This document shows, piece by piece, positions 1-64,000 of a DNA stretch of 64,000 bases; within the stretch, counting starts at the first letter, position 1; each line of letters opens with the position of its first letter. This DNA is from Actinoplanes siamensis (GTDB taxonomy: Bacteria; Actinomycetota; Actinomycetes; Mycobacteriales; Micromonosporaceae). The stretch covers positions 1 through 64,000 of the forward strand of contig NZ_BOMW01000037.1 in NCBI RefSeq assembly GCF_016862395.1, given 5' to 3'. Below the pieces are notes generated by a model. That model made no database searches. It worked only from the letters and a program-made list of their open reading frames with translations, and was not told the DNA's origin. Made by a program: the position numbers and the translations under genes.

Positions 1-393
1 CACTAGAGCGTCCGCCACGGCCGAGGTCGGCGCATGGGAGAGCGCCCATCCGGGCGGACACCACCACATGCGCCGACCATGATCTCCGCTCGGACCGGCG
101 GCACGAGGCGCCATCCCGATTACGCTGAGTGGCGGCGCCAGTGAGGTGAGGGTGCGCCCGTTCCCGTGCGCATGGGTGCGGCTCCGCCGCGGTGATCATC
201 GACGGCGTACGCGGGTCCGGGGCCGCGGCCGGCACGGACCGCACGCCGTCCGGCCGGCGCACGGCGACCGGCCGTTACGACGTCGATCTCACGTCGGGTG
301 TCTCGAACCTCACCGCCGACCGGCGGTAACCTGGCGTTCGTCGACCAGGTAGCGTGTACCGGCCCCGCCCGGAAGAGAAAGAGGCCCCGATTG
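1..393. other. Left-edge intergenic region without a supported gene
   Basis: No reading frame here looks like a real protein; the frames present are shadows or upstream extensions of the thymidine kinase frame. The main visible structure is a nested inverted repeat at 25-78. The kinase ribosome binding site, a purine-rich stretch, lies at about 371-384. Confidence 0.6.
25..78. repeat. Nested inverted repeat (possible terminator or cruciform)
   Basis: GGTCGGCGCATG (25-36) pairs perfectly with CATGCGCCGACC (67-78). The 30-base loop holds a second hairpin, CGCCC (43-47) with GGGCG (52-56). No T-tract follows. It could terminate a gene that ends left of the window; the function is not established. 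Confidence 0.6.
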
Positions 394-1041
394 ATGCCGG
401 TCACCGCCGCGACCGTTCTCGCTTCTCGGCAGCCGGCGCTGGCCCCGGTCTTCGGGACTCTCACCCTGTTCACCGGCCGGATGGGCTCCGGCAAGAGCAC
501 CCTCGCCCTGCAGAACGCGTTCAACCGCCGCCAGGCCGGCCGCCCCGGAGTGCTGTTGACCAGCCAGGACCGGGCCGGCGAGGGGATCATGTCGTCCCGG
601 CTCGGGGTCACCGCGGACGCCGTCGAGGTGGGTCCGGAGATGGACCTGGTGGCTTTGGTCACGGAGCGTGTTCCCGCCGGGGGTTTCGTGATCGCCGACG
701 AGGCGCAGTTCCTCACCCCGGCCCAGGTGGAGCAGTTGGCCTGGGCCGCCGACGAGCTCGGTGTCGACATCGACTGCTACGCCATCACGACCGATTTCCT
801 GTCCCGCCTGTTTCCCGGCGCGCAGCGGCTGGTCGAGCTGGCCGACGTGATCGTCCCGCTGCAGGTGGAGGTGACCTGCTGGTGCGGGCGCCCGGGCCGG
901 CAGAACGCGCGCATCGTCGACGGCCAGGTGGCTCGGGCCGGCGAGCAGGTGGCGGTCGGCGACACCACGGAGACGTCAGCGGTCTCCTACCGCGTGCTCT
1001 GCCGCCGTCACTGGCGCAACGGCGAGCCCGGCCCGGCATGA
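394..1041 (+). CDS. tdk: Thymidine kinase, type II
   Basis: Cytosolic salvage enzyme that phosphorylates thymidine to dTMP with ATP. The 215-residue product has a Walker A motif GRMGSGKST at about residues 28-36, the Walker B-like IADEAQF, and a C-terminal zinc-ribbon pattern (CWC early, CRRHW near the end). This is the layout of small tetrameric type II thymidine kinases, and the length is normal for them. ATG 394 is chosen because the purine-rich GGAAGAGAAAGAGG lies just upstream; an in-frame upstream start at 298 would add 32 unsupported residues, and TTG 391 is a weaker alternative. It appears monocistronic, with a convergent neighbour 89 bases downstream. Confidence 0.9.
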   Translation: MPVTAATVLASRQPALAPVFGTLTLFTGRMGSGKSTLALQNAFNRRQAGRPGVLLTSQDRAGEGIMSSRLGVTADAVEVGPEMDLVALVTERVPAGGFVIADEAQFLTPAQVEQLAWAADELGVDIDCYAITTDFLSRLFPGAQRLVELADVIVPLQVEVTCWCGRPGRQNARIVDGQVARAGEQVAVGDTTETSAVSYRVLCRRHWRNGEPGPA

Positions 1042-1130
1042 ACTCATGAATCCGGCAATTCCGCGGGACGCAGCGCTGTCAGGCGCCGCGTGAACCACGC
1101 CGGAGCTCCGCGTGATCCACGGGACAGGGG

Positions 1131-2363
1131 CTAACACTTCCCCGACCCCCAGGCCCGGCACACCACGGTCCACATGTCAGCGGTCTGCAACCGCACCTCA
1201 CCCCCGGCCTTCTTCACGACCGCACCACCGTTCCCCAGCGGCACGTCCATCGATCCCCCGGGCGGCAGGACCGTACGTTCCCGGAACCGGTACTGATACC
1301 GCCCACCGATCACCACATGCCCCTGCAGGTCCACGGCCCGCCGACTCACGTTGACCACCGAGACCCTCCCGGCCCCGTCGTGCGCCACCTGGAGGTCGAT
1401 CTTCCCGGTCAGCGGGCTGCCACAGCGCACCCGGCACGGGTAGACGAACGCCTGCCGCAGATCCCCTTGCGGGTCGAAGAGGTACGCCCCGTCCCCGGCC
1501 CCCGGCCGCACCGGATCGACGTTCGTCAGGATCGGCGCGGTCAGCCCCCAGTACTTGTCGGTGGCCGTGTCCCGTCCCTTACCCACGTGCACGTAGATCC
1601 GCCCACCGGCCGGCACCACCGTCCCGCGCTTGAACGTGTACCGCCGCAGCCCCGAATCGCGCACCCACCAGCCGCTCACGTCCACCGTCCGGGAGCCCGG
1701 GTTGCCGATCCGGATCCACTCCCCGTTCAGGTCGAGCGTGTCCGTCCCGTCCGGGTCGCTGTTGGCCGAGACGGTCAGCCGGGCGCCCCGCGCCGGCCCG
1801 GCCCCGCAGTAGTCGTCGTCCCAGATCCGCCGGTGAGCGAGCGCCGCGTCGGCGGACGCCACCGCGTACACCGAATCCCAGGCGGTCTCGCCGGGGAACG
1901 ACAACCCCAGCACGAACCCGGACCGCACCAGGTCCTGCCCGATGTCCAGCCACCGGCCCTTGATCTTCACGGCCACGGACCGCAGCGGCCGGCCGCGGCT
2001 GCTGCTGCTCGCGTGCTGCGCGGTCAGCCGCACCACCCCCTTGCCGGCCTTGACCAGCTGCTCCACCCGGGCGGTGGCCTCCAGCGCGTGGCACTCGCCA
2101 CGGCGCCTGGCCGGCCTGGGCGAGTAGGCGTACTGCTCCATCGCCTGCACGCCGATCACGCGAATCGACCGGGCCCGCTTGCCGGCCACGCTGACCAGCA
2201 GCGTGTCACCGTCCGGCACCCACGCCACCGTGCCGGTCCAGACAACGCATCGCGGGCTCCCGGCGCCGGGCCGGCAGGCGACGGTGGCGGCCTGCGCCGG
2301 TGCGGAGAATCCGGACACCAGCAGAGCGGCGGAGGCGGCAAGGGTCGCGAGGCGGCGGAGCAT
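1131..2363 (-). CDS. Secreted nuclease-like (SNase/TNase) protein with lamin-tail domain
   Basis: The product is 410 residues with a signal peptide ending near APAQAA. An SNase-like domain follows (about residues 35-190), recognisable by PDGDTLLV and IRVIGV, then a lamin-tail-type beta domain (about 200-310: DTLDLNGEWIRIGNPG, VDVSGWWVRDSG). The C-terminal part repeats a similar beta pattern and ends with a cysteine pair. The family hydrolyses nucleic acids, and bacterial lamin-tail domains often accompany secreted nucleases. Where staphylococcal nuclease has a calcium-binding aspartate (D-T-P-E), this protein reads VQAMEQ, so catalysis is doubtful. ATG 2363 starts a clean signal peptide; the frame is open a further 80 codons upstream without coding character. 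Confidence 0.8.
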   Translation of the reverse strand: MLRRLATLAASAALLVSGFSAPAQAATVACRPGAGSPRCVVWTGTVAWVPDGDTLLVSVAGKRARSIRVIGVQAMEQYAYSPRPARRRGECHALEATARVEQLVKAGKGVVRLTAQHASSSSRGRPLRSVAVKIKGRWLDIGQDLVRSGFVLGLSFPGETAWDSVYAVASADAALAHRRIWDDDYCGAGPARGARLTVSANSDPDGTDTLDLNGEWIRIGNPGSRTVDVSGWWVRDSGLRRYTFKRGTVVPAGGRIYVHVGKGRDTATDKYWGLTAPILTNVDPVRPGAGDGAYLFDPQGDLRQAFVYPCRVRCGSPLTGKIDLQVAHDGAGRVSVVNVSRRAVDLQGHVVIGGRYQYRFRERTVLPPGGSMDVPLGNGGAVVKKAGGEVRLQTADMWTVVCRAWGSGKC

Positions 2364-2640
2364 GCCCGCAAGATCGGCAGGGCCCGGTTGCGGTCCGAGT
2401 TCCCGACCGATGCGCCCCGGTTGCGATCCTCCAGATCCGGGACGCGATGTCGGGGTACGACCGGAGGCCCCACCGGTGCGGAGCACCAGCCACGACCGGC
2501 CGACCGGAGCCGCGCTCGCGGGAAACACCAGGGCCGAGATGCGTGCCAGGGCCGCGCTCGCGTGGAACACGGCGCCGCACCTGGTCGAGTGGGCCCAGCG
2601 CACCGGCGCCGGGGTTCTTCCCGCCCAGATAGTCAGCTAA

Positions 2641-2757
2641 CGCCAGCTGATCGCCCTGGCCCGCGTCTTCGTGGCGGCGCCCCGCGTGGTCGTGCTCGAC
2701 GAGGCGACGTCCAGCCTGGACCTGCGTTCGGAACTGCGGGTGGAGGCCGCGGGGTGT
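2641..2757 (+). pseudogene. Remnant of an ABC transporter ATPase
   Basis: Translation directly after an in-frame TAA (2638-2640) gives RQLIALARVFVAAPRVVVLDE followed by ATSSLD. This is the stretch from just after the signature motif through Walker B and the D-loop of an exporter-type ABC ATPase. Homology begins abruptly at 2641 and ends near 2757; no Walker A, start codon or transmembrane domain lies nearby. The frame stays open to 4446 only as antisense of the next gene. A scar of a lost transporter is the simplest reading. Confidence 0.75.
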
Positions 2758-2778
2758 CTCGCGGGCGCGGACACACGC

Positions 2779-2806
2779 CCCGGTGCCGGCCTGGGCCGGC
2801 ACCGGG
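2779..2806. terminator. Hairpin, probable terminator
   Basis: CCCGGTGCCGGC (2779-2790), loop CTGG, GCCGGCACCGGG (2795-2806): a perfect 12-base-pair stem about 40 bases past the stop of the minus-strand gene ending at 2848. There is no T-tract, as is common in actinobacteria. Confidence 0.5.
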
Positions 2807-2847
2807 TCGTTCCGGCAGCCCCGGACGGCGCGTGGCGCGGGAGGGGA

Positions 2848-3915
2848 TCAGCGCACCGGAACCAGGAAGGCGAAGACCCGCACGCCGACCGGGCCGCCGG
2901 GCAGCGGCGCCGGAGCCGACGCGGACACCTTCATGCCGACCTCCCACGGCTCGCCGTCCAGGAAGACCTCGTTCGTCAGCATCTGCCCGTCCTGGTACGC
3001 CATGAAGAACCGCAGCGCGTGCACCGCCCGGCTCAGCGGAACCTCCCGCAGCGCGGCCAGCAGCTGGTCGAGCAGCGGCTCCGCGGACGGCACCGGCTCG
3101 GTCGCGAACAGATCCACCTGCGCGCCCAGCAGCAGGTCGAACGCGCCGGCCGGATGCTCGTAGCGCTCGATGTGCACGTGCTCGGCGGCGACCCGCCGAT
3201 CGAGCAGGGCGGCGATCATCGGGTACGCCACGGCACGCTCGAACATCGCCAGCGTCTGGAAGATGGCGTCCTTCCAGGTCGGCGCCACCCCCACGCAGCT
3301 CTCCACCATCCACGGCCGGGCCAGCGCCGGATGGTTCACCGCGAAGTTCACCTGCGCCACCACCAGCTCGGGCGCCGGCCGCGGATGCGCCGCCAGGGTG
3401 GCCCGGAACTCGGTCTCGCCCAGCGTGAGGTCGCTGCCGAGAGCGACCCCGTACGCCGCCATCCAGTGCGCGAACACCGAGGCCGGCGACGGCACGCCGC
3501 CGCTGCCGTTCCCGATCGGCGGCAGCGGCTCGGCCAGCGCCACCATCCCGAGCGTCACATGCTCCAGCTGGGCGCCGTCCCGCAGCGCCTGGCCGACCGC
3601 GGCCACCTCGCTGCTGTACCCGGCGATCCGCGCGATCTCGCTGTCGTCGGCGACCGTCGCGCGCCGCGCCGCCGCCTGGAAGACCGGATCGTCAGCGAGG
3701 CGCCGCTCGGTGTCCCCGTCCAGGAACCGGTCGTCGAGCTCGACGCCGTCCAGGATCCGGCGGCCGAACGCGAGCGGCAGGAAGTATGTCAGCCGGTCCG
3801 CCAGCCACGGCTCCAGCCCACCGCTGAGCAGCTTGTTCTTGACCGCGTCCCCGGGCACCGGTTCCGCGCTCTCGCAGAACGCCGTGACCGCGACCACAAC
3901 CGCCTCGTCGAACAT
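2848..3915 (-). CDS. Uncharacterised protein, 355 aa
   Basis: I do not recognise the family. The product is soluble-looking, mixed alpha/beta, acidic, and has no signal peptide, membrane segment or metal-binding cluster. The N-terminal half (to about residue 130) is helical. The centre contains the conserved-looking stretch VAPTWKDAIFQTLAMFERAV (about 210-230). The C-terminal third looks like a separate beta-rich unit ending in VFAFLVPVR. ATG 3915 begins the frame. Codon use matches the neighbours, so the frame is real. It lies between an ABC-ATPase remnant and a divergent PEP-mutase-like gene, which gives no functional clue. Confidence 0.7.
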   Translation of the reverse strand: MFDEAVVVAVTAFCESAEPVPGDAVKNKLLSGGLEPWLADRLTYFLPLAFGRRILDGVELDDRFLDGDTERRLADDPVFQAAARRATVADDSEIARIAGYSSEVAAVGQALRDGAQLEHVTLGMVALAEPLPPIGNGSGGVPSPASVFAHWMAAYGVALGSDLTLGETEFRATLAAHPRPAPELVVAQVNFAVNHPALARPWMVESCVGVAPTWKDAIFQTLAMFERAVAYPMIAALLDRRVAAEHVHIERYEHPAGAFDLLLGAQVDLFATEPVPSAEPLLDQLLAALREVPLSRAVHALRFFMAYQDGQMLTNEVFLDGEPWEVGMKVSASAPAPLPGGPVGVRVFAFLVPVR

Positions 3916-4013
3916 CGCGTGAGCCTACCCCCACCGATCCCGGTGGCAAGTCCTCGCCGCCGCGGCATCCGGCCTCGTTGTCCCGGCCGCTGGCGCACGG
4001 TGCACAATCCCTC

Positions 4014-4874
4014 ATGGCCGCTTCCGCGCTCCGCGCTCTCCTCACCTCCGGCCGGGTCACCCACGTGCCCGGCGTCCACGATCCGCTCACCGCCGCGCTC
4101 GCGGTCGCCGCCGGGCACCAGGCCGTCCACCTGTCCAGCGCCGCCGTCTCGGCGACCATGCTGGGCCGGTCCGACCTCGACTTCGTGCACGCCACGCAGA
4201 TCGCCGACCGGGCGGCCACGCTGGCGCCGGCCCTGCGCGGGGTCCCGTTGCTGGCCGACGCGGGCACCGGCTACGACAGCCCGCCGGACGCGGTGTGGAC
4301 CGGGCTCGCGTACGCCCGGGCGGGCGTCTCCGGCCTGGTTCTCGGCGACCGGAGTCCGGACCACCCGGCCGTCCTCCGGATCCGGGCTCTGGCCGACCAG
4401 GTGCCGGAGCTCGCGGTCGTTGCCAAGATCGAGGTGTACGCGGTGAGCGGGCTCGCCGGGACGATCGAGCGCTGTGCCGCGTACGCGGAGGCGGGCGCCG
4501 ACGCGGTGTTCCTGCCGACGGCGGGCCGGCCGTGGTCCGCGGACGACGGCGTACCCGGGATCGAGGAGCTGGCCGCGGTCGGCCGGGCGCTTCCGGGCGT
4601 ACCCCTGGTCGTGGAACGCAGCGAAGCCGCCGGTCACCGGACCACCTGGACCGACGCGGAACTCGCCGCGGCCGGCGTGCGCCTGGTGCTGCACCCGGTC
4701 GCCGCCCTGCTGGCCGCGATGCGGGCGGCGTCGCTCACCTATCGTGCCCTCGCCGAGACCGGAACCGCCGACCGGGTGGACCGGTTGCCGTGGGCGGCGT
4801 TCACCACCCTGGCCGACCCGGCCGAGGCCCACGGCCCGGACGCCGCTCACGTCCCCGAGGGTCTGCAGACCTGA
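4014..4874 (+). CDS. Isocitrate lyase/PEP mutase superfamily protein
   Basis: The 286-residue product follows the PEP mutase/methylisocitrate lyase barrel: an early SSAAVSATMLGRSDLDF, then LLADAGTGY in place of the usual metal-site D-x-D-T-G-F-G, then AGVSGLVLGDR, then AYAEAGADAVFLP on a later strand. Family members cleave or form C-C or P-C bonds next to a carboxylate, using Mg2+. The expected flexible-loop motif K-K/R-C-G-H after the D/E-D-Q strand is absent: after GDR comes SPDHPAV. Lyase activity is therefore doubtful and the substrate is unknown. ATG 4014 is preferred; the frame extends 12 codons upstream. Confidence 0.75.
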   Translation: MAASALRALLTSGRVTHVPGVHDPLTAALAVAAGHQAVHLSSAAVSATMLGRSDLDFVHATQIADRAATLAPALRGVPLLADAGTGYDSPPDAVWTGLAYARAGVSGLVLGDRSPDHPAVLRIRALADQVPELAVVAKIEVYAVSGLAGTIERCAAYAEAGADAVFLPTAGRPWSADDGVPGIEELAAVGRALPGVPLVVERSEAAGHRTTWTDAELAAAGVRLVLHPVAALLAAMRAASLTYRALAETGTADRVDRLPWAAFTTLADPAEAHGPDAAHVPEGLQT

Positions 4875-4972
4875 GGACGCACCGCACCGGCCGCCTCCCG
4901 CTGGGCCGCGGACATCAGGTCGCACCGGGGGGCGGGGCTACTGTTGATCATGATGGTTGTTAGCGTCCCTGC

Positions 4973-5968
4973 GTGAGCGATCAGCTGCCACCCCCGCCGA
5001 GCCCGGCTCAGCCACCCCACTCGCCCGACCCGGCGCCGTCGGCGGAAGCGGCCGGCGCCGTCCCGGCCACCCAGGAGCCGGAGACGACCGCCCTGCCCGG
5101 CGAACCCGCGACGGCCGCGTATCCGGCCACGGATCCGACCTTCCACTACCCGCAGCCCGATCCGACGGCGCCCTACCCGGCTCAGGCCTTCCCGCCCGCC
5201 GCACATGCCGCGCCGGCCCCGCCCTACCCGGGACACCCCGCGCCCGGCCACCCGCCGGCCGGGTACCCGGGTGCGCCGCTTCCGGCCACCTATCCCTTCG
5301 CCGGGTACCCGGGTGCGCCGCTTCCGGCCGGCTACCCGCACCCCGGCTGGGGTCCGCCCGTCCCGCCGCCCGCCCAGCCGACCAACCGCTTCGCGATCAC
5401 CGCGCTGATCACCGGCCTGGTCGGCCTGGTCCCGCTCGGCGTCATCTTCGGCATCCTGGCGATCCGGCAGATCAACCGCACCCGCGAGCCCGGCCGCGGC
5501 CTGGCCGTCGGCGGCATCATCGCGGCCGGTCTCTGGATCTACGTGATCTACGTGATCATTTCGTTCACCGCCGTCTTCCAGGGCATCGACCAGGCCGTGG
5601 ACCGGCACGACGACCCGCTCGGCGACCGGCGGGCGCAGGCCGGTCTGTACCCGGGCGTGTGCATCGACCGGATGCGCGGCACCACGGCCGGCGACCTCAC
5701 CACCGTGCCCTGCTCCAGCCCGCACGAGGCCGAGGTGTACTCGGTGTTCACCCTGCCCGGCGGCGCCTGGCCGGGCCAGTCCACGGTGCGCGGGACGGCC
5801 CTGGATGGCTGCGACCGGGACGCCGAGCGCTACCGCACCGGCGCGGACGCGGACCTGGACGTCCGGGCGCTGTATCCGCGGTCGGCCACGAGCTGGTCCG
5901 TCGACCGCGGTGTGGTGTGCATCGCCGTCGACCCGGACGGCCCGCGCACGGGTTCGCTGTTCGACTGA
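4973..5968 (+). CDS. Proline-rich membrane protein with DUF4190-like and septum-formation-like domains
   Basis: The 331-residue product has an N-terminal 125 residues rich in Pro, Ala, Gly and Tyr, including two tandem copies of a 14-residue unit. Two transmembrane helices follow (about 145-200; ITALITGLVGLVPLGVIFG and the next hydrophobic run), as in DUF4190 proteins. The extracytoplasmic tail (about 220-330) has spaced cysteines and VPCSSPHEAEVYSV, the signature of the actinobacterial septum-formation domain. Such proteins sit in the membrane and are linked loosely to division; their molecular role is not established. The GTG start at 4973 begins MSDQLPPPP. Confidence 0.75.
   Translation: MSDQLPPPPSPAQPPHSPDPAPSAEAAGAVPATQEPETTALPGEPATAAYPATDPTFHYPQPDPTAPYPAQAFPPAAHAAPAPPYPGHPAPGHPPAGYPGAPLPATYPFAGYPGAPLPAGYPHPGWGPPVPPPAQPTNRFAITALITGLVGLVPLGVIFGILAIRQINRTREPGRGLAVGGIIAAGLWIYVIYVIISFTAVFQGIDQAVDRHDDPLGDRRAQAGLYPGVCIDRMRGTTAGDLTTVPCSSPHEAEVYSVFTLPGGAWPGQSTVRGTALDGCDRDAERYRTGADADLDVRALYPRSATSWSVDRGVVCIAVDPDGPRTGSLFD
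5259..5328 (+). repeat. Two 42-bp tandem units in a proline-rich linker
   Basis: The sequence beginning CCGGGTACCCGG recurs at 5259 and 5301, exactly 42 bases apart, encoding AGYPGAPLPATYPF and then AGYPGAPLPAGYPH. The copies are nearly identical at DNA level, suggesting recent duplication within the disordered N-terminus. Confidence 0.75.
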
Positions 5969-6047
5969 GCGCGCGAGGCGGCGGCCGCCCGGCGCCGTGC
6001 GTGACCGCGGCCCACCGGGCCGGCGCGGCGCCCGGCGGACGTACCCC

Positions 6048-8021
6048 TCACTCCGCCGCGACGCGCGCGTCCTCCTCGGCCATCGCCTCCTGGCGGCCCG
6101 GCTCCTCGCGCAGGATCGCCGCGTTCAACCACTCGTCCGGGATCGCGAACGCCTCCACCAGCGTCCCCAGATGCGGCCGCAGCTCCCTCAACAGGTCGTT
6201 GATCACCGCCGTGACCGCTTTGGACCGGTTCGGGGTCAGCCGCCCGTGCTCCAGGAACCAGCCCCGGTCGGCTTCGATCGTGGTCAGCGCGTACAGGTCG
6301 CAGACCCGGTCGAGCAGTGCTTTCACCGCCGGGTCGGTGGCCCGCTCGATGCCGGCGACGAACGCCTCCAGGGTGATCCGGTCGATGTGCGCGGTCGCGG
6401 TCTTCAGCACGTGGTCCTGGACGTCGTTGAAGATGTCGAACGGCCGGTCCTTCTTGGCCGCGGCGCCGCTGCGGAGCCGGCGGATGGCGCCCTCCAGCAC
6501 GTGCTTCTCGCGGTCCTCGAACATCGTCAGGTGCCAGCCCCGATCGGTGACGGCGACCTCCTCGCCACGGCCGGGGACCGCGGCCACCAGGCGCTGGATC
6601 AGGCCGCGGGCGGCGGTGCGCTCCAGCACCATCTCGCGGACCTGCTCGGCGACGAACGTGGCGCGGCCCCAGCCGTCGAGCGAGCCGAAGGCGTCCCGGT
6701 AGCCGGTGAGCAGGCCCTTCGCGACCAACTGGAGGAGCACCGTGTTGTCGCCCTCGAACGTGGTGAACACGTCGGTGTCGGCCTTCAGCGCGGGCAGCCG
6801 GTTCTCCGACAGGTAGCCGGCGCCGCCGCAGGCCTCGCGGCACATCTGGATCGTCCGGGTGGCGTGCCAGGTCTGCGCGGCCTTCAGCCCGGCCGCCCGC
6901 GACTCCAGCTCGCGCTGGCGGTGCTCGTCGGCCGGGCCGGGGCCGGACTGCACGTCGGCGAGCGTGCCGACCAGTTCCTCCTGGGCGAACGCGTACGCAT
7001 ACGTCGTGGCCAGCGCCGGGATGAGTTTGCGCTGGTGGGCGAGGTAGTCGTTGAGGACCACCTCACGGTCCGCGCCGGGGACGCCGAACTGGCGGCGGGT
7101 GTCCCCGTACCGGATCGCGATGGTCAACGCCGCGCGGGTCGCGGCGGAGGCCGCGCCGCCCACCGTGACCCGGCCGCGGACCAGCGTGCCCAGCATGGTG
7201 AAGAAGCGGCGGGTGTCGTTCTCGATCGGGCTGGAGTAGGCGCCGTCCGGCGCGACCTGGCCGTACCGGTCGAGGAGCATGTCCCGCGGCACTGTCACGT
7301 GCTCGAAGCCGATCCGGCCGTTGTCGACGCCGAGCAGGCCCGCCTTGTGGCCGGCGTCGCCGAGCGTGACGCCGGGCATCGGGTTGCCGTCGGCGTCCCG
7401 GATCGGCACCAGCCAGGCGTGCACGCCGTGGTTCCGGCCCTGGGTGATGAGCTGGGCGAAGACCACCGCCATCCGGCCGTCCCGGGCCGCGTTGCCGATG
7501 TAGTCCTTGCGGGCCGCCTCGTGCGGGGTGTGCAGGTCGAACGTCTGGGTCTCCGGGTCGTACACGCAGACGGTGCGCAGCTTCTGGACGTCGGAGCCGT
7601 GACCGGTCTCGGTCATCGCGAAGCAGCCCATGATCTCGGTGGAGATGATGCCGCGCAGGTACGCCTCGTGGTGCCGCTCGGTGCCGAGCGCCACCACCGC
7701 GCCGCCGAACAGCCCCCACTGCACGCCGGCCTTCACCATCAGCGACAGGTCCGCGTACGCCAGCATCTCGGCCGCCACCACCGACCCGCCCGGGTCGCCC
7801 AAGCCGCCGTAGGCGGCCGGGAACGCCGACGCCACGCCGACGTCGGTGGGGATCTGCCGGATCAGTGCGGAGACCCGCTCCCGGGCCTGCTCGCCGGTCT
7901 CGCCGTGCACCGCGGCGAAGCCCGCTTTGCCGAGCTCGTCGCGCACCGCCTGCCGGACGTGTGCCCACCGCCCGTCCAGGACATCCCGGAGGTGGGCAGC
8001 GTCGATGGAGTCGCCGATCAT
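6048..8021 (-). CDS. Acyl-CoA oxidase / acyl-CoA dehydrogenase family protein
   Basis: The 657-residue flavoprotein is about the length of peroxisomal-type acyl-CoA oxidases rather than 380-residue dehydrogenases. FAMTETGHGSDV (about 135-146) is the FAD-binding signature. RRQFGVPG and the helix containing REACGGAGYLSENRLP form the central C-terminal domain. TFEGDNTVLLQ carries the glutamate expected to abstract the alpha proton. A further helical extension (about 480-657) matches the ACOX C-terminal domain. The expected reaction is alpha,beta-oxidation of acyl-CoA in lipid breakdown, with O2 as acceptor if it is a true oxidase. ATG 8021 starts the conserved N-terminus. It looks monocistronic. 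Confidence 0.88.
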   Translation of the reverse strand: MIGDSIDAAHLRDVLDGRWAHVRQAVRDELGKAGFAAVHGETGEQARERVSALIRQIPTDVGVASAFPAAYGGLGDPGGSVVAAEMLAYADLSLMVKAGVQWGLFGGAVVALGTERHHEAYLRGIISTEIMGCFAMTETGHGSDVQKLRTVCVYDPETQTFDLHTPHEAARKDYIGNAARDGRMAVVFAQLITQGRNHGVHAWLVPIRDADGNPMPGVTLGDAGHKAGLLGVDNGRIGFEHVTVPRDMLLDRYGQVAPDGAYSSPIENDTRRFFTMLGTLVRGRVTVGGAASAATRAALTIAIRYGDTRRQFGVPGADREVVLNDYLAHQRKLIPALATTYAYAFAQEELVGTLADVQSGPGPADEHRQRELESRAAGLKAAQTWHATRTIQMCREACGGAGYLSENRLPALKADTDVFTTFEGDNTVLLQLVAKGLLTGYRDAFGSLDGWGRATFVAEQVREMVLERTAARGLIQRLVAAVPGRGEEVAVTDRGWHLTMFEDREKHVLEGAIRRLRSGAAAKKDRPFDIFNDVQDHVLKTATAHIDRITLEAFVAGIERATDPAVKALLDRVCDLYALTTIEADRGWFLEHGRLTPNRSKAVTAVINDLLRELRPHLGTLVEAFAIPDEWLNAAILREEPGRQEAMAEEDARVAAE

Positions 8022-8094
8022 GACGAGAAGCTAATCACGCGCGCGACGCCGAGCGGCCGCCGGACCCGTCCAGAACGCCGGAAAGTCATGAGAT

Positions 8095-8134
8095 GACGCG
8101 GACCTCGGCGGTGATCTCCGCCGGGGCCCGCGTC
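8095..8134 (-). terminator. Terminator-like hairpin
   Basis: A 17-base arm starting GACGCGG (8095-8111) pairs with CCGCCGGGGCCCGCGTC (8118-8134) across a 6-base loop, with two mismatches. It lies just past the stop of the minus-strand small-protein gene at 8151 and before the acyl-CoA oxidase start. Confidence 0.5.
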
Positions 8135-8150
8135 GTCTCGTCGCGCTGTG

Positions 8151-8426
8151 TCACTCCTCGCCGGCGCCCAGGTGCCACGGAACGACAAGCGGGTGGCGCG
8201 CCTCGTCACGCGCGGCGATGCCCTCCATCGAGCGCGTGTACTGGCGGCGCGTGATGTCGCCGTCCATCAGCTGGCCGCACAGCACGCCTTCCAGGCTCCG
8301 CGGCGCGAGGAAGGACTCCGGGACGACCAGCGGTTCTTCCGCCTTTCGCGCCTCGGCACGGACTCCGCGCACCGCGAGCACGCAGGCGGCGGCCAGGACC
8401 AGGATGAGCAGGAACAGAACTAGCAT
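8151..8426 (-). CDS. Small single-pass membrane protein, SHOCT-like tail
   Basis: The 91-residue product has an N-terminal transmembrane helix (about residues 3-22) and a cytosolic tail. The tail includes LCGQLMDGDITRRQYTRSME, which resembles the short SHOCT-type oligomerisation motif (a leucine, two residues, then G-x-I-x-x-x-x-Y). The resemblance is by eye and no function is known. ATG 8426 is chosen because AAGGCGG lies about seven bases upstream; GTG 8432 is the alternative. Confidence 0.6.
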   Translation of the reverse strand: MLVLFLLILVLAAACVLAVRGVRAEARKAEEPLVVPESFLAPRSLEGVLCGQLMDGDITRRQYTRSMEGIAARDEARHPLVVPWHLGAGEE

Positions 8427-8716
8427 CGCCACCGCCTTGTCGAATCCGAGCGGGCCTTGCGCGCCCGCCTCGACAAAGCAAACGGATCACAGGGCGTATC
8501 GGTTCGACGGTTTCCGCACATCTCTCAGCCGGTGCGGATCCGGGCGCCTCACATGGTCACGACCGCATGCCGGCAACTCCCCTGTCGAGGGATGCCAGCC
8601 CCAGTGATCTCTGACTAGTGTCCAGATGTGCCCGGATAAATCCGGTTCACCACTTAAGCAAGCAATGGCTGTTGTGCGCGGACCGGGCCGTTAGTCCACA
8701 TTGTTCAGGGAGCAGC
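8427..8716. other. Intergenic region upstream of cslA
   Basis: About 290 bases between a minus-strand gene start and cslA, so it must carry promoters in both directions. I could not identify a confident -35/-10 pair. The last 100 bases are less GC-rich than the surroundings. GGGAGCAGC just before ATG 8717 is the likely ribosome binding site of cslA. Confidence 0.4.
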
Positions 8717-10396
8717 ATGCCCTACGACTACGACAGCTTCAGCCGGCTGGCCGGCCCACCCGACCCGCCACCGCCCGGCGACTACCGGGTCCGGCTGCAG
8801 CGGCTGACCCGCCACCGCCCGGTGCGCAGCCTGCTCATCGTGGCCGCCACGTTCACCAGCGAGGCCACCTTCTTCGGCTGGATGATCACCGAGTCCGGCG
8901 GCGCCGGCACGGCCACCGCCGTCCTGGTCGGCGCGACCGCCCTGATCGAGCTGTTCCGCCTGGTCAACGTCGTGACGCTGTGCCTGGCCACGCTGCGGGT
9001 CCGGGACCCGGTGCCGGTCGTCGCGGACGACCGCCTGCGGGTCGCCTTCCTCACCACGATCGTGCCCGGCAAGGAGCCGATCGAGATGGTCGAGGGCACC
9101 CTGCGCGCGGCGTCCCGGATCCACGGCGCGCCGCACGTGTGGCTGCTCGACGAGGGCGACGACGACCAGGTCAGGGCGATGTGCGCGCGGGTCGGCGCCC
9201 GGCACTTCAGCCGCCGGGGGGTGGCCCGCTGGAACACCGGGCGGGGCGCGTTCAAGGCGCGGACCAAGCACGGCAACTACAACGCCTGGGTGGACGCGCA
9301 CGGCGACGACTACGACGTGTTCGTCTCGGTGGACCCGGACCACGTGCCCCTGCCCTCGTTCGGCGAGCGCCTGCTCGGCTACTTCCGGGACCCGGACGTG
9401 GCGTTCGTGGTGGGGCCGCAGATCTACGGCAACTACGACAACCTGGTGACCCGCTGGGCGGAGTCGCAGCAGTACCTGTTCCACTCGCTGCTGCAGCGCG
9501 CCGGCAATCGGCTCGGGGTGCCGATGCTGGTGGGGACGAACAACGCCGTACGCATCGAGGCCTTGCGGTGTGTCGGTGGCCTACAGGACTCGATCACCGA
9601 GGACATGGCGACCAGCCTGGCGATCCACGCGGCGCGGAACCCGGCGACCGGCCGGCGGTGGCGCTCGGTCTACACGCCGGACGTGCTCGCGGTCGGTGAG
9701 GGCCCGTCCTCCTGGACCGACTACTTCAGCCAGCAGCACCGCTGGTCGCGCGGCACCGACGAGGTGTGCCTGGCCGGCTTCGCGCCCCGTATCGCCCGGC
9801 TCGGGCCGCGGCGGGCGTTGCACTACGCGCTGCTGATGGCGTACTACCCGATGACCGCGGTGGCGTGGCTGCTCGGCACCGCGACCGCCGTCGCGCACAT
9901 CGTGCTCGGCGTCCGCGGCGTGCAGGTGCCGCAGCAGGTGTGGTCGATGCTCTACGTGGACGCGGCGCTCTTCCAGGTCGGGCTCTACCTGTGGAACCGG
10001 CGGCACAACGTGAGCCCGCACGAGGAGGCCGGATCGTCCGGGCTGACCGGGATGCTGCTCTCCACGCTGTGCGCGCCGGTCTACGTCGCCTCGTTCCGGC
10101 AGACACTGCTGCGCAGGCGGGCCGGCTTCGTGGTCACCCCGAAGGGCGACTCGGCCAGCCCGGACCGGCTCGCCACCTTTCGCACCCACCTGAGCTGGGC
10201 GGCGTTCTTCGCGGCGCTGCTGGTGACGGCGGTGCTGACCGGCCGTACCCACGGATTGATGTGGCTCTGGCCGGCGCTGAACCTGGCCCTCTGCCTGGCC
10301 CCGCCGGCGCTCTGGGCGTCGGCCGCGAGACCGGTCCGGCAGGTGGCGCCGATCCCTGCCCAGCGAACCGAAGAGCCGGTTAGGACGTACGCATGA
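8717..10396 (+). CDS. cslA: Cellulose synthase-like glycosyltransferase (GT2) CslA
   Basis: Inner-membrane processive GT2 enzyme of 559 residues that polymerises a beta-linked glucan and moves it across the membrane. Two N-terminal helices precede the catalytic domain, which shows the D,D,D,Q-x-x-R-W set: LLDEGDDD, VSVDPDHVP, SITEDMATS and SQQHRWSRG. Further transmembrane helices fill the C-terminal third. ATG 8717 is preferred over an upstream start at 8618 because GGGAGCAGC precedes it and the N-terminus is then normal. The stop overlaps the glxA start (ATGA), so the two are translationally coupled. In Streptomyces the same pair makes a glycan at hyphal tips needed for morphogenesis; that role here is inferred from the arrangement. 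Confidence 0.92.
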   Translation: MPYDYDSFSRLAGPPDPPPPGDYRVRLQRLTRHRPVRSLLIVAATFTSEATFFGWMITESGGAGTATAVLVGATALIELFRLVNVVTLCLATLRVRDPVPVVADDRLRVAFLTTIVPGKEPIEMVEGTLRAASRIHGAPHVWLLDEGDDDQVRAMCARVGARHFSRRGVARWNTGRGAFKARTKHGNYNAWVDAHGDDYDVFVSVDPDHVPLPSFGERLLGYFRDPDVAFVVGPQIYGNYDNLVTRWAESQQYLFHSLLQRAGNRLGVPMLVGTNNAVRIEALRCVGGLQDSITEDMATSLAIHAARNPATGRRWRSVYTPDVLAVGEGPSSWTDYFSQQHRWSRGTDEVCLAGFAPRIARLGPRRALHYALLMAYYPMTAVAWLLGTATAVAHIVLGVRGVQVPQQVWSMLYVDAALFQVGLYLWNRRHNVSPHEEAGSSGLTGMLLSTLCAPVYVASFRQTLLRRRAGFVVTPKGDSASPDRLATFRTHLSWAAFFAALLVTAVLTGRTHGLMWLWPALNLALCLAPPALWASAARPVRQVAPIPAQRTEEPVRTYA

Positions 10397-12342
10397 TCCG
10401 CCGACCCCAGCCCACGCTGACCCGCCGCCTGCTCCGCGGCCTGGCCGTCGTCCCCGCCCTCGCCGCGGTCCTGCTCGCGAACCGCCCGGTGGTGGTCTTC
10501 GCGGCCGAGCAGTACCACGAGTTCCACATCAACCGGCCCGGCTACAAGCAGGCGTACGGCCACTGGTCGACGCTGCCGGTCCCGGACGATTTCGCCGTCA
10601 ACGCCATCCACGCCGCACTGCTGCGCACCGGCAAGGTCCTGATCATCGCGGGGTCCGGCAACAACCGGCAGAACTTCGAGGCCGGCACCTTCAAGACGAT
10701 CCTCTGGGACCCGGCCACGGACCGGTTCTCGCTGGTGGACACGCCGACAGACATGTTCTGCGCCGGGCACACCTTCCTCCCCGACGGCACGTTGCTCGTC
10801 GCCGGCGGCACCCGGTCCTACGAGGTGCTGCCGGAGGACATCAGGTACGCGGCCGGCGTCATGAAGATCAAGAACGAGTCCCCGGACGGCGGGCCGCGGA
10901 TCTTCGCCAAGGGCACCCGCCTGATCGCGCGGGACGGGCGGCAGTACGCGACCCGCACGGACGTGACGGTCCCGGCGGCGATGAAGATGACACACGGCGG
11001 GCGGACCATGGTGCACGCCGGCGAGGCCGAGGTCTGGGTGGACGCGGTGACCGCCGGCGACGCGCAGGTGATCAAGGAGCCGGCGCAGTACCGGATCGCG
11101 GGACTGACCGGCCCGGACGCGCGGAACGTCTACGGCGTCGCTGACAAGATCACCAGAGAGAAGCAGGAGTACGGCGGGGACGACACCTCCTACGAGTTCG
11201 ACCCCCGCACCGAACGTTACGTGCGCACCGGTGATCTCACCGACCACCGCTGGTACCCCACGCTGGCCCCGCTCCCCGGCGGCAACGTGCTGGCCGTGTC
11301 CGGGCTGGACCAGTTCGGGCGGATGCTGCCCGGCCGCAACGAGATCTACTACGCCCGCGACCGCCGCTGGGCCGCCGCGCCGAGGCTGACCCGCACGTTC
11401 CCCACCTACCCGGCGCTGTTCGTCACCAGGGACGAGCGGCTCTTCTTCTCCGGCTCGAACGCCGGTTACGGGTCGGCCACCGAAGGCCGCACCCCGGGCC
11501 TGTGGGACCTGCGCAACAACGAGTTCCAACCGGTGCCCGGACTGCGCGACGCCACGATGACCGAGACCAGCGCGTCCGTGCTGCTCCCGCCGGCCCAGCG
11601 GCAGCGCGTGATGATCCTGGGTGGCGGCGCGGTCGGCGACTCGCCGGTCTCCACGGCTCGCACCGCGATCGCCGACCTGTCCGCGAAGCACCCGGTCTAC
11701 CGGCCCGGGCCGGACCTGCCGGCCCCGACGCGGTACCTGAACACCGTGGTGCTGCCCGACGACACGGTGTTCACCAGCGGAGGCTCGTCCGGCTACCGCG
11801 GCGGCCCGTACCGCGGGAAGCCCCGCAGCGACCTGCTCGCCGCGCAGATATACGACCCGGGGAGCAACGTTTTCCGGGCCGCCGCCGCGCCGGCCGTGGG
11901 CCGCGACTACCACTCGGAGGCGCTGCTGCTGCCGGACGGGCGGGTGGTGACCATGGGCAGCGACCCGATCTACGACCCCAGCGGCCGCAACCCCGGCGTG
12001 TTCGAGCAGCGCATCGAAATCTACAGTCCGCCGTACCTGTTCCGCGGCCCCCGTCCCGCGATCACCGGCGGCCCGCGGGAGGTGACCCGGGGCACGTCCG
12101 TCTCGTTCGGCACCGGGGACGCCGGCCGGATCCGCTCGGCCCGGCTGATCCGGCCGGCCGCGGTCACCCACGCCACGGATGTGGACCAGCGGTCGGTCGC
12201 GCTGGGTGTCCGCCGGGCGCCGGGCGGCATCGTGCTGCGGGTCCCGGAGGACCGCGGGGTGCTCCCGCCCGGCTGGTACATGCTCTTCGTGACCGACACC
12301 GGCGATGTCCCGTCCACCGCCACCTGGGTGCACGTCAGCTAG
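10393..12342 (+). CDS. glxA: Galactose oxidase-like copper-radical oxidase GlxA
   Basis: A 649-residue extracytoplasmic enzyme with an N-terminal membrane anchor or signal (about 12-37), a seven-bladed Kelch-type propeller, and a C-terminal DUF1929-type beta domain. The mononuclear copper site aligns with galactose oxidase: Cys123 (MFCAGH) and Tyr288 (RWYPT) for the thioether-linked radical cofactor, Tyr506-His507 (RDYHSE), and His593 (VTHATDVDQ). It is expected to oxidise a sugar alcohol group to an aldehyde, producing H2O2. In Streptomyces GlxA is tied to CslA, acts on the CslA glycan and needs copper delivery. The ATG is embedded in the cslA stop (ATGA). Confidence 0.92.
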   Translation: MIRRPQPTLTRRLLRGLAVVPALAAVLLANRPVVVFAAEQYHEFHINRPGYKQAYGHWSTLPVPDDFAVNAIHAALLRTGKVLIIAGSGNNRQNFEAGTFKTILWDPATDRFSLVDTPTDMFCAGHTFLPDGTLLVAGGTRSYEVLPEDIRYAAGVMKIKNESPDGGPRIFAKGTRLIARDGRQYATRTDVTVPAAMKMTHGGRTMVHAGEAEVWVDAVTAGDAQVIKEPAQYRIAGLTGPDARNVYGVADKITREKQEYGGDDTSYEFDPRTERYVRTGDLTDHRWYPTLAPLPGGNVLAVSGLDQFGRMLPGRNEIYYARDRRWAAAPRLTRTFPTYPALFVTRDERLFFSGSNAGYGSATEGRTPGLWDLRNNEFQPVPGLRDATMTETSASVLLPPAQRQRVMILGGGAVGDSPVSTARTAIADLSAKHPVYRPGPDLPAPTRYLNTVVLPDDTVFTSGGSSGYRGGPYRGKPRSDLLAAQIYDPGSNVFRAAAAPAVGRDYHSEALLLPDGRVVTMGSDPIYDPSGRNPGVFEQRIEIYSPPYLFRGPRPAITGGPREVTRGTSVSFGTGDAGRIRSARLIRPAAVTHATDVDQRSVALGVRRAPGGIVLRVPEDRGVLPPGWYMLFVTDTGDVPSTATWVHVS

Positions 12343-13328
12343 TTGGTGGCCAGGGCCAGGGCGTACTCCGGCCACCAGCGGCCGGCCTCCGGGGCGCCGC
12401 CGCCGCAGGCGCCGTCCGACTCGCCCGGCCGTTTCACCCAGAGGTACGCGTCCACCCGGTCGTGCCCGGTCCAGGCCGTCGGCGCCGGGCCGAGCGCCCG
12501 GCCGGGCGGGTTGCACCAGTGCCCGTCCCCGGAGCCGGTGTTCCCGGCCGGCCCGTTCCCGTTGCGGCTGGTATCGATCACGAAGTGCTTGCCGCCGAGC
12601 TTGTCGGAGATCGCCGTCCCGTAGCCGATGTTCGCGTCGGTGGTCTCGAAGTTCGCCACGTTCAGGCTGAACCCGTCGGCGTCGGCCACCCCGGCCAGGC
12701 GCAGCGCGCCGACCACCCGGTCCACGTCCTTGACCCATCCCGGATTGCCGCCGTCCAGGTAGACCCGTACCCCGGGGTCCGCCCGGAACGTCCGGATCGC
12801 CTCGCCGAGCAGCTGGTAGCGCTCCTCGGCGGCCGCCCCGGACAGGCAGTTCTGCAGCACATGGGTGACCGCGTCGGGCTCCAGCACGACAAGCGCCGGC
12901 GATCCGTCGACGGCCTCGGCCAGCTGCCTGACCCAGTCCCGGTAGGCCGCGGCGTCCGGCGCCCCGCCCCCGGAGTGCCCGCCGCAGTCCCGTTGCGGCA
13001 CGTAGTAGGCGACCAGCACCGGTGTCCGCCCGGCCGCCGCGGCCGCGGTCACCAGGTCCCTGGCCTTGTCGGCGAATCCGGGCTCGGCGTCGGCGAACCA
13101 CACCGCGGTGGGCGCGTCGGCGATCCGCCGGATCGCCGCGGCATCAGCCGTCCGGCCCTCCGCGTCCCACGCCGCCACCTGTTCGGCGGCCGGGCCGTCC
13201 GGTTCCACGAAGAACTGTTCGACGCTCGGTGCGGGCGCCGGTGTGGTGGGCCGGGGCTCGGGGTCGCCGGAGCAGGCCGTGAGGCTCGTGCAGGCGACCA
13301 CGGCCAGGACCGCGGAACGAACTCTCAT
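12339..13328 (-). CDS. GH6 endoglucanase-like lipoprotein
   Basis: The 329-residue product has a lipobox (LTAC, Cys about residue 19), then a short Pro-rich linker and a GH6 barrel. Family landmarks are VAYYVPQRDCGGHSGGG, LVVLEPDAV (the catalytic acid Asp in E-P-D), YLDGGNPGW, FSLNVANFETT, HFVIDTSRNGNG, HWCNPPGRALG and DAYLWVKRPGESDG. The enzyme should cleave beta-1,4-glucan with inversion. In Streptomyces csl loci a GH6 protein (CslZ) is co-transcribed with cslA and glxA. Here it lies on the opposite strand, sharing a CTAG stop with glxA, so it must be expressed independently. Confidence 0.9.
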   Translation of the reverse strand: MRVRSAVLAVVACTSLTACSGDPEPRPTTPAPAPSVEQFFVEPDGPAAEQVAAWDAEGRTADAAAIRRIADAPTAVWFADAEPGFADKARDLVTAAAAAGRTPVLVAYYVPQRDCGGHSGGGAPDAAAYRDWVRQLAEAVDGSPALVVLEPDAVTHVLQNCLSGAAAEERYQLLGEAIRTFRADPGVRVYLDGGNPGWVKDVDRVVGALRLAGVADADGFSLNVANFETTDANIGYGTAISDKLGGKHFVIDTSRNGNGPAGNTGSGDGHWCNPPGRALGPAPTAWTGHDRVDAYLWVKRPGESDGACGGGAPEAGRWWPEYALALATN

Positions 13329-13599
13329 ATTCCCTTCAGCGTCTCAGCGCACCGAGCGGGCCACGGCGAGCGCCTCCGGGAGTGTCGGCGGTCCCTCCAG
13401 CAGGTGGGTGACGGGCGTACGGTGCGGTCTTCCGGGACGCCGGCTTCAGCGTCCCGTCGAACTGGTCGAAACGCACCGTACCGCCCCGATGGACGACACC
13501 GAGCACACGCGGCGCGCCGTTTCGCCGGATTCGGCGAGAAGCACCCGGTCGGGCGAACCGGCCGTCCAGGACGCCCGACCGTCAGCGGCGTCGACCCCG

Positions 13600-13983
13600 T
13601 CAGGCGGTCACCCGGACGATCCGGCGCCGGGCGGTGGGAGCGGGCGCGGTCAGGCTCGGATGCCGGGTCTCCCACGCCTCCCGGACCCGGGACGGCAGGT
13701 GCAGGTCACGCCAGACCCGGCGCAGCGTGGCCGGGTTGATCAGGTCCTCCACCTCACCGCAGCCGGCCGCCTCGCACAGCACCTGCTCGTAGGCCTGCCG
13801 CAGTTGGGCGGGATCCTCCAGCTGGTACCGACGGCGGCTGGCGTGCCCGCAGGCCATGTGATGCGGCACCTCGAGCACGCCGAGACTGTTTCCGTGCAGG
13901 TCGTCGATCCGGGCGGGGACGGCTGGGGCCCGGCGGACGGCGCGGCGATTCCGGCGGCCGTCGCGGGTGGATACGTAAGACAT
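13600..13983 (-). CDS. Uncharacterised protein, 127 aa
   Basis: I do not recognise this protein. It is basic at both ends with a central helical segment containing HMACGHASRRR and CEAAGCGEVEDLI. Four cysteines and two histidines within about 35 residues could bind a metal, but no standard zinc-ribbon spacing is visible. There is no signal peptide or membrane helix. ATG 13983 is the start, with no clear ribosome binding site, so a leaderless transcript or a later start is possible. Confidence 0.55.
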   Translation of the reverse strand: MSYVSTRDGRRNRRAVRRAPAVPARIDDLHGNSLGVLEVPHHMACGHASRRRYQLEDPAQLRQAYEQVLCEAAGCGEVEDLINPATLRRVWRDLHLPSRVREAWETRHPSLTAPAPTARRRIVRVTA

Positions 13984-14045
13984 ATGCCCAGGTTAGGGGG
14001 CCACGGCCGGGCCTTCGTCGATCTCCTGCGCAACGGTGAGAATCG

Positions 14046-14693
14046 TCAACCGCAGTGACCGGTGATGCTGTTCTTGCGGAAGACGTCGAGGACGAACCAC
14101 TCGTCCTCGTGGTGGATGACCCGGTCCAGGCCCGGACGGGCGGCGATCACCGCGTGCACGTTGAAGCCGTCGTAGTTGCCCGGGTTCTCCCGGTCCCGGA
14201 AGTGCACCACGAGCAGGTCGCCGCCGTCCTCCAGCCGGGCCACCGTGCCGTCGAGCATCACCCGGAGGTCGTCCGCGGACAGGTAGTAGAGCAGGTCACC
14301 GATGACGATCAGGTCGAAGGCGCCGTCCGGCAGTTCGGCCGGGAGCAGTGCCCGTTCCACCTGGACGTTCGGCAGTGCGGCGGTCGTCGCGCGCGCCTGG
14401 GCCACCGCCTCGTCCACGCAGTCGGCCGCCAGCACCTCGTCGCACCGCCCGGCGAGCAGCACGCTGAGCCGGCCCACCGCGCAGCCCGGCTCGTAGCAGC
14501 GGCGGTAGCGCTCGCGCGGCAGGCTGGCCATGGCCACTGAGTATTTGCGCTGGTCGGACCACTTGGTGGCGTTGTCCCAGGGGTCGTCCTTGGCCTCGTA
14601 CAGCCCGATGAAGTGGTCGAGGGAGAAGGACTGCTCCGGCGGCGCGGCGTCACCCGGGGTACGTGTCACGCCGCGATTCTGCCCTGCGCTCAC
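14046..14693 (-). CDS. SAM-dependent methyltransferase, NodS-like
   Basis: The 215-residue class I methyltransferase has an N-terminal FIGLYEAKDDPWDNATKWSD, typical of NodS-type and nodulation-related methyltransferases. CYEPGCAVGRLSVLLA is the glycine-rich SAM loop (motif I), VLAADCVDEAV is motif II, and FDLIVIGDLLYYLS is motif IV. NodS N-methylates an amino sugar; the substrate here is unknown. The GTG start at 14693 overlaps the stop of the upstream gene (GTGA), so the two are coupled. The only candidate partner is therefore the surface-anchored protein made from 15790. Confidence 0.82.
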   Translation of the reverse strand: MSAGQNRGVTRTPGDAAPPEQSFSLDHFIGLYEAKDDPWDNATKWSDQRKYSVAMASLPRERYRRCYEPGCAVGRLSVLLAGRCDEVLAADCVDEAVAQARATTAALPNVQVERALLPAELPDGAFDLIVIGDLLYYLSADDLRVMLDGTVARLEDGGDLLVVHFRDRENPGNYDGFNVHAVIAARPGLDRVIHHEDEWFVLDVFRKNSITGHCG

Positions 14694-15790
14694 CGCCCCT
14701 GAACGGTCAGGGCGCCCACCCCGCCCGCGGAGTCGACACGGATCCCGTCATCGCCCCGGCCGTCACGCAGCGTCGTGCCCTTCCCCACGCCGTCCTCGGT
14801 GTCGCCGTAGAGCGTGACCGAGCCCGCGCCCTCGCGGAAGAACGCGCGCACCGGAACTTTGCCGCCGGTGACGATGCGCCACGTGCCGATGCCGTCGCGC
14901 TGCACGATCGGGATGGCGTCGCGCTGATCCGGGACGACCAGGTCCACGGTGGCCGCGCCACCGACCAGGTCGATGCCGCCGACCCGGCCGCCGGACAGGT
15001 CGATGCCCGCCTCGTTCACCCCGCCGCGCATCCGCAGCGACCACCGCACGTCGTCGTCGAGCAGCACCTCCAGCCGGGCCGAGCCCTTGGTCCGGCCGTT
15101 CGGGGTGACAGTGACCCGGACCGTGTCGTCGTCCACCACGGCTTTCGCGGTGATCCTGCTGTCGTCGCCGACCGAGATCCTGAAGAAGCCGTTGCGCACG
15201 TCCCCGGTGACCACCCGCAACTGGGTCACGCCGGTGGCGAGCTCGAAGGTGGCGGCGTCCGGGATCATCGGCTTCCCGGCGCCGCCGGGCGCGGCCTCCT
15301 CGGTGGGCCGGGTGGCCGGAGTGGAAGGCGCGGAAGGCGTGGCCGGCGTGGCCGGCGGGCTGGGCGGCGGCGAGGTGCCGATCGACACCGGCGGGGTGGC
15401 GGGCGGCGTCCCCGCGCTGATGGCCGGCAACGGCGGCGCCGGCAGGCTCGCCACGCCACCGCCGTCCCCGCCCCGGTCGCGCGCGTAGGAGACCGCGGCG
15501 AAGACCGCGCCGCCGGCCAGCACCGCGGTGGCGACCAGCAGGAGCAGCGGCTTCAGATCCTTTCCGGCCCGGCCGGGCGGCTCGCCGATCCAGGTGGCCG
15601 CCGGGCCGCCGGGCGGCGCCGGCCGGGTGTGCAGCGCCGGGCCGGTCCGCGTGGCGTCGACTCCGGGCAGCTCGTAGTGGTCGGCGGGCGGCCCGAGCCG
15701 GTGCGGCGCGTCCGGCCAGTAGTCGGAGATCCGGGGCCAGCCCCGGGGCGGTCTCGGCGGCTCACCGGTCTTCGCAACTCCACTGTCCAC
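14690..15790 (-). CDS. Membrane-anchored protein with Pro/Thr linker and beta domain
   Basis: The 366-residue product has about 75 cytosolic residues, one transmembrane helix (DLKPLLLLVATAVLAGGAVF), an extracellular Pro/Thr/Ser linker (about 110-170), and a beta-rich C-terminal domain (about 180-366) with regularly spaced short strands and aspartates. Single-pass type II topology is inferred. The domain resembles putative auto-adhesin-type beta structures, but I cannot name it. The start is GTG 15790: GAGGAGA lies six bases upstream, whereas the upstream ATGs at 15844 and 15826 lack such a site. It is the first gene of a two-gene unit with the methyltransferase. Confidence 0.7.
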   Translation of the reverse strand: MDSGVAKTGEPPRPPRGWPRISDYWPDAPHRLGPPADHYELPGVDATRTGPALHTRPAPPGGPAATWIGEPPGRAGKDLKPLLLLVATAVLAGGAVFAAVSYARDRGGDGGGVASLPAPPLPAISAGTPPATPPVSIGTSPPPSPPATPATPSAPSTPATRPTEEAAPGGAGKPMIPDAATFELATGVTQLRVVTGDVRNGFFRISVGDDSRITAKAVVDDDTVRVTVTPNGRTKGSARLEVLLDDDVRWSLRMRGGVNEAGIDLSGGRVGGIDLVGGAATVDLVVPDQRDAIPIVQRDGIGTWRIVTGGKVPVRAFFREGAGSVTLYGDTEDGVGKGTTLRDGRGDDGIRVDSAGGVGALTVQGR

Positions 15791-16050
15791 GCACGTCTCC
15801 TCGATGCGGCCAGCCGGCAACCCCATGTCCCGCCGGTGGTCCACAGAGGTATACGCATCGCCTTCCGGTTCGGTTCGGCGGCCCGGGGGAAAAGATTTGT
15901 ACGCGGATCAAGTGAAACCCTTGATATCCGGCAGCCGGACGACAAAGATCCTTATCGCTTCATTAAGTTGGTTTACGCCGGTTCCCCCCGCGCCGGTTCT
16001 CCCCCGCATCAGTTCTGCTTTGCTCCAGTTCTGCCAGGAAGCGAAATCGC

Positions 16051-16941
16051 ATGCCGGAAGACGACCCCCGCCCGGGGCTGCGGGTCGGTGGCTGGATCCC
16101 GCCCTATTCGCCCGAGGCGCGGTCCAGCAAGCCGCCGATCCGGCCCGTCCCGCCCGCCTCCTTCCCACCGGCGCCGGTACCCGGTTTCCCGGGCTGGAGC
16201 CGCCGGTCCACGCCGCTGCGCCGGCGGGCTGCCCTGGCCGCCGTCGCGGCCGCCACGCTGGGCGTGGCCGCCGTGACCGCCTCGGCCCTCGGTGGCAACC
16301 AGGAGACGGGCAGCCCGGCTTTCGTCGCCGGCGAGGTCCCGCCCGCACCTCCGCCGGCCCGGACGGTGGCGATCGCGCCGATCCCCAGTTCAGAGCCGCC
16401 GCTCTTTGGGAGCGCTCCCACCGAGCCCGTCGCCACACATCGGCGAACGTCGAATCCTCCGGCCCGCCGGATCATCCCGATGACACCGGTCACCACGCCG
16501 GTCGGCGTCACGCTGCGTGTCGGTGAGACGGTCGCGCTGACCTTGGCCGACCGTCCCGGGCTCCGGATCCGGCACCGCTACTTCATCGCTCGGGTGGATG
16601 CGATCCCGGCGCACGGCGGCGCGCTCGACCGGGCCGACTCGAGCTTCACCGTGCGTACCGGTCTGCACAATTCCGGATGCGTTTCCCTGGAATCTGTAAA
16701 CTACCCGGGCTATTTCTTGCGGCACCAGAACTTCGCATTGAAACTGCACCGGCGGGACGGCTCGGGTCTCTACGACCAGGACGCCACTTTTTGTCCGGTG
16801 GCGATTCGCTCGGGCGCCGCGCTGGTGTTGCGTTCCACCAATTATCCGGCACGGTTCGTAACCGAATCGAACAGCCGGTTGCGGCTGCGGGAGTCGGCCG
16901 CGGACGACGCGCTCGCGCTCGTGCCGCGCACGGTGGGCTGA
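16051..16941 (+). CDS. Membrane-anchored AbfB (CBM42-like) domain protein
   Basis: The 296-residue product has a Pro-rich cytosolic start, one transmembrane helix (about 55-82) and an extracellular linker. The C-terminal domain (about 150-294) has the beta-trefoil repeats of the arabinofuranosidase B family: GCVSLESVNYPGYFLRHQNF, LYDQDATFCPV and LVLRSTNYPARFVTE. AbfB domains bind arabinose side chains of polysaccharides. No catalytic domain is attached, so this is probably a surface sugar-binding protein. It is divergent from the beta-domain protein at 15790, with about 260 relatively AT-rich bases between them for two promoters. Confidence 0.8.
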   Translation: MPEDDPRPGLRVGGWIPPYSPEARSSKPPIRPVPPASFPPAPVPGFPGWSRRSTPLRRRAALAAVAAATLGVAAVTASALGGNQETGSPAFVAGEVPPAPPPARTVAIAPIPSSEPPLFGSAPTEPVATHRRTSNPPARRIIPMTPVTTPVGVTLRVGETVALTLADRPGLRIRHRYFIARVDAIPAHGGALDRADSSFTVRTGLHNSGCVSLESVNYPGYFLRHQNFALKLHRRDGSGLYDQDATFCPVAIRSGAALVLRSTNYPARFVTESNSRLRLRESAADDALALVPRTVG

Positions 16942-16948
16942 CCGGACC

Positions 16949-16991
16949 GCGCTGGGTGCTGCTCCAAGGCCCCCGGAGCAGCACCCAGCGC
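16949..16991 (+). terminator. Strong intrinsic terminator
   Basis: GCGCTGGGTGCTGCTCC (16949-16965) pairs perfectly over 17 bases with GGAGCAGCACCCAGCGC (16975-16991), and TTGTTT follows. It lies eight bases past the stop of the AbfB-domain gene. Confidence 0.85.
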
Positions 16992-17103
16992 TTGTTTCCC
17001 CTGGTCAGTCGCGCTGAATCAGCGCACCGCGCGGTTCCAGGACGCCGTCCGGGCCGAGGGGAGCGGGTCGGGCGGCGAGGCGCATGTTCGGTGACGATGG
17101 GAA

Positions 17104-17119
17104 ATGTTTACGCAAACAT
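17104..17119. promoter_or_regulatory. LacI-type operator upstream of the LacI-family gene
   Basis: ATGTTTACGCAAACAT is a near-perfect palindrome with six-base arms ATGTTT/AAACAT around a central CG, the form of LacI-family operators. A TATAGT hexamer at 17127-17132 suggests an overlapping promoter. Autoregulation by the gene just downstream is the simplest inference. Confidence 0.75.
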
Positions 17120-17200
17120 GTGGGCGTATAGTGGCCCGGGTCACCAGGGCGGTCAAGGAGTAACACCATCGAAAAGCAGCGTCTTCGCGGTGGATCGGAC

Positions 17201-18220
17201 GTGCCCGGCGGGCGCCGCAAACAACGGGTGTCGATGGCCGATGTGGCCAAGCTGGCCGGTGTCTCGTCGCAGACCGTGTCCCGGGTGGCCAACGGCCAGA
17301 GCGGCGTCGTCGAGTCCACCCGCGAGCTGGTGCTCGCCGCCATGCGGGAACTGGGCTACCGGCCGAACAGCGCGGCCCGGTCCCTGCGGTACGGGCGCTT
17401 CAACACGCTCGGCGTGATCCTGTTCGGACTGTCAACGACAGGCAACAGCCGTACCGTCGAGGCCATCGCCACCCAGGCGGCCGCCGAGGGATATGCGATC
17501 ACGCTGATTCCGGTCGGCGTGCCCACCCAGGACAACGTGCTGGGCGCGTTCACCCGGATGGGCGAGCTGGCGGTCGACGGCGTCATCGTGATCATCGAGG
17601 TGCACCTGCTGGACGCGGCCACCGTGGCGCTGCCGCCCGGGGTGCACGTGGTGGTGGTCGACTCGGACGCCGGCGACCGCTATCCGGTGGTCGACACCGA
17701 CCAGGCCGACGGCGCCCGGCAGGCCGTCCGGCACCTGCTCGGGCTCGGCCACCCCACGGTGTGGCACATCGCCGGGCCGGCCGAGTCGTTCTCCGCGGAG
17801 CGCCGCGCCCAGGCCTGGCGCACGGTCCTGGAGGAGGCCGGCCGGCCGGTGCCGGCGATCGGCCGGGGCGACTGGTCCGCGGAGAGCGGATACCGTGCCG
17901 GACTGGCCCTGCCGGACGAGTGCAGCGCGGTCTTCGTGGCCAACGACCAGATGGCCCTGGGGGTGCTGCGGGCCCTGCACGAGCGCGGGCGGCGGGTGCC
18001 GGCGGACGTCAGCGTGGTCGGTTTCGACGACATCGCCGAGGCGTCCTCGTTCCTGCCGCCGCTGACCACCGTGCACCAGGACTTCGCCGAGGTGGGGCGC
18101 CGCTGCGTACAGGCGCTGCTGGCGCAGATCGGCGCGGGCCCGGCCGCCCCCGGCACCGACCTGGTCCCGACGCACCTGGTGGTGCGGGGCAGCACCACCG
18201 GGTACCGGAGTGTCGGCTGA
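17201..18220 (+). CDS. LacI-family transcriptional regulator
   Basis: The 339-residue regulator has a helix-turn-helix MADVAKLAGVSSQTVSRVAN near the N-terminus, the hinge helix NSAARSLRYGR, and a periplasmic-binding-protein-like sugar domain with FVANDQMALGVLRALHERGR and VSVVGFDDIAEASSFLPPLT. It should repress sugar-utilisation genes until a sugar ligand binds; the ligand is unknown. The start is uncertain. GTG 17201 is annotated, but the only strong ribosome binding site (AAGGAG, 17155-17160) stands seven bases before an in-frame ATC at 17168. GTG 17228 and ATG 17234 are other options. Confidence 0.85.
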   Translation: MPGGRRKQRVSMADVAKLAGVSSQTVSRVANGQSGVVESTRELVLAAMRELGYRPNSAARSLRYGRFNTLGVILFGLSTTGNSRTVEAIATQAAAEGYAITLIPVGVPTQDNVLGAFTRMGELAVDGVIVIIEVHLLDAATVALPPGVHVVVVDSDAGDRYPVVDTDQADGARQAVRHLLGLGHPTVWHIAGPAESFSAERRAQAWRTVLEEAGRPVPAIGRGDWSAESGYRAGLALPDECSAVFVANDQMALGVLRALHERGRRVPADVSVVGFDDIAEASSFLPPLTTVHQDFAEVGRRCVQALLAQIGAGPAAPGTDLVPTHLVVRGSTTGYRSVG

Positions 18221-18286
18221 CCGACCCCGTGCCGGCCCCGGGTTTGTGAGGCTGTCCGTAGCGCAGCGACCGAGAGGGGAAGACCG

Positions 18287-18652
18287 ATGGACATGGCCAC
18301 ACTGCTGGACAGGGCCAAGGCGGCTACCGACAACGCAGTGGTGTCCCGGGTGTTCGGCGAGCCGGTGGAGCGGGACGGGGTGGTCCTGCTGCCGGTCGCC
18401 AAGGTCAGCGCGGGCGGCGGCGGTGGCGGCGGGAGCGGCCACGCCCAGCCCGCCGAGGGCGGCGACGCGCCGCAGGGCGAGGGCTCAGGCGTGGGGTACG
18501 GCTTGAGCGCCGCCCCGGCCGGCGTCTTCATGCTCAAGAACGGCGACGTCACCTGGAAGCCGGCGATCGACGTCAACAAGGTCATCCTGGGCGGCCAGGC
18601 GGTGGCGATCGTCGCTCTCCTGGTGGCCCGCTCGGTGCTGCGCCGCCGCTGA
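18287..18652 (+). CDS. GerW-family (YtfJ-like) sporulation protein
   Basis: The 121-residue product follows the GerW/YtfJ pattern: a short helical start, then VFGEPVERDGVVLLPVAKVS, a long Gly-rich run, a second conserved strand pair with GVFMLKNGDVTWKPAID, and a hydrophobic C-terminal helix ending in basic residues. In Bacillus the family is needed for normal spore germination. In actinobacteria it is widespread but poorly characterised. GAGAGGGGAAGACC precedes ATG 18287. It follows the LacI gene by 66 bases, possibly on the same transcript. Confidence 0.82.
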   Translation: MDMATLLDRAKAATDNAVVSRVFGEPVERDGVVLLPVAKVSAGGGGGGGSGHAQPAEGGDAPQGEGSGVGYGLSAAPAGVFMLKNGDVTWKPAIDVNKVILGGQAVAIVALLVARSVLRRR

Positions 18653-18828
18653 CAGCCGCCGCCAGCAGTCCCTCCCCGGCGGCGAGACACCCCGAGCGCC
18701 AGCCGCAAGCACCCGGCCGGACACCGGACGCGCCTCGGCGGGCGGCAGGCACCTCTGGCGTCCAGCCGGGGACGCCTGGCTGGACGCCGGGGAGGGCCTC
18801 GGCGGGTCGGGACCGCCGGGTGGGGTGG

Positions 18829-19503
18829 TCAGGGTTCGGGGTATCTCGCGAGGCGCAGGCGGTAGGCGAAGACGGCCAGGGTGCCGGCGGCGCAGAGCAG
18901 CCAGACCACCGCGAAGTGCGCCAGGCCGTCCCACAGATAACCGGTGCCGGTGTCGTCGACCGCATAGGTGCCGACCTGCCGCACCGACCAGAACGGCATC
19001 AGCTTGGCGGCGAGGCCGGCCGGGTCGGCGAGCATCTGCACCGCGCACACGCTCAGCAGCGCGAGCGCCCCCTCCAGCTCGCGGGGCAGCAGGGCGCCCA
19101 CGAGACTGCCGAACGGGGCGGCCACCAGAGCCGCAAGCACCATCACCAGGCCGGTGGCGAACGGGTGCGCGACCCTCTGGTCGGCGACCACCAGCGCCCA
19201 GTAGCCCAGGGCCAGCAGCACGCCGGTGCCGCTCATCGCCAGCAGCCGGCCGCCGACCAGGCCGGGCACCGAGGCGCCGGAGAGCCGCAGGCGAGGGTCG
19301 ACGCCGCGGGAGGCGTTCACCACGAAGAGCGTCAGCGTGGAGATCGCCCAGCCGATGCCGAGCGCCAGCATCCGGATCGACTGGCCGGTCTGGTCCCGCC
19401 GGACCAGGTAGAACCAGAGCGGCAGGGCGATCACCAACAGCACCGCGGTCCGGCGCGGGCTGACTTCCCGGGCGGAGAGCCCGGCCACCACGAGCGCGGT
19501 CAT
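18829..19503 (-). CDS. ABC transporter permease
   Basis: The 224-residue integral membrane protein has six predicted helices and no soluble domain, typical of the permease of a two-component exporter. The ATG overlaps the stop of the upstream ATPase (ATGA), so it is the last gene of padR-ATPase-permease. The substrate is unknown; drug or lipid export is common for PadR-controlled systems. Its function depends on an ATPase that carries an apparent frameshift. Confidence 0.78.
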   Translation of the reverse strand: MTALVVAGLSAREVSPRRTAVLLVIALPLWFYLVRRDQTGQSIRMLALGIGWAISTLTLFVVNASRGVDPRLRLSGASVPGLVGGRLLAMSGTGVLLALGYWALVVADQRVAHPFATGLVMVLAALVAAPFGSLVGALLPRELEGALALLSVCAVQMLADPAGLAAKLMPFWSVRQVGTYAVDDTGTGYLWDGLAHFAVVWLLCAAGTLAVFAYRLRLARYPEP

Positions 19504-20317
19504 CGCTCCCCCAGATCCAGGACGTGGTCGACGTTGGTGAGGTCGTGGAGCAGGTGGGTGACCACGACCACGGCGCGGCCGGCGTCGCGCCAGGCGTGGA
19601 CCTGGCGCCAGAAGTCCAGGTACGTCCCCTGGTCGAAGCCCTGGTACGGCTCGTCGAGCAGCAGCAGGTCGGGCGCGTGCAGCTGGCCGAGGACCAGGTT
19701 GAGCTTCTGCCGGGTGCCGCCGGAGAGCTGCTGGACGTGCTGGGCCGGTCGGGGCGCCAGGCCAGCTTGGCGGCCAGGTGCGTGCCGGTGGAGCGGGCCC
19801 GGCCGGGGGTCACGCGGGCCGCGGCCCCGAACAGGGTGAAGTGTTCCTCGGCGGTGAGCCAGCCGGCGGTGCCGCCGTCCTGCGGGACGTAGCCGACCCG
19901 GCGGGTGCGCCGCACCGTCCCGCTGTCCGGGCGGGTCAGCCCCGCGCAGATGCGCAGCAGCGTGGACTTGCCACAGCCGTTCGCGCCGACGATCGCGGCG
20001 ACCTCGCCACCCCGTACCACCAGATCGACGTCCTGGAGGACGGCCCGGCGCCGGTAGCGTTTCCCGACGCCGGACAGGCTCAGCAGGACCGGGCCGGCCG
20101 TGTACCGGGGCGGCTCGGCGCCGACCGGGGCGGAGAGCTCGGCGACCAGGTGGCGGGCATAGAGGTGGGCCGGGCCGAAGAGGCCGGACGGGTCGGCGGC
20201 GTGCTCGGCGGCCTGCGCGGTGGTGTCCCCGGTGAGCCGGCGGGCGCGGGGCCCCGGCACGCCGAGCCGTTCCAGCTCCGCCTGGAACCGGGCGGGCCAG
20301 CTATCGTACGTACCCAT
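19500..20317 (-). pseudogene. ABC transporter ATP-binding protein, single-base frameshift
   Basis: Reading from ATG 20317 gives an N-terminal extension (about 70 residues), then VGANGCGKSTLL (Walker A) and YVPQDG (Q-loop) as far as THLAAKLAW. There the frame shifts. The signature LSGGTRQKLNL, Walker B LLLLDEPYQGFD and switch VVVVTHLLHD continue in another frame down to the TGA at 19500-19502. Restoring one C on the plus strand near 19761-19764 (a G on the coding strand) rejoins the frames as AAKLGLAPRP. Both ends remain coupled: the start overlaps padR by one base and the stop overlaps the permease. A recent mutation or a sequencing error fits better than old decay. Confidence 0.85.
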
Positions 20318-20685
20318 CAGTCGTCTCCCGTGGCCGAGAGCGGACCGGAAGCGGACAGCGGACCCGGCACCGGCCGCAGCAGCATGTCGACGCCGGCGCG
20401 GAAGCGCGCCCACTGGTCGGCCTGGACGGCCAGGACGTCGAGACCGGCCGGGGTGATCGCGTAGTACTTCCGGCGGGGCCCGGACTCGGACGGCGCCCAG
20501 GTCGGCACCGCGAGACCCTGCTCCTCGAGGCGGAGCAGCGCAGGATAGAGAGTGCCGCCGGGGACGTCGGCGACTCCGGCGGCGGCCAGCCGCTGGGCCA
20601 GGCCGTAACCGTAGTCGGGCTGCTCCCGGAGCATGGCCAGCAGGCACAGGTCGAGGAAGCCGTGCAGCCACGGCTTGGGCATCAT
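20317..20685 (-). CDS. PadR-family transcriptional regulator
   Basis: The 122-residue regulator has the PadR winged helix: LHGFLDLCLLAMLREQPDYG, GLAQRLAAAG, GGTLYPALLRLEEQG and RKYYAITPAG, with a short C-terminal dimerisation helix. PadR proteins usually repress an adjacent ABC or efflux gene and are released by its substrates. The stop and the ATPase ATG share one base (TGATG). It is divergent from the sigma-factor operon, so the roughly 95-base gap at 20686-20781 may let PadR influence both directions. A second in-frame ATG lies one codon downstream. Confidence 0.85.
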   Translation of the reverse strand: MMPKPWLHGFLDLCLLAMLREQPDYGYGLAQRLAAAGVADVPGGTLYPALLRLEEQGLAVPTWAPSESGPRRKYYAITPAGLDVLAVQADQWARFRAGVDMLLRPVPGPLSASGPLSATGDD

Positions 20686-20781
20686 GTAGTCAGGCTATCT
20701 GCTAACCAGCCTTCCTACCTAGTGGGGTCGGGAAAAAAGTCGGGCGAAGCGGTGCACAGGGACGAGGTGGGAGGCGTCGAT

Positions 20782-21303
20782 GTGGGTGTGACCTTCGAGC
20801 AATTCGCGATGGCCCGCCTGCCCAGCCTGCTGCGCTACGCGGTCGTCCTCACCGGCGACCGGCATCTCGCTCAGGACGTGGTGCAGGAGGTGCTGGCCCG
20901 CGCCCACGTCCGGTGGAAGCGGATCAGCGACGCGGACTCCCCCGAGGCGTACGTGCGGCGCATGGTGCTCAACGAGTACCTGTCCTGGCGGCGTTCCTGG
21001 GCGGTCCGCAACCTGCACCTGGCCGGTGAACGGCTGGTCGAGATCGACGACGCCCGCGGCGGGGTGCACGACCACGCCGACCGGATCGCCGAATCCGACG
21101 CGCTGTGGAACCGGCTGTCCGCGCTGGGACGGAAACAACGTGCCGTGCTCGTACTCCGCTACTACGAGCAACTGGACGATGAGACCATCGCGGACCTGCT
21201 CAACTGCTCCCCGGCCACGGTACGCAGCCAAGCATCGAAGGCACTTCGAACGCTCCGGCTGGAGTCGGAGCGACAGATTCAATTTGCCGAGGAGAAGTCG
21301 TGA
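20782..21303 (+). CDS. ECF sigma factor, SigE-type family
   Basis: The 173-residue sigma factor has region 2 (FAMARLPSLLRYAVVLTGDR, HLAQDVVQEVLARAHVRW, and SPEAYVRRMVLNEYLSWRR) and region 4 (LSALGRKQRAVLVLRYYEQL, then DETIADLLNCSPATVRSQAS). This is the actinobacterial SigE-family layout. Of several in-frame GTGs, 20782 is chosen because GGGAGG (20769-20774) lies seven bases upstream; earlier starts at 20662, 20752 and 20767 lack one. The stop overlaps the next start (GTGA). In this family the following gene commonly encodes a membrane protein that may act as regulator. The promoter it recognises was not identified. Confidence 0.88.
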   Translation: MGVTFEQFAMARLPSLLRYAVVLTGDRHLAQDVVQEVLARAHVRWKRISDADSPEAYVRRMVLNEYLSWRRSWAVRNLHLAGERLVEIDDARGGVHDHADRIAESDALWNRLSALGRKQRAVLVLRYYEQLDDETIADLLNCSPATVRSQASKALRTLRLESERQIQFAEEKS

Positions 21304-22088
21304 CCGATCACGGTGACCGGCTCCGCGCGGCCTTCGAGAGCCGCGAGTCACACACCCCTGACCCGGGCGAGGTGTACGCCCGGGTCGTCGAACTGTCCCG
21401 CAAGCACAAGTGGCGCCGTCGTGGCGCGACCGTGGCCGGGGGCACGGCGCTCGGCGCCGGCCTGATCGCCGCGGTGGTCAACCTGCCGGCCGTCCTCCCC
21501 GGTGGCCAGCAGGACGGGACCGCGGCCACGGCGCCGATCGTGGCCGCGGCCCCCGCCTCGCCGAGCGCGAGCCCCGAGCCGACCCGCGAGTGGGACGCCT
21601 ACTGGGGCGCCGGCTACGGCTACGAGGAGGCCGTCGAGCTGGCCAAGCTGTGGAACCTGCCGACCGCCGACATCGGCGCGGTCAAGGCCGAGGCCGGGCG
21701 CCGGCTGCTGGCCGGGCAGACGCTGCCGGTCCGGCCGACCCGGACCGACGAGATCCCGGACGCGGTGACCGAGTTCTTCAGCGCCGGGTACGGCTACGAC
21801 GACGCGGTCAAGCTGGCCAAGCTGTGGAAGCTGAAGACGCCGTACGACGCCAAGGTCGCCGGCGGCGAGAAGTTGCTCGCCGGCAAGAAGCTGCCGTTCA
21901 AGCCCAACCCGGCGACGGCCGAGGAGAACCAGGAGAGCGTCCGGGTGGATGCCTTCTTCAACGCCGGCTACGACTACGACGACGCGGTCAAGCTGGCCAA
22001 GCTGTGGAAGCTGAAGACGCCGTACGACGCCAAGGTCGCGGCCGGGAAGCGACTGCTCGCCGGCGAGACGCTGCCGATCAAGCCGTGA
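21300..22088 (+). CDS. Membrane protein with three extracellular tandem repeats, sigma-factor partner
   Basis: The 262-residue product has a cytosolic segment of about 45 residues, one transmembrane helix (about 46-70), a Pro/Ser/Thr linker, and three repeats of about 47 residues (roughly 98-146, 156-202 and 216-262). Each has an aromatic start, A-G-Y-x-Y-(D/E), a conserved (A)V-x-LAKLW, and a Leu-Leu-Ala-Gly then Leu-Pro ending. Copies 2 and 3 are nearly identical; copy 1 has drifted. I do not recognise the repeat. Position and topology suggest an anti-sigma or co-sensor role, but no zinc-type anti-sigma motif is present. GTGA overlaps join it to the genes on both sides. Confidence 0.8.
   Translation: MTDHGDRLRAAFESRESHTPDPGEVYARVVELSRKHKWRRRGATVAGGTALGAGLIAAVVNLPAVLPGGQQDGTAATAPIVAAAPASPSASPEPTREWDAYWGAGYGYEEAVELAKLWNLPTADIGAVKAEAGRRLLAGQTLPVRPTRTDEIPDAVTEFFSAGYGYDDAVKLAKLWKLKTPYDAKVAGGEKLLAGKKLPFKPNPATAEENQESVRVDAFFNAGYDYDDAVKLAKLWKLKTPYDAKVAAGKRLLAGETLPIKP
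21794..22039 (+). repeat. 66-bp perfect direct repeat, 180-bp period
   Basis: Bases 21794-21859 recur without change at 21974-22039, encoding YDDAVKLAKLWKLKTPYDAK and the next two residues. Perfect identity at synonymous sites points to recent duplication or gene conversion between repeats 2 and 3. Confidence 0.9.
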
Positions 22089-23131
22089 CACCGGGGTTGC
22101 GCCGGCGGACCGGCTTCGAGATCGAGCTGATGGCCCCTGCGGGGGTCAGCCGGCGCACCCTCGCCAGGGAACTGGCCGGGCGCTGTGGGGGCAGCGTCCG
22201 GCCCGTCTGGCATCACGACAGCGAACCGTCCCTGGTCCCGGGGCTGGGGCGGTTCCTGCACCTGACGCAGGCGTTCGAGGTACGCCGCCCGGACGGCGCC
22301 CTGCTGTGCACGCTCGCCGACGACATCACCCTGCTGGCCGGCCTGGACCCGGCGGCGCCCGCCCGGCCCGGATGGTTCCGCGTCCTCACCGACGACCAGC
22401 GGCTGCTCCGGCTGCTCGCCCGGCACGGCAACCCGGGCGGGACGATCGACACCGTCCTGCTGGGGACCGCCGCGCTGTGGGGCAGCGAGGTGCAGCGGCA
22501 CGGCGACGTGTACCGGCTGAACGACGCGGCAGACGTGACGATCGCCCTGGCCGCGCCGCTCGGCGGGGAGCGGGAACGGCCGTGCGAGATCATCACGCCC
22601 CCGCTCACCTCGGATTTCGAGTCCTCGCTGGAGGAGTTGCTGGCGCCGGCCCGGGAGCTCGGGTTCACCGTGCCGCGGGAGGCCGCCGTCCATCTGCATG
22701 TGGACGGCGGGCCGTTCCGCGCGCCGCGCGCGCTGGCCAATCTGGTCCGGCTGTTCGCCTACTGGCGTGAGCCGTTGCGGGCGGTGCTGCGGACCAACCC
22801 GGCGTGCCGGCGGCTCGCTCCCCTGCCGGGCCCGCTGGTCGAGGCGGTGCGGGGCATTCCGTCGTCCGGCGAACTGCGCGCGGCCGCCGAGAAGGGGAAG
22901 CTGACGAAGTACTTCGACGTGAACCTCACCCAGTTGCTCACGGACACCCCGATCCGGGACACCGTCGAGATCCGGATCCTGCCGGGGGCCATCGACGCGG
23001 CCGCGATCCTGGACCGGGCGGCGCTGGTGGAGCTGCTGCTGGACCGGTGTGCCGACCCCACGCCGATCCCGCCGGGCGACGATGTGGACGGGCTGCTGGA
23101 GCTGGCCGCCGAGGCGCTGGCCGATCGGTAG
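22085..23131 (+). CDS. Amidoligase-like enzyme (glutamine synthetase-fold COOH-NH2 ligase family)
   Basis: The 348-residue product begins RRRTGFEIELMAPAG, the opening of the putative amidoligase family. RPVWHHDSEPSLV, FLHLTQAFEV, ERPCEIITPPLT, AAVHLHVDGGPF and a late VEIRILPG follow; these fit the acidic and histidine metal/ATP-site residues of the family. Members are predicted to join a carboxyl to an amine with ATP, in peptide tagging or cell-wall chemistry; few have been tested. The GTG start at 22085 overlaps the repeat-protein stop (GTGA), so it is translated with the sigma factor and repeat protein. That pairing makes the repeat protein, or something it senses, a candidate substrate (inference). 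Confidence 0.75.
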   Translation: MTPGLRRRTGFEIELMAPAGVSRRTLARELAGRCGGSVRPVWHHDSEPSLVPGLGRFLHLTQAFEVRRPDGALLCTLADDITLLAGLDPAAPARPGWFRVLTDDQRLLRLLARHGNPGGTIDTVLLGTAALWGSEVQRHGDVYRLNDAADVTIALAAPLGGERERPCEIITPPLTSDFESSLEELLAPARELGFTVPREAAVHLHVDGGPFRAPRALANLVRLFAYWREPLRAVLRTNPACRRLAPLPGPLVEAVRGIPSSGELRAAAEKGKLTKYFDVNLTQLLTDTPIRDTVEIRILPGAIDAAAILDRAALVELLLDRCADPTPIPPGDDVDGLLELAAEALADR

Positions 23132-23253
23132 CTCCAGACTCTCACCCGGTCGCGGGCCGGATGTCCACGCGGCACGCACCGGATCGGGTGACAAAGCCGC
23201 TACCAACCGTTCGGCCCACTGCGGGCTTCGTGCGGGTCGGTTGTGATGGACAG

Positions 23254-23808
23254 GTGACGTACCCGCCACAGCAGTCCCCGTTCCCGCCGCCGCAGGATCC
23301 GTACGTCAGTTGTCCGCCGACGCAGCCGTGCACCGACCCGTACGGCCAACCGGGTCCGGTCCCCGATCACCAGGCCGCCGCGCCGTTCCCCGCGCCGCCG
23401 CGCCGCCCGCTCTGGCCGTGGATCGCCGCCGTGGCGGCGTTGTCGCTGCTCCTGGTCGCCGGGACCGGCTGGGTGCTGTACGACCGGGTGCTGCGCGAGG
23501 ACTCCGGGGTGGCCGCCTGCAGGGCACTGGCCGCCGAGGAGAGGAACGGCGCGAACGGCGGCGCCGACGACACGCTGACCCGCGACGAGTACGTCTCGAT
23601 GCGGAGGGTCTTCGCCGAGTCCCGGTACGCCGACCTGCGCGAGCACGGCACCAAGCTGATGGACGTCCTGTGGCAGGTGACCCAGTTGGGCAGTGACGAC
23701 GAGATGACCGCGCTGACCTACCTGCGGCCCCTGACCGAGCACGTCAGCGGCCTCCAGTCGGCCTGCGCCGACCACGGCGTCATCATCGACCTCAAGCTCA
23801 CCGACTGA
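23254..23808 (+). CDS. Pro-rich single-pass membrane protein
   Basis: The 184-residue product has a cytosolic Pro/Gln/Tyr-rich N-terminus (about 1-50), one transmembrane helix (LWPWIAAVAALSLLLVAGTG), and an extracytoplasmic helical domain of about 110 residues with two cysteines. No family is recognised; the overall type is common in actinobacteria. GTG 23254 is preferred: a GGACAG is close and the N-terminus MTYPPQQ is typical. GTG 23230 is an alternative. It lies 122 bases past the amidoligase and could extend that operon. Confidence 0.65.
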   Translation: MTYPPQQSPFPPPQDPYVSCPPTQPCTDPYGQPGPVPDHQAAAPFPAPPRRPLWPWIAAVAALSLLLVAGTGWVLYDRVLREDSGVAACRALAAEERNGANGGADDTLTRDEYVSMRRVFAESRYADLREHGTKLMDVLWQVTQLGSDDEMTALTYLRPLTEHVSGLQSACADHGVIIDLKLTD

Positions 23809-23893
23809 GCTGTCCACCGCGGACGGGGCCGCCACGACTACCGGTCCATCGAGGCCCGGATCGCGTCCGCGACCTCTTCGACGGTCTGCCCGT

Positions 23894-24097
23894 CGCTTCT
23901 TCCTCTACGTCTACGAGCCCGGCGGCAACCGCATCCAGCTCTGGGACGCCGGCGCGCGGCTGCTGCCGGCGCCCGACCACGAGGTGATCACCTGGACCGG
24001 GGCGGAACGCGCCAAGGGCCAGGCGTGTGGCCTCAAGACCATCGGGATGTTCCACACGCGCGGGACGCCACCGGTCGCCGAGCCGGAGTGGGCATGA
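23894..24097 (+). pseudogene. C-terminal remnant of a catechol 2,3-dioxygenase-like VOC protein
   Basis: The frame from 23894 to the TGA at 24095-24097 encodes RFFLYVYEPGGNRIQLWDAG, then APDHEVITWTGAERAKGQA and GLKTIGMFHTRGTPPV. This is the C-terminal end of extradiol dioxygenases of the vicinal-oxygen-chelate family. The usual metal-ligand glutamate after G-N-R is glutamine here. There is no start codon and the N-terminal two-thirds are gone. The sequence just upstream (about 23835-23893) does not continue the family. Confidence 0.8.
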
Positions 24098-24133
24098 ACC
24101 GCGACGGAGCTCGCCCGGCAGCCGCCGGCCCGC

Positions 24134-24898
24134 TCAGGCGTCGAGAAAATCGAGCAGCGCCGGTACGAACCCCGGGTCGCGCAGCGCCGACGTGTGGTCG
24201 CCGGGCACGGTCCGCAGCACCGCGTCCGGAATCGCCCCGGCCAGCACCTCCGGCCGGGTGGCCAGCGGATCCTGCGCGCCGGCCAGCACCAGCGCCGGCG
24301 CCCTGACCAGCTCCAGCGGGATCGGGTCGGCGTGCGCCGCGGCCGCCTGCGCGGCGAGCGCCAGCCGGTCCCCGCCGACCGCCTCCACGAACGCCCGGAA
24401 ACCGGCCGCCGCCGGGTCGGCGATCGCGGCGGGATCGTCGGTGCGCAGCGCGTGCAGCAGCCGCTCCCCGCCGATCACCCGGGTGTCCAGACCGCCGACC
24501 TCGACCACGCCGGCGCCCACCCCGCCGGCCACCAGGCGGCGCACCCGCGCGTCCCGGGTGGCGGTCAGCAGCGCCACGATCGCGCCCATGGAGTACCCCA
24601 CCAGATCGACCTCGGTGATCCCGAGCAGGTCGAGCAGGGCGATCACGTCGTCGGACATCCGCGACTCGCCGTACAGCGCCGGGTCGTGCGGCTTGCCGGA
24701 CCGCCCGTGGCCGCGAGCGTCGATCGCCACCACCCGGCGGCCGGCGGCGGTCAGCGCCGCCACCACACCCGGCAGCACCCAGTTGGTCCGCCCGTCCGCG
24801 ATGAAGCCGTGGTGCAGCAGCACCGGCGGCCTGGCGGACGCGGTCTCCCACAGCTCGTAGAAGATCTCCACGCCATCGCCGGATCGGAATGTCGCCAT
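24134..24898 (-). CDS. Alpha/beta hydrolase
   Basis: The 254-residue cytosolic hydrolase has the oxyanion HHGF loop, the conserved DARGHGRSGKP, the nucleophile elbow GYSMG (Ser103), an acid near GAQDPL and the catalytic histidine in GDHTSAL. Length and order match the canonical alpha/beta fold with a short lid. The substrate, an ester or C-C bond compound, is unknown. ATG 24898 (MATFRSGDG) is chosen over ATG 24916 because it gives the usual short N-terminus; neither has a strong ribosome binding site. A dioxygenase remnant lies immediately downstream, so it may be a survivor of a lost aromatic catabolic set. Confidence 0.82.
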   Translation of the reverse strand: MATFRSGDGVEIFYELWETASARPPVLLHHGFIADGRTNWVLPGVVAALTAAGRRVVAIDARGHGRSGKPHDPALYGESRMSDDVIALLDLLGITEVDLVGYSMGAIVALLTATRDARVRRLVAGGVGAGVVEVGGLDTRVIGGERLLHALRTDDPAAIADPAAAGFRAFVEAVGGDRLALAAQAAAAHADPIPLELVRAPALVLAGAQDPLATRPEVLAGAIPDAVLRTVPGDHTSALRDPGFVPALLDFLDA

Positions 24899-24988
24899 GC
24901 CGAGATCATCCAGCATGTGCGCCGGGTTCCGGAAGAGCTTCCGGCCATCCCGCCGGGGACGGCCGGCTTCGACCGGCCGCGCCGGGTC

Positions 24989-25312
24989 TCAGTAGCGGGA
25001 GGCCAGGTCGATGCCGAAGGCCTGGACGACCGTCGTTATCAGCAGGGCGGCGACGATCCCGGCCGCGACCAGCGCTCCGACGGTCAGCACCGCCGCCACC
25101 ATCGCCTTGCTGATCCCGCCGAGGCCGTCGGCAACAGACCGCCCGAGGCTCGGCGACGTCCAGGTGATCGGCGGGTAGGCCCGGCCCGGCGCGAAGGCCG
25201 TCGGCCGCGGCGGGGTGCCCCGGAGCCGGCCGGACGTGGTCATGGCCTGGTCGTCGGCGCCGGATCCGGTCCGGCGGTGGCTCTGAGCGGAAGGATTCTC
25301 CTGCAGCAACAT
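24989..25312 (-). CDS. Small single-pass membrane protein, 107 aa
   Basis: The first 65 residues are polar and charged, and one transmembrane helix lies near the C-terminus (MVAAVLTVGALVAAGIVAAL). The family is not recognised. ATG 25312 is well supported by GGGAGGCG six bases upstream; the frame runs further upstream without coding character. The promoter must lie in the AT-richer stretch around 25370-25430. Confidence 0.6.
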   Translation of the reverse strand: MLLQENPSAQSHRRTGSGADDQAMTTSGRLRGTPPRPTAFAPGRAYPPITWTSPSLGRSVADGLGGISKAMVAAVLTVGALVAAGIVAALLITTVVQAFGIDLASRY

Positions 25313-25645
25313 GATGTCGCCTCCCTGCACCCGACTTGCTTTCTGACATGAAGCATGCGCCGGTGGGAGCACGAAAGATATAGACCTTTGAACCTGATTT
25401 ACCAGTGGAAATCGCGTTATAACTTGAAGAACGTGCCTGACGCCGGCCCTCGCGCCTTCCAGGCTCCCGTCCCCGGACGCCGGCCGCCACGAGCCGGCTG
25501 GCCGGGAAGGACCTCCCGGCGCCCGCGACACACCCCCTGAGGGTCAGCCGCCAGCCGTGCCGCGTCGGCGACCGGGCGAAGAGGTGACACCGCTCGGCGC
25601 GCGGCCGACTTGGTACCCCCTGGGGGTATGTGTATGGTGGGGGGT
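25313..25645. other. Divergent intergenic region with an AT-rich core
   Basis: About 330 bases separate the small membrane protein from the secreted metal-associated protein. The 25360-25430 stretch is markedly AT-richer than its surroundings and probably holds the leftward promoter. The right end carries the CsoR-like site. No gene is visible. Confidence 0.5.
25614..25628. promoter_or_regulatory. CsoR-type copper operator
   Basis: TACCCCCTGGGGGTA is a perfect inverted repeat around a central T, and a second GGGGGGTAT lies at about 25638. This C-run/G-run form with flanking TA is that of actinobacterial CsoR operators, which are released by Cu(I). It lies about 18 bases before ATG 25646. Confidence 0.8.
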
Positions 25646-26590
25646 ATGAGGACTTCGGTGCGGCTCACCGCGTACGCGCTCGGATTGATCGTGGTGTTCG
25701 GGGGTGCGGCCGGAGCCGGGCGGCTGTTCGGGCCGGACCCCGCGACGCCCACGCCGGCGCACCCCGAAGCTGCGACCACGCATTCCGGAGTCGAGCGGGC
25801 GCACTCCGATACCGCGCGGGAAAACTCCGCGGGCACGGCGGGGAACCCCGGGACCGGGGCGCACGGCGGGCACGATGCGAGCAAGGCGCTTCCGGGCGGC
25901 CTGCAGGTGACCCAGGACGGATACACGCTGATCCCGCTGACCACGGAACTTCCGGCCGGGAGACGGGAGACGTTCGCGTTCCGGATCATCGGGCCGGACG
26001 CCGAGCCGGTCACCGGGTTCACCGGCGAGCTGCACCTCATCGTGGTCCGCCGGGACATGGCCGGATATCAGCATCTGCACCCGGCCCTGGCCCCCGACGG
26101 CACCTGGTCGGCGCCGCTCACCGTCCGGGACCCGGGGCCGTATCGGGTGTTCGCCGACTTCACGCCGCAGGCCCGCGCACAGGGCCTGGTGCTCGGCGCC
26201 GACGTCACCGCACCCGGTGACTACCGCCCGCGCGGGCTGCCGGGACCGGCCTGGGAGGCGTCCCCCGACGGCTACACCGTGACCCGGGCCGGGGACCCAC
26301 GGGCCGGCGGCACGTCCTGGATGACGATCTCAGTGAGCAGGAACGGTCAGCCGGTGACGCTCGAACCGTATCTCGGCTCTTTCGCGCACCTGGTCGCGCT
26401 GCGGCCGGGCGACCTCGCCTACCGGCACCTGCACCCGCGGGACGGCGCCACCGCCGGCTCGGACGTCACTGTCGACGCCGCGGTCCCGTCCACCGGGGCG
26501 TACCGGCTCTTCCTGGAGTTCAAGCACGGCGGGACGGTGCACCTGGCCGAGTTCACCGCCACCACCGGCACCGGGCACACCCACGACTGA
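25646..26590 (+). CDS. Secreted or membrane-anchored protein under CsoR-like control
   Basis: The 314-residue product has an N-terminal hydrophobic signal or anchor (about 5-25), a His-containing variable linker (about 40-85 with HGGHD), and two beta-sandwich-like halves. Both carry the motif YQHLHP or YRHLHP, about 140 residues apart, and it ends GTGHTHD. The repeated histidine pairs suggest metal binding. Similar proteins accompany copper-exporting ATPases in actinobacteria, though no function is assigned to them. ATG 25646 follows GGTGGGGGG. The CsoR-like site upstream predicts copper induction, and the ATPase pseudogene starts 11 bases downstream. Confidence 0.75.
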   Translation: MRTSVRLTAYALGLIVVFGGAAGAGRLFGPDPATPTPAHPEAATTHSGVERAHSDTARENSAGTAGNPGTGAHGGHDASKALPGGLQVTQDGYTLIPLTTELPAGRRETFAFRIIGPDAEPVTGFTGELHLIVVRRDMAGYQHLHPALAPDGTWSAPLTVRDPGPYRVFADFTPQARAQGLVLGADVTAPGDYRPRGLPGPAWEASPDGYTVTRAGDPRAGGTSWMTISVSRNGQPVTLEPYLGSFAHLVALRPGDLAYRHLHPRDGATAGSDVTVDAAVPSTGAYRLFLEFKHGGTVHLAEFTATTGTGHTHD

Positions 26591-26601
26591 GGGCGGACGC
26601 G

Positions 26602-27360
26602 ATGATTGTCGAGCTTGAGATCGGCGGCATGACCTGCGCCTCCTGCGCCTCGCGGATCGAGAGAAAGCTGAACCGGATGGACGGGGTGACCGCCTCCGTC
26701 AACTACGCCACCGAGAAGGCGACCGCCACGGTCGCGGACGGGGTGACCGCTGCCGACCTGATCGCCACGGTGCACAAGACCGGCTACACCGCGACGCTGC
26801 CGGCGGCCGAGCCGGAGGAGACGGAGAAGTCCGACCCGCTCCGCGACCGGCTGATCATCTCCGGACTGCTGAGCGTCCCGGTGATCGTGCTGGCGATGGT
26901 CCCGGCCTGGCAGTTCGACTACTGGCAGTGGCTCTCGCTGACCCTGGCCGCCCCGGTCGTCGTCTACGGCGGCTGGCCGTTCCACCGCGCCACCTGGACC
27001 AACCTGCGCCACGGCGCGGCCACCATGGACACGTTGGTCTCGCTCGGCACGGGGGTACGCGGCGAGGTCGCCGGCAAGGACGTCCTGGCCGGTCGCGCCG
27101 CCCTGCTGGAGCAGCACGGCTGGACCGTGCATCGACGAGGTGATCGCCGGGGTGTTGCCGGCCGAGAAGGTGGCCGTGATCGCGGATCTGCAGCGGTCCG
27201 GCAAGGTGGTGGCGATGGCCGGCGACGGGGTGAACGACGCGGCCGCCCTGGCCCAGGCCGACCTGGGGGCTGGCCATGGGCACCGGCGCGGACGTGGCGA
27301 TCGAGGCGTCGGACCTGACGCTGGTCCGCGGCGACCTGACCGTGGCGGTGGACGCGACCT
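26602..27360 (+). pseudogene. Collapsed copper-type P1B ATPase
   Basis: The 5' part is intact: an HMA domain with GGMTCASCASRIERKL, a linker, and the first transmembrane helices to [11 protein letters not shown]. At about 27047-27055 it jumps in frame to nucleotide-domain sequence ([20 protein letters not shown]), losing the actuator domain, the C-P-C helix and the D-K-T-G-T phosphorylation site. At about 27128 a second deletion with frame change leads to [20 protein letters not shown] and [18 protein letters not shown]. An extra G in the run 27265-27269 shifts frame again before [20 protein letters not shown]. Homology fades near 27360 with no final membrane helices. It cannot be a working pump. 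Confidence 0.92.
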
Positions 27361-27481
27361 CGACCACGGTCCCGGCCGCCATCGCGCGGCCGCCTCACGG
27401 ACCGCGAAGCCCGGCCCGGCGTGCACCGCCCCGCCCAGGGCGCAGTCCACCCGCGCCCATGTCGACAACTGCCGGACTGTC

Positions 27482-28267
27482 TCAGCCGCCGAGGGACTTC
27501 AGCGCCGACTCCGGCATCTCGACCGTCTCGCTCCTGGCCGGCTTGGCGACCTCCACCTTGGCGCCGAAGTCGGAGTACGTCGCGTCGACCGAGCCCGCGC
27601 CCTTCACGACCGAGTCCATGTCCAGCGACATCTTGCTCAGGTACCCGTCCTTCACCTCCGCGGTGAACGGCACCTGGGTGCTCTTGCCCGCCAGAGCCTT
27701 GAGCATCTCGGCGGTGACCGTCGGCGACTTCGAGATGTCGATCGTGCCGGCGTACCTGCCGGCGCTGGTCTCCTTCACCTCGGTGGCCTCGGCCAGCATC
27801 TTCGCCGAGTTGCGCGGGTCGTTCTTCTCCAGACTCAGCGAGCTGGTGGCCGGCATCTTGCTGGCGTCGACGTGCATCCACTTGCCGTTGCCGTACGCCT
27901 TGGCCGCGGAGCCGCCGAACTTCATGTACAGATCGGTGCCGATCTGGCGCACGCTGACGTCGCCGAGCCCGGCCATCGTCATCGTCATGTCGACCGCCCG
28001 CTTCGGGGTGTCGAACGAGCCGTCGCCGGTCATCCCGCCGATCATCGTCATGTGGATCTTGCCGGTCGAGTTGGTGAGCTTGGCCGCGGCGGCGGCCAGT
28101 TCCCGCGACGCGTCACCGGCCGCCGGGGCGGTCGTGGCAGCCGCCTCGGCGGCGGCGGACGAGCCGGCGCCGCCGGTCGCGGCCGGCGTCTCCTTGTCCT
28201 CGCAGGCGCTGAGCCCGGCGATCGCCACCAGGGCCAGACCCGTGACGGCCAGACGTTGCATCTTCAT
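27482..28267 (-). CDS. Lipoprotein, LppX/LprG-like
   Basis: The 261-residue product has a lipobox (LSAC, Cys about 22), a short Ala/Thr linker, and a domain of alternating beta strands resembling the mycobacterial LppX/LprG lipid-carrier fold ([51 protein letters not shown]). It is anchored to the outer face of the membrane. Lipid carriage is inference from shape. ATG 28267 follows GGGGAGA by eight bases. Confidence 0.75.
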
Positions 28268-28362
28268 CGTGGTGTCTCCCCGTCCCTAGGCATCGGCCGC
28301 TCACCCTAGACCGTCCCGGCAATGCGGTGGCCCGGGGGCGCGGCGGAGCCTAAAGTGCCGGC

Positions 28363-28932
28363 ATGGCACGCGCGGAGGTGTACGTCAGCACGGACGTCGA
28401 AACGGACGGCCCGATCCCCGGACCGCACTCGATGCTGAGCTTCGGCTCGGCGGCCTACTGCGGGGACGGCACCCTGGTCGACACCTTCAGCGCCAATCTG
28501 GAGACGCTCCCGGGCGCCACCGGGCACCCGGCGACGATGAGGTGGTGGGCCACCCAGCCGGCCGCGTGGGCGGCCTGCCGGAAAGACCCGGAGGACCCGG
28601 CCGTCGCGCTGGAGCGGTATCGCGGATGGCTGGAGACACTGCCCGGACGGCCGGTTTTCGTTGGATATCCGGCAGGGTTCGACTTCACGTTCGTGTACTG
28701 GTATTTGATCCGCTTCACCGGGGTGAGCCCGTTCTCGCACTCCGCGCTGGACCTCAAGTCGTATGCGATGGCGTTGCTCGGCACGGAGTTCCGGGCCACC
28801 GTGAAGCGGGCCATGCCGAAGCGGTGGTTCGGGGACTTCCCGCACAGTCACGTCGCGCTCGACGACGCGATCGAGCAGGGCGCGCTGTTCTGCGCGATGC
28901 GCCGGGAACGAGCCCAGCGCCAGAACCCCTGA
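28363..28932 (+). CDS. DEDD-family 3'-5' exonuclease
   Basis: The 189-residue product has the exonuclease fold with acidic motifs: [11 protein letters not shown] (Exo I, Asp and Glu), [12 protein letters not shown] (Exo II, Asp) and [13 protein letters not shown] (Exo III, His and Asp; DEDDh pattern). It is a stand-alone nuclease without a polymerase domain. Short proteins of this type remove 3' nucleotides from RNA or DNA; the substrate cannot be told. GGAG upstream supports ATG 28363. Confidence 0.82.
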
Positions 28933-29046
28933 CCACCAGCCGCCGACCCGCGGCCGGCACCCGGCGGCGCCTCGCGGCGGTCGAGGCGCCCCTGGCAGCC
29001 GGCCGCCATCTCGCGGCCGGCACCCGGAGGTCTCTCGCGACGGCTC

Positions 29047-29098
29047 AGGCGCCTCCGACCGCCGGCCGCGCGCGTGCGGCCGGCGGTCGGAGGCGCCT
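29047..29098. terminator. 23-bp perfect hairpin between convergent genes
   Basis: AGGCGCCTCCGACCGCCGGC and the next three bases (29047-29069) pair exactly with 29076-29098 across a six-base loop. It sits between the exonuclease (plus) and the ABC importer operon (minus), so it can terminate both. The surrounding 28935-29120 is built of similar GGCGCCT/CGGCCGGC words. Confidence 0.8.
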
Positions 29099-29122
29099 CG
29101 TGGCCGGAGTCCGGCGGGCGGG

Positions 29123-30700
29123 TCAATTCGTGGCGGAGCGGAGAGCGCGCAGCCGCCGGGCCTCCGCGGGATCGGTCACCGGAACGGCGGCGAGCAGTTC
29201 CTTCGTGTACGCGTGGCGCGGCTGCTCGTACACCTCGCTCGTCTTTCCGATCTCCACGACGGCGCCGTCCTTGAGCACGGCCACCCGATCGGCGATCTGC
29301 CGTAGCACCGCCAGGTCGTGCGAGACGAAGACCAGGGCGAACCCCAGCTCCTCCCGCAGTTCCTCGATCAGGGCGAGGACCTGCGCCTGGGTGGTGACGT
29401 CCAGCGAGGACACCGGCTCGTCGCAGACGATCAGGCGCGGGGCCGGGGCGAGGGCGCGGGCGATGCCGACCCGTTGCCGCATGCCGCCGGAGAGCTGATG
29501 CGGATAACGATCGTATTCGGACGCCGCCAGCCCTACCCGGTCCAGCAGGGCAACCACCCGGGCGCGCGGGTCGCGCACCCCCGCCAGGCGCAGCGGATCG
29601 GCGATGCTCTCGCCGATCGACCGTCTCGGGTTGAGCGAGGACAGCGGATCCTGGAAGACCATCTGCACCGACCGGCCGCGCCGCCGCGCGATGTCGACCC
29701 CGTCGAAGGTGATCGATCCAGAGGTGGGCGGGACCAGGCCGACCATCATCCGGGCCAGGGTGGTCTTGCCGGTGCCGGACTCGCCGACGATGCCGAGCGT
29801 CTCACCGGCGCACACGTCGAGGCTGACGCCGTCGACCGCCCGGATCGGCGGAGGTTTGCGCAGCGAGCCACGTCGCGGCTGCGGAAAATGCTTGCGTACG
29901 TCGTGCAGCCGCAGCAGTGGCTCCCCCGGCTCGAAGGAGCGCGTGCCCGGCTTCGGGACCGCCGCCAGCAGCGCCCTGGTGTACTCGTGCCGGGGGGCGA
30001 GCAGCACCTGCTCGGTGGTGCCGGACTCGACCGCCCGCCCGTCGCGCATCACCACCACCGACTCCGCCGACCCGGCCACCACGCCCAGGTCGTGGCTGAT
30101 CAGCAGCAGCGCCGCCCCGGTCCGGGCGCGCACCTCGTCGAGCAGGTCGAGGATCTGCGCCTGCACTGTCACGTCGAGCGCCGTGGTGGGCTCGTCCGCG
30201 ACGATCAGTCGCGGACGGCAGGCGATCGCCATCGCGATCAGCGCGCGTTGCCGCATCCCACCGGAGAACTGATGGGGGTACGCCGACGCGCGCCGCGCCG
30301 GGTCCGGGATGTGCACCTGCCCGAGCACCTCGACGGCCCGCGCCCGCGCCGCGCGCCGGGACGCCCCGGTGTGCAGCCGGTACACCTCGGCGATCTGGTC
30401 GCCGACGGTCTGGAACGGGTTGAGCGCGGTCAGCGGCTCCTGGAACACCATGGCGATCCGCGCGCCGCGGAAGGGCCGCGGGTCGGCGGTGACCAGATCG
30501 GTGCCGTCGAAGTCGATCGACCCGGTGACGACTGCCGACTGGTGCAGCCCGAGCAGCGCCAGCGCCGTGGCGCTCTTGCCGGAGCCGGACTCGCCCACGA
30601 TGCCGAGCGACCCGCCGGCCTCGAGCGAGAAGGACAGCCCGTCCACGGCGCGCTTGTCACCGAAACAGATCCGCAGATCCGTCACCTGAAGAAGAGTCAT
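29123..30700 (-). CDS. Fused dipeptide/oligopeptide ABC ATPase (DppD-DppF type)
   Basis: The 525-residue protein contains two complete ABC domains. The N-terminal one has GESGSGKSAT (Walker A), FSGGMRQRALIAMA (signature) and LIVADEPTTALDV (Walker B). The C-terminal one has GESGTGKTTL, LSGGMRQRVGIARA and LIVCDEPVSSLDV. Each carries the oligopeptide-type extension with the EYTRALLAAVP or AYTKELLAAVP tail. Fusion of the D and F subunits gives the ATPase pair in one chain. ATG 30700 overlaps the permease stop (ATGA); an upstream extension belongs to another frame. It is the last gene of the importer operon. Confidence 0.92.
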   Translation of the reverse strand: MTLLQVTDLRICFGDKRAVDGLSFSLEAGGSLGIVGESGSGKSATALALLGLHQSAVVTGSIDFDGTDLVTADPRPFRGARIAMVFQEPLTALNPFQTVGDQIAEVYRLHTGASRRAARARAVEVLGQVHIPDPARRASAYPHQFSGGMRQRALIAMAIACRPRLIVADEPTTALDVTVQAQILDLLDEVRARTGAALLLISHDLGVVAGSAESVVVMRDGRAVESGTTEQVLLAPRHEYTRALLAAVPKPGTRSFEPGEPLLRLHDVRKHFPQPRRGSLRKPPPIRAVDGVSLDVCAGETLGIVGESGTGKTTLARMMVGLVPPTSGSITFDGVDIARRRGRSVQMVFQDPLSSLNPRRSIGESIADPLRLAGVRDPRARVVALLDRVGLAASEYDRYPHQLSGGMRQRVGIARALAPAPRLIVCDEPVSSLDVTTQAQVLALIEELREELGFALVFVSHDLAVLRQIADRVAVLKDGAVVEIGKTSEVYEQPRHAYTKELLAAVPVTDPAEARRLRALRSATN

Positions 30701-31686
30701 CGCAGTTGCACCCGGGGGTCGACGGCGGCATAGAGCAGGTCGGCCGCCGCGTTCGCGACCACGATGATCAGGCCGGTGAGCAGGGTCACCCCGACGACCA
30801 CCGGCAGGTCGATCTGGCGTACCGCGCCGACCAGCAGCTGCCCCACGCCGGGCAGGCCGAACATGGTCTCGGTGAGCACCGCGCCGGTCATGATCCCGGC
30901 GATGTCGATGGCGGTGAGCGTGACCAGCGGCAGCAGCGCTCCGCGCAGGGCCCGGCGCCAGAGGATCCGGCGTTCCGGGATCCCGTACGCCCGGGCTGTC
31001 CGGATGTGGTCCTCGGCCAGGGTCTCCTGGATCCCGGACCGGGTCAGCCGGGCGTACACGGCGGCCTGGATGATCGCCAGGGACACCCAGGGCAGCAGCA
31101 GGTTCTGCGCCCAGAGCAGCGGGTCGGTGGTCAACGGGACGTAGGTGGGGAACGGCAGCCACTGCAGGTGCACGCAGAACAGCAGGAGCAGCAGCAGGCC
31201 GACCAGGAAGACCGGAACCGCGTAACCGGCCAGGATCAGGGCGTTGACCACCCGGTCCAGGATCCGGAAGCGGCGCAGCCCGGCCAGCATCCCGGCGCCG
31301 ATCCCGAACACCAGGGAGAGCACCTCGGCGCCGAGGGCCAGCGCGAACGAGACCGGGATGCGGTCCAGCAGCAGGGTGGTGACCGGCTGGTCGGTCTCGA
31401 AGGAGTAGCCCAGGCAGGGCGCCGGGCAGTGCCGGACGTCCGGGCCGGCCGGGTAGTCCCGGCCGGCGACCAGGCCCTCCAGGAAGTGCCAGTACTGCAC
31501 CGGGATCGGGTCGTCGACGCCCATCGCGGCGCGCACGTCGGCGAGCCGTTCCGGGGTGCAGCCCTTGCCGCAGGTCAGGATCGCCGGGTCGGAGGGGGCC
31601 AGGTAGAACAGGCCGTAGACGAGCGTGGTCAGGAAGAACAGCACCAGCAGAGCGCCGCCGATCCGGCGGATCAGGTAGCCGGTCAT
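30697..31686 (-). CDS. ABC transporter permease, DppB type
   Basis: The 329-residue inner-membrane permease has an N-terminal helix, a long extracytoplasmic loop (about 30-100, with paired cysteines in ILTCGKGCTP and VRHCPAPCLG), and five further helices. The conserved coupling loop reads IRTARAYGIPERRILWRRAL, and the end ADLLYAAVDPRVQLR is typical of DppB. With the partner permease it forms the channel of a peptide- or metal-chelate importer. Start and stop overlap both neighbours by ATGA. Confidence 0.9.
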   Translation of the reverse strand: MTGYLIRRIGGALLVLFFLTTLVYGLFYLAPSDPAILTCGKGCTPERLADVRAAMGVDDPIPVQYWHFLEGLVAGRDYPAGPDVRHCPAPCLGYSFETDQPVTTLLLDRIPVSFALALGAEVLSLVFGIGAGMLAGLRRFRILDRVVNALILAGYAVPVFLVGLLLLLLFCVHLQWLPFPTYVPLTTDPLLWAQNLLLPWVSLAIIQAAVYARLTRSGIQETLAEDHIRTARAYGIPERRILWRRALRGALLPLVTLTAIDIAGIMTGAVLTETMFGLPGVGQLLVGAVRQIDLPVVVGVTLLTGLIIVVANAAADLLYAAVDPRVQLR

Positions 31687-32567
31687 CGGGGCACCTCGGT
31701 CTGGCGGGGGTCGAGGGCGCGGCGCAGCCCGTTGGCGACCAGGACGAACGAGAGCAGAGTGAGGAACAGCAGCGCCCCCGGCAGGAACACGTAGAGCGGG
31801 TCGGCGCGGAACCAGGTGGTGGCCGAGGAGAGCATCTGCCCCCAGGACGGGGTGGGTGGGCGGACCCCGACGCCGAGGAACGACAGCCCGGCCTCGACGA
31901 TCATGTTGTACGGGATCAGCAGGGCCGCGTACGTCAGGATCGGCGCGGTGAGGCCCGGCAGGATCTCCCGCCGCGCGACCCGCCACCAGGACGCCCCGGA
32001 GACCTGGGCGGCCGCCACGTAGTCCCGGGTCCGCAGGGTGAGCGTCTCGCCGCGGCTGATCCGCGCGGTGCCGCCCCAGCCGAGCAGCGCGATGACCGTG
32101 GCCAGCAGCAGCGGCCGGGGCCAGTCCTGCGGCACGATCGCGAGCAGCGAGACCGCCAGCACCAGGATCGGGACGGCCAGCACCAGGTCGATCACCCGGC
32201 TCAGCCCGGCGTCCAGCCACCGGCCGCCGAGTCCGGCGGCGACCCCGAACGTGATGCCGAGCAGCACCTCGAGGGCGGTGGCGGCGAGCGCGACGCCTAC
32301 CGACACCTGCGCGCCGTAGACCAGCCGGGCGAACAGGTCGCGGCCGGTGCCCGGCTCGACGCCGAGCCAGTGCTCGCCGCTGATCCCGCCGAGCGGCCCG
32401 CTCGGCACCCCGCCGCGGGCCGAGTCGAGCAGCGTGTCGTGGTACGTCGTGTAGTCCTGCCCGGCGAGCGCCGCGAGGAGCGGGGCGGTGATCGCGACCA
32501 GCACCATCAGGCCGGCGACCACCGCCCCCGCGACGAAGCCGCGGTCCTTGCGCAGAACACGGATCAC
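31683..32567 (-). CDS. ABC transporter permease, DppC type
   Basis: The 294-residue permease has an N-terminal helix (GFVAGAVVAGLMVLVAITAP), the signature HWLGVEPGTGRDLFARLVYG, and the coupling loop RTRDYVAAAQVSGASWWRVA. It ends in ANGLRRALDPRQ, typical of DppC. GTG 32567 is part of GTGA shared with the stop of the binding-protein gene. Gene order is binding protein, C, B, fused ATPase. Confidence 0.9.
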   Translation of the reverse strand: MIRVLRKDRGFVAGAVVAGLMVLVAITAPLLAALAGQDYTTYHDTLLDSARGGVPSGPLGGISGEHWLGVEPGTGRDLFARLVYGAQVSVGVALAATALEVLLGITFGVAAGLGGRWLDAGLSRVIDLVLAVPILVLAVSLLAIVPQDWPRPLLLATVIALLGWGGTARISRGETLTLRTRDYVAAAQVSGASWWRVARREILPGLTAPILTYAALLIPYNMIVEAGLSFLGVGVRPPTPSWGQMLSSATTWFRADPLYVFLPGALLFLTLLSFVLVANGLRRALDPRQTEVPR

Positions 32568-34258
32568 TTGATCGAGATCCGTGCGATGTCGAGCTGCCCG
32601 CGCCAGCCGTCCGCGTACGCGTTCTTGACGTTCTTCCCGTACAGGTAGACGTCCTTCTCGTGGGTCAGCGGGATGACCAGGGCCAGCTTGCCGATCTTGG
32701 CGTCCAGGGCGCCCCAGCGCGCGGCCGCCGCGGCCGGGTCGGTGAGCGCGTTGATCGCGTCGATCTCGGCGTTCACCTCGGGATCGTTGTACTGCGCGAG
32801 GTTGAAGTTGCCGCCCGCGGTGATGATCTGCCGGCCGTCGAAGATCGGAATCAGGAACGGCCCGCCGGACGGCCAGTCGGCGCCCCAGGTGGCCAGCGCG
32901 AGGCCGGGCTGGGTGGCCGGCTTGCCGGTGACGTCGCGGTACGTCGCGGTGTCGATGGCGTTCAGCTCGACCGTGACACCGGCCTGCTTGAACGCCTCCT
33001 GGACGGCGGAGGCCACCTTGGGCCCGATGCCCTCGCTGTCGTCGTTCTGGTAGGCCAGGTCGATGGTCGGATTGCTGAGCCCGGCCTCGGCGAGCACCTG
33101 CTTGGCCTTGTCCGGGTTGCCGGTGTCGCCGGCCGGGAAGTGGTCGTACGGCTGGTAGCCGAGGGCCTTCTGCGGGGGCAGGAACGTGGTGGACGGGCCG
33201 GCCACCGCCGAACCGCCGAGCGCGTTGACGACCGAGGTGCGATTGATCGCGTACGACAGCGCCTCGCGCACCTTGGGGTTGTCGAACGGCGCCTTCTTGG
33301 TGTTGAAGGCGAGGTACGTGGTGGACGGGAACTCGCCGCGGGTGACCCGCTTGTCCAGCGCCGAGCCGGTGCCGAGCTGGGCGAGCTGCTCCGGGCCGAC
33401 GACCGCGTCGGTGGTGACCGCGTTGGCGTCCTGGCCGGCGCCGGTGACCAGGCGCTGGTTGATCACCGCGGAGTCCAGGCCGGCGGTCACCTCGATCCGG
33501 TCCGGGCACGCGTACCGCAGCTCGTCGACCTGCGTGGACCAGTGCTTGTTGCGGACCAGGACCAGGGACTTCTTCGGCTCGTAGGACTCCACCTGGTACG
33601 GGCCGCTGGAGATCGGGTGGGCCTCGTACTCCGCGCCCTTGTCCTTGCTCTTCGGCACCGGCGCGAACTGGGTCGCGGTGGCCAGGAACGGGAAGTCGCC
33701 CTCCGGCTTGCGCAGCTTGAAGATGATCGTCTTGTCGTCCGGTGTCTCGATCGACTTGATGCCGCCGGGCTGCTTGTACGGCCCCTGGTAGTCGGCCGCG
33801 CCGGCCAGCCAGTCGCGGAAGTAGGGCGCGCCGCCGGGCAGCTCGGGGGCGAACGAGCGCTCGATGCCGTACTTGATGTCGGCAGCGGTGATCGGCGTGC
33901 CGTCCTCGAAGAAGATGCCGTCGCGCAGGTGGTAGGTCCAGGTCTTCGCGCCGTCGGACGGGGTGCCCAGGTCGGTCGCGAGGTCCGGGGCCGGCTTGGT
34001 GCCGGCCTCGCCCGGCTGCCGGTTGCGCGTGGTCAGCGTGCGGAACAGCAGCGACGGGAGGTTGCCGCCGCCGGAGGTGTAGAGCCGCGCGGGGTCGAGA
34101 TGGGTGATGCCGCCCTGGTTCAGCACGGTGAGCGTGCCACCCTGGCAGGTCTTGGGATCGAAGGCCGCATTCGAGCCGGTGGTGTCGCCACCGCCTCCGC
34201 CCTGGCAGCCGGCGAGCAGCACGGTTGCGGAAAGGACAGCGGGTACCAGTCTGCGCAT
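32564..34258 (-). CDS. Extracellular solute-binding protein, family 5 (lipoprotein)
   Basis: The 564-residue lipoprotein has the lipobox LLAGC at about residues 15-19. The body has the family-5 landmarks GGTLTVLNQGGITHLDP at the start of the mature domain, WTYHLRDGIFFEDGTPITAA, and the C-terminal pair of lobes. It captures oligopeptides, nickel chelates or similar ligands and delivers them to the DppBC-like channel encoded downstream. ATG 34258 is the start; the frame continues 32 codons upstream without coding character. A palindrome at 34268-34284 sits ten bases before the start and may be the control site. Confidence 0.9.
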   Translation of the reverse strand: MRRLVPAVLSATVLLAGCQGGGGGDTTGSNAAFDPKTCQGGTLTVLNQGGITHLDPARLYTSGGGNLPSLLFRTLTTRNRQPGEAGTKPAPDLATDLGTPSDGAKTWTYHLRDGIFFEDGTPITAADIKYGIERSFAPELPGGAPYFRDWLAGAADYQGPYKQPGGIKSIETPDDKTIIFKLRKPEGDFPFLATATQFAPVPKSKDKGAEYEAHPISSGPYQVESYEPKKSLVLVRNKHWSTQVDELRYACPDRIEVTAGLDSAVINQRLVTGAGQDANAVTTDAVVGPEQLAQLGTGSALDKRVTRGEFPSTTYLAFNTKKAPFDNPKVREALSYAINRTSVVNALGGSAVAGPSTTFLPPQKALGYQPYDHFPAGDTGNPDKAKQVLAEAGLSNPTIDLAYQNDDSEGIGPKVASAVQEAFKQAGVTVELNAIDTATYRDVTGKPATQPGLALATWGADWPSGGPFLIPIFDGRQIITAGGNFNLAQYNDPEVNAEIDAINALTDPAAAAARWGALDAKIGKLALVIPLTHEKDVYLYGKNVKNAYADGWRGQLDIARISIK

Positions 34259-34267
34259 GCGCGTAAA

Positions 34268-34284
34268 CCTATCGGATCGATAGG
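34268..34284. promoter_or_regulatory. Palindrome before the ABC-importer operon
   Basis: CCTATCG, spacer GAT, CGATAGG: seven-base perfect arms, ten bases upstream of the binding-protein start. The position fits a repressor operator or a leader hairpin that hides the ribosome binding site, as no clear Shine-Dalgarno is visible. No regulator gene is adjacent. Confidence 0.5.
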
Positions 34285-34368
34285 CAAGGTGCACTATTCG
34301 CGCAACAATCGATGCAAATCGTTTAATTTTTGTACGTCGCGAGCTCCCCGCCACGCGCCGCCGGCTCG

Positions 34369-34424
34369 CCGGCTGGCCGGGAGGGGTGCCTCACACCCGT
34401 GAGACACCCCGGGGCCCCAGCCGG
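34369..34424. terminator. Long imperfect hairpin in the 34259-34586 gap
   Basis: CCGGCTGG (34369-34376) pairs with CCAGCCGG (34417-34424), and inside it GGGGTG-C-CTCAC pairs with GTGAG-A-CACCCC around an ACCC loop. It lies about 160 bases past the stop of the minus-strand SnoaL-like gene. The remainder of this gap (about 330 bases) shows no gene, only an AT-rich stretch near 34300-34335 likely to hold the importer promoter. Confidence 0.5.
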
Positions 34425-34586
34425 AACGCCGCCCCCCGCCGGGCTCCGGCTCCCGCCGCGGGCGACGTCAGGCCGGCCGGGGCCAGCACCGTGAGCGCCA
34501 GACAAACGTATGCTTTCATACCGGGAAGGTAAAAGTGCCCGGATTCTTCCGGCAATCGTCCGGCGGATTCACACCTGCCACGCGGC

Positions 34587-34931
34587 TCAGACCTGGCCGG
34601 GAGCGGTGGCCGGCTGCGCCACGGCCCAGTGCTCCACGATCAGCTCGCCGTCGAAGCGCCAGATGTCGGCGACCGCCTCGCCGAAGCCGCCCTCCGGCGG
34701 GACGAGCGCGTAGTGGGCCACCACGAACTCGTCGTCGGCGATCACCCGCTTGAGGTCCAGGGTCGAGGTGGCGATCGGGCCGTTGGCGACGTACTCGATC
34801 CAGGCGTCCCGTTCGCGCGGGCTGTCCGGGTCGTGGTTGACGAAGTCCTCGCGGATGACCTCTCTCAGCACTTCGACGTCACCGGCGGCGAAGCGGCCGA
34901 ACGCCGCCAGGAAGATGTCCTTGATGCTCAT
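34587..34931 (-). CDS. SnoaL-like (NTF2-fold) protein
   Basis: The 114-residue product is a cone-shaped NTF2-like single domain: an N-terminal helix pair (KDIFLAAFGRFAAGDVEVLR), VIREDFVNHDPDSPRERDAW, a sheet with VIADDEFVVAHYALVPPEGG, and IWRFDGELIVEHWAVAQP. Such proteins range from polyketide cyclases to isomerases and binding proteins; no specific role can be read. ATG 34931 gives the normal family length; the open frame extends far upstream as antisense of the GH26-like gene. Confidence 0.78.
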   Translation of the reverse strand: MSIKDIFLAAFGRFAAGDVEVLREVIREDFVNHDPDSPRERDAWIEYVANGPIATSTLDLKRVIADDEFVVAHYALVPPEGGFGEAVADIWRFDGELIVEHWAVAQPATAPGQV

Positions 34932-35201
34932 GCCCCGCACGATGGCATCGATCCACCGCCGGAGTCGATGACCACGCTGGTAGCCATCCGCGGAAAACTT
35001 CCTATCCCACGAAACGGACATCCCGGTTTTCTCATGTCGGGTTCCGCGCCGCCGACAAGTCACCCCGAGCCGATCCCCCGGCCGGCGGAACGCCGCAACC
35101 TTCGCGCACCTTGACGGCAACCGTCGTGACAACTCGCGCCCTGGAATCTCTTTCCCATGCCCGGCGGGCAACACCGCCGGACAACACGGGGGAGATTGAC
35201 T

Positions 35202-36263
35202 GTGAAGCGCTCGACGCTGCGCAAGACCGTACTGACGCTGACCGCTCTCGTTGCCGGCCTCGGCACCGCGATGACGGCCACGCCGGCCCAGGCCGCGCCC
35301 GCCGTTGCTTCCACCGCTTCGAAGAACTGCACGACCGGCGCCAAGCTCGTCCCGAGCTGCGGGGTGCTGTGGGGCACCGCGGCCGGCGGCTTCACCGGCA
35401 AGCCGCGTGACGTCGAGCACCGCAACTGGGAGAAGCTGAGCGGCCGCACCGCGACGATCTTCCACACCTACCACAAGGGTGACGAGAAGTTCCCCACCGA
35501 CGCGGAGATCGCGATGGCCCGGGACAAGGCGCACCCGCGGGTGCTGCTGCTGAACTGGCGCGTCGAGTACGGCACCACCTGGGCCGCCGTCGCCGCGGGC
35601 AAGGTCGACAAGCGGATCGACGCGTTCGCCGCGCGCCTCAAGACCAAGTTCCCGGAGAAGTTCTACCTCGTGCTCAACCACGAGCCGGAGGACGACGTCC
35701 GCACCGCCGCGAAGTCGGGCATGACCGCGAAGGACTTCGCGAAGTCGTTCCGCCACGTGATCCAGCGCCTGCGGAGCAAGGGCGTGAGCAACGCGGTGAG
35801 CGTCGTCGCCTACATGGGCAACGAGAAGTGGATGGCGCAGTCCTGGTGGAAGGACCTCTACCCGGGCAACGACGTCGTCGACTGGATCGGCCTGGACTCG
35901 TACGTCAGCGCGGAGAAGAAGTACTACCACGCCGGCGTGTTCAAGGACCTGCTCGACCGTAAGGCCAAGGGCGGCTCGCAGGGCTGGTACGACTGGGCCG
36001 TCAAGAACCACCCGGGCAAGCCGATCATGATCGCCGAGTGGGGCGCGTACCACCGTATCGGCAAGGTCGTGAACAAGTCCGCGCAGTTCAACAGCGTCCT
36101 GCCGGAGCTGGCGAAGCGTCCCGCGATCAAGGCGATCGTCTACTTCGACACGAAGAAGGACGCGTTCGGCGACCGCGACATCAGCATCGACAGCTCGGCC
36201 GCGTCGCTCGCCTCGTTCCGCAAGCTGGCCGCGAACCCGCTGTTCAACGTGACCGTCCGCTGA
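35202..36263 (+). CDS. Secreted GH26-like glycoside hydrolase
   Basis: The 353-residue product has a signal peptide cleaved near TPAQAAPA, then a TIM-barrel domain. Two catalytic glutamates are visible: the acid/base Glu161 in VLNHEPEDD and the nucleophile Glu279 in MIAEWGAYH, with WIGLDSYVS between them. This matches GH26 (beta-mannanase and related endo-glycanases) more than other families. There is no carbohydrate-binding module. GTG 35202 is supported by GGGGGAG seven bases upstream. Unlike its neighbours, the gene is rich in Lys codons, but GC bias is normal. Confidence 0.8.
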   Translation: MKRSTLRKTVLTLTALVAGLGTAMTATPAQAAPAVASTASKNCTTGAKLVPSCGVLWGTAAGGFTGKPRDVEHRNWEKLSGRTATIFHTYHKGDEKFPTDAEIAMARDKAHPRVLLLNWRVEYGTTWAAVAAGKVDKRIDAFAARLKTKFPEKFYLVLNHEPEDDVRTAAKSGMTAKDFAKSFRHVIQRLRSKGVSNAVSVVAYMGNEKWMAQSWWKDLYPGNDVVDWIGLDSYVSAEKKYYHAGVFKDLLDRKAKGGSQGWYDWAVKNHPGKPIMIAEWGAYHRIGKVVNKSAQFNSVLPELAKRPAIKAIVYFDTKKDAFGDRDISIDSSAASLASFRKLAANPLFNVTVR

Positions 36264-36270
36264 TTTCTGA

Positions 36271-36304
36271 GACGAGCCGCCCGGCGATTGCCGGGCGGCT
36301 CGTC
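36271..36304 (+). terminator. Terminator hairpin after the GH26-like gene
   Basis: GACGAGCCGCCCGGC (36271-36285), loop GATT, GCCGGGCGGCTCGTC (36290-36304): a perfect 15-bp stem eight bases after the stop, followed by GCTGTT. Confidence 0.8.
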
Positions 36305-36330
36305 GCTGTTCGCGGCTGGTCGCTGTTTCG

Positions 36331-36385
36331 CGGCTGGTCCTCATGGTGGCGATGAGGCAGGAGTGACCACCACGAGGACCAGCCG
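36331..36385. repeat. Intergenic palindromic element, copy 1
   Basis: CGGCTGGTCCTCATGGTGG (36331-36349) pairs with CCACCACGAGGACCAGCCG (36367-36385) with one mismatch and a 17-base loop. It closely resembles the palindrome at 40166-40220. A short partial copy (CGGCTGGTCGCTG) lies at about 36313. Confidence 0.7.
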
Positions 36386-36490
36386 GGAGCGGGGTTCGGG
36401 GCGTACCGCCGATCGGGTTTGATGGTCGGCGGGAACCAACCGCCGGTGCGGGGCGACCAACCGGGAACCTGACGAGAAGGATCTGCCGAC

Positions 36491-37054
36491 ATGACCAAGC
36501 GCCTCCTGACTGCCCTCGCCGCGATGTTCGCGGTGCTGATCCCGGCCGCCCCGGCCGCCGCGCACAACCCGCTGGTCGAGGCGGTGCCGGCGAAGAGCTC
36601 GACGGTGCGGAAGGCGCCCGCCGCGGTGAGGCTGACCTTCCTCGAGAAGCTGGACGCGGGCAGCACCAAGCTGACCGTGGCCGGACCGGACGGGGCGATC
36701 GGGGCGACCCCGGAGGTCAGCGGGAAGACCGTCTCGGTGACGTTCGACGAGCCGCTGGCGAACGGGAAGTACACGGTCGCGTGGCAGCTCACCGCGGACG
36801 ACGGTGACGTGGTGAAGAGCTCCTACACGTTCACGGTCGCGGCCCCGGTGGCCGCACCCTCCGCGGCACCGGTTGTCTCCGAGGCGCCCAGTTCGGCCGC
36901 CGCGCCGGTGGCCACGCAGACGGTCGCCGGGGCCGAGACGGTGAGCACGACCTCCGGCGGGCCGTGGCTGGGCCTGGTCGCCGGGATCGGCATCCTGGTC
37001 CTGGCCGGCGCCGCCGTTTTCGTCTTCGTGCGGCGCCGCAACGCCACCGAGTAG
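36491..37054 (+). CDS. CopC-domain copper-binding membrane protein
   Basis: The 187-residue product has a signal peptide ending at AAAH, giving a mature N-terminal histidine (HNPLVEAVP), the copper-site residue of CopC proteins. A beta-barrel follows with VRLTFLEKLDAGSTKL and a late acidic pair before VVKSSYTF; a linker and a C-terminal transmembrane helix (about 155-177) end in RRRN. CopC proteins bind Cu(II) outside the membrane and support copper supply or resistance. No copD is fused or adjacent. GAGAAGGA precedes ATG 36491. Confidence 0.85.
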   Translation: MTKRLLTALAAMFAVLIPAAPAAAHNPLVEAVPAKSSTVRKAPAAVRLTFLEKLDAGSTKLTVAGPDGAIGATPEVSGKTVSVTFDEPLANGKYTVAWQLTADDGDVVKSSYTFTVAAPVAAPSAAPVVSEAPSSAAAPVATQTVAGAETVSTTSGGPWLGLVAGIGILVLAGAAVFVFVRRRNATE

Positions 37055-37075
37055 TCCCCGGCTCCGACACCGCGC

Positions 37076-37107
37076 AGGCGCCCCCGGACGGGGGCGCCTT
37101 CTTTTTT
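37076..37107 (+). terminator. Intrinsic terminator with T-tract
   Basis: AGGCGCCCCC (37076-37085), loop GGAC, GGGGGCGCCT (37090-37099), then TTCTTTTTTG. It is the most canonical terminator in the window, about 20 bases past the CopC-like stop. Confidence 0.92.
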
Positions 37108-37176
37108 GCCCGGACAGCGCTCGATGTCTTTACGAGTCTGACACAGCTTGGTAACTTGCTGAAACAACTGCAACGG

Positions 37177-37194
37177 CTTGCAACCCCATGCAAG
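37177..37194. promoter_or_regulatory. Probable operator of the amylase gene
   Basis: CTTGCA, six-base spacer, TGCAAG: a perfect inverted repeat about 50 bases before ATG 37247. A further CTTGC word lies at about 37155. CTTGCA-type half-sites are typical of LacI-family maltose/starch regulators in actinobacteria, so glucose- or maltose-responsive control is likely (inference). Confidence 0.6.
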
Positions 37195-37246
37195 AAGTTT
37201 CACCCGTCCCCAGCTCACTCGACTTCTCGGCGAAAGAGCATCCCCC

Positions 37247-39406
37247 ATGAAGAGAAGCACCCGCACCCTGCTGCTCGGGTCCGTGACCAGCCTCGCGCTG
37301 GCCGCCGCGGGCCTGGTCGGGGTCAGTCTGGCCGGCACGGCCGGCGCCGCCGTGACCCTCAACAACAGTGACGTGACCGCGAACCTGTGGGAGTGGAACT
37401 TCCGCTCCATCGCGGCCGCCTGCACCAGTCAGCTCGGCCCGGCCGGGTACGGCGCGGTCCAGGTCGCCCCACCCCAGGAATCGGTCACCCTGGCGTCCAC
37501 GGGCGACGGCGCGCACCCGTGGTGGGAGGTGTACCAGCCGGTCTCGTACAACATCTCCGGCCGGCTCGGCACGCAGGCCGAGTTCACCGGCATGGTGACC
37601 GCCTGTCACAACGCCGGCGTCCGGGTCTACGTGGACGCGGTGATCAACCACATGGCCGGCACGAACAACACGGTGACCACCGGGTACGGCGGCTCGACAT
37701 TCGACCCGGGCGGCTACTCGTACCCTGCGGTGCCCTACTCGTACGGCGACTTCCACCACCCGAACGACGGGTACTGCGCCGACGAGGACGGCGTGATCGA
37801 CGACGACAACAACGCCGCCGAGGTGCAGAACTGCGAGCTGGTGGCGCTCTCCGACCTGAAATCGCAGGACGGCTCGGTCCGTATGAAGATCGCGGGTTAC
37901 CTCAACAAGCTGATCGACTGGGGCGTGGACGGCTTCCGGGTGGACGCCGCGAAGCACATGGCCGCCTCGGATCTTTCCGCGATCAAGTCGCAGCTGCACA
38001 ACACCACGGCGGAGGGCCGGGCGCCGTACTTCGCGCAGGAGGTCATCCCGGGTGGCAGTGGCGCGATCGCGCCGTCGGCCTACACCGGCATCGGCGACGT
38101 GCTCGGCTTCTCCTACGCCTACGGGCTGAAGACGCAGTTCGCCAACGGGACGCTGGCGAACCTCTCCGGGATCGGCTCGTGGAGCCTGGACGCGTCCAGC
38201 GATCTCACCGCGGCCATGGTCACCAACCACGACCTGGAGCGCAACGGCAGCACGCTGCGTTACCAGGATGGCAGCACGTACACCCTGGCGAACTACTTCC
38301 TGCTCGCGTACCCGTACGGGCAGCCGTTCCTCTACGACGGCTTCAGCTTCTCCACCTCGGCGACCGGGGCCTCGCCGCCGGCCGGCTCCGGCGGGTACGT
38401 CAGCGACACCAACTGCTCGAACGGCGCGTGGCAGTGCCTGACGCAGAGCACCGGGGTCAAGGGCATGGTGGCGTGGCGCAACACCACGCAGTCGGTGAAG
38501 ACCGTGTCGAACTGGACGAACACCGCCAGCAACGTGATCGGTTTCAGTCGTGGGTCGCTCGGGTGGTTCGGCGTGAACCGGTCCGGCAGCGCGTCCACCG
38601 CCACCTACCGGACCGGGCTCGCGAACGGCACCTACTGTGACCGGATCACCGGCGGGGCGGCCAGCGGCGGGTGCGCGGGGACCTCGATCACGGTGTCCGG
38701 CGGCAGCGCCTCGGTGACCATCCCGGCGAACGGCGCGGTGGCGATCGACGTGAACGCGAGGTCGGCCACCAGCACGCCGCCCACCTCGTCCTCGCCCGCC
38801 CCGCCCCCGGCCGGCACGGTCGCGGCGACCTTCGGCGTCTACGCCCCCACCACCAGTGGGACCAGCGTCTACGTGGTGGGGTCCAACGCCGCCCTCGGCG
38901 GCTGGGACACGTCGAAGGCCGTCGCCCTGTCGTCCAGCGGCTACCCGTACTGGACGTCCGCGGTGACGGTGCCGTCGAACTCCAGCTTCGAGTACAAGTA
39001 CCTGAAGAAGGACGCCTCCGGGAGCGTCACCTGGGAGAGCAACGCGAACCGGGCGGTCAGCACCGGCACCTCGGCGGTGACCCTCAGCAACAGCTTCAAC
39101 CTGGCGGACGCGAGCGCCACGTCGGTGACCTTCACCGAGACGGCGGCCACGACGACCGGGACCAAGGTGTACGTGGTGGGCTCGATCCCGGCGCTGGGCG
39201 GCTGGAACGTCGCGGACGCGATCCCGCTCCCGGCGGCCGGCTCGACGACCTGGAGCCGGGCGGTGGTGCTGCCGCGGAGCACCACCTTCGAGTACAAGTA
39301 CCTGAAGAAGGACGCCTCCGGAAACGTCACCTGGGAGTCCGGGGGCAACCGGTCGTACACGACGGGGACCGGCACCTCGTACACCGTCAGCGACACCTGG
39401 AAGTAG
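37247..39406 (+). CDS. Secreted alpha-amylase (GH13) with two C-terminal CBM20 domains
   Basis: The 719-residue enzyme cleaves alpha-1,4 links in starch outside the cell. A signal peptide (about 1-34) precedes the GH13 barrel: DAVINHM (region I), GFRVDAAKHM with nucleophile Asp233, FAQEVIPG with acid/base Glu265, and VTNHDLERNG with Asp329. A beta-sandwich domain C runs to about 505, then a Ser/Thr/Pro linker and two starch-binding CBM20 domains (about 525-620 and 625-719), each with a G-W, W-x-x-A-V and FEYKYLKKDASG pattern. ATG 37247 begins the signal peptide; an upstream start at 37178 would add 23 residues. Confidence 0.93.
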   Translation: MKRSTRTLLLGSVTSLALAAAGLVGVSLAGTAGAAVTLNNSDVTANLWEWNFRSIAAACTSQLGPAGYGAVQVAPPQESVTLASTGDGAHPWWEVYQPVSYNISGRLGTQAEFTGMVTACHNAGVRVYVDAVINHMAGTNNTVTTGYGGSTFDPGGYSYPAVPYSYGDFHHPNDGYCADEDGVIDDDNNAAEVQNCELVALSDLKSQDGSVRMKIAGYLNKLIDWGVDGFRVDAAKHMAASDLSAIKSQLHNTTAEGRAPYFAQEVIPGGSGAIAPSAYTGIGDVLGFSYAYGLKTQFANGTLANLSGIGSWSLDASSDLTAAMVTNHDLERNGSTLRYQDGSTYTLANYFLLAYPYGQPFLYDGFSFSTSATGASPPAGSGGYVSDTNCSNGAWQCLTQSTGVKGMVAWRNTTQSVKTVSNWTNTASNVIGFSRGSLGWFGVNRSGSASTATYRTGLANGTYCDRITGGAASGGCAGTSITVSGGSASVTIPANGAVAIDVNARSATSTPPTSSSPAPPPAGTVAATFGVYAPTTSGTSVYVVGSNAALGGWDTSKAVALSSSGYPYWTSAVTVPSNSSFEYKYLKKDASGSVTWESNANRAVSTGTSAVTLSNSFNLADASATSVTFTETAATTTGTKVYVVGSIPALGGWNVADAIPLPAAGSTTWSRAVVLPRSTTFEYKYLKKDASGNVTWESGGNRSYTTGTGTSYTVSDTWK
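38986..39321 (+). repeat. 36-bp direct repeat between the two starch-binding domains
   Basis: Bases 38986-39021 are identical to 39286-39321, 300 bases apart, encoding FEYKYLKKDAS in both CBM20 domains. The rest of the two domains has diverged considerably, so the identity reflects local constraint or gene conversion. Confidence 0.85.
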
Positions 39407-39413
39407 ACCTCCG

Positions 39414-39438
39414 CCGCCGGGGCGGCCCGCCCCGGCGG
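39414..39438 (+). terminator. Hairpin after the amylase gene
   Basis: CCGCCGGGGC (39414-39423), loop GGCCC, GCCCCGGCGG (39429-39438): a 10-bp perfect stem seven bases past the stop, without a T-tract. Confidence 0.65.
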
Positions 39439-39530
39439 TTCGTGACGACTTCCTCGCGCGATCCTTTCCGGTCACTTCGGGAACCGCCCCGCACGATGTC
39501 CCCGGGCGCGCCTGCGTCACACTTGCGGGC

Positions 39531-40121
39531 GTGACGACCAGCTCGACCCCGCCGCCCCGGCGGCGGGACGCGGCCCGCACCCGGCAGGCGCTGCTCGACG
39601 CGGCCCGGCGCCGGTTCGCGAACGCCGGGTACGCGGGGACCACCGTGCGTGACATCGCCGACGACGCGGGGGTCAACGTCGCCCTGATCAACAGGTACTT
39701 CGAGTCGAAGGAAGGACTGTTCGAAGCGGCTCTGGCCGCCAGTTTCGCGGAACTCCGGGCGGCCGCCGGGGACGTCACGCCCGGTGAGGTACCGGAGACG
39801 ATAGCCAGGCAGGCGGTGGGCCAGAGCACGGCCGGCGGGCCCAGTCACAGCCTGTTGCTGATCCTGCGTTCCTCCGGCGACGAGCACGCCGACCGGATCC
39901 GCCTGCGCTTCCTGCACGCGTTCGCCGAGAAGCTCGCGAAGGCGGCCTCCCTGCAGGGTGCGGACCCGGACATCCTGCGGGCGCAGATCCTGCTGTCCAC
40001 GGCGATCGGCGTGACCCTGCTGCGCGCGTCGAACCTGGAGCCGCTGGCGTCGGCCTCCGCCGACGATCTCACGCTCCCCCTGCGCGACGTGGTGCGGGCC
40101 CTGATGAAAACCCCGATCTAG
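39531..40121 (+). CDS. TetR-family regulator
   Basis: The 196-residue product has a TetR helix-turn-helix: RQALLDAARRRFANAGYAGT, TVRDIADDAGVNVALINRYF and ESKEGLFEAAL. The C-terminal ligand domain is all-helical, as usual. The inducer and targets are unknown; the neighbours are an amylase upstream and the glycerol locus downstream. GTG 39531 has no visible ribosome binding site and may head a leaderless mRNA. Confidence 0.87.
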   Translation: MTTSSTPPPRRRDAARTRQALLDAARRRFANAGYAGTTVRDIADDAGVNVALINRYFESKEGLFEAALAASFAELRAAAGDVTPGEVPETIARQAVGQSTAGGPSHSLLLILRSSGDEHADRIRLRFLHAFAEKLAKAASLQGADPDILRAQILLSTAIGVTLLRASNLEPLASASADDLTLPLRDVVRALMKTPI

Positions 40122-40165
40122 CCGGTACGCCCACGGCCCCCGGCCGCGGCGCGCGTCCCGCTTTC

Positions 40166-40220
40166 CGGCTGGTCGCCATGGTTGTCCCAACGGCGTCGGG
40201 ACAACCATGAGAACCAGCCG
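40166..40220. repeat. Intergenic palindromic element, copy 2
   Basis: The 23-base arms (40166-40188 and 40198-40220) begin CGGCTGGT and include CATGGTTGTCCC; they pair with a three-base mismatch block and a nine-base loop. The outer part matches copy 1 at 36331-36385. It lies between the convergent TetR and glycerol kinase genes, so it can also act as a terminator. Confidence 0.7.
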
Positions 40221-40373
40221 AGGGCCGGCGGCCGCCACGGGCATACCACGGCGATGGTGTTCTACGGGGGATGCGGCGCTGACCACGTCCGGGGCCGCCC
40301 ACCACCGATCACCGGCACGCCGGCCTCGGCCCCGCCGGGGCGGCGTCCCGGGTCCGCGGTGAGCGGGCCGACA

Positions 40374-41891
40374 TCAGTCCACGTCCACCCAGTCGAGGGT
40401 CCGCTGCACCGCCTTCTTCCAGCGGCCGTAGCCCTGCTCCCGCTGCTCCGCCGACCAGTTCGGCTGCCATCGCTGCGACTCGTTCCAGTTCTCGCGCAGC
40501 TCGTCCGTGGACTTCCAGAAACCGACAGCGAGACCGGCCGCGTACGCCGCGCCGAGCGCCGTGGTCTCCGCGACCACCGGCCGGCTCACCGGCACGCCCA
40601 GCACGTCCGCCTGGATCTGCATGGCGAGGTTGTTGACGGTGATCCCGCCGTCCACCTTGAGCACGTCCAGCGTGACGCCGGAGTCCTGGGCCATCGCGTC
40701 GACCACGTCCCGGGTCTGGTAGCAGATCGACTCCAGGGTGGCCCGGGCGATGTGCGCGTCGGTGTTGAACCGGGACAGCCCGACGATCGCGCCGCGCGCG
40801 TCGGACCGCCAGTACGGCGCGAACAGCCCGGAGAACGCCGGCACGAAGTACACCCCGCCGTTGTCCGGCACCTGCGCCGCGAGCGCCTCGCTCTGGTCCG
40901 CCGACTTGATGATGTGCAACTGGTCGCGCAGCCACTGCACGGCCGAGCCGGTGACCGCGATCGAGCCCTCCAGCGCGTACACCGGCGCGGCGTCGCCGAA
41001 CTTGTAGCAGACCGTGGTGAGCAGCCCGTTCTCCGAGCGCACCAGGTTGTTCCCGGTGTTGAGCAGCATGAAGTTGCCGGTGCCGTAGGTGTTCTTGGCC
41101 TCCCCGGGCGAGAAGCAGACCTGGCCGACCGTGGCCGCCTGCTGGTCGCCGAGGTCACCGGTGAGCGGCACGTCCCCGCCGAGCGGCCCGTCCACGTGCG
41201 CCGTGCCGTAACCGGCCGGGTCGGACGACGGCCGGATCTCCGGGAGCATCCGCCGCGGGATGCCGAAGAACGACAGCAGCTCGTCGTCCCAGTCCAGCGT
41301 CTCCAGGTCCATCAGCATCGTGCGGCTGGCGTTCGTCACGTCGGTGACGTGGTTGCCGCCCCTCGCTCCGCCGGTGATGTTCCAGAGCAGCCAGCTGTCG
41401 GTGTTGCCGAACAGCGCGTCGCCGCGCTCGGCCGCCTCCCGGACCCCGTCGACGTTCTCCAGGATCCACTGGATCTTGCCGGCGGAGAAGTACGTGGCCG
41501 GCGGCAGTCCCGCCTTGCGCCGGATCACGTCGCCGCGGCCGTCCCGGTCGAGCGCCGAGGCGATCCGGTCGGTGCGGGTGTCCTGCCAGACGATGGCGTT
41601 GTAGTAGGGCCGGCCGGTCCGCCGGTCCCAGACGACCGCTGTCTCGCGCTGGTTGGTGATGCCGACCGCGGCCAGGTCACTCGCCCCCAGGTCGGCCCTC
41701 TGCATCGCGGTGCGCACCACCGCGACCGTACGCTCCCAGATCTCGATCGGGTTGTGCTCGACCCAGCCGGCCCGCGGCAGGATCTGCTCGTGTTCGAGCT
41801 GGTGGCGGGCCACCTCGTTGCCGCCATGGTCGAAGATCATGAAACGGGTGCTGGTCGTGCCCTGGTCCACGGCCCCGACGAAGTCAGCCAC
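40374..41891 (-). CDS. glpK: Glycerol kinase
   Basis: The 505-residue FGGY-family kinase phosphorylates glycerol to sn-glycerol-3-phosphate with ATP. It has the N-terminal phosphate loop [16 protein letters not shown], substrate residues in [16 protein letters not shown] and WQDTRTD, the [20 protein letters not shown] segment, and [19 protein letters not shown] near the C-terminus. GTG 41891 is chosen: GGAGGCG lies a few bases upstream and [11 protein letters not shown] is the normal start. It overlaps the end of glpF by eight bases, so transport and phosphorylation are co-translated. It is about 60% like the second kinase by eye. Confidence 0.93.
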
Positions 41892-42720
41892 GGTTCGCCT
41901 CCACACTGTCACGTGCCGCCGGCACCTCGCCCACGTCCTGGGGCTCGGCCGACGGCAGGAATCGTCCGATCAGATACTGGTACAGACCGGCGCCGGCCAC
42001 ACCACCGATGATCGGTCCCACGATCGGGATCCAGAAGTAGAGATAGCCGGTCTGATCTCGGAATGCTCCCTCGTACCCGGTGAGGAAGCTGGCCAGGCGC
42101 GGCCCGAAGTCACGGGCCGGGTTGATCGCGTAGCCGGCGTCGGTGCCCCAGGCCATCCCGATGGCCACCACCAGCAGGCCGACCACGAACGGGCCGAGGT
42201 TGGCGGCCGGCGGGTTGTTGGCCACGTCGGTCAGCGCCAGGATCACGAAGAGTAGGATCGCCGTGCCGATGATCTGGTCGCGGAACGCGCCCCACTCACC
42301 GACCGGCAGGCTGCCGTTGCCCGGCAGCGTGGAGAAGACCCCCTGTGTCTTGATCGTCAGCCCGGGGTCCGCGGCGTGCAGGACCTCCGTGTAATTCCAG
42401 CGCACCAGCAGCGCGGCGACGAACGCGCCGAGGAGCTGGGCCAGCGCGTACGGCGCCACCTTCCGCCAGGAGAAGCCCTTGAAGACGGCGAGCGCGACGG
42501 TCACCGCCGGGTTGAGATGGGCGCCGCTGAGCCGCGCCGCGACGTACACGCCGAGCGTGACGCCCAGGCCCCAGGCCCAGGCGATGCTGTCGTGATCCCC
42601 GATCCCGCCGGCGACGACCTGGGCCACCACCCCGCAGCCGAACAGGATCAGGATGAGCGTGCCGGCGAACTCCGCCGCGAGCTCACCGGCGAGTCCAGGA
42701 ACTTTGAGTCGAGCGGTCAT
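41884..42720 (-). CDS. glpF: Glycerol uptake facilitator (aquaglyceroporin)
   Basis: The 278-residue MIP-family channel has six helices and the two half-helix motifs [10 protein letters not shown] and [12 protein letters not shown]; Asp after the second NPAR is typical of glycerol-conducting members. It admits glycerol by facilitated diffusion, trapped by the overlapping glpK product. GGAGGGAGC precedes ATG 42720. It is divergent from the IclR gene, which very likely controls it. Confidence 0.93.
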
Positions 42721-42783
42721 GCTCCCTCCTTCGTCCGATCTCCGGACGGTATGAAGCCCGCCGGGCCGGGAGCAACGAACAGC

Positions 42784-42801
42784 GGTCGGCATTGTCGAAC
42801 C
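42784..42801. promoter_or_regulatory. Candidate IclR operator between glpF and the regulator
   Basis: GGTCGGCATTGTCGAACC is an imperfect inverted repeat (GGT-CG and CG-AACC) in the divergent promoter region. IclR/GylR-type regulators bind such palindromes near their own start. The match is short and the call tentative. Confidence 0.35.
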
Positions 42802-42844
42802 TCAATCACGGCAGGCCCCGGCGTGAACGCCTAGAGTGCGAAAC

Positions 42845-43600
42845 ATGCCGGGAACAGTGCAGTCCATCGAGCGCGCGGCCGCGATCCTGCGGATGCTCGC
42901 CGGCGGGCCGGGACGGCTCGGGCTCAGCGAGATCGCCCGCGCGCTGGACCTGGCCAAGGGCACTACCCACGGCATCCTGCGCACGCTGCAGGGCGTCGGC
43001 TTCGTCGAGCAGGACCGGGTGTCCGGGCAGTACCAGCTCGGGGCGGCCCTGCTGCACCTGGGAACCAGCTACCTGGACATCAACGAGCTGCGGTCCCGCT
43101 CGATCAACTGGGCGGATCCGCTGGCGGCGCGCAGCGGCGAGGCCGTCCGGATCGGCACGGTCCTACAAGGACAGGTGCTGGTCGTGCACCACGTGTTCCG
43201 GCCGGACGACACGTTCCAGACGCTTGACGTGGGCACGCTGCTGCCGTTGCACGCGACAGCTCTGGGCAAGGTGCTACTGGCGTACCGCGCCGGGAGCCCG
43301 CGCGACGAGCTGACCGCGTACACCCGGAAGACCCTGGTCACGCCCCGCGACATCGGGGCGGCGCTGGACCGGATCCGGGAACACGGCTGGGCCGCCGACA
43401 TCGAGGAACACACCCTCGGCCAGGCGGCGGTCGCGGCGCCGATCCGCGGCTACGGCGGGCTGGTGATCGGCGCGATCGGCGTCTCCGGACCGGTCGAGCG
43501 GATCTGCGACAGCCACTACCGGCCACACCCGCACCTGATCACCAGCGTGCGGGACGCGGCCCGGGCCATCTCACGGGAGATGGGAGCGGCCCGGCAATGA
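42845..43600 (+). CDS. IclR-family regulator (GylR-like)
   Basis: The 251-residue regulator has a winged helix (VQSIERAAAILRMLAGG, LGLSEIARALDLAKGTTHGI, LRTLQGVGFVEQD) and a GAF-like effector domain (VLVVHHVF, ALGKVLLAY, AAPIRGYGGLVIGAIGVSGP). Its position between glpF-glpK and a second glycerol kinase matches the GylR arrangement of Streptomyces, where glycerol-3-phosphate relieves repression. ATG 42845 is preferred over GTG 42836. The next gene starts 44 bases after its stop, so it may be co-transcribed. Confidence 0.87.
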   Translation: MPGTVQSIERAAAILRMLAGGPGRLGLSEIARALDLAKGTTHGILRTLQGVGFVEQDRVSGQYQLGAALLHLGTSYLDINELRSRSINWADPLAARSGEAVRIGTVLQGQVLVVHHVFRPDDTFQTLDVGTLLPLHATALGKVLLAYRAGSPRDELTAYTRKTLVTPRDIGAALDRIREHGWAADIEEHTLGQAAVAAPIRGYGGLVIGAIGVSGPVERICDSHYRPHPHLITSVRDAARAISREMGAARQ

Positions 43601-43644
43601 CGGCGGCGCCGGACCGGGAACGGCCGGCGGCAAGGGGGAGGATC

Positions 43645-45141
43645 ATGACCGAGCGCTACGTGGTCGCGATCGACCAGGGGACCACCTCGACGCGATGCAT
43701 CGTGTTCGACCGGCGCGGGCAGTTGGTCTCCCTCGCCCAGCAGGAGCACAAGCAGCACTTCCCGAAGCCGGGCTGGGTGGAGCACGACGCCATGGAGATC
43801 TGGCGCAACGTGGAGCGGCTGGCGCCCCGGGCGCTACGGCGGGCCGGGATCACCATCGACCAGGTGGCGGCGGTGGGGATCGCCAACCAGCGGGAGACGA
43901 CGGTGATCTGGGACCGTCGCACCGGTGTGCCGGTGCGACGGGCGATCATCTGGCAGGACACCCGGACCGACGCCCTGGTCAACTCCCTGGCCTCGGACCC
44001 GCGCGCCGCCGCCGTCGCGGAGATCTCCGGCCTGCCGCTGGCGACGTACTTCTCCGGCCCTCGGCTGCGCTGGATGCTGGACCACACGCCAGGGCTGCGG
44101 GCGCGCGCCGAACGCGGCGAGGTGCTCTGCGGGACCATGGAGACCTGGCTGATCTGGAACCTGACCGGCGGCGCGCACGTCACCGACGTGACGAACGCCA
44201 GCCGGACGATGCTGCTCGACGTGCACGAGCTGGACTGGTCGGCGGAGGCGCTCGACTTCTTCGGGATACCCCGCGCGATGTTGCCGGAGGTGCGCGCCTC
44301 GATCGGCGCCTTCGGCACCGCCTGCCAGGCATTTCCCGGGGTACGGATCGGGGCCGCGCTCGGCGATCAGCAGGCGGCGCTGTTCGGGCAGACCTGCTTC
44401 ACCCCCGGCGAGGCCAAGTGCACCTACGGGACGGGCAGCTTCCTGCTGCTCAACACCGGCACGGAACTGATCCGGCCGGGGCACGGCCTGCTCAGCACGG
44501 TGGCTTACCAGGTGGCCGGCGAGCCGGCGAGCTACGCGCTGGAAGGCTCGATCGCGATCACCGGCTCGCTGGTCCAGTGGTTCCGCGACCAGCTCGAACT
44601 GATCTCCAGCGCGCCCGAGATCGAGACCCTGGCGCGTACGGTGGCGGACAACGGCGGGTGCTACATCGTGCCGGCCTTCTCCGGCCTCTACGCGCCGCAC
44701 TGGCGGTCCGAGGCACGCGGCGTGATCGTGGGCCTGACCTCGTACATCACCAAGGGTCATCTGGCCCGGGCGGTCCTGGAGGCGACCGCCTGGCAGACCC
44801 GGGAGGTGGTCGACGCGATGAACGCGAACTCCGGGCTGGCGCTGAAGACGCTCAAGGTCGACGGCGGGATGACGGCGAACAACCTGCTCATGCAGATGAT
44901 CGCCGACGTGCTGGACGTGCCTGTGGTCCGGCCCCTCGCCGTCGAGACGGTGTCCCTGGGCGCGGCGTACGCGGCCGGGCTCGCCGTCGGCTACTGGCCG
45001 GACCTGGACGGGCTGCGCCGCAACTGGCACATCGCCGGCCAGTGGATGCCCTCGATGGAACCGGGCCTGCGCGACCGCGAGTACGCCAACTGGCGGCGCG
45101 CCGTCGAGCGCACGTTCGACTGGATCCAGCCGGCTCAGTAG
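43645..45141 (+). CDS. glpK: Glycerol kinase, second paralogue
   Basis: The 498-residue FGGY kinase has [69 protein letters not shown] and VDGGMTANNLLMQMIADVLD. All substrate-contact motifs are intact, so it should be active. AGGGGGAGGATC gives ATG 43645 a strong ribosome binding site; the open frame extends 16 codons upstream. It follows the IclR gene on the same strand and faces away from the glpF-glpK unit. It may serve a different flux or a related polyol. Confidence 0.92.
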   Translation: MTERYVVAIDQGTTSTRCIVFDRRGQLVSLAQQEHKQHFPKPGWVEHDAMEIWRNVERLAPRALRRAGITIDQVAAVGIANQRETTVIWDRRTGVPVRRAIIWQDTRTDALVNSLASDPRAAAVAEISGLPLATYFSGPRLRWMLDHTPGLRARAERGEVLCGTMETWLIWNLTGGAHVTDVTNASRTMLLDVHELDWSAEALDFFGIPRAMLPEVRASIGAFGTACQAFPGVRIGAALGDQQAALFGQTCFTPGEAKCTYGTGSFLLLNTGTELIRPGHGLLSTVAYQVAGEPASYALEGSIAITGSLVQWFRDQLELISSAPEIETLARTVADNGGCYIVPAFSGLYAPHWRSEARGVIVGLTSYITKGHLARAVLEATAWQTREVVDAMNANSGLALKTLKVDGGMTANNLLMQMIADVLDVPVVRPLAVETVSLGAAYAAGLAVGYWPDLDGLRRNWHIAGQWMPSMEPGLRDREYANWRRAVERTFDWIQPAQ

Positions 45142-45365
45142 GCGTACGCGGCCTGCGGGTGAGCGGCGCGCAGCGCCATGCAGTGGCCGCACCGCAGCAG
45201 GTGCCTCTTCGGCCGCACCGGGAAGAGCGGGACGAAGAACAGCGTGAACCGGGTGGTCCGGGCCAGCCGCTGCTGCGGGGCGGTCCACCCGCAGACCTCA
45301 CAGGTAGCCACCGTGGTATCGACGATCTCGTCGCGGGTCCGGAGCCCGAACAACAGGAAGAACAT
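45135..45365 (-). CDS. Small zinc-ribbon protein
   Basis: The 76-residue product has a hydrophobic N-terminus (MFFLLFGL), then a zinc-ribbon pair CEVCGW and CGHC about 35 residues apart around a hydrophobic strand (FTLFFVPLFPV). This matches short actinobacterial zinc-ribbon proteins of unknown role. ATG 45365 is chosen; an upstream extension is low-complexity. It overlaps the end of glpK by seven bases, tail to tail. Confidence 0.7.
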   Translation of the reverse strand: MFFLLFGLRTRDEIVDTTVATCEVCGWTAPQQRLARTTRFTLFFVPLFPVRPKRHLLRCGHCMALRAAHPQAAYAY

Positions 45366-45596
45366 GCCCCAAGCGTGACACCGGCCCGCCAGCTCCGCAC
45401 TTCGTACGCCCGTCCGCACCCCTCCCCCCACACGCACGCCGGCACCGCACCCGCGCACCGCACCGGCAGGGGGCTCGCCGCCGCCACCGCGGGCACGTCG
45501 CATGCGCGCCCGCACCCGCCACCGCGCGCAGACCCGCACCGCGCCACCGCCTCAGCCGGCCTTGCTCCTGGCGCGTCGCGCACTAGCGTGATCGGC

Positions 45597-46322
45597 ATGA
45601 CGATGCGGTCGGCGGCGGTCGAGGAGTTCGGGGCGAGGCTGTCCAGGTCCGGCTGGGTGACCGACCTCCTGGTAGCCGGTTCCCTGGCCACCGGCGACCA
45701 CATCCCCGGCGTCAGCGACCTCGACCTGGTGGCGATCGTCCCCAGCGCCCCGGACCCGGCCCGGATCGTCGCCGCGCACACCGGCATCGACCCGGCCCTC
45801 AACCTGGGCTGCGTCTACGTCCCCGCCAACCGGATCACCGACCTGGACGCCAGGCATCCCACCTGGACCCACGGCCTCCTGGTCCAGCGCGTCCTCTCCG
45901 GCATCACCCGCGCCGAGCTGGTCCGGCACGGCTATCCGGTCTTCGGCCGCCCGCCCACCGACCTCCTCCCCGCGATGACCGGCGACGACATCCGCACGGC
46001 GGCCCGCGCCGAACTCACCGGCTACTGGGCCTGGGCCGCCCGCCGCCCGTGGCTCTTCCTCGATCCCCCACTCGCCGACCTGGCGCTCACCTCGATGTCC
46101 CGGGGCCGACACGCCCTCACCCACGGCGCCCTGCTCACCAAGTCCGAGGCCGTCTCCTCGGCCGCCGCCCCGCCCTGGCTGATCAGTCAGCTGCGCGCCC
46201 GCCGCCAGGGCCGGCACACCACCTCCCCCCGCCTCCGAACCGCCTGGCTGGCCTGGCGCGACGCCCGCCGTACAGTGCGCTCCGCCCAGCGGCGACCGCC
46301 GTCCGCCCACACCGCCGAGTAG
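45597..46322 (+). CDS. Nucleotidyltransferase-domain protein
   Basis: The 241-residue product has the polymerase-beta-like nucleotidyltransferase signature GSLATGDHIPGVSDLDLVAI (G-S then D-x-D), a C-terminal helical region with ARAELTGYWAWAARRPWL, and a basic tail. The arrangement resembles aminoglycoside adenylyltransferases of the AadA/ANT(3'') type and many uncharacterised homologues; resistance activity cannot be inferred. ATG 45597 and ATG 45603 are both possible. The 230 bases upstream are C-rich and show no other gene. Confidence 0.75.
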   Translation: MTMRSAAVEEFGARLSRSGWVTDLLVAGSLATGDHIPGVSDLDLVAIVPSAPDPARIVAAHTGIDPALNLGCVYVPANRITDLDARHPTWTHGLLVQRVLSGITRAELVRHGYPVFGRPPTDLLPAMTGDDIRTAARAELTGYWAWAARRPWLFLDPPLADLALTSMSRGRHALTHGALLTKSEAVSSAAAPPWLISQLRARRQGRHTTSPRLRTAWLAWRDARRTVRSAQRRPPSAHTAE

Positions 46323-46449
46323 CGGCCCACTGCCGAAGCAACCCGCCGGCCCTCCGGACAGGACGGCGTGGGTGACAGCCGAGCGCCGGCTCCGCGCACC
46401 GGTGACCGCTGGCCGGCGACCTTCTGAGCCGGCGCTCATGGTGGTTGTC

Positions 46450-46478
46450 GCTGGGCCGTCACGATGGTGGGGCCCAGC
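46450..46478. repeat. Intergenic hairpin, possible diverged copy 3 of the palindromic element
   Basis: GCTGGGCC (46450-46457) pairs with GGCCCAGC (46471-46478) over a 13-base loop containing ATGGTGG, and CATGGTGG also lies just upstream (46438-46445). It shares words with the elements at 36331 and 40166. It sits in a 292-base gap (46323-46614) with no other feature. Confidence 0.4.
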
Positions 46479-46614
46479 CGAGCATGGGGGCTGGGCGTGC
46501 GGGGTCTGTCGGGCGAACCCGGCGGCGCCGGACGGGGAACGCAAGCGATTGTGCCGACGGTCACGAGTCGGTCCCGGACGGAATCGAGCGGGAACGGGCG
46601 GGGTTCGCGCTGGT

Positions 46615-47280
46615 ATGACGACGATCGGACTCATCGGCAGTGGAAACATCGGGGGCACCGTGGCGCGGCTGGCGGTCGCCGCCGGCTACGACGTGGTGCT
46701 GAGCAACTCCCGCGGACCGGAGACGCTCCAGGAACTCGTGGGCGAGCTGGGACCGAAGGCGCGCGCGGCGACCACGGCCGAGGCGGCCGCGGCCGGGGAC
46801 ATCGTGGTGGTGACCGTGCCGCTGAAGGCGGTCCGGGAGATCCCGGCCGAGCTGCTCGCCGGCAAGGTGCTGATCGACACGAACAACTACTACCCGGAGC
46901 GGGACGGGGTCGTCGAGGCCCTGGAGAACGGCACGAGCACCACCGGGGAGCTGGTGCAGGAGCACTTCGCCGGGGCCAAGGTGGTCAAGGGCTTCAACAA
47001 CATCTGGTTCGGTCACCTCGCCCAGCTCGGGCGGCCGTCCGGGGCGGCGGACCGGACCGCGCTGCCGATCGCGGGTGACGACTCGGCGGCCAAGCTGGTG
47101 GTGACCGAGTTCCTGGACAAGATCGGGTACGACGTGGTGGACGCCGGCCCGCTCGCCGAGAACTGGCGCACCCAGCGGGACACCCCCGTCTACGTGACGC
47201 CCTACGGCCAGTTCGGCGAGGCCGGCACGCCGGCGGGCGCGGAGGTCGTCCGCAAGGCGGTCGCCGAAGCCAAGCGCTGA
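46615..47280 (+). CDS. NADPH-dependent F420 reductase-like protein
   Basis: The 221-residue Rossmann protein has GLIGSGNIGGTVARLAVAAG (dinucleotide loop), VVLSNSRGPETL with the Ser/Arg pair that favours NADP, DIVVVTVPLKAV, LIDTNNYYPERDG, and KVVKGFNNIW. This is the coenzyme F420-dependent NADP oxidoreductase family, moving hydride between F420 and NADP. F420 itself is common in actinobacteria; other family members act without it, so the cofactor is uncertain. ATG 46615 begins the conserved strand. Confidence 0.8.
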   Translation: MTTIGLIGSGNIGGTVARLAVAAGYDVVLSNSRGPETLQELVGELGPKARAATTAEAAAAGDIVVVTVPLKAVREIPAELLAGKVLIDTNNYYPERDGVVEALENGTSTTGELVQEHFAGAKVVKGFNNIWFGHLAQLGRPSGAADRTALPIAGDDSAAKLVVTEFLDKIGYDVVDAGPLAENWRTQRDTPVYVTPYGQFGEAGTPAGAEVVRKAVAEAKR

Positions 47281-47286
47281 TCGGGA

Positions 47287-47318
47287 GAGCCCGTGACCGG
47301 TGGCCCGGTCACGGGCTC
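47287..47318. terminator. Terminator between convergent genes
   Basis: GAGCCCGTGACCGG (47287-47300), loop TGGC, CCGGTCACGGGCTC (47305-47318): a perfect 14-bp stem between the oxidoreductase and the minus-strand lipoprotein gene. Confidence 0.8.
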
Positions 47319-47332
47319 CTGCCGGCCGTACC

Positions 47333-47827
47333 TCAGAGGTTGACCTTGACCCCAGCGGCCTGGCAGGCCGCGGCCAGCTCGGTGCCGGCCTTCTCGAAGG
47401 CCGGGTCCTCGACCGCGGTCAGCGGGTCGGCGGCCGAGGCGGACTTGGTCGCGATGTCGGCCAGGCTCTTCGCGCCGGTCGCGATCTTGCTGGTGCCGGA
47501 ACCGGCCGCGGCGGTCACCGCGGTGGAGAAGTCCTCCAGCATCTTCTTCGCCTCGGCCGGCTGGAAGTCGCCGTCCTTCATGGAGCCGAGCAGGCTTTCC
47601 TTCATGGCCTCGCCGGCCTTGTTGGTCTCCTCGCAGATGGCCTTGTCCGAGGCGCCCCCCGCGGCCGCCGCGCTGGTCGCGCCGACGGGCGGGGCGGCCG
47701 CGGCGGAGGTGGCGGTCGAGGTGCCCGCCGAGGAGGCGCCGGCCTCGGTCTTGTCGTCGTCGGAGCAGGCGCCGAGGCTGAGCACAGCAGCGGTGAACAG
47801 GACAGCTGAAGTAATCCGGGTTCGCAT
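47333..47827 (-). CDS. Lipoprotein, 164 aa
   Basis: The product has a signal peptide with lipobox LGAC (Cys about 21), a low-complexity Ala/Ser/Thr linker (about 28-60), and a helical domain with two cysteines (ICEETNKAG and AAACQAAG). The family is unknown. ATG 47827 starts a clean signal peptide; the frame is open 28 codons further upstream. It is divergent from the next lipoprotein gene. Confidence 0.72.
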   Translation of the reverse strand: MRTRITSAVLFTAAVLSLGACSDDDKTEAGASSAGTSTATSAAAAPPVGATSAAAAGGASDKAICEETNKAGEAMKESLLGSMKDGDFQPAEAKKMLEDFSTAVTAAAGSGTSKIATGAKSLADIATKSASAADPLTAVEDPAFEKAGTELAAACQAAGVKVNL

Positions 47828-47917
47828 CACGGCGCGAACCGTAATCGACACCATGACCAAGATCAACTGCGATCTCTCGCACCGGCTCCACATCGCCGAC
47901 CGGCTGGACACGCAGCC

Positions 47918-47923
47918 TATACT
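47918..47923 (+). promoter_or_regulatory. -10 element of a likely leaderless promoter
   Basis: TATACT lies only nine bases before the GTG start at 47933. Transcription starting about seven bases downstream would begin at or within a few bases of the start codon, leaving no room for a ribosome binding site. No good -35 match was found. Confidence 0.5.
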
Positions 47924-47932
47924 CCCCGTCCT

Positions 47933-48544
47933 GTGAACATCCTGTGCCGCACCGCAAGCCGTACCGCCACCCTGGCCACCCTCGCCGCGCTCGCCCTGAC
48001 CGGCTGCGACAGCGACGGCGACGACAAGACGACCAGGACGGAGGCCCAGGCGCCGGCCGCGGCGGACGGCCCCCGGGTGGGCGCCGCCGGCAGCGGCTGC
48101 GAACTGCCCGTCACGTTCGGCCTCACCGCCGGCTGGAAACCCAAGCAGGTCACGGTCGAGGACGGTGACCCGCTGGCCGCGCTGGCCAAGAAGGGCCCGT
48201 TCACGATGGCCTGCGAGATCGACGCCAAGCCGGCCGGGAACATCGGCTTCCTCCGGGTCTGGACGGGCGCCGGCGCCGACCTGGAGGCCGGCCTGAGCGG
48301 CTTCGCCGGCGCCGGCGCGCAGCAGGCGAAGTTCACCGAGACGCAGGTCGGTGGCAAGCCCGCGCTGGAGGTCGAGTACCAGCAGAAGAGCGAGCTGGAC
48401 GACTCCCTGGAGCAGGAGCGGGCGTTCGCCGTGGACACCGGCCGGGGCCTGGTCGTCGTCTCACTGGACGGTCTGGACAACGAGGAGCAGAAAGAGATGC
48501 TTCCGGCGTACGAACTGGCGCGCACCAGCCTGACGGTGAGCTGA
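47933..48544 (+). CDS. Lipoprotein, 203 aa
   Basis: The product has a signal peptide with lipobox LTGC (Cys about 25), a short charged linker and a mature domain of mixed strands and helices (GCELPVTFGLTAGWKPKQVT, FLRVWTGAGADLEAGL, GKPALEVEYQQKSELDDSLE). It resembles actinobacterial secreted lipoproteins of the LpqN/LpqT kind, but the match is by general form only. GTG 47933 is close to a TATACT, suggesting a leaderless mRNA. Confidence 0.72.
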   Translation: MNILCRTASRTATLATLAALALTGCDSDGDDKTTRTEAQAPAAADGPRVGAAGSGCELPVTFGLTAGWKPKQVTVEDGDPLAALAKKGPFTMACEIDAKPAGNIGFLRVWTGAGADLEAGLSGFAGAGAQQAKFTETQVGGKPALEVEYQQKSELDDSLEQERAFAVDTGRGLVVVSLDGLDNEEQKEMLPAYELARTSLTVS

Positions 48545-48634
48545 GCGCGAGCAACACGAGGAGGCGGGCCGAGCGGGCCGAAGAGACCGACCGGGCGATC
48601 GGGACAGGCCGGGCGGGTAAGGGCGCTCAGCAGG

Positions 48635-49639
48635 TCAGGGCCGGGTCAGCAACGCGGCGGTACGCTGCTTCCAGGCGTACGCCTGCTTCGCCGTGTCCCG
48701 CAACCTGGCCACCAGCGGCGACCGCGACTGACGAGCCCACGGCACGGCCACCTCGGTCGTGCCGTACTTCGCCTTGTACGCGTTCCCGCCCACGAAGTCG
48801 AACTCGGTCACCCCGCGGGCCTTGGCCCACCGCAGCGCGTGCCAGATCAGCGCCTCGTTGGGCCGCAGGTGCTGATGCTCGCGGTAACTGGCGCCGCCCC
48901 AGAAGTACATCGTCCGGTGGTACCAGGGCAGCACCGCGGTGGCGATGCACCGGCCCTCGCCGTCGCGGGCCCGCAGCAGGCTGATCCGACCCGCCGGAGC
49001 GAGATGTCGGATCAACGACCGCACCCGTTCCACGGAATACGTCGGCACGAGATTCTGTTTGGCGAAAACGTCGCGTAATTGATCGTAGAATTCGTCGGCG
49101 AATGCCGGGCCGGGTTCCGCCTCTTCGACGACCACCCCGGACTTGGCGGCTTTGCGGATATTACGGCGGCAGGCGCCGGTCATCGCGCCGAACAGGGCGT
49201 CCTCGCCGGGGCTCAGGTCGATCACCGCGGTGGGCGCGGCGTCCCAGCGCAGGCCCAGGCCGGCCAGGTCGGCCTCGGTCGCGCCGCGGTCGCGCACCTC
49301 GAGGTGGGCGCAGCCGAGATCGTCGAAGGCGAACCGGGTCAACGCCTGCATCGCGGCCCGCCTGCTCACCCCGGGGCGCAGGTTGAAGCCCAGGTAGGAG
49401 GTGGTCCAGCCGGCCATCGGGCTGCCCAGGATGCGTAGGCCGTACCGCCGGGCGAGCAACCCGGTGAAGTGACCCACTGTGGTGTAGTCATCACGCAGGA
49501 TGGCCAGCACTGGCTCGGCCCGCTGGCACTCGGCCACGAACGAGAGCCACTCGGGAGTGTGGAAGATGAGGCGGTCCTGGTAGGTGGCGCGGTCGGCGTG
49601 GAGGGCGGAAGCCGGTTCCACCCGGTGCAGTGCGAGCAT
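48635..49639 (-). CDS. FemAB/GNAT-like acyltransferase, copy 1
   Basis: The 334-residue product has two GNAT-like folds in tandem, as in FemAB proteins: TPEWLSFVAECQRAEPVLAI, LGCAHLEVRDRG, then MTGACRRNIRKAAKSGVVVE, IATAVLPWYHRTMYFWGGAS, NEALIWHALRWAKARGVTEF and DFVGGNAYKAKYG. FemAB proteins add amino acids from aminoacyl-tRNA to lipid II; a related branch occurs in exopolysaccharide clusters and may acylate sugars. It lies divergently next to the exopolysaccharide operon, which ends with a second family member at 58024. Confidence 0.82.
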   Translation of the reverse strand: MLALHRVEPASALHADRATYQDRLIFHTPEWLSFVAECQRAEPVLAILRDDYTTVGHFTGLLARRYGLRILGSPMAGWTTSYLGFNLRPGVSRRAAMQALTRFAFDDLGCAHLEVRDRGATEADLAGLGLRWDAAPTAVIDLSPGEDALFGAMTGACRRNIRKAAKSGVVVEEAEPGPAFADEFYDQLRDVFAKQNLVPTYSVERVRSLIRHLAPAGRISLLRARDGEGRCIATAVLPWYHRTMYFWGGASYREHQHLRPNEALIWHALRWAKARGVTEFDFVGGNAYKAKYGTTEVAVPWARQSRSPLVARLRDTAKQAYAWKQRTAALLTRP

Positions 49640-49804
49640 CCGGTCGCCCCGATCGAATTAGGCGTCGAAGGCGGATGATGCCCCGCCGGCCACCCATTCC
49701 GCAAGACCCGGTAGGGCCATTCGCGAATTGACGTGAATAGTTCTCGTGTTCAGGGTGACAATTGCTACTGCCGCGCCTCGCCATCGTTTTGCGAAGGTGA
49801 TGAC

Positions 49805-50575
49805 ATGGAGCCGCCGACGGCGATCAAGCGACGTCTCAACGAACTGGGCCTGCGCAGCCGACTCCGGGCCCGGCCGCGGGCACAGGGCCGGGTGCTGGCC
49901 CCGGCCGGACTGTTCCGCCGCCTGCCCAGCGCCCCCGGACTCTACTTCCCCTTCTACCACGACGTCCTGCCGGAGTACGCCGGCGACCTGCGTCACCACC
50001 TGGAAACGCTGGGCCGGATCGGTCCGATGATCGGCTGGGACGAGGCGCTGACGCTGCTGGCCGGCACGCGTCCGCTGACCGGGCCGGTGTTCTGCCTGTC
50101 CTTCGACGACGCCCACCTGAGCTGGCGCGACGTGGTGGTGCCGGTGCTGCGCGAGCTCGCCGTGCCGGCCACCTTCTTCCTGACCACCGGCCTGGTCGGC
50201 CGGCCCGGCAACCTCACCTGGGCGGACTGCCGGGAGATCCGCGAGGCCGGGTTCGCCTTCGGCTCCCACACGGTGACCCACACGCGGCTCGCCGACCGGA
50301 GCGACGCCGAGGCGGGACACGAGATCGCCGGCTCGAAGCGCGAGATCGAGGACGAGCTCGGCGCCGAGGTACGGGACTTCGCCGCGCCGTACGGCTATCC
50401 CGGTGTCGATTTCACCGAGCGTGACGTACGCCTGGCCAAGGAGTCCGGCTACCGCAGTTTCGCCACCACCCTGCGCCCGGCCATGCACGCCGGCGACTCG
50501 CCGATGTGGATCTGTCGCCAGGGGCTGCACCCGGCCTGGCCGATCATGGCAGTACGGACCCGGGTCCATGACTGA
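49805..50575 (+). CDS. Polysaccharide deacetylase
   Basis: The 256-residue NodB-fold hydrolase has CLSFDDAHLSW (Asp101-Asp102), FFLTTGLVG, and FGSHTVTHTRL (His155 and His159), giving the D-H-H metal site; FAAPYGYPG replaces the usual R-x-x-Y segment. It should remove N-acetyl groups from amino sugars in a polysaccharide. No signal peptide is visible, so it may act in the cytosol on a lipid-linked intermediate. ATG 49805 follows AAGGTG; the frame is open 24 codons upstream. It starts the exopolysaccharide operon and overlaps the next gene by eight bases. Confidence 0.86.
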   Translation: MEPPTAIKRRLNELGLRSRLRARPRAQGRVLAPAGLFRRLPSAPGLYFPFYHDVLPEYAGDLRHHLETLGRIGPMIGWDEALTLLAGTRPLTGPVFCLSFDDAHLSWRDVVVPVLRELAVPATFFLTTGLVGRPGNLTWADCREIREAGFAFGSHTVTHTRLADRSDAEAGHEIAGSKREIEDELGAEVRDFAAPYGYPGVDFTERDVRLAKESGYRSFATTLRPAMHAGDSPMWICRQGLHPAWPIMAVRTRVHD

Positions 50576-51731
50576 GCCAGAGCCGTCCACGACCCCACCC
50601 CGGATCCACCTGTCCCCACCGGACGTCACGGACGTCGAGCGCAAACTGCTGCTGGAGGCGTTCGACTCGAACTGGGTGGCGCCGGCCGGTCCCGACCTGG
50701 ACGCGTTCGAGGCGAGGTGCGCCGAGCTGGTCGGCGTGCGGCACGCGGTGGCGCTGAGCAGCGGCACCGCGGCGCTGCACCTGGCCCTGATCGCGGCCGG
50801 CGTGCGGCGCGGCGACACCGTGCTGGTCCCGTCGTTCACGTTCGCCGCCACCGCGAACGCGGTGATGTATCTCGGCGCCCGCCCGGTCTTCCTGGACAGC
50901 ACGCCGGACAGCTGGAACGTGGACCCCCAGATCGTCGCCGACGAGCTGCGCGGCCGGGCGGTCCGCGGGCACCTGCCCCGCGCGGTGGTCGCCGTGGACA
51001 TGTACGGCCAGTGCGCCGACTACCAGCCGATCGTGGAGGCCTGCGACCGCTACGGGGTGCCGCTGGTCGAGGACGCCGCCGAGGCGCTCGGCGCGACCTA
51101 CCGGGGGCGGCCGGCCGGATCCTTCGGGCTGGCCGGGGTGCTCTCGTTCAACGGCAACAAGATCGTCACGACCGGTGGCGGCGGGATGCTGGTCACCGAC
51201 GACGGCTCGGTCGCCGAGCAGGTGCGGTACCTGTCCACCCAGGCCCGCGAGCCGGTGCCGCACTACGAGCACCGCACGGTCGGCTACAACTACCGGCTCA
51301 GCAACCTGCTCGCCGCCGTGGGGCGGGGGCAGTTGCAGCGGCTGCCGCGGCTGATCGAGGCGCGGCGGGCGACCTTCGAGCACTACCGCGCCGCGCTCGG
51401 CGATCTGCCGGGGATCCGCTTCCTGCCGGTGGCGGCCTACGGCGTACCCAATTGGTGGTTGACCTGTCTCCTGATCGAGAAGGACGACTTCGGGGTGGAC
51501 CGCGACGACGTCCTCGGGGCCTTGCGGGACGCGAACATCGAGGGCCGGCCCACCTGGAAGCCGATGCATCTGCAGCCGGCGTTCCGGGACTGCGTGATGC
51601 GCGGCGGCCCGGTCGCCGCCGGCCTGTTCCACCGCGGGCTGTGCCTGCCCAGCGGCTCCGCCCTCACCGCGCACGACCGGGATCGGGTGGTGGCCGCCGT
51701 CCGCGGGGCCGCCACCGGGAAGAGGGGGTGA
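50568..51731 (+). CDS. DegT/DnrJ/EryC1/StrS aminotransferase
   Basis: The 387-residue PLP enzyme makes amino sugars from keto-sugar nucleotides. It has NWVAPAGPDLDAFEA, ALSSGTAALHLAL, VPSFTFAATANAV, VDMYGQCADY, LVEDAAEALGA and LSFNGNKIVTTGGGGML with the PLP lysine Lys198. The C-terminal GRPTWKPMHLQPAF is typical of capsule and LPS members. It probably supplies a 4-amino sugar to the polymer. ATG 50568 lies inside the deacetylase end, so they are coupled. Confidence 0.9.
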   Translation: MTEPEPSTTPPRIHLSPPDVTDVERKLLLEAFDSNWVAPAGPDLDAFEARCAELVGVRHAVALSSGTAALHLALIAAGVRRGDTVLVPSFTFAATANAVMYLGARPVFLDSTPDSWNVDPQIVADELRGRAVRGHLPRAVVAVDMYGQCADYQPIVEACDRYGVPLVEDAAEALGATYRGRPAGSFGLAGVLSFNGNKIVTTGGGGMLVTDDGSVAEQVRYLSTQAREPVPHYEHRTVGYNYRLSNLLAAVGRGQLQRLPRLIEARRATFEHYRAALGDLPGIRFLPVAAYGVPNWWLTCLLIEKDDFGVDRDDVLGALRDANIEGRPTWKPMHLQPAFRDCVMRGGPVAAGLFHRGLCLPSGSALTAHDRDRVVAAVRGAATGKRG

Positions 51732-51737
51732 CGGCGG

Positions 51738-52946
51738 ATGCGCGTGGTCTACATCCACCAGTACTACTGCAACCCCCGGATGGCCGGGGGCATCCGGTCC
51801 TACGAGCAGGCCAGGCGGCTGGTGGCCCGTGGGCACACGGTCGACGTGATCACCACCGACATCACCCCCGGCGGACGTGGGCTGGGCTGGAAGGTCACCG
51901 AGGACGACGGGGTGACGGTGCACTGGTTCCGCGTCCCGTACCACAACCACATGTCGTACGCCCGGCGGCTGCGCGCCTTCGCCGAGTTCATGGTCCTCGC
52001 CACCGCGCGGGCGTCCCGGCTCAGCGCGGACCTGGTGTTCGCCACCAGCACGCCGCTCACCGTCGCGGTACCCGGTGTACTCGCCGCTCGGCTGCGCCGG
52101 GTGCCGTTCGTCTTCGAGGTCCGCGACCTCTGGCCGGAGGTGCCGATCGAGATGGGCGCGCTGCGCAACCCGGTCGCCCGCGGGCTGGCCGGCGGCCTGG
52201 CGAACTTCGCCTACCGCAACGCGGCCGAGGTGATCGCCCTCTCCCCCGGCATGGCCGCCGGGGTGAGCCGGCGCCGGCCCGGCACCCCGGTCACCGTCGT
52301 CCCGAACGCCGCAGACCTCGACCTGTTCGCGGTGGACGAGGCGCAGGTGCGGCGGTTCCGCGCGGAGCACCGCTGGCTGGGCGACCGGCCGCTGATCGTC
52401 TACACCGGAGCGCTGGGCGCGGTCAACGGCGTGGAGTACCTGGTGCGCGCGGCACGGCGGATGCACGAGATCGACCCGGAGCTCCAGCTGCTGATCGTGG
52501 GGCACGGCAGGGAGTGGGAGAGCACCGGGCGGCTCGCCGCCGCGTTCGAGCTGCTGGACGTGAGCGTACGGATGTGGGAGAAGGTCCCGAAGTCCGAACT
52601 GCCGGTGATCCTCGGCGCCGCGACCATGTCCACCAGCACGGTCCGGCCGATCCGCGGACTGTGGGACAACTCGGCGAACAAGTTCTTCGACGCGCTCGCG
52701 GCCGGCCGGCCGATCGCCATCAACTACGGCGGTTGGCAGGCCGACCTGCTCACCGGATCCGGCGCCGGGCTGGTTCTGGACCCGCACGACCCGTACGCCG
52801 CGGGCGAGGTCCTGGCGGCGCACCTGCGGGACGAACAGTGGCTGGCGAAGGCGCGCGCCGCGGCGCACCGGCTGGCGGTCGAGCAGTTCTCCCGGGATCT
52901 GCTCTTCGACCGCTTCGAGGCCGTGCTGACCAGGTCCGCGGCCTGA
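51738..52946 (+). CDS. Glycosyltransferase, GT4 family
   Basis: The 402-residue GT-B enzyme opens MRVVYIHQYYCNPRMAGGIR with the N-terminal Gly-rich acceptor loop. It continues FVFEVRDLWPEVPIEMG and ALSPGMAAGV, and the C-terminal donor domain has VPNAADLDLF, YTGALGAVNGVEYLVRAA and DNSANKFFDALAAGRPI in place of the usual E-x-x-G-x-x-x-x-E. It resembles the WbuB/WecB-type transferases of capsule clusters. It is the only clear sugar transferase in the operon and lies six bases after the aminotransferase stop. Confidence 0.88.
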   Translation: MRVVYIHQYYCNPRMAGGIRSYEQARRLVARGHTVDVITTDITPGGRGLGWKVTEDDGVTVHWFRVPYHNHMSYARRLRAFAEFMVLATARASRLSADLVFATSTPLTVAVPGVLAARLRRVPFVFEVRDLWPEVPIEMGALRNPVARGLAGGLANFAYRNAAEVIALSPGMAAGVSRRRPGTPVTVVPNAADLDLFAVDEAQVRRFRAEHRWLGDRPLIVYTGALGAVNGVEYLVRAARRMHEIDPELQLLIVGHGREWESTGRLAAAFELLDVSVRMWEKVPKSELPVILGAATMSTSTVRPIRGLWDNSANKFFDALAAGRPIAINYGGWQADLLTGSGAGLVLDPHDPYAAGEVLAAHLRDEQWLAKARAAAHRLAVEQFSRDLLFDRFEAVLTRSAA

Positions 52947-52959
52947 GAACGGGGGGCTC

Positions 52960-54447
52960 ATGGAACTGCGTGCGTACGTGCGGGCGTGCCGCCGCCGATG
53001 GCTCTGGCTCCTCGTCCCGGTGCTGGTGGCGGCCGCGGTCGCCGGCGGCCTGGCGGTGAGCGCGAAGCCGGCCTACCGGTCGACGATGATCCTGTTCGTC
53101 TCGGCGGGCACCGGTGACCCGGACGCCGAGGCACGCCGGCTCAACTCCTACATCGCCCTGCTCACCGGCCCCCGGGTGGCCCAGGGAGTGGTCACCCGGC
53201 TGGGCCCCGGGCAGGTCACCGCCGAGCAGGTGCGCGCCGGCCTGGCCGCTCGGGTCAGCGAGGGCACCGACCTGCTGGAGATCTCGGCGACCGACCCGTC
53301 CGCCGCGCGGAGCCGGGCGATCGTCACCACCGCCGCGTCGGTGCTGGTCACGCTTGCCAAGCAGATCACCCCGGCGAGCCAGGACGGCGGGCCGGCCCCG
53401 TCCGTCTCGATCCTGCAGGACGCGGAGACCGCCCGGGAGCCGGACGGCCTGGTCCGCGACACCGGTTTCGCGGCGGTGCTGGGCCTGCTGATCGGCGCGA
53501 TCGCGGTGGCCGTCCGGGAGGCGGCCGCCCGCACCGTGGCCGAGCAGGAGGATCTGCGCCGGCTCGGCCTGGGGACGGTCGGGGTGATCTCGCTGGACGG
53601 CCGCCACGGCCGGGGCGAGCATCCCGACCAGGCGCTGGCCGAGGCGTTCCGGCGGCTGCGCAGCCTGTTGCCGGGGATCACCGACGGGCGGCGGGGCAAC
53701 CCGCGCGGGCGGTCGCTGCTGCTGGCCGGGTCGGGGCGCAAGGAGGGCACCACGGCGGTCTCCTGCGGGCTGGCGATCGCGCTGGCCGAGACCGGGGCGC
53801 GGGTGGTGCTGGTGGACGCGAACCTCCGTACCCCCGGGGTGGGCCGCTATCTCTCCCTCGACCCGGCGCCGGGGCTGGCCGAGGTGCTCGCCGGCGCCGC
53901 GCGGGTCCCGGACGTGCTGCGCGAGTCGCTGAACGGGCGGCTCACCGTGCTGCCGGCCGGCGAGCACGTGCCGGACCCGGGCGGGCTGCTCGCCTCGCCG
54001 CGGCTGCCGGCCACCGTGCGCACGCTGACCGAGCGCTTCGACGTGGTGCTGCTGGACGCGCCGCCGCTGAACGGACCGGCCGACGCCGCCGTGCTCGGCC
54101 AGGTCACCGACAGCGCACTGCTGGTGGTCCGGGCGAACCGGACCCGGACCGCGGACGTGGAGCGTTCGCTGGAGTTGCTGGAGAGGATCGGCGCCAAGGT
54201 GGCCGGCGCGGTCCTCAACGCGTTGCCGCGCAAACTCCGGACCGGCCAGGCGTGGGCTGCCGCGGCCCAGGTGTCCCCCGCCGAACTGCTGATCCCCCTG
54301 GACGAGCCGGACGAGCCGGATCCGGTGAGCACCCCGCCCGCGCCGCGCCCGCCGAACGGGGTGGTCCGCGGCCGGGCCCGGGTGGTGAAGGCGGTGCTGG
54401 AGGCGACCGGGGACCGGCGACCAGAGGGATCGAAGGCCGGTGAGTGA
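52960..54447 (+). CDS. Wzz/BY-kinase-like chain-length protein
   Basis: The 495-residue product has an N-terminal helix (WLWLLVPVLVAAAVAGGLAV), a short extracytoplasmic Wzz-like region, a second helix (about 165-185), and a cytosolic ATPase domain of the bacterial tyrosine-kinase type. LLLAGSGRKEGTTAVSCGLA is a deviating Walker A, VVLVDANLRTPGVG is Walker A', and FDVVLLDAPPLNGP is Walker B. The C-terminal tail is Pro-rich and has no tyrosine cluster, so autophosphorylation as in Wzc is unlikely. It should set polymer length or coordinate export. It overlaps the flippase gene by eight bases. Confidence 0.85.
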   Translation: MELRAYVRACRRRWLWLLVPVLVAAAVAGGLAVSAKPAYRSTMILFVSAGTGDPDAEARRLNSYIALLTGPRVAQGVVTRLGPGQVTAEQVRAGLAARVSEGTDLLEISATDPSAARSRAIVTTAASVLVTLAKQITPASQDGGPAPSVSILQDAETAREPDGLVRDTGFAAVLGLLIGAIAVAVREAAARTVAEQEDLRRLGLGTVGVISLDGRHGRGEHPDQALAEAFRRLRSLLPGITDGRRGNPRGRSLLLAGSGRKEGTTAVSCGLAIALAETGARVVLVDANLRTPGVGRYLSLDPAPGLAEVLAGAARVPDVLRESLNGRLTVLPAGEHVPDPGGLLASPRLPATVRTLTERFDVVLLDAPPLNGPADAAVLGQVTDSALLVVRANRTRTADVERSLELLERIGAKVAGAVLNALPRKLRTGQAWAAAAQVSPAELLIPLDEPDEPDPVSTPPAPRPPNGVVRGRARVVKAVLEATGDRRPEGSKAGE

Positions 54448-55687
54448 GCTCGTAGCGGCCCGTCCGCCGGGGTTCGTCCGGGGGCAGCTCCGCGAACCGT
54501 ACGTCCAGCTGCTGGCCTCCCAGGTGCTCACCGGGGGCGTGGCGCTGGCGGCGAACATCCTGATGGTCCGCTCGATGACGCCCACCCACCGCGGCGAGGT
54601 GGCGTTGCTGCTGCAGGTGGTCTACCTGGCCACCCAGTTCCTGCTGCTGGGCACCGAGCGCAGCTTCGTGGCGAACTACCACGACGTGGCGCCGGGGCCG
54701 GCCGTCCGGGCGTACGGCCGGCTGCTGCTGATCCCGGCGACCGCCGGCCTCACCGGCGCCGCGGTCTGCACGCTGGCCGTGCACAACCCGGGCGCCGTGA
54801 TCGTGGTGCTGCTGGCGGTCTACACCCTGGTCGAGGCGTCGGCCCTGGCCAGCCGCTCGGTGGCGATCGCGGTCGGCCGGGTCCGCGACTTCATGGTCGC
54901 CCGGGTGCTGGAGTCGGCGCTGCTGCTGGCACTGCTGGTCGGTCTGTGGGTCACACACACCTCGCACCCGGAGACCTGGTTCCTCGCGTACGTGTTCGCC
55001 GGCGCCCTGCCCACGGTCGCGTACCTGCTGGTCTGGTTGCGGCTGCCGGTGGATCCGGACGCCGCCGCGGTCCGCCCCGGGCAGAACCGGCAGGTCCGCC
55101 GGGAGGGCCTGGCGCTCTTCCCGGCGGCGATCTCGAACATGGCGATGCTGCGGGTGGACCGGCTGGTCATCCCGGCGCTCGCGTCCACCGCGGCGCTCGG
55201 CCTCTACACCAGCGTGGCGACCATGACCGAGCTGCTGGCCTGGCCGGTCCGCGCCTACGCCGACTCGCGGCTGGGTCGGTGGCGGGCCTCGCACAACGAC
55301 GGCGGCCTGCGGGCCCGGCCGATCGTGCTGGCCGCCGCGATCTATGCGCTGGTGGTGGTGCCGCTGGTGGCCGGTGGCCTGTACCTGCTGATCGTCCCGG
55401 TCTTCGGCCACCAGTACGCCGCGGCCAGGGTGGTGGTGCTGCCGCTGGTGGTGGCGGCCGGGCTGTACGCGGTCTCCCGGGTCGCCCTCGGCGTGCTGAT
55501 CGCCAAGGGACGGGGTGGCCTGGTGTCGGTCGCCGAGATCACCGGGTTCGTCGTGAGTTTCGCGGTGTATCTGCTGCTCATCCCGCGCCTGGGGATCCTC
55601 GGGGCGGCGTACGGATCGCTCGCCGGCTATGGCGTCTGCCTGGTCTTCGCCCTGCTCACCACATTCGTCGCGAAAGAGCGGGCATGA
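54440..55687 (+). CDS. Polysaccharide flippase (Wzx-like)
   Basis: The 415-residue integral membrane protein has 12 predicted helices and the MOP-superfamily opening LLASQVLTGGVALAANILMV. It should flip lipid-linked repeat units across the membrane for polymerisation. GTG 54440 overlaps the previous gene, and the stop overlaps the ligase start (ATGA). Confidence 0.87.
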   Translation: MSELVAARPPGFVRGQLREPYVQLLASQVLTGGVALAANILMVRSMTPTHRGEVALLLQVVYLATQFLLLGTERSFVANYHDVAPGPAVRAYGRLLLIPATAGLTGAAVCTLAVHNPGAVIVVLLAVYTLVEASALASRSVAIAVGRVRDFMVARVLESALLLALLVGLWVTHTSHPETWFLAYVFAGALPTVAYLLVWLRLPVDPDAAAVRPGQNRQVRREGLALFPAAISNMAMLRVDRLVIPALASTAALGLYTSVATMTELLAWPVRAYADSRLGRWRASHNDGGLRARPIVLAAAIYALVVVPLVAGGLYLLIVPVFGHQYAAARVVVLPLVVAAGLYAVSRVALGVLIAKGRGGLVSVAEITGFVVSFAVYLLLIPRLGILGAAYGSLAGYGVCLVFALLTTFVAKERA

Positions 55688-56883
55688 AGGGCATCTTCCT
55701 CACCCCCGGGCTGCTGCTGGTGCTGATCGCGATCGGCGGCCGGTTCACCCTGGACCGGGCCGGCTTCCCGGATCTGGCCTGGGTCGACCTGCGGGTGGTG
55801 GGCCTGGCCGCGGCCCTGGTCGTGCTGGCCGTCGATCTCGCCCGGCGGGGAAAGCCGCCGGCGTGGGCGAACGAAGGCTGGCTGGTGCTGACCCTGCTGT
55901 TCTTCCTGTTCCAGATCGCCTCGGCGCTCTGGGCGCCGCCGGCGTCCCGGGTCGGCCCGCAGACCGTCGACCTGATCCTGCTGGGCGTGCTCACGCTGGC
56001 CTTCTACCACTGGACCCGGGGCGACCCGGACCGCGCGATCCGCTGGGCGTTCCAGCTGTTCTGGCTCGCCGCTGTGGTCTTCGCCCTGGCCGCGATCTTC
56101 GTCAACGGCCCCGGCGAACAGGGCAGGTACTCGGCCTTCGGCGGCGGCCCGAACGTCTTCGTCCGCATCGAACTGCTCGGCGTGATCAGCGCGATAGCCC
56201 TCCGCCGATGGTTCGCGCTGCTGGCCACGCCGCTGTTCCTGCTGGCGGCCGTGCTCTCCGGGTCCCGGGCCGGCCTGATGGCCGGCGGCGCGGTGGGCCT
56301 CGCCGCGCTCTGGAGGATCCGCGGGCGGCTCCGGACCGGCCCGGTGCTCGCGGCCGGCGCCTTCCTGCTGGCCGCCGGGCTGGTCGTCTGGTTCTCCGCG
56401 CCGCCCGCCTTCACCAGCCTGTTCCAGGAGCGGTTCGTCGAGCAGACGGTGCACGAGCAGTACCTCTCCGACCGCACCGACATCTGGGCGGCGGCCCTGC
56501 GGATGGCCGTGGGGCACCCGGTCGCCGGCGCCGGTCTGGACGGCTTCTACGGCCTGATCGGCGCGAACCAGATGGTCGAGTACCCGCACAACTACGTGCT
56601 GGCGGTCGCCGCCGAAGGCGGACTGATCGGCCTCGGGCTGCTCACCGGCGCGGTCATACTGTGGGCAAAGACCGTACGCGGTGGCGGCGACCGCCCGCAG
56701 TCGACAGGGCTCGCCGTGGCGGCCGCCGTTCTCGTGGCGCTGAGCAGCCTCTTCTCCGGGGACTACTACGACGCCCGGCTCTTCTGGATCTTCGCGGCCA
56801 TGGCCGCCGCTGCCGCTGTTGCGCGGGTCCGCGCCGAACCGGTCGCCGGGCCCGCCCGCGAGCGAGAGGCCGTTGGATCATGA
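55684..56883 (+). CDS. O-antigen ligase/polymerase-like protein
   Basis: The 399-residue membrane protein has about 11 helices and one large external loop with FQERFVEQTVHEQYLSDRTD followed by the conserved W-x-A-A-L and H-P-x-x-G-x-G pattern (AALRMAVGHPVAGAGLDGF) and YPHNYVLAVAAEGG. This is the Wzy_C/WaaL superfamily, which joins or polymerises glycans outside the membrane. Its place after the flippase fits polymerase. ATGA overlaps link it to the genes on both sides. Confidence 0.87.
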   Translation: MKGIFLTPGLLLVLIAIGGRFTLDRAGFPDLAWVDLRVVGLAAALVVLAVDLARRGKPPAWANEGWLVLTLLFFLFQIASALWAPPASRVGPQTVDLILLGVLTLAFYHWTRGDPDRAIRWAFQLFWLAAVVFALAAIFVNGPGEQGRYSAFGGGPNVFVRIELLGVISAIALRRWFALLATPLFLLAAVLSGSRAGLMAGGAVGLAALWRIRGRLRTGPVLAAGAFLLAAGLVVWFSAPPAFTSLFQERFVEQTVHEQYLSDRTDIWAAALRMAVGHPVAGAGLDGFYGLIGANQMVEYPHNYVLAVAAEGGLIGLGLLTGAVILWAKTVRGGGDRPQSTGLAVAAAVLVALSSLFSGDYYDARLFWIFAAMAAAAAVARVRAEPVAGPAREREAVGS

Positions 56884-58013
56884 AATTCCCCAGGCGATCG
56901 ATTCTGCTGCTGGGCGCCGGCGCGGTGGTGGCCGCGACGGTGACCGAAAGCGCCGCCCGGCGGTGCAACGCCGTGCCGATGCCGTCCCGGCAGCAGGGGC
57001 CCGGCACGGTGGCACCGGTCAAACTCAAGCCGGTCGGGCACTGGACCCAGGTGTTCGAGCAGAGCTGGGACTTCCAGTCCCGGACCGCCGAGCCGATGAG
57101 CCGGTCGAAGGACAGCCAGGACCACTACGACCTGGCGTACACGTTGGACGGCAACATCGCGATGTTCCGCGCCACCGGCTCGGCGCGCTATCTGGACCGG
57201 GCCCTGGCGTACACGGAGAACGTGGTGGCCGCGGCTGCGCCGTCCACATCGCTGCCGGGCAGCACGTTCCGCGACAGGTACCGCGGCTGGGGCTCCAGCA
57301 AGTCCGGGCAGCACGGCGACGAGGTGCCGCTCTACGAGAGCTACTTCTGGCGGTACGCGACCCAGCTGCTGGTCGCCCTGAAGGAGAACACCACGACGTA
57401 CGCCACGCCGGCGTACCGCGCCCGCTTCGACAAGCTGCTCGCTTTCGCCGAGGTGGAGATCTTCGAGAAGTGGTACGCCCGCGGCGCGCAGGAGAGCATC
57501 TACCGCGAGCGCACGCACATGGCCGCGCACTGGGCGCTGATCTCGCTGAACCTGGGCCGGCTCACCGCGGACGCCACCCGGCGGGACAGGTACCGCAAGG
57601 TGCTCGCCACGATCGGCGCCCGGATCCACAACCAGATGACCCGCAACCCGGTCGAGGCCACCGCGTACTTCTGGAGCGACGTGTGGGGCTCGACCCGCCG
57701 GCCGGGGCAGGACGTGGGGCACGGCAACGGCGTGATGGCGTACGTGGTGGAGGCCCGCGACCAGGGCACCACCTGGACCGCGGCGGACATGACCGCGTTC
57801 GGCGCGCTGCTCACCAAGGTGATCTGGCCGGGCGACGCCACGTACCACGCGTTCGTCGACGGCACCGGCGCGGACAACGGCTGGATCGCCGACGGCTTCG
57901 TCAAGCTCGGCCGCTACGACGCGAACGTCCAGCACCGCCTCGAGTCGTACGGGGTGGTCAACGACCAGTTCGCCGCGAACATGGCGCTCAATGCGAAGAT
58001 CCTGCGCGCGTGA
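56880..58013 (+). CDS. Secreted helical-toroid protein, candidate glycan hydrolase or lyase
   Basis: The 377-residue product has a signal or anchor (about 5-28), then an all-helical domain with repeated helix pairs (YDLAYTLDGNIAMFRATGSA, SYFWRYATQLLVALKENT, HMAAHWALISLNLGRLTAD, GHGNGVMAYVVEARDQ). This resembles the alpha/alpha toroid of alginate lyases and six-hairpin glycosidases. Conserved His, Asp and Arg are present, but I cannot assign catalytic residues. Embedded in an exopolysaccharide operon, it may trim or release the polymer. It overlaps the ligase gene by ATGA. Confidence 0.7.
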   Translation: MKFPRRSILLLGAGAVVAATVTESAARRCNAVPMPSRQQGPGTVAPVKLKPVGHWTQVFEQSWDFQSRTAEPMSRSKDSQDHYDLAYTLDGNIAMFRATGSARYLDRALAYTENVVAAAAPSTSLPGSTFRDRYRGWGSSKSGQHGDEVPLYESYFWRYATQLLVALKENTTTYATPAYRARFDKLLAFAEVEIFEKWYARGAQESIYRERTHMAAHWALISLNLGRLTADATRRDRYRKVLATIGARIHNQMTRNPVEATAYFWSDVWGSTRRPGQDVGHGNGVMAYVVEARDQGTTWTAADMTAFGALLTKVIWPGDATYHAFVDGTGADNGWIADGFVKLGRYDANVQHRLESYGVVNDQFAANMALNAKILRA

Positions 58014-58023
58014 GGAGACATCT

Positions 58024-59046
58024 ATGACGGCATCGCTGCTGGAACCGGCGGCCCGGGAGTGGAAGGAGGCACTGGCGCAGGTCGGCCACGACCTGTACCA
58101 CGTGCCCGACTACGTCGTCCTCGACGCCCGGCTGTACGGCGGCACGCCTGCCGCGTTCCACTTCGAGCGGGGCGGGCGGCGGCTGCTGATACCGCTGATC
58201 GTCCGCGAGATACCGGGCTCGGAGCTGCGGGACGCGCTGTCGCCGTACGGCTATCCCGGCCCGGTCAGCGATGCCGCGCCCACCGACACCGGCTTCTGGC
58301 GGGCGGCCTGCGCGGCGCTCGCCACGACGCTGCGGCAGACCGGCGTGATCTCGGCCTTCGTCCGCATGCACCCGCTGCTGAACCCGCCGTCGCCGGTGCT
58401 CGCCGAGGCCGGCGCGCTGGTCCGGCACGGCGAGACGGTGTCGATGGACCTGACGGTCGGCGTCGAGGAGATGTGGAGGCAGACCCGCAGCGACCACCGC
58501 AACCACATCAACCGGGCACGACGCGCCGGCACCCGGGTCGTCTTCGACGACTGGGGCCGGCTCGCCGAGTGGGTCGAGGTCTACCACGACAACATGCGGC
58601 GGGTGGGCGCGGCCGACTACTACTTCTTCACGTACGAACACCTGGCCGCCCTGCACGACGCCGTCGGTGACCACATGCACCTGGCCGTCGCGCTGGAGGA
58701 CGGCGAGGTGGTGGGCGGCAACACGTTCTTCGAGTACGACGGGATCGCCACCGGATACGTCTCGTCCACCCGCCGCGCCCGCGGCCGGTACGCCGACGAG
58801 CTGCTCTACGACTCGGTGCGGCGGTGGTGCAAGGACCGCGGCGCGTCCGTGTTCCACCTGGGCGGCGGCAAGGGTGGCGCCAACGACTCGCTCTTCGCCT
58901 ACAAGGCCGGGTTCTCCCCCAGCCGCCATCCGTTCCACACCTGGCGCGTGGTGACGGACCGGGACGCGTACCGCCGGCTGGTGGCACGGAAGCGGCCCGG
59001 CGCCGACCCCGCGGACCTGACCGGCACCTTTCCCTCCTACCGATGA
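58024..59046 (+). CDS. FemAB/GNAT-like acyltransferase, copy 2
   Basis: The 340-residue product has the same tandem GNAT-like layout as copy 1: PDYVVLDARLYGGTPAAFHF, a catalytic-cleft segment RSDHRNHINRARRAGTRVVF, MHLAVALEDGEVVGGNTFFE, and SVFHLGGGKGGANDSLFAYK near the end. It probably transfers an acyl or aminoacyl group to the exopolysaccharide or its precursor. GAGGAGA precedes ATG 58024, ten bases after the toroid gene stop. Sequence similarity to copy 1 is modest. Confidence 0.82.
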   Translation: MTASLLEPAAREWKEALAQVGHDLYHVPDYVVLDARLYGGTPAAFHFERGGRRLLIPLIVREIPGSELRDALSPYGYPGPVSDAAPTDTGFWRAACAALATTLRQTGVISAFVRMHPLLNPPSPVLAEAGALVRHGETVSMDLTVGVEEMWRQTRSDHRNHINRARRAGTRVVFDDWGRLAEWVEVYHDNMRRVGAADYYFFTYEHLAALHDAVGDHMHLAVALEDGEVVGGNTFFEYDGIATGYVSSTRRARGRYADELLYDSVRRWCKDRGASVFHLGGGKGGANDSLFAYKAGFSPSRHPFHTWRVVTDRDAYRRLVARKRPGADPADLTGTFPSYR

Positions 59047-59058
59047 GGAGCTCACGCC

Positions 59059-60267
59059 ATGCGGATCACCTGCGTCGGCGGCGGACCCGCCGGTCTGTAC
59101 TTCGCGGTGCTGGCGAAGCTGGCCGACCCGGCCCACGAGGTAACCGTGCTGGAGCGCAACCCGGCCGGCGTCACCTACGGCTGGGGCGTGGTCTTCTGGG
59201 ACGACCTGCTCGACGACCTCTTCCGATATGACCCGGTGAGCGCCGCCCGGATCTGGGACGCGGCGTACAAGTGGGACGAGTACGAGGTGCGCGCCGCCGG
59301 CAAACCTGTCACCCACCTCGGCGGTTACGGCTTCAGCCTGGGCCGGCACCGGCTGCTGGACATCCTCGGCAAGCGGGCCCGCGAGCTCGGCGTGGACCTC
59401 CGCTACGAGCAGGAGCTGACCGATCCGGCCCAGTTGCCGGCCGCTGACCTGATCGTGGCGTGCGACGGCGCGGGCAGCCGGATCCGGGACCACGACGCGG
59501 AGCATTTCGGCGCGGAGGTGGAGACCGGCCGCAACAAGTACATCTGGCTCGGCACCTCGCGCGTGTTCCGCACTTTCACCTTCGGATTCGAGGAGACCGA
59601 GGCCGGCTGGATCTGGTTCCACGCCTACCCGTTCACCGCCGGCGCCAGCACGTTCATCGTCGAGTGCACGCCCGAGACGTGGACCGGGCTGGGCCTGGAC
59701 CGGCTCGATCCGGCGGCCGGCGCCGCGCGGCTGGGGAAGATCTTCGAACGGCACCTGGACGGCCACCCGCTCGACGACGCCGGGCGGGGCTGGCTCAATT
59801 TCCGGCGGGTCACCGCCGGCCGCTGGGACCACGGCAACGTGGTGCTGATCGGCGACGCCGCCCACACCACCCACTTCGCCATCGGCTCCGGCACCAAGCT
59901 GGCGATGCAGGACGCGATGGCGCTGGCGGACGCCGTCGCCTCCTTCGCCTCGGGCGGCGAGACGCTGTCCGCCGCGCTGGAGCGGTACGAGCACCGCCGC
60001 AAGGCGGCGCTCGCCCCGCTGCAACGCGCGGCGCGCGCCAGCAGCGCCTGGTTCGAGCGGATGCCGGAATACGCTGACCTGCCGGCCAAGCGCTTCTCCT
60101 ACGCCCTGTCCAATCGCCGCGGCGAGTACCCGGCATGGCGTTACCTGCTGCACATGTCGACCCAGGGCGCGGTCCCGCGCACCGTGTTGCGCTGGACCCT
60201 GAGCGCGCGACGCTGGAACCGCGCGCGCCGGCGGCCCGCTCGCCGGCTGCGCGCCGCCGTCCCCTGA
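59059..60267 (+). CDS. FAD-dependent monooxygenase
   Basis: The 402-residue class A flavoprotein has CVGGGPAGLYFAVLAKLADP (dinucleotide loop), LGRHRLLDILGKRARELG, LIVACDGAGSRIRD (the D-G motif), and LIGDAAHTTHFAIGSGTKLA (second FAD motif). It resembles the hydroxylase part of salicylyl-CoA and anthraniloyl-CoA monooxygenases, which hydroxylate an aromatic ring using NAD(P)H and O2. Its place at the end of a polysaccharide operon, 12 bases after the FemAB-like gene, is unexpected. The C-terminus is very Arg-rich. Confidence 0.84.
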   Translation: MRITCVGGGPAGLYFAVLAKLADPAHEVTVLERNPAGVTYGWGVVFWDDLLDDLFRYDPVSAARIWDAAYKWDEYEVRAAGKPVTHLGGYGFSLGRHRLLDILGKRARELGVDLRYEQELTDPAQLPAADLIVACDGAGSRIRDHDAEHFGAEVETGRNKYIWLGTSRVFRTFTFGFEETEAGWIWFHAYPFTAGASTFIVECTPETWTGLGLDRLDPAAGAARLGKIFERHLDGHPLDDAGRGWLNFRRVTAGRWDHGNVVLIGDAAHTTHFAIGSGTKLAMQDAMALADAVASFASGGETLSAALERYEHRRKAALAPLQRAARASSAWFERMPEYADLPAKRFSYALSNRRGEYPAWRYLLHMSTQGAVPRTVLRWTLSARRWNRARRRPARRLRAAVP

Positions 60268-60327
60268 CAACGGTGCCCGCTCCGGCCGTACCGCCGCATT
60301 GGTCTCAGGTCCCGGCGGCCCGGACCG

Positions 60328-61776
60328 ATGGTTGCGGGCATGGTGCGAAGGCGGCGGACAGCGGGCTTGATCGCCCTGGCGTTCGCCGCCCTGTACCTGC
60401 TGCTGGTCGTGGTGCTGCCGCTGCCGCCGGCGGCGGCCGGCCGGATCAGCCAGCTCGCGCTGACCGGCGTGGGCCTGTGCGCGGCGCTCCGCTGGGGCCG
60501 CGCGGCGCTGCGGGCCGGCGGCCGGATGCGGGCCGGCCTGGCGCTGTGGAGCCTCGCCGCCGCGGGCTGGGCGACCGGTGAGGGCATCTGGGTGCTGGAC
60601 GGCTGGGACACCGGCCTCGCGCCGGCCTCGTCCCTCGCGAACGCCTGTTTCGTGGTCACCATGGTGGCCACCCCGCTGGCCGCGGTGCTGCTGGTCGGCA
60701 CGCCGTCAGCGAGCCTGCGCACCCTCTTCGACGCCCTGATGATCGGGACGTCGCTGTTCTTCGTGCTCTGGGCCCTGCTGCTGGGACCGCTGCAGCGTTC
60801 CGGCCACCCGAACATCGGCACGGTCGCCTACGCGCTCACCGACGTGGTGGTGCTCAGCCTGCTGCTCCTGCTGCTCGCCGACGCCGGTCCGGCGCTGCGC
60901 GCGCCGCTGGAGATCTCCGCGGTCGGGATCCTGGTGATGTTCGTGGCCGACATCACGTACGCGGCGCAGACCATCGACGGGACCTACCGGTTCGGGGCGC
61001 TGCCCGACGCGCTCTGGATGGTGGCGTTCACGATCATCGCGGTCGCCGCGCCGCACCGCTCGGAGTTGCGGGGCGTGACCCGGCTCAGCGACGGCGGGCG
61101 GCCGCGGGCGTACCTGCCGTACGTGCCGTTCCTGCTGGCCTTCGTCACCGGGGTGTCGATCCTGATCGGCGGCGGCCGGATGGACCGGATGCTGGCCGCG
61201 CTGAGCATGACGCTCACCGCGCTGGTGGTGTCCCGGCAGATGCTCATCCTCGGCGACAACCGGCGCCTCACCCGGCAGCTCTCCACGCTCGTCGAGGACC
61301 TGCGGTTCCGGGCCGAGCACGACGCGCTGACCGGACTGGCCAACCGGGCCGGCTTCGAGTCCGGCGCCGAACGCGCCCTCGCCGGGGCCCGGCCGGTGGC
61401 GTTGCTGCTCATCGACCTCGACGGGTTCAAACCGGTCAACGACACCTACGGGCACGACGCCGGGGACCGGGTGCTGGTCGAGGTGGGACGGCGCCTGCGC
61501 GCCGCGGCCGGCGCGGACGGCCTGGTGGCCCGGCTCGGCGGTGACGAGTTCGCGGTGCTCACCCCCGGAGACCCGGCACCGGTGGCGGACCGGGTGCTCG
61601 CCGCGCTCGGCGAGGCCTTCGACGCCGGGGTGCGGATCGGCGCCAGCGTGGGCATCGCTTTCGGAAAGCCCGGCAAGCAGCGCGTCGGGCGGTTGGTCCG
61701 GGACGCCGACATGGCGATGTACGAGGCGAAACGCGACGGGCGCAACAAAGTGGTGATGGCCGCCCGGGTGGCATGA
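60328..61776 (+). CDS. Membrane diguanylate cyclase (GGDEF)
   Basis: The 482-residue product has about nine transmembrane helices (residues 10-300), a short helical linker, and a C-terminal GGDEF domain (about 320-480): DALTGLANRAGFESG, LLLIDLDGFKPVNDTYGHD, and the active loop RLGGDEFAVL (404-408). It makes c-di-GMP from two GTP. The inhibitory RxxD site expected five residues before GGDEF is not present (GADG there), so product feedback may be lacking. No EAL domain follows. It starts 60 bases after the exopolysaccharide operon on the same strand. ATG 60340 is a possible alternative start. Confidence 0.9.
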   Translation: MVAGMVRRRRTAGLIALAFAALYLLLVVVLPLPPAAAGRISQLALTGVGLCAALRWGRAALRAGGRMRAGLALWSLAAAGWATGEGIWVLDGWDTGLAPASSLANACFVVTMVATPLAAVLLVGTPSASLRTLFDALMIGTSLFFVLWALLLGPLQRSGHPNIGTVAYALTDVVVLSLLLLLLADAGPALRAPLEISAVGILVMFVADITYAAQTIDGTYRFGALPDALWMVAFTIIAVAAPHRSELRGVTRLSDGGRPRAYLPYVPFLLAFVTGVSILIGGGRMDRMLAALSMTLTALVVSRQMLILGDNRRLTRQLSTLVEDLRFRAEHDALTGLANRAGFESGAERALAGARPVALLLIDLDGFKPVNDTYGHDAGDRVLVEVGRRLRAAAGADGLVARLGGDEFAVLTPGDPAPVADRVLAALGEAFDAGVRIGASVGIAFGKPGKQRVGRLVRDADMAMYEAKRDGRNKVVMAARVA

Positions 61777-62035
61777 CCACAAATGATCACCAGGTCCGTC
61801 GCGGACGTCCGCGACGACGCTTTCGCCCTCGCCATGACCCACTGACCCCGCCACTCCCTCGCCGCCAGGAGAGACCTCTGCCCGCCAGCCGGCGCGCGGG
61901 GCGTCTCGCGGGCCCGCTGCGACCTCCCGGTGCCAGCTGAGCTGGGCGTCCGGGTGTGAGGGGCGTCTCGGCGGCGGGCGGGTGCGCGCGCCTTGTTCCG
62001 TACCGTTCGGCGTCACCTGGCCGTTACCTGTGCAA
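61777..62035. other. Intergenic region before the phospholipase D-like gene
   Basis: About 260 bases with GC-rich repeats of the words GGCGTCTCG and CGGCGGGCG, similar to those at 18670-18830 and 28935-29120. No gene or clear terminator is visible. The right end carries the promoter at 62036. Confidence 0.45.
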
Positions 62036-62064
62036 TTGACGTATGTAAACTGATGCCCGATACT
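62036..62064 (+). promoter_or_regulatory. Sigma-70-type promoter of the phospholipase D-like gene
   Basis: TTGACG (62036-62041), a 17-base spacer, then GATACT (62059-62064). This is the best -35/-10 pair seen in the window. The predicted transcription start at about 62071 leaves only a few bases before ATG 62076. Confidence 0.75.
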
Positions 62065-62075
62065 CCCCGTGCGAA

Positions 62076-63326
62076 ATGATCAAGACACGGGGAGGCATTT
62101 TGCGACGGCACCACCTGCTACGCGCTGGAATGGCCCTGATCCTGGGCGTCCTGACGGTCAGTGTGCCGACGGCGGCACAGGCCGCGCCGGATGACACGGT
62201 GCAGGCGACGATCGGGGGCTACCCGGTCTGGGCGCACTTCAACAACCCGGCCGCGTACGACAGCAAGGCCGACAACACGATCCACCTGGAGCTGCAGCGG
62301 CTGATCAACGCCGCGCCGGCCGGGTCGACGATCCGTGGCACGCTCCACTCGCTGAGCATCGACTCGGTGGCGAACGCGCTGGTGCAGGCACAGAACCGCG
62401 GCGTCACCGTGATGGTCGTGCTGGACGGCAAGAACCAGGCGTCCACCGACCCCGGCATCGGGCTGATCAAGCAGCTGACCAACCACAAGTTCTGCTCCTA
62501 CGGCGGCGGGCGCGCCTGCATCAGCACCAGCGCCGACGGTGACATGCACACCAAGATGTTCACCTTCACGTCCACCACGGACCCGAACGGCACGGCGCGG
62601 TCCAACGTCTCCTGGTTCGGCTCGGCGAACATGACGTACACGACCGGCCCGAACTCGTTCAACAACACCATCACGGTGTACGGCGACACCGCGTTGATGA
62701 ACGGCCTGAACGCCAACTTCAACGACATGTGGAACCGGAAGCACTACTCCGGCAACGACTACTACGACTCCGCCTCGGGCCGCGGGTACTACCAGGCGAC
62801 CGCCGCGGACGCGTACGCCTCCCCGGAGGGCTCGGGCCAGACCGACACGATCGTCACCCGGCTCAACGACGCCACCCCGGACGCGAACTGCCGGCTGCGC
62901 ATCGGCATGGCGTTCATCACCGGCGGCCGTCCCGGTCTCACCAGCCTGGTCAAGCGGTTCAAGGCGGCCGGCTGCCAGATCTGGGTCGTGGTCGGCAGCG
63001 ACAGCGACGGCGGCATCAACGTGACCGAGAGCGTGTACGACGACCTGCTCTCCGCCGGCGTCAAGATCCGCCATATGGACATGGTGCACGACAAGTTCTT
63101 CGCGCTGTACGCCAAGTTCGGCACGTCGTACGCGTACCGGGTCTACACCGGTTCGCAGAACTGGAGCGCGGACGCGTTGACCGACAACGACGAGATCTTC
63201 GTGAAGATGGCGCCGGAGACGGGCACCACCCACCCGCTGTACAACGCGTACTTCAACCACTTCAACGACGCCTACGACAACACCAACGCGGTGACCTGCA
63301 CGACGTCGAACTACCCCTGCAAGTAG
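62076..63326 (+). CDS. Secreted phospholipase D-like protein
   Basis: The 416-residue product has a signal peptide ending near TAAQAAP, then two HKD-type half sites. The first is MHTKMFTFTS (His158, Lys160) followed by FGSANMTY; the second is MVHDKFFALYAKFG (His338, Lys340) followed by YTGSQNWS. Two half-sites in one chain form one PLD active site, cleaving phosphodiesters of lipid or nucleic acid. Two cysteine pairs fit secretion. The start is ATG 62076, near the promoter, or TTG 62100, which has GGGGAGG four bases upstream and still gives a full signal peptide. Confidence 0.85.
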   Translation: MIKTRGGILRRHHLLRAGMALILGVLTVSVPTAAQAAPDDTVQATIGGYPVWAHFNNPAAYDSKADNTIHLELQRLINAAPAGSTIRGTLHSLSIDSVANALVQAQNRGVTVMVVLDGKNQASTDPGIGLIKQLTNHKFCSYGGGRACISTSADGDMHTKMFTFTSTTDPNGTARSNVSWFGSANMTYTTGPNSFNNTITVYGDTALMNGLNANFNDMWNRKHYSGNDYYDSASGRGYYQATAADAYASPEGSGQTDTIVTRLNDATPDANCRLRIGMAFITGGRPGLTSLVKRFKAAGCQIWVVVGSDSDGGINVTESVYDDLLSAGVKIRHMDMVHDKFFALYAKFGTSYAYRVYTGSQNWSADALTDNDEIFVKMAPETGTTHPLYNAYFNHFNDAYDNTNAVTCTTSNYPCK

Positions 63327-63345
63327 GCAGGTAAGCCGGGATCGA

Positions 63346-63378
63346 CAGGGGCCGCGTCCAACCGGGACGCGGCCCCTG
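63346..63378 (+). terminator. Terminator after the phospholipase D-like gene
   Basis: CAGGGGCCGCGTCC (63346-63359), a five-base loop, GGACGCGGCCCCTG (63365-63378): a perfect 14-bp stem 20 bases past the stop. It lies between convergent genes and can serve both. Confidence 0.8.
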
Positions 63379-63428
63379 CGCCGTGGACGACACTTTCCCG
63401 GGGGCCCGCCGTCGCCGGCCACACCGGC

Positions 63429-64000
63429 TCAGTGCGCGACGGCCAGGGCGGGTTCCAGCCGCTCCACCGGGAGGCGGTGCGGACGGACCACCAGGAAGCA
63501 CACGAGCGTCGCGGCCAGCATGCCGCCGAAGACGACGACGGCCATCGCGACCGCGCCGACGCCGAGCACCCCGACCAGCGGCGCGGCCAGCGCGCCCACT
63601 CCGAACTGGACGGCGCCGAGCAGGGCCGCCGCGGTGCCGGCCGCCTCGCCGTGCCGGGAGAGGGCCAGGGCCGGGGCGTTCGGCATCGCCAGGCCGACCA
63701 TGGTGAGCACCACCCAGAGCGGGATCAGGATGCCCACCAGCCCACCGGTCCCGGTGGCCGCCAGGACCAGCAGCACCAGGCCGGACGCCAGGCCGGCCAG
63801 CAGCGCGCCGCCCATGATCTGCTGCGGCGTCCAGCGGCGCAGCAGCCGCACGTTGAACTGGGTCGCCCCGATCAGGCCGACAGCACCGCCCGCGAAGATC
63901 AGCGCGAACTGCTGCTCGCTCATGCCGAAGGAGTCCTGGAAGACGAACGAGGCGCCACTGACGTACGCGAACAGCGCCGCCATCGCCAGGCCCGCCACCA
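63429..64000 (-). CDS. MFS transporter, Bcr/CflA-like, truncated by the window edge
   Basis: The C-terminal 190 residues of a major-facilitator protein are visible, with about six helices. FVFQDSFGMSEQQFALIFAG, the central basic RLLRRW loop and LAMPNAPALALSRHGEAAGT are the landmarks of the Bcr/CflA drug-efflux subfamily. The N-terminal half lies beyond the right edge, so the start is unknown. It exports small molecules by proton antiport; the substrate is unknown. Confidence 0.82.
   Translation of the reverse strand, partial: VAGLAMAALFAYVSGASFVFQDSFGMSEQQFALIFAGGAVGLIGATQFNVRLLRRWTPQQIMGGALLAGLASGLVLLVLAATGTGGLVGILIPLWVVLTMVGLAMPNAPALALSRHGEAAGTAAALLGAVQFGVGALAAPLVGVLGVGAVAMAVVVFGGMLAATLVCFLVVRPHRLPVERLEPALAVAH

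Follow-up and report, generated by a model that had tools for sequence, protein, structure and literature searches.

The GS-like amidoligase family Amidoligase_2 (Pfam: PF12224) was reportedly predicted by Iyer et al. in 2009. In the literature we found no PF12224 amidoligase with a known substrate, and neither the literature nor solved sequence relatives revealed a PF12224 enzyme shown to modify a protein. The closest mechanistic analogue of such an activity is the ATP-dependent isopeptide formation on protein lysines by the Pup ligase PafA, which shares its fold group with the depupylase Dop. In graspetide RiPP systems, ATP-grasp ligases crosslink repeated core motifs of a short precursor peptide. 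On the regulatory side, many ECF operons contain an extra downstream gene.

The window, a stretch of 64,000 nucleotides from Actinoplanes siamensis, contains at 20788-23131 the genes for a SigE-family ECF sigma factor, a membrane repeat protein and an Amidoligase_2 enzyme, see Table 1. No paper on this operon was found in the literature. The original prediction described three coupled genes joined by GTGA junctions, and both 4-base overlaps are present (21300-21303 and 22085-22088). The sigma-repeat overlap recurs in 64 of 67 loci and the repeat-amidoligase overlap in 63/67, thus the arrangement is not due to chance.

Table 1. Features of the operon and its promoter, in positions of the window.
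Feature	Position	Strand	Basis or remark
A-tract, 5' of the -35 element	20733..20738	+	kept in most orthologous loci
-35 element TGCACA of the conserved ECF promoter	20753..20758	+	
-10 element CGTC	20775..20778	+	
SigE-family ECF sigma factor	20788..21303	+	TIGR02983; start kept across loci
Membrane protein with cytoplasmic N-terminal sigma-partner domain, single transmembrane segment and three repeats that are predicted to lie outside	21300..22088	+	
N-terminal cytoplasmic segment, residues 1-41, candidate anti-sigma domain	21300..21422	+	weak similarity; neighbouring sigma genes
Transmembrane segment, ~residues 42-62, after RRR	21423..21485	+	sequence; RR in 80/81 homologues
Repeat 1, residues 99-146, invariant Lys 129	21594..21737	+	
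Repeat 2, about residues 157-202, invariant Lys 185	21771..21905	+	
Repeat 3, residues 217-262, invariant Lys 245	21948..22085	+	
Amidoligase_2 enzyme, 348 aa	22085..23131	+	PF12224; motif invariants; GS-type fold

The first gene matches TIGR02983 (NCBIfam) with 145.2 bits against a cut-off of 141.55 and contains Sigma70_r2 and r4_2 (Pfam), i.e., regions 2 and 4. Its start was originally placed at 20782, where an in-frame GTG is also possible, but the start kept across loci is the GTG at 20788. This start lies only 9 bases after the conserved -10 element, so the operon mRNA is probably leaderless. Three loci (L143, L145 and L146) are second sigma-repeat pairs with a shorter sigma factor (151-153 aa) and no local amidoligase. 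AMIS_57590 is listed as a SigE-family factor (PMC13251363). The genome carrying locus L097 (G144) resembles A. missouriensis, with an SrtE homologue near 55 kb, as AMIS_500 would presumably be, and the sigma factor of L097 may by position be AMIS_57590. Another paper (PMC10733313) concerns an unrelated sigma factor and was rejected as an account of the one in this operon.

Upstream of the sigma gene, the promoter has the order A-tract, TGCACA, N16 and CGTC. The TGCACA-N16-CGTC motif is exact in 42/67 trio loci, and most of the remaining loci show small variants. The strict motif including the A-tract occurs once in the genome of the window, at this operon. The relaxed motif TGCACA-N16/17-CGTC gives 29 matches in the same genome versus 31 for a reversed control; it is therefore uninformative without the A-tract, and a wider regulon based on it was rejected. 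The operon is probably autoregulated from this ECF promoter, and we infer that the promoter is recognised directly by the SigE-family factor.

The same promoter is found at repeat genes outside the operon. Nine genes in related genomes (L147-L154 and L144) encode stand-alone repeat membrane proteins with 1-3 repeats, usually from a leaderless GTG start, and neither a sigma nor an amidoligase gene adjoins them. Exact TGCACA-N16-CGTC lies just upstream of eight of the nine. In 1.67 Mb of strand, consisting of stretches chosen around trio, pair and stand-alone repeat genes, the 52 exact matches correspond to the 42 trio loci, two sigma-repeat pairs and the eight stand-alone genes. As this promoter is common to the operon and 8/9 stand-alone genes, the sigma factor probably controls a repeat-protein regulon. 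In one genome (G253, L194:1501-2582) the motif also precedes an extra class E sortase gene; among eight genomes checked, only this one has a second copy of the sortase.

The second gene product was originally described as a single-pass membrane protein with three unrecognised repeats, a description that agrees with the RRR followed by a hydrophobic stretch, with the repeats delimited by an iterated HMM and with the absence of a Pfam or NCBIfam family for them. The positive-inside rule predicts an N-in/C-out topology from the sequence. The common twin arginines fit this same rule, and one homologue (G059) has no clear RR before the hydrophobic stretch; Tat export was therefore rejected. The middle protein has only weak, sub-cut-off matches to known families in Pfam and NCBIfam. 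In the family sample, other low-scoring matches to the full protein fall chiefly within the N-terminal region, and the examined ones mostly come directly after other SigE-family/ECF sigma genes; residues 1-41 are weakly similar to these proteins. The N-terminal segment is thus a probable partner of the ECF factor and a candidate anti-sigma domain, with a co-encoded sigma factor and a predicted cytoplasmic N-terminus and transmembrane helix as the traits of this type. Across loci, the repeat proteins have 200-380 residues, are membrane or secreted proteins and end mostly in LPxxP.

The repeat is ~46 residues long and present in three copies in the protein of the window. Repeats 2 and 3 share 89% DNA identity, so duplication or homogenisation of the array is recent. 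In the structural model, each repeat forms three short helices (block pLDDT about 70-94); there are no convincing fold relatives, none being above Z 3.6, which does not prove a new fold. A search of 34 repeats against Pfam at E 10 gave no match apart from one chance match, and the repeats match no family in NCBIfam; no solved structure is related by sequence, and the matches to ubiquitin and cytochrome were rejected as they are at chance level. This is a previously unnamed three-helix repeat.

Trp20, Lys29, Gly33 and Pro43 are invariant over 236-237 repeats, which come from homologues that are not independent. Lys29 is present in 236/236 repeats and never replaced by Arg, while Lys and Arg swap freely at columns 34 (115/68) and 35 (86/136). 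This is as expected if the amine itself matters, and the pattern is suggestive of amine chemistry but not proof of it. Lys29 could instead be structural, as the helix spacing puts it on the face of the invariant Gly33 and Leu36.

The third gene matches PF12224 with an E-value of 2.3e-16 (60.8 bits, cut-off 22), and distant orthologues also exceed the gathering score. At E <= 10, PF12224 is the only match in Pfam and there is none in NCBIfam; no Pup ligase family is found. No signal peptide is apparent. The motifs GFEIE, HxDxE, RERPCE, HLH, DVNL and EIR are conserved over 44 orthologues, and the residues invariant in these 44 homologues, G10/E12/E14 (GFEIE), H43/D45/E47, R163/R165/E168, H203/H205, N280 and E295/R297, are candidate catalytic residues. 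The model (pLDDT 72.8, built on 8 sequences) aligns to glutamate-cysteine ligase, YbdK, Dop, PafA and glutamine synthetases with Z 8-10 over about 185-216 residues. In total, 122 chains reach Z >= 8, and the best Foldseek match is GS (E 1.8e-3). The structure prediction hence agrees with the ATP-dependent ligase fold of GS type that was first assigned to this gene. A pairwise dN/dS of 0.19-0.30 shows purifying selection on the gene. No match was found in plasmid sequences, and phages contain only remote amidoligases with about 26% identity.

The distribution was studied in samples of 301 family, 395 class and 396 phylum genomes; these are partial, so exceptions may exist. The trio is present in 66 of the 68 Actinoplanes genomes of the family sample, and a small number of distantly related actinobacterial lineages have it as well. 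The remaining two Actinoplanes genomes (G056 and G177) contain neither repeat nor amidoligase and have no PF12224 match at all. Outside Actinoplanes, only two genomes of the family sample (G024 and G059) have repeat and amidoligase. Of the 395 class genomes, the same five are matched by the repeat profile and by the amidoligase, including the window's own. The remaining four belong to two families and have the amidoligase adjoining the repeats; the sigma gene is also present in the three loci having enough upstream sequence. The phylum sample adds one genome, G947, with four repeats followed by the amidoligase. A 55-residue amidoligase match in G202, without a PF12224 match, and a partial repeat match in G880, antisense to an aldo-keto-reductase-like ORF, were treated as spurious.

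In all samples, every genome with a confident repeat has an amidoligase adjoining a repeat, in line with the coupled unit of the original prediction. In some Actinoplanes, additional sigma-repeat pairs or stand-alone repeat genes have no amidoligase nearby, but in every case examined their genomes carry one elsewhere. The genes flanking the trio vary within the genus, and any single one is common to at most 26/67 loci; PadR, ABC and LacI-type genes occur in a minority of loci, mostly of close relatives, and were rejected as members of the unit. Nor do the loci share an exporter, a precursor peptide or a second biosynthetic enzyme as a conserved neighbour. The coupled unit of sigma factor, membrane partner and amidoligase, and the obligate partnership of repeat and amidoligase, are well supported, and we hold both with high confidence.

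Loci without the sigma factor indicate which part of the unit is the core. In G059 and G947, the repeat protein is directly followed by the amidoligase, and a signal-peptide-like N-terminus replaces the sigma-partner domain. No sigma match was found beside these repeat loci, although the G059 contig is short. Because repeat and amidoligase are both kept here without sigma or partner N-terminus, they form the core, and sigma and partner domain are a regulatory layer on it. Another genome (G235) has a broken amidoligase next to its main trio and an intact one in a second repeat locus without a sigma gene (L129:4422-7568), where a five-repeat membrane protein, a glutamate racemase and the amidoligase lie in a row. 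The racemase matches TIGR00067 above the cut-off with both catalytic Cys motifs present. Its position between repeat and amidoligase, a single case, suggests D-glutamate as the carboxylate donor, which we regard as a lead only and an improbable one. In L142 and L038 (an Actinoplanes liguriensis draft) the amidoligase reading frame is interrupted, which could reflect a sequencing error or a real pseudogene.

We suggest that the enzyme covalently modifies the repeats. This is the best explanation, with an even chance of being right. The amidoligase would be a cytoplasmic ATP-dependent carboxylate-amine ligase acting on the repeats carried by the adjacent membrane protein and, in some genomes, also on those of stand-alone repeat proteins encoded elsewhere. 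Most likely, each repeat would receive the amide on its invariant Lys prior to translocation of the array, and the finished repeats would sit outside the membrane; that Lys29 is the site is a tentative assignment, somewhat on the doubtful side. The N-terminal cytoplasmic segment would be the partner, probably the anti-sigma, of the ECF factor, and the ECF factor would transcribe its own operon and other repeat genes from TGCACA-N16-CGTC promoters, so that production of the array could respond to the state of the array itself. Taken to its full extent, i.e., a GS-fold amidoligase joining an amino acid, possibly D-glutamate, which a co-encoded racemase would supply in one genome, to the invariant Lys of every exported repeat, with the ECF factor reading the array through the membrane protein, this would be a new bacterial post-translational modification, a scenario that is speculative and quite unlikely to hold in every part. 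Against modified repeats, a reaction in the cytoplasm has to precede export, and the Sec route admits small modifications only. The pairs L143, L145 and L146 lack a local amidoligase, and the stand-alone repeats could act as partners rather than as substrates.

Repeat and enzyme were never found apart, which makes the repeats the probable target of the enzyme; co-inheritance by itself also fits a regulator-enzyme pair. The original prediction left open whether the repeats are modified or the enzyme makes the sensed signal. In the latter case, the amidoligase would make an exported small peptide or wall-derived amide, and the repeats would be an anti-sigma sensor with the invariant Tyr8, Trp20, Lys29 and Gly33 as ligand site. 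The layout would then be a classic ECF one with an extracellular sensor and an apparently autoregulatory promoter, the invariant aromatic and basic residues suit ligand binding, and the racemase beside one amidoligase fits a small-molecule substrate too. However, sigma is dispensable while repeat and amidoligase are not, as G059 and G947 retain the pair although sigma and an anti-sigma-like domain are absent there, and a conserved exporter, precursor peptide or second enzyme is missing beside the operon. This favours modified repeats and makes a sensed product unlikely. The strict pairing and operon coupling would also fit an enzyme and its anchor, where unmodified repeats serve as docking or regulatory scaffold that brings the amidoligase to the membrane to modify another envelope component, e.g., lipid II stem peptides; the motif before the sortase gene in G253 points to the envelope as well. 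Direct docking is awkward with repeats predicted outside and the enzyme inside, and the single-repeat genes that stand alone and share the promoter resemble clients rather than anchors, so we consider a scaffold rather improbable. Finally, since a further downstream gene is common in ECF operons, an unrelated metabolic amidoligase could be carried by genetic linkage. This is already disfavoured by the co-occurrence data and very improbable, as the pairing holds across families and in the distant G947 and outlives the absence of sigma, while the flanking genes are not conserved.

If the repeats are modified, ECF signalling would gain a covalent-modification layer, in a system that nearly the whole genus Actinoplanes shares. 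With candidates for substrate and residue as well as natural controls (paralogous repeats and sigma-less loci), the locus makes the chemistry of PF12224 directly testable.

Compared with known systems, the enzyme is a member of Amidoligase_2 by its match above the cut-off, its GS-type fold and its ExE, HxH and ExR motifs, but it has a dedicated repeat-protein partner under ECF control, and we found no such partner described for the family. The enzyme belongs to the same fold group as Dop (Z 9.8) and PafA (Z 8.2), but differs by its PF12224 family, its repeat partner, the ECF control and the absence of a Pup-like protein. While Pup is a small disordered modifier ending in Glu/Gln, the partner here is predicted to consist of folded repeats, with LPxxP at the C-terminus in most cases. 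As in graspetide systems, an ATP-dependent ligase lies beside a dedicated repeat-bearing protein; however, the ligase is of GS type and not ATP-grasp, and the repeats are long and folded within a membrane or secreted protein of 200-380 residues. The TIGR02983 sigma factor, the overlapping single-pass membrane partner and the apparently autoregulatory ECF-type promoter are shared with operons of a SigE-family factor and a membrane anti-sigma. The locus is distinct from these in the repeat array on the sensor side, in the obligate amidoligase and in a regulon that apparently consists mainly of repeat proteins.
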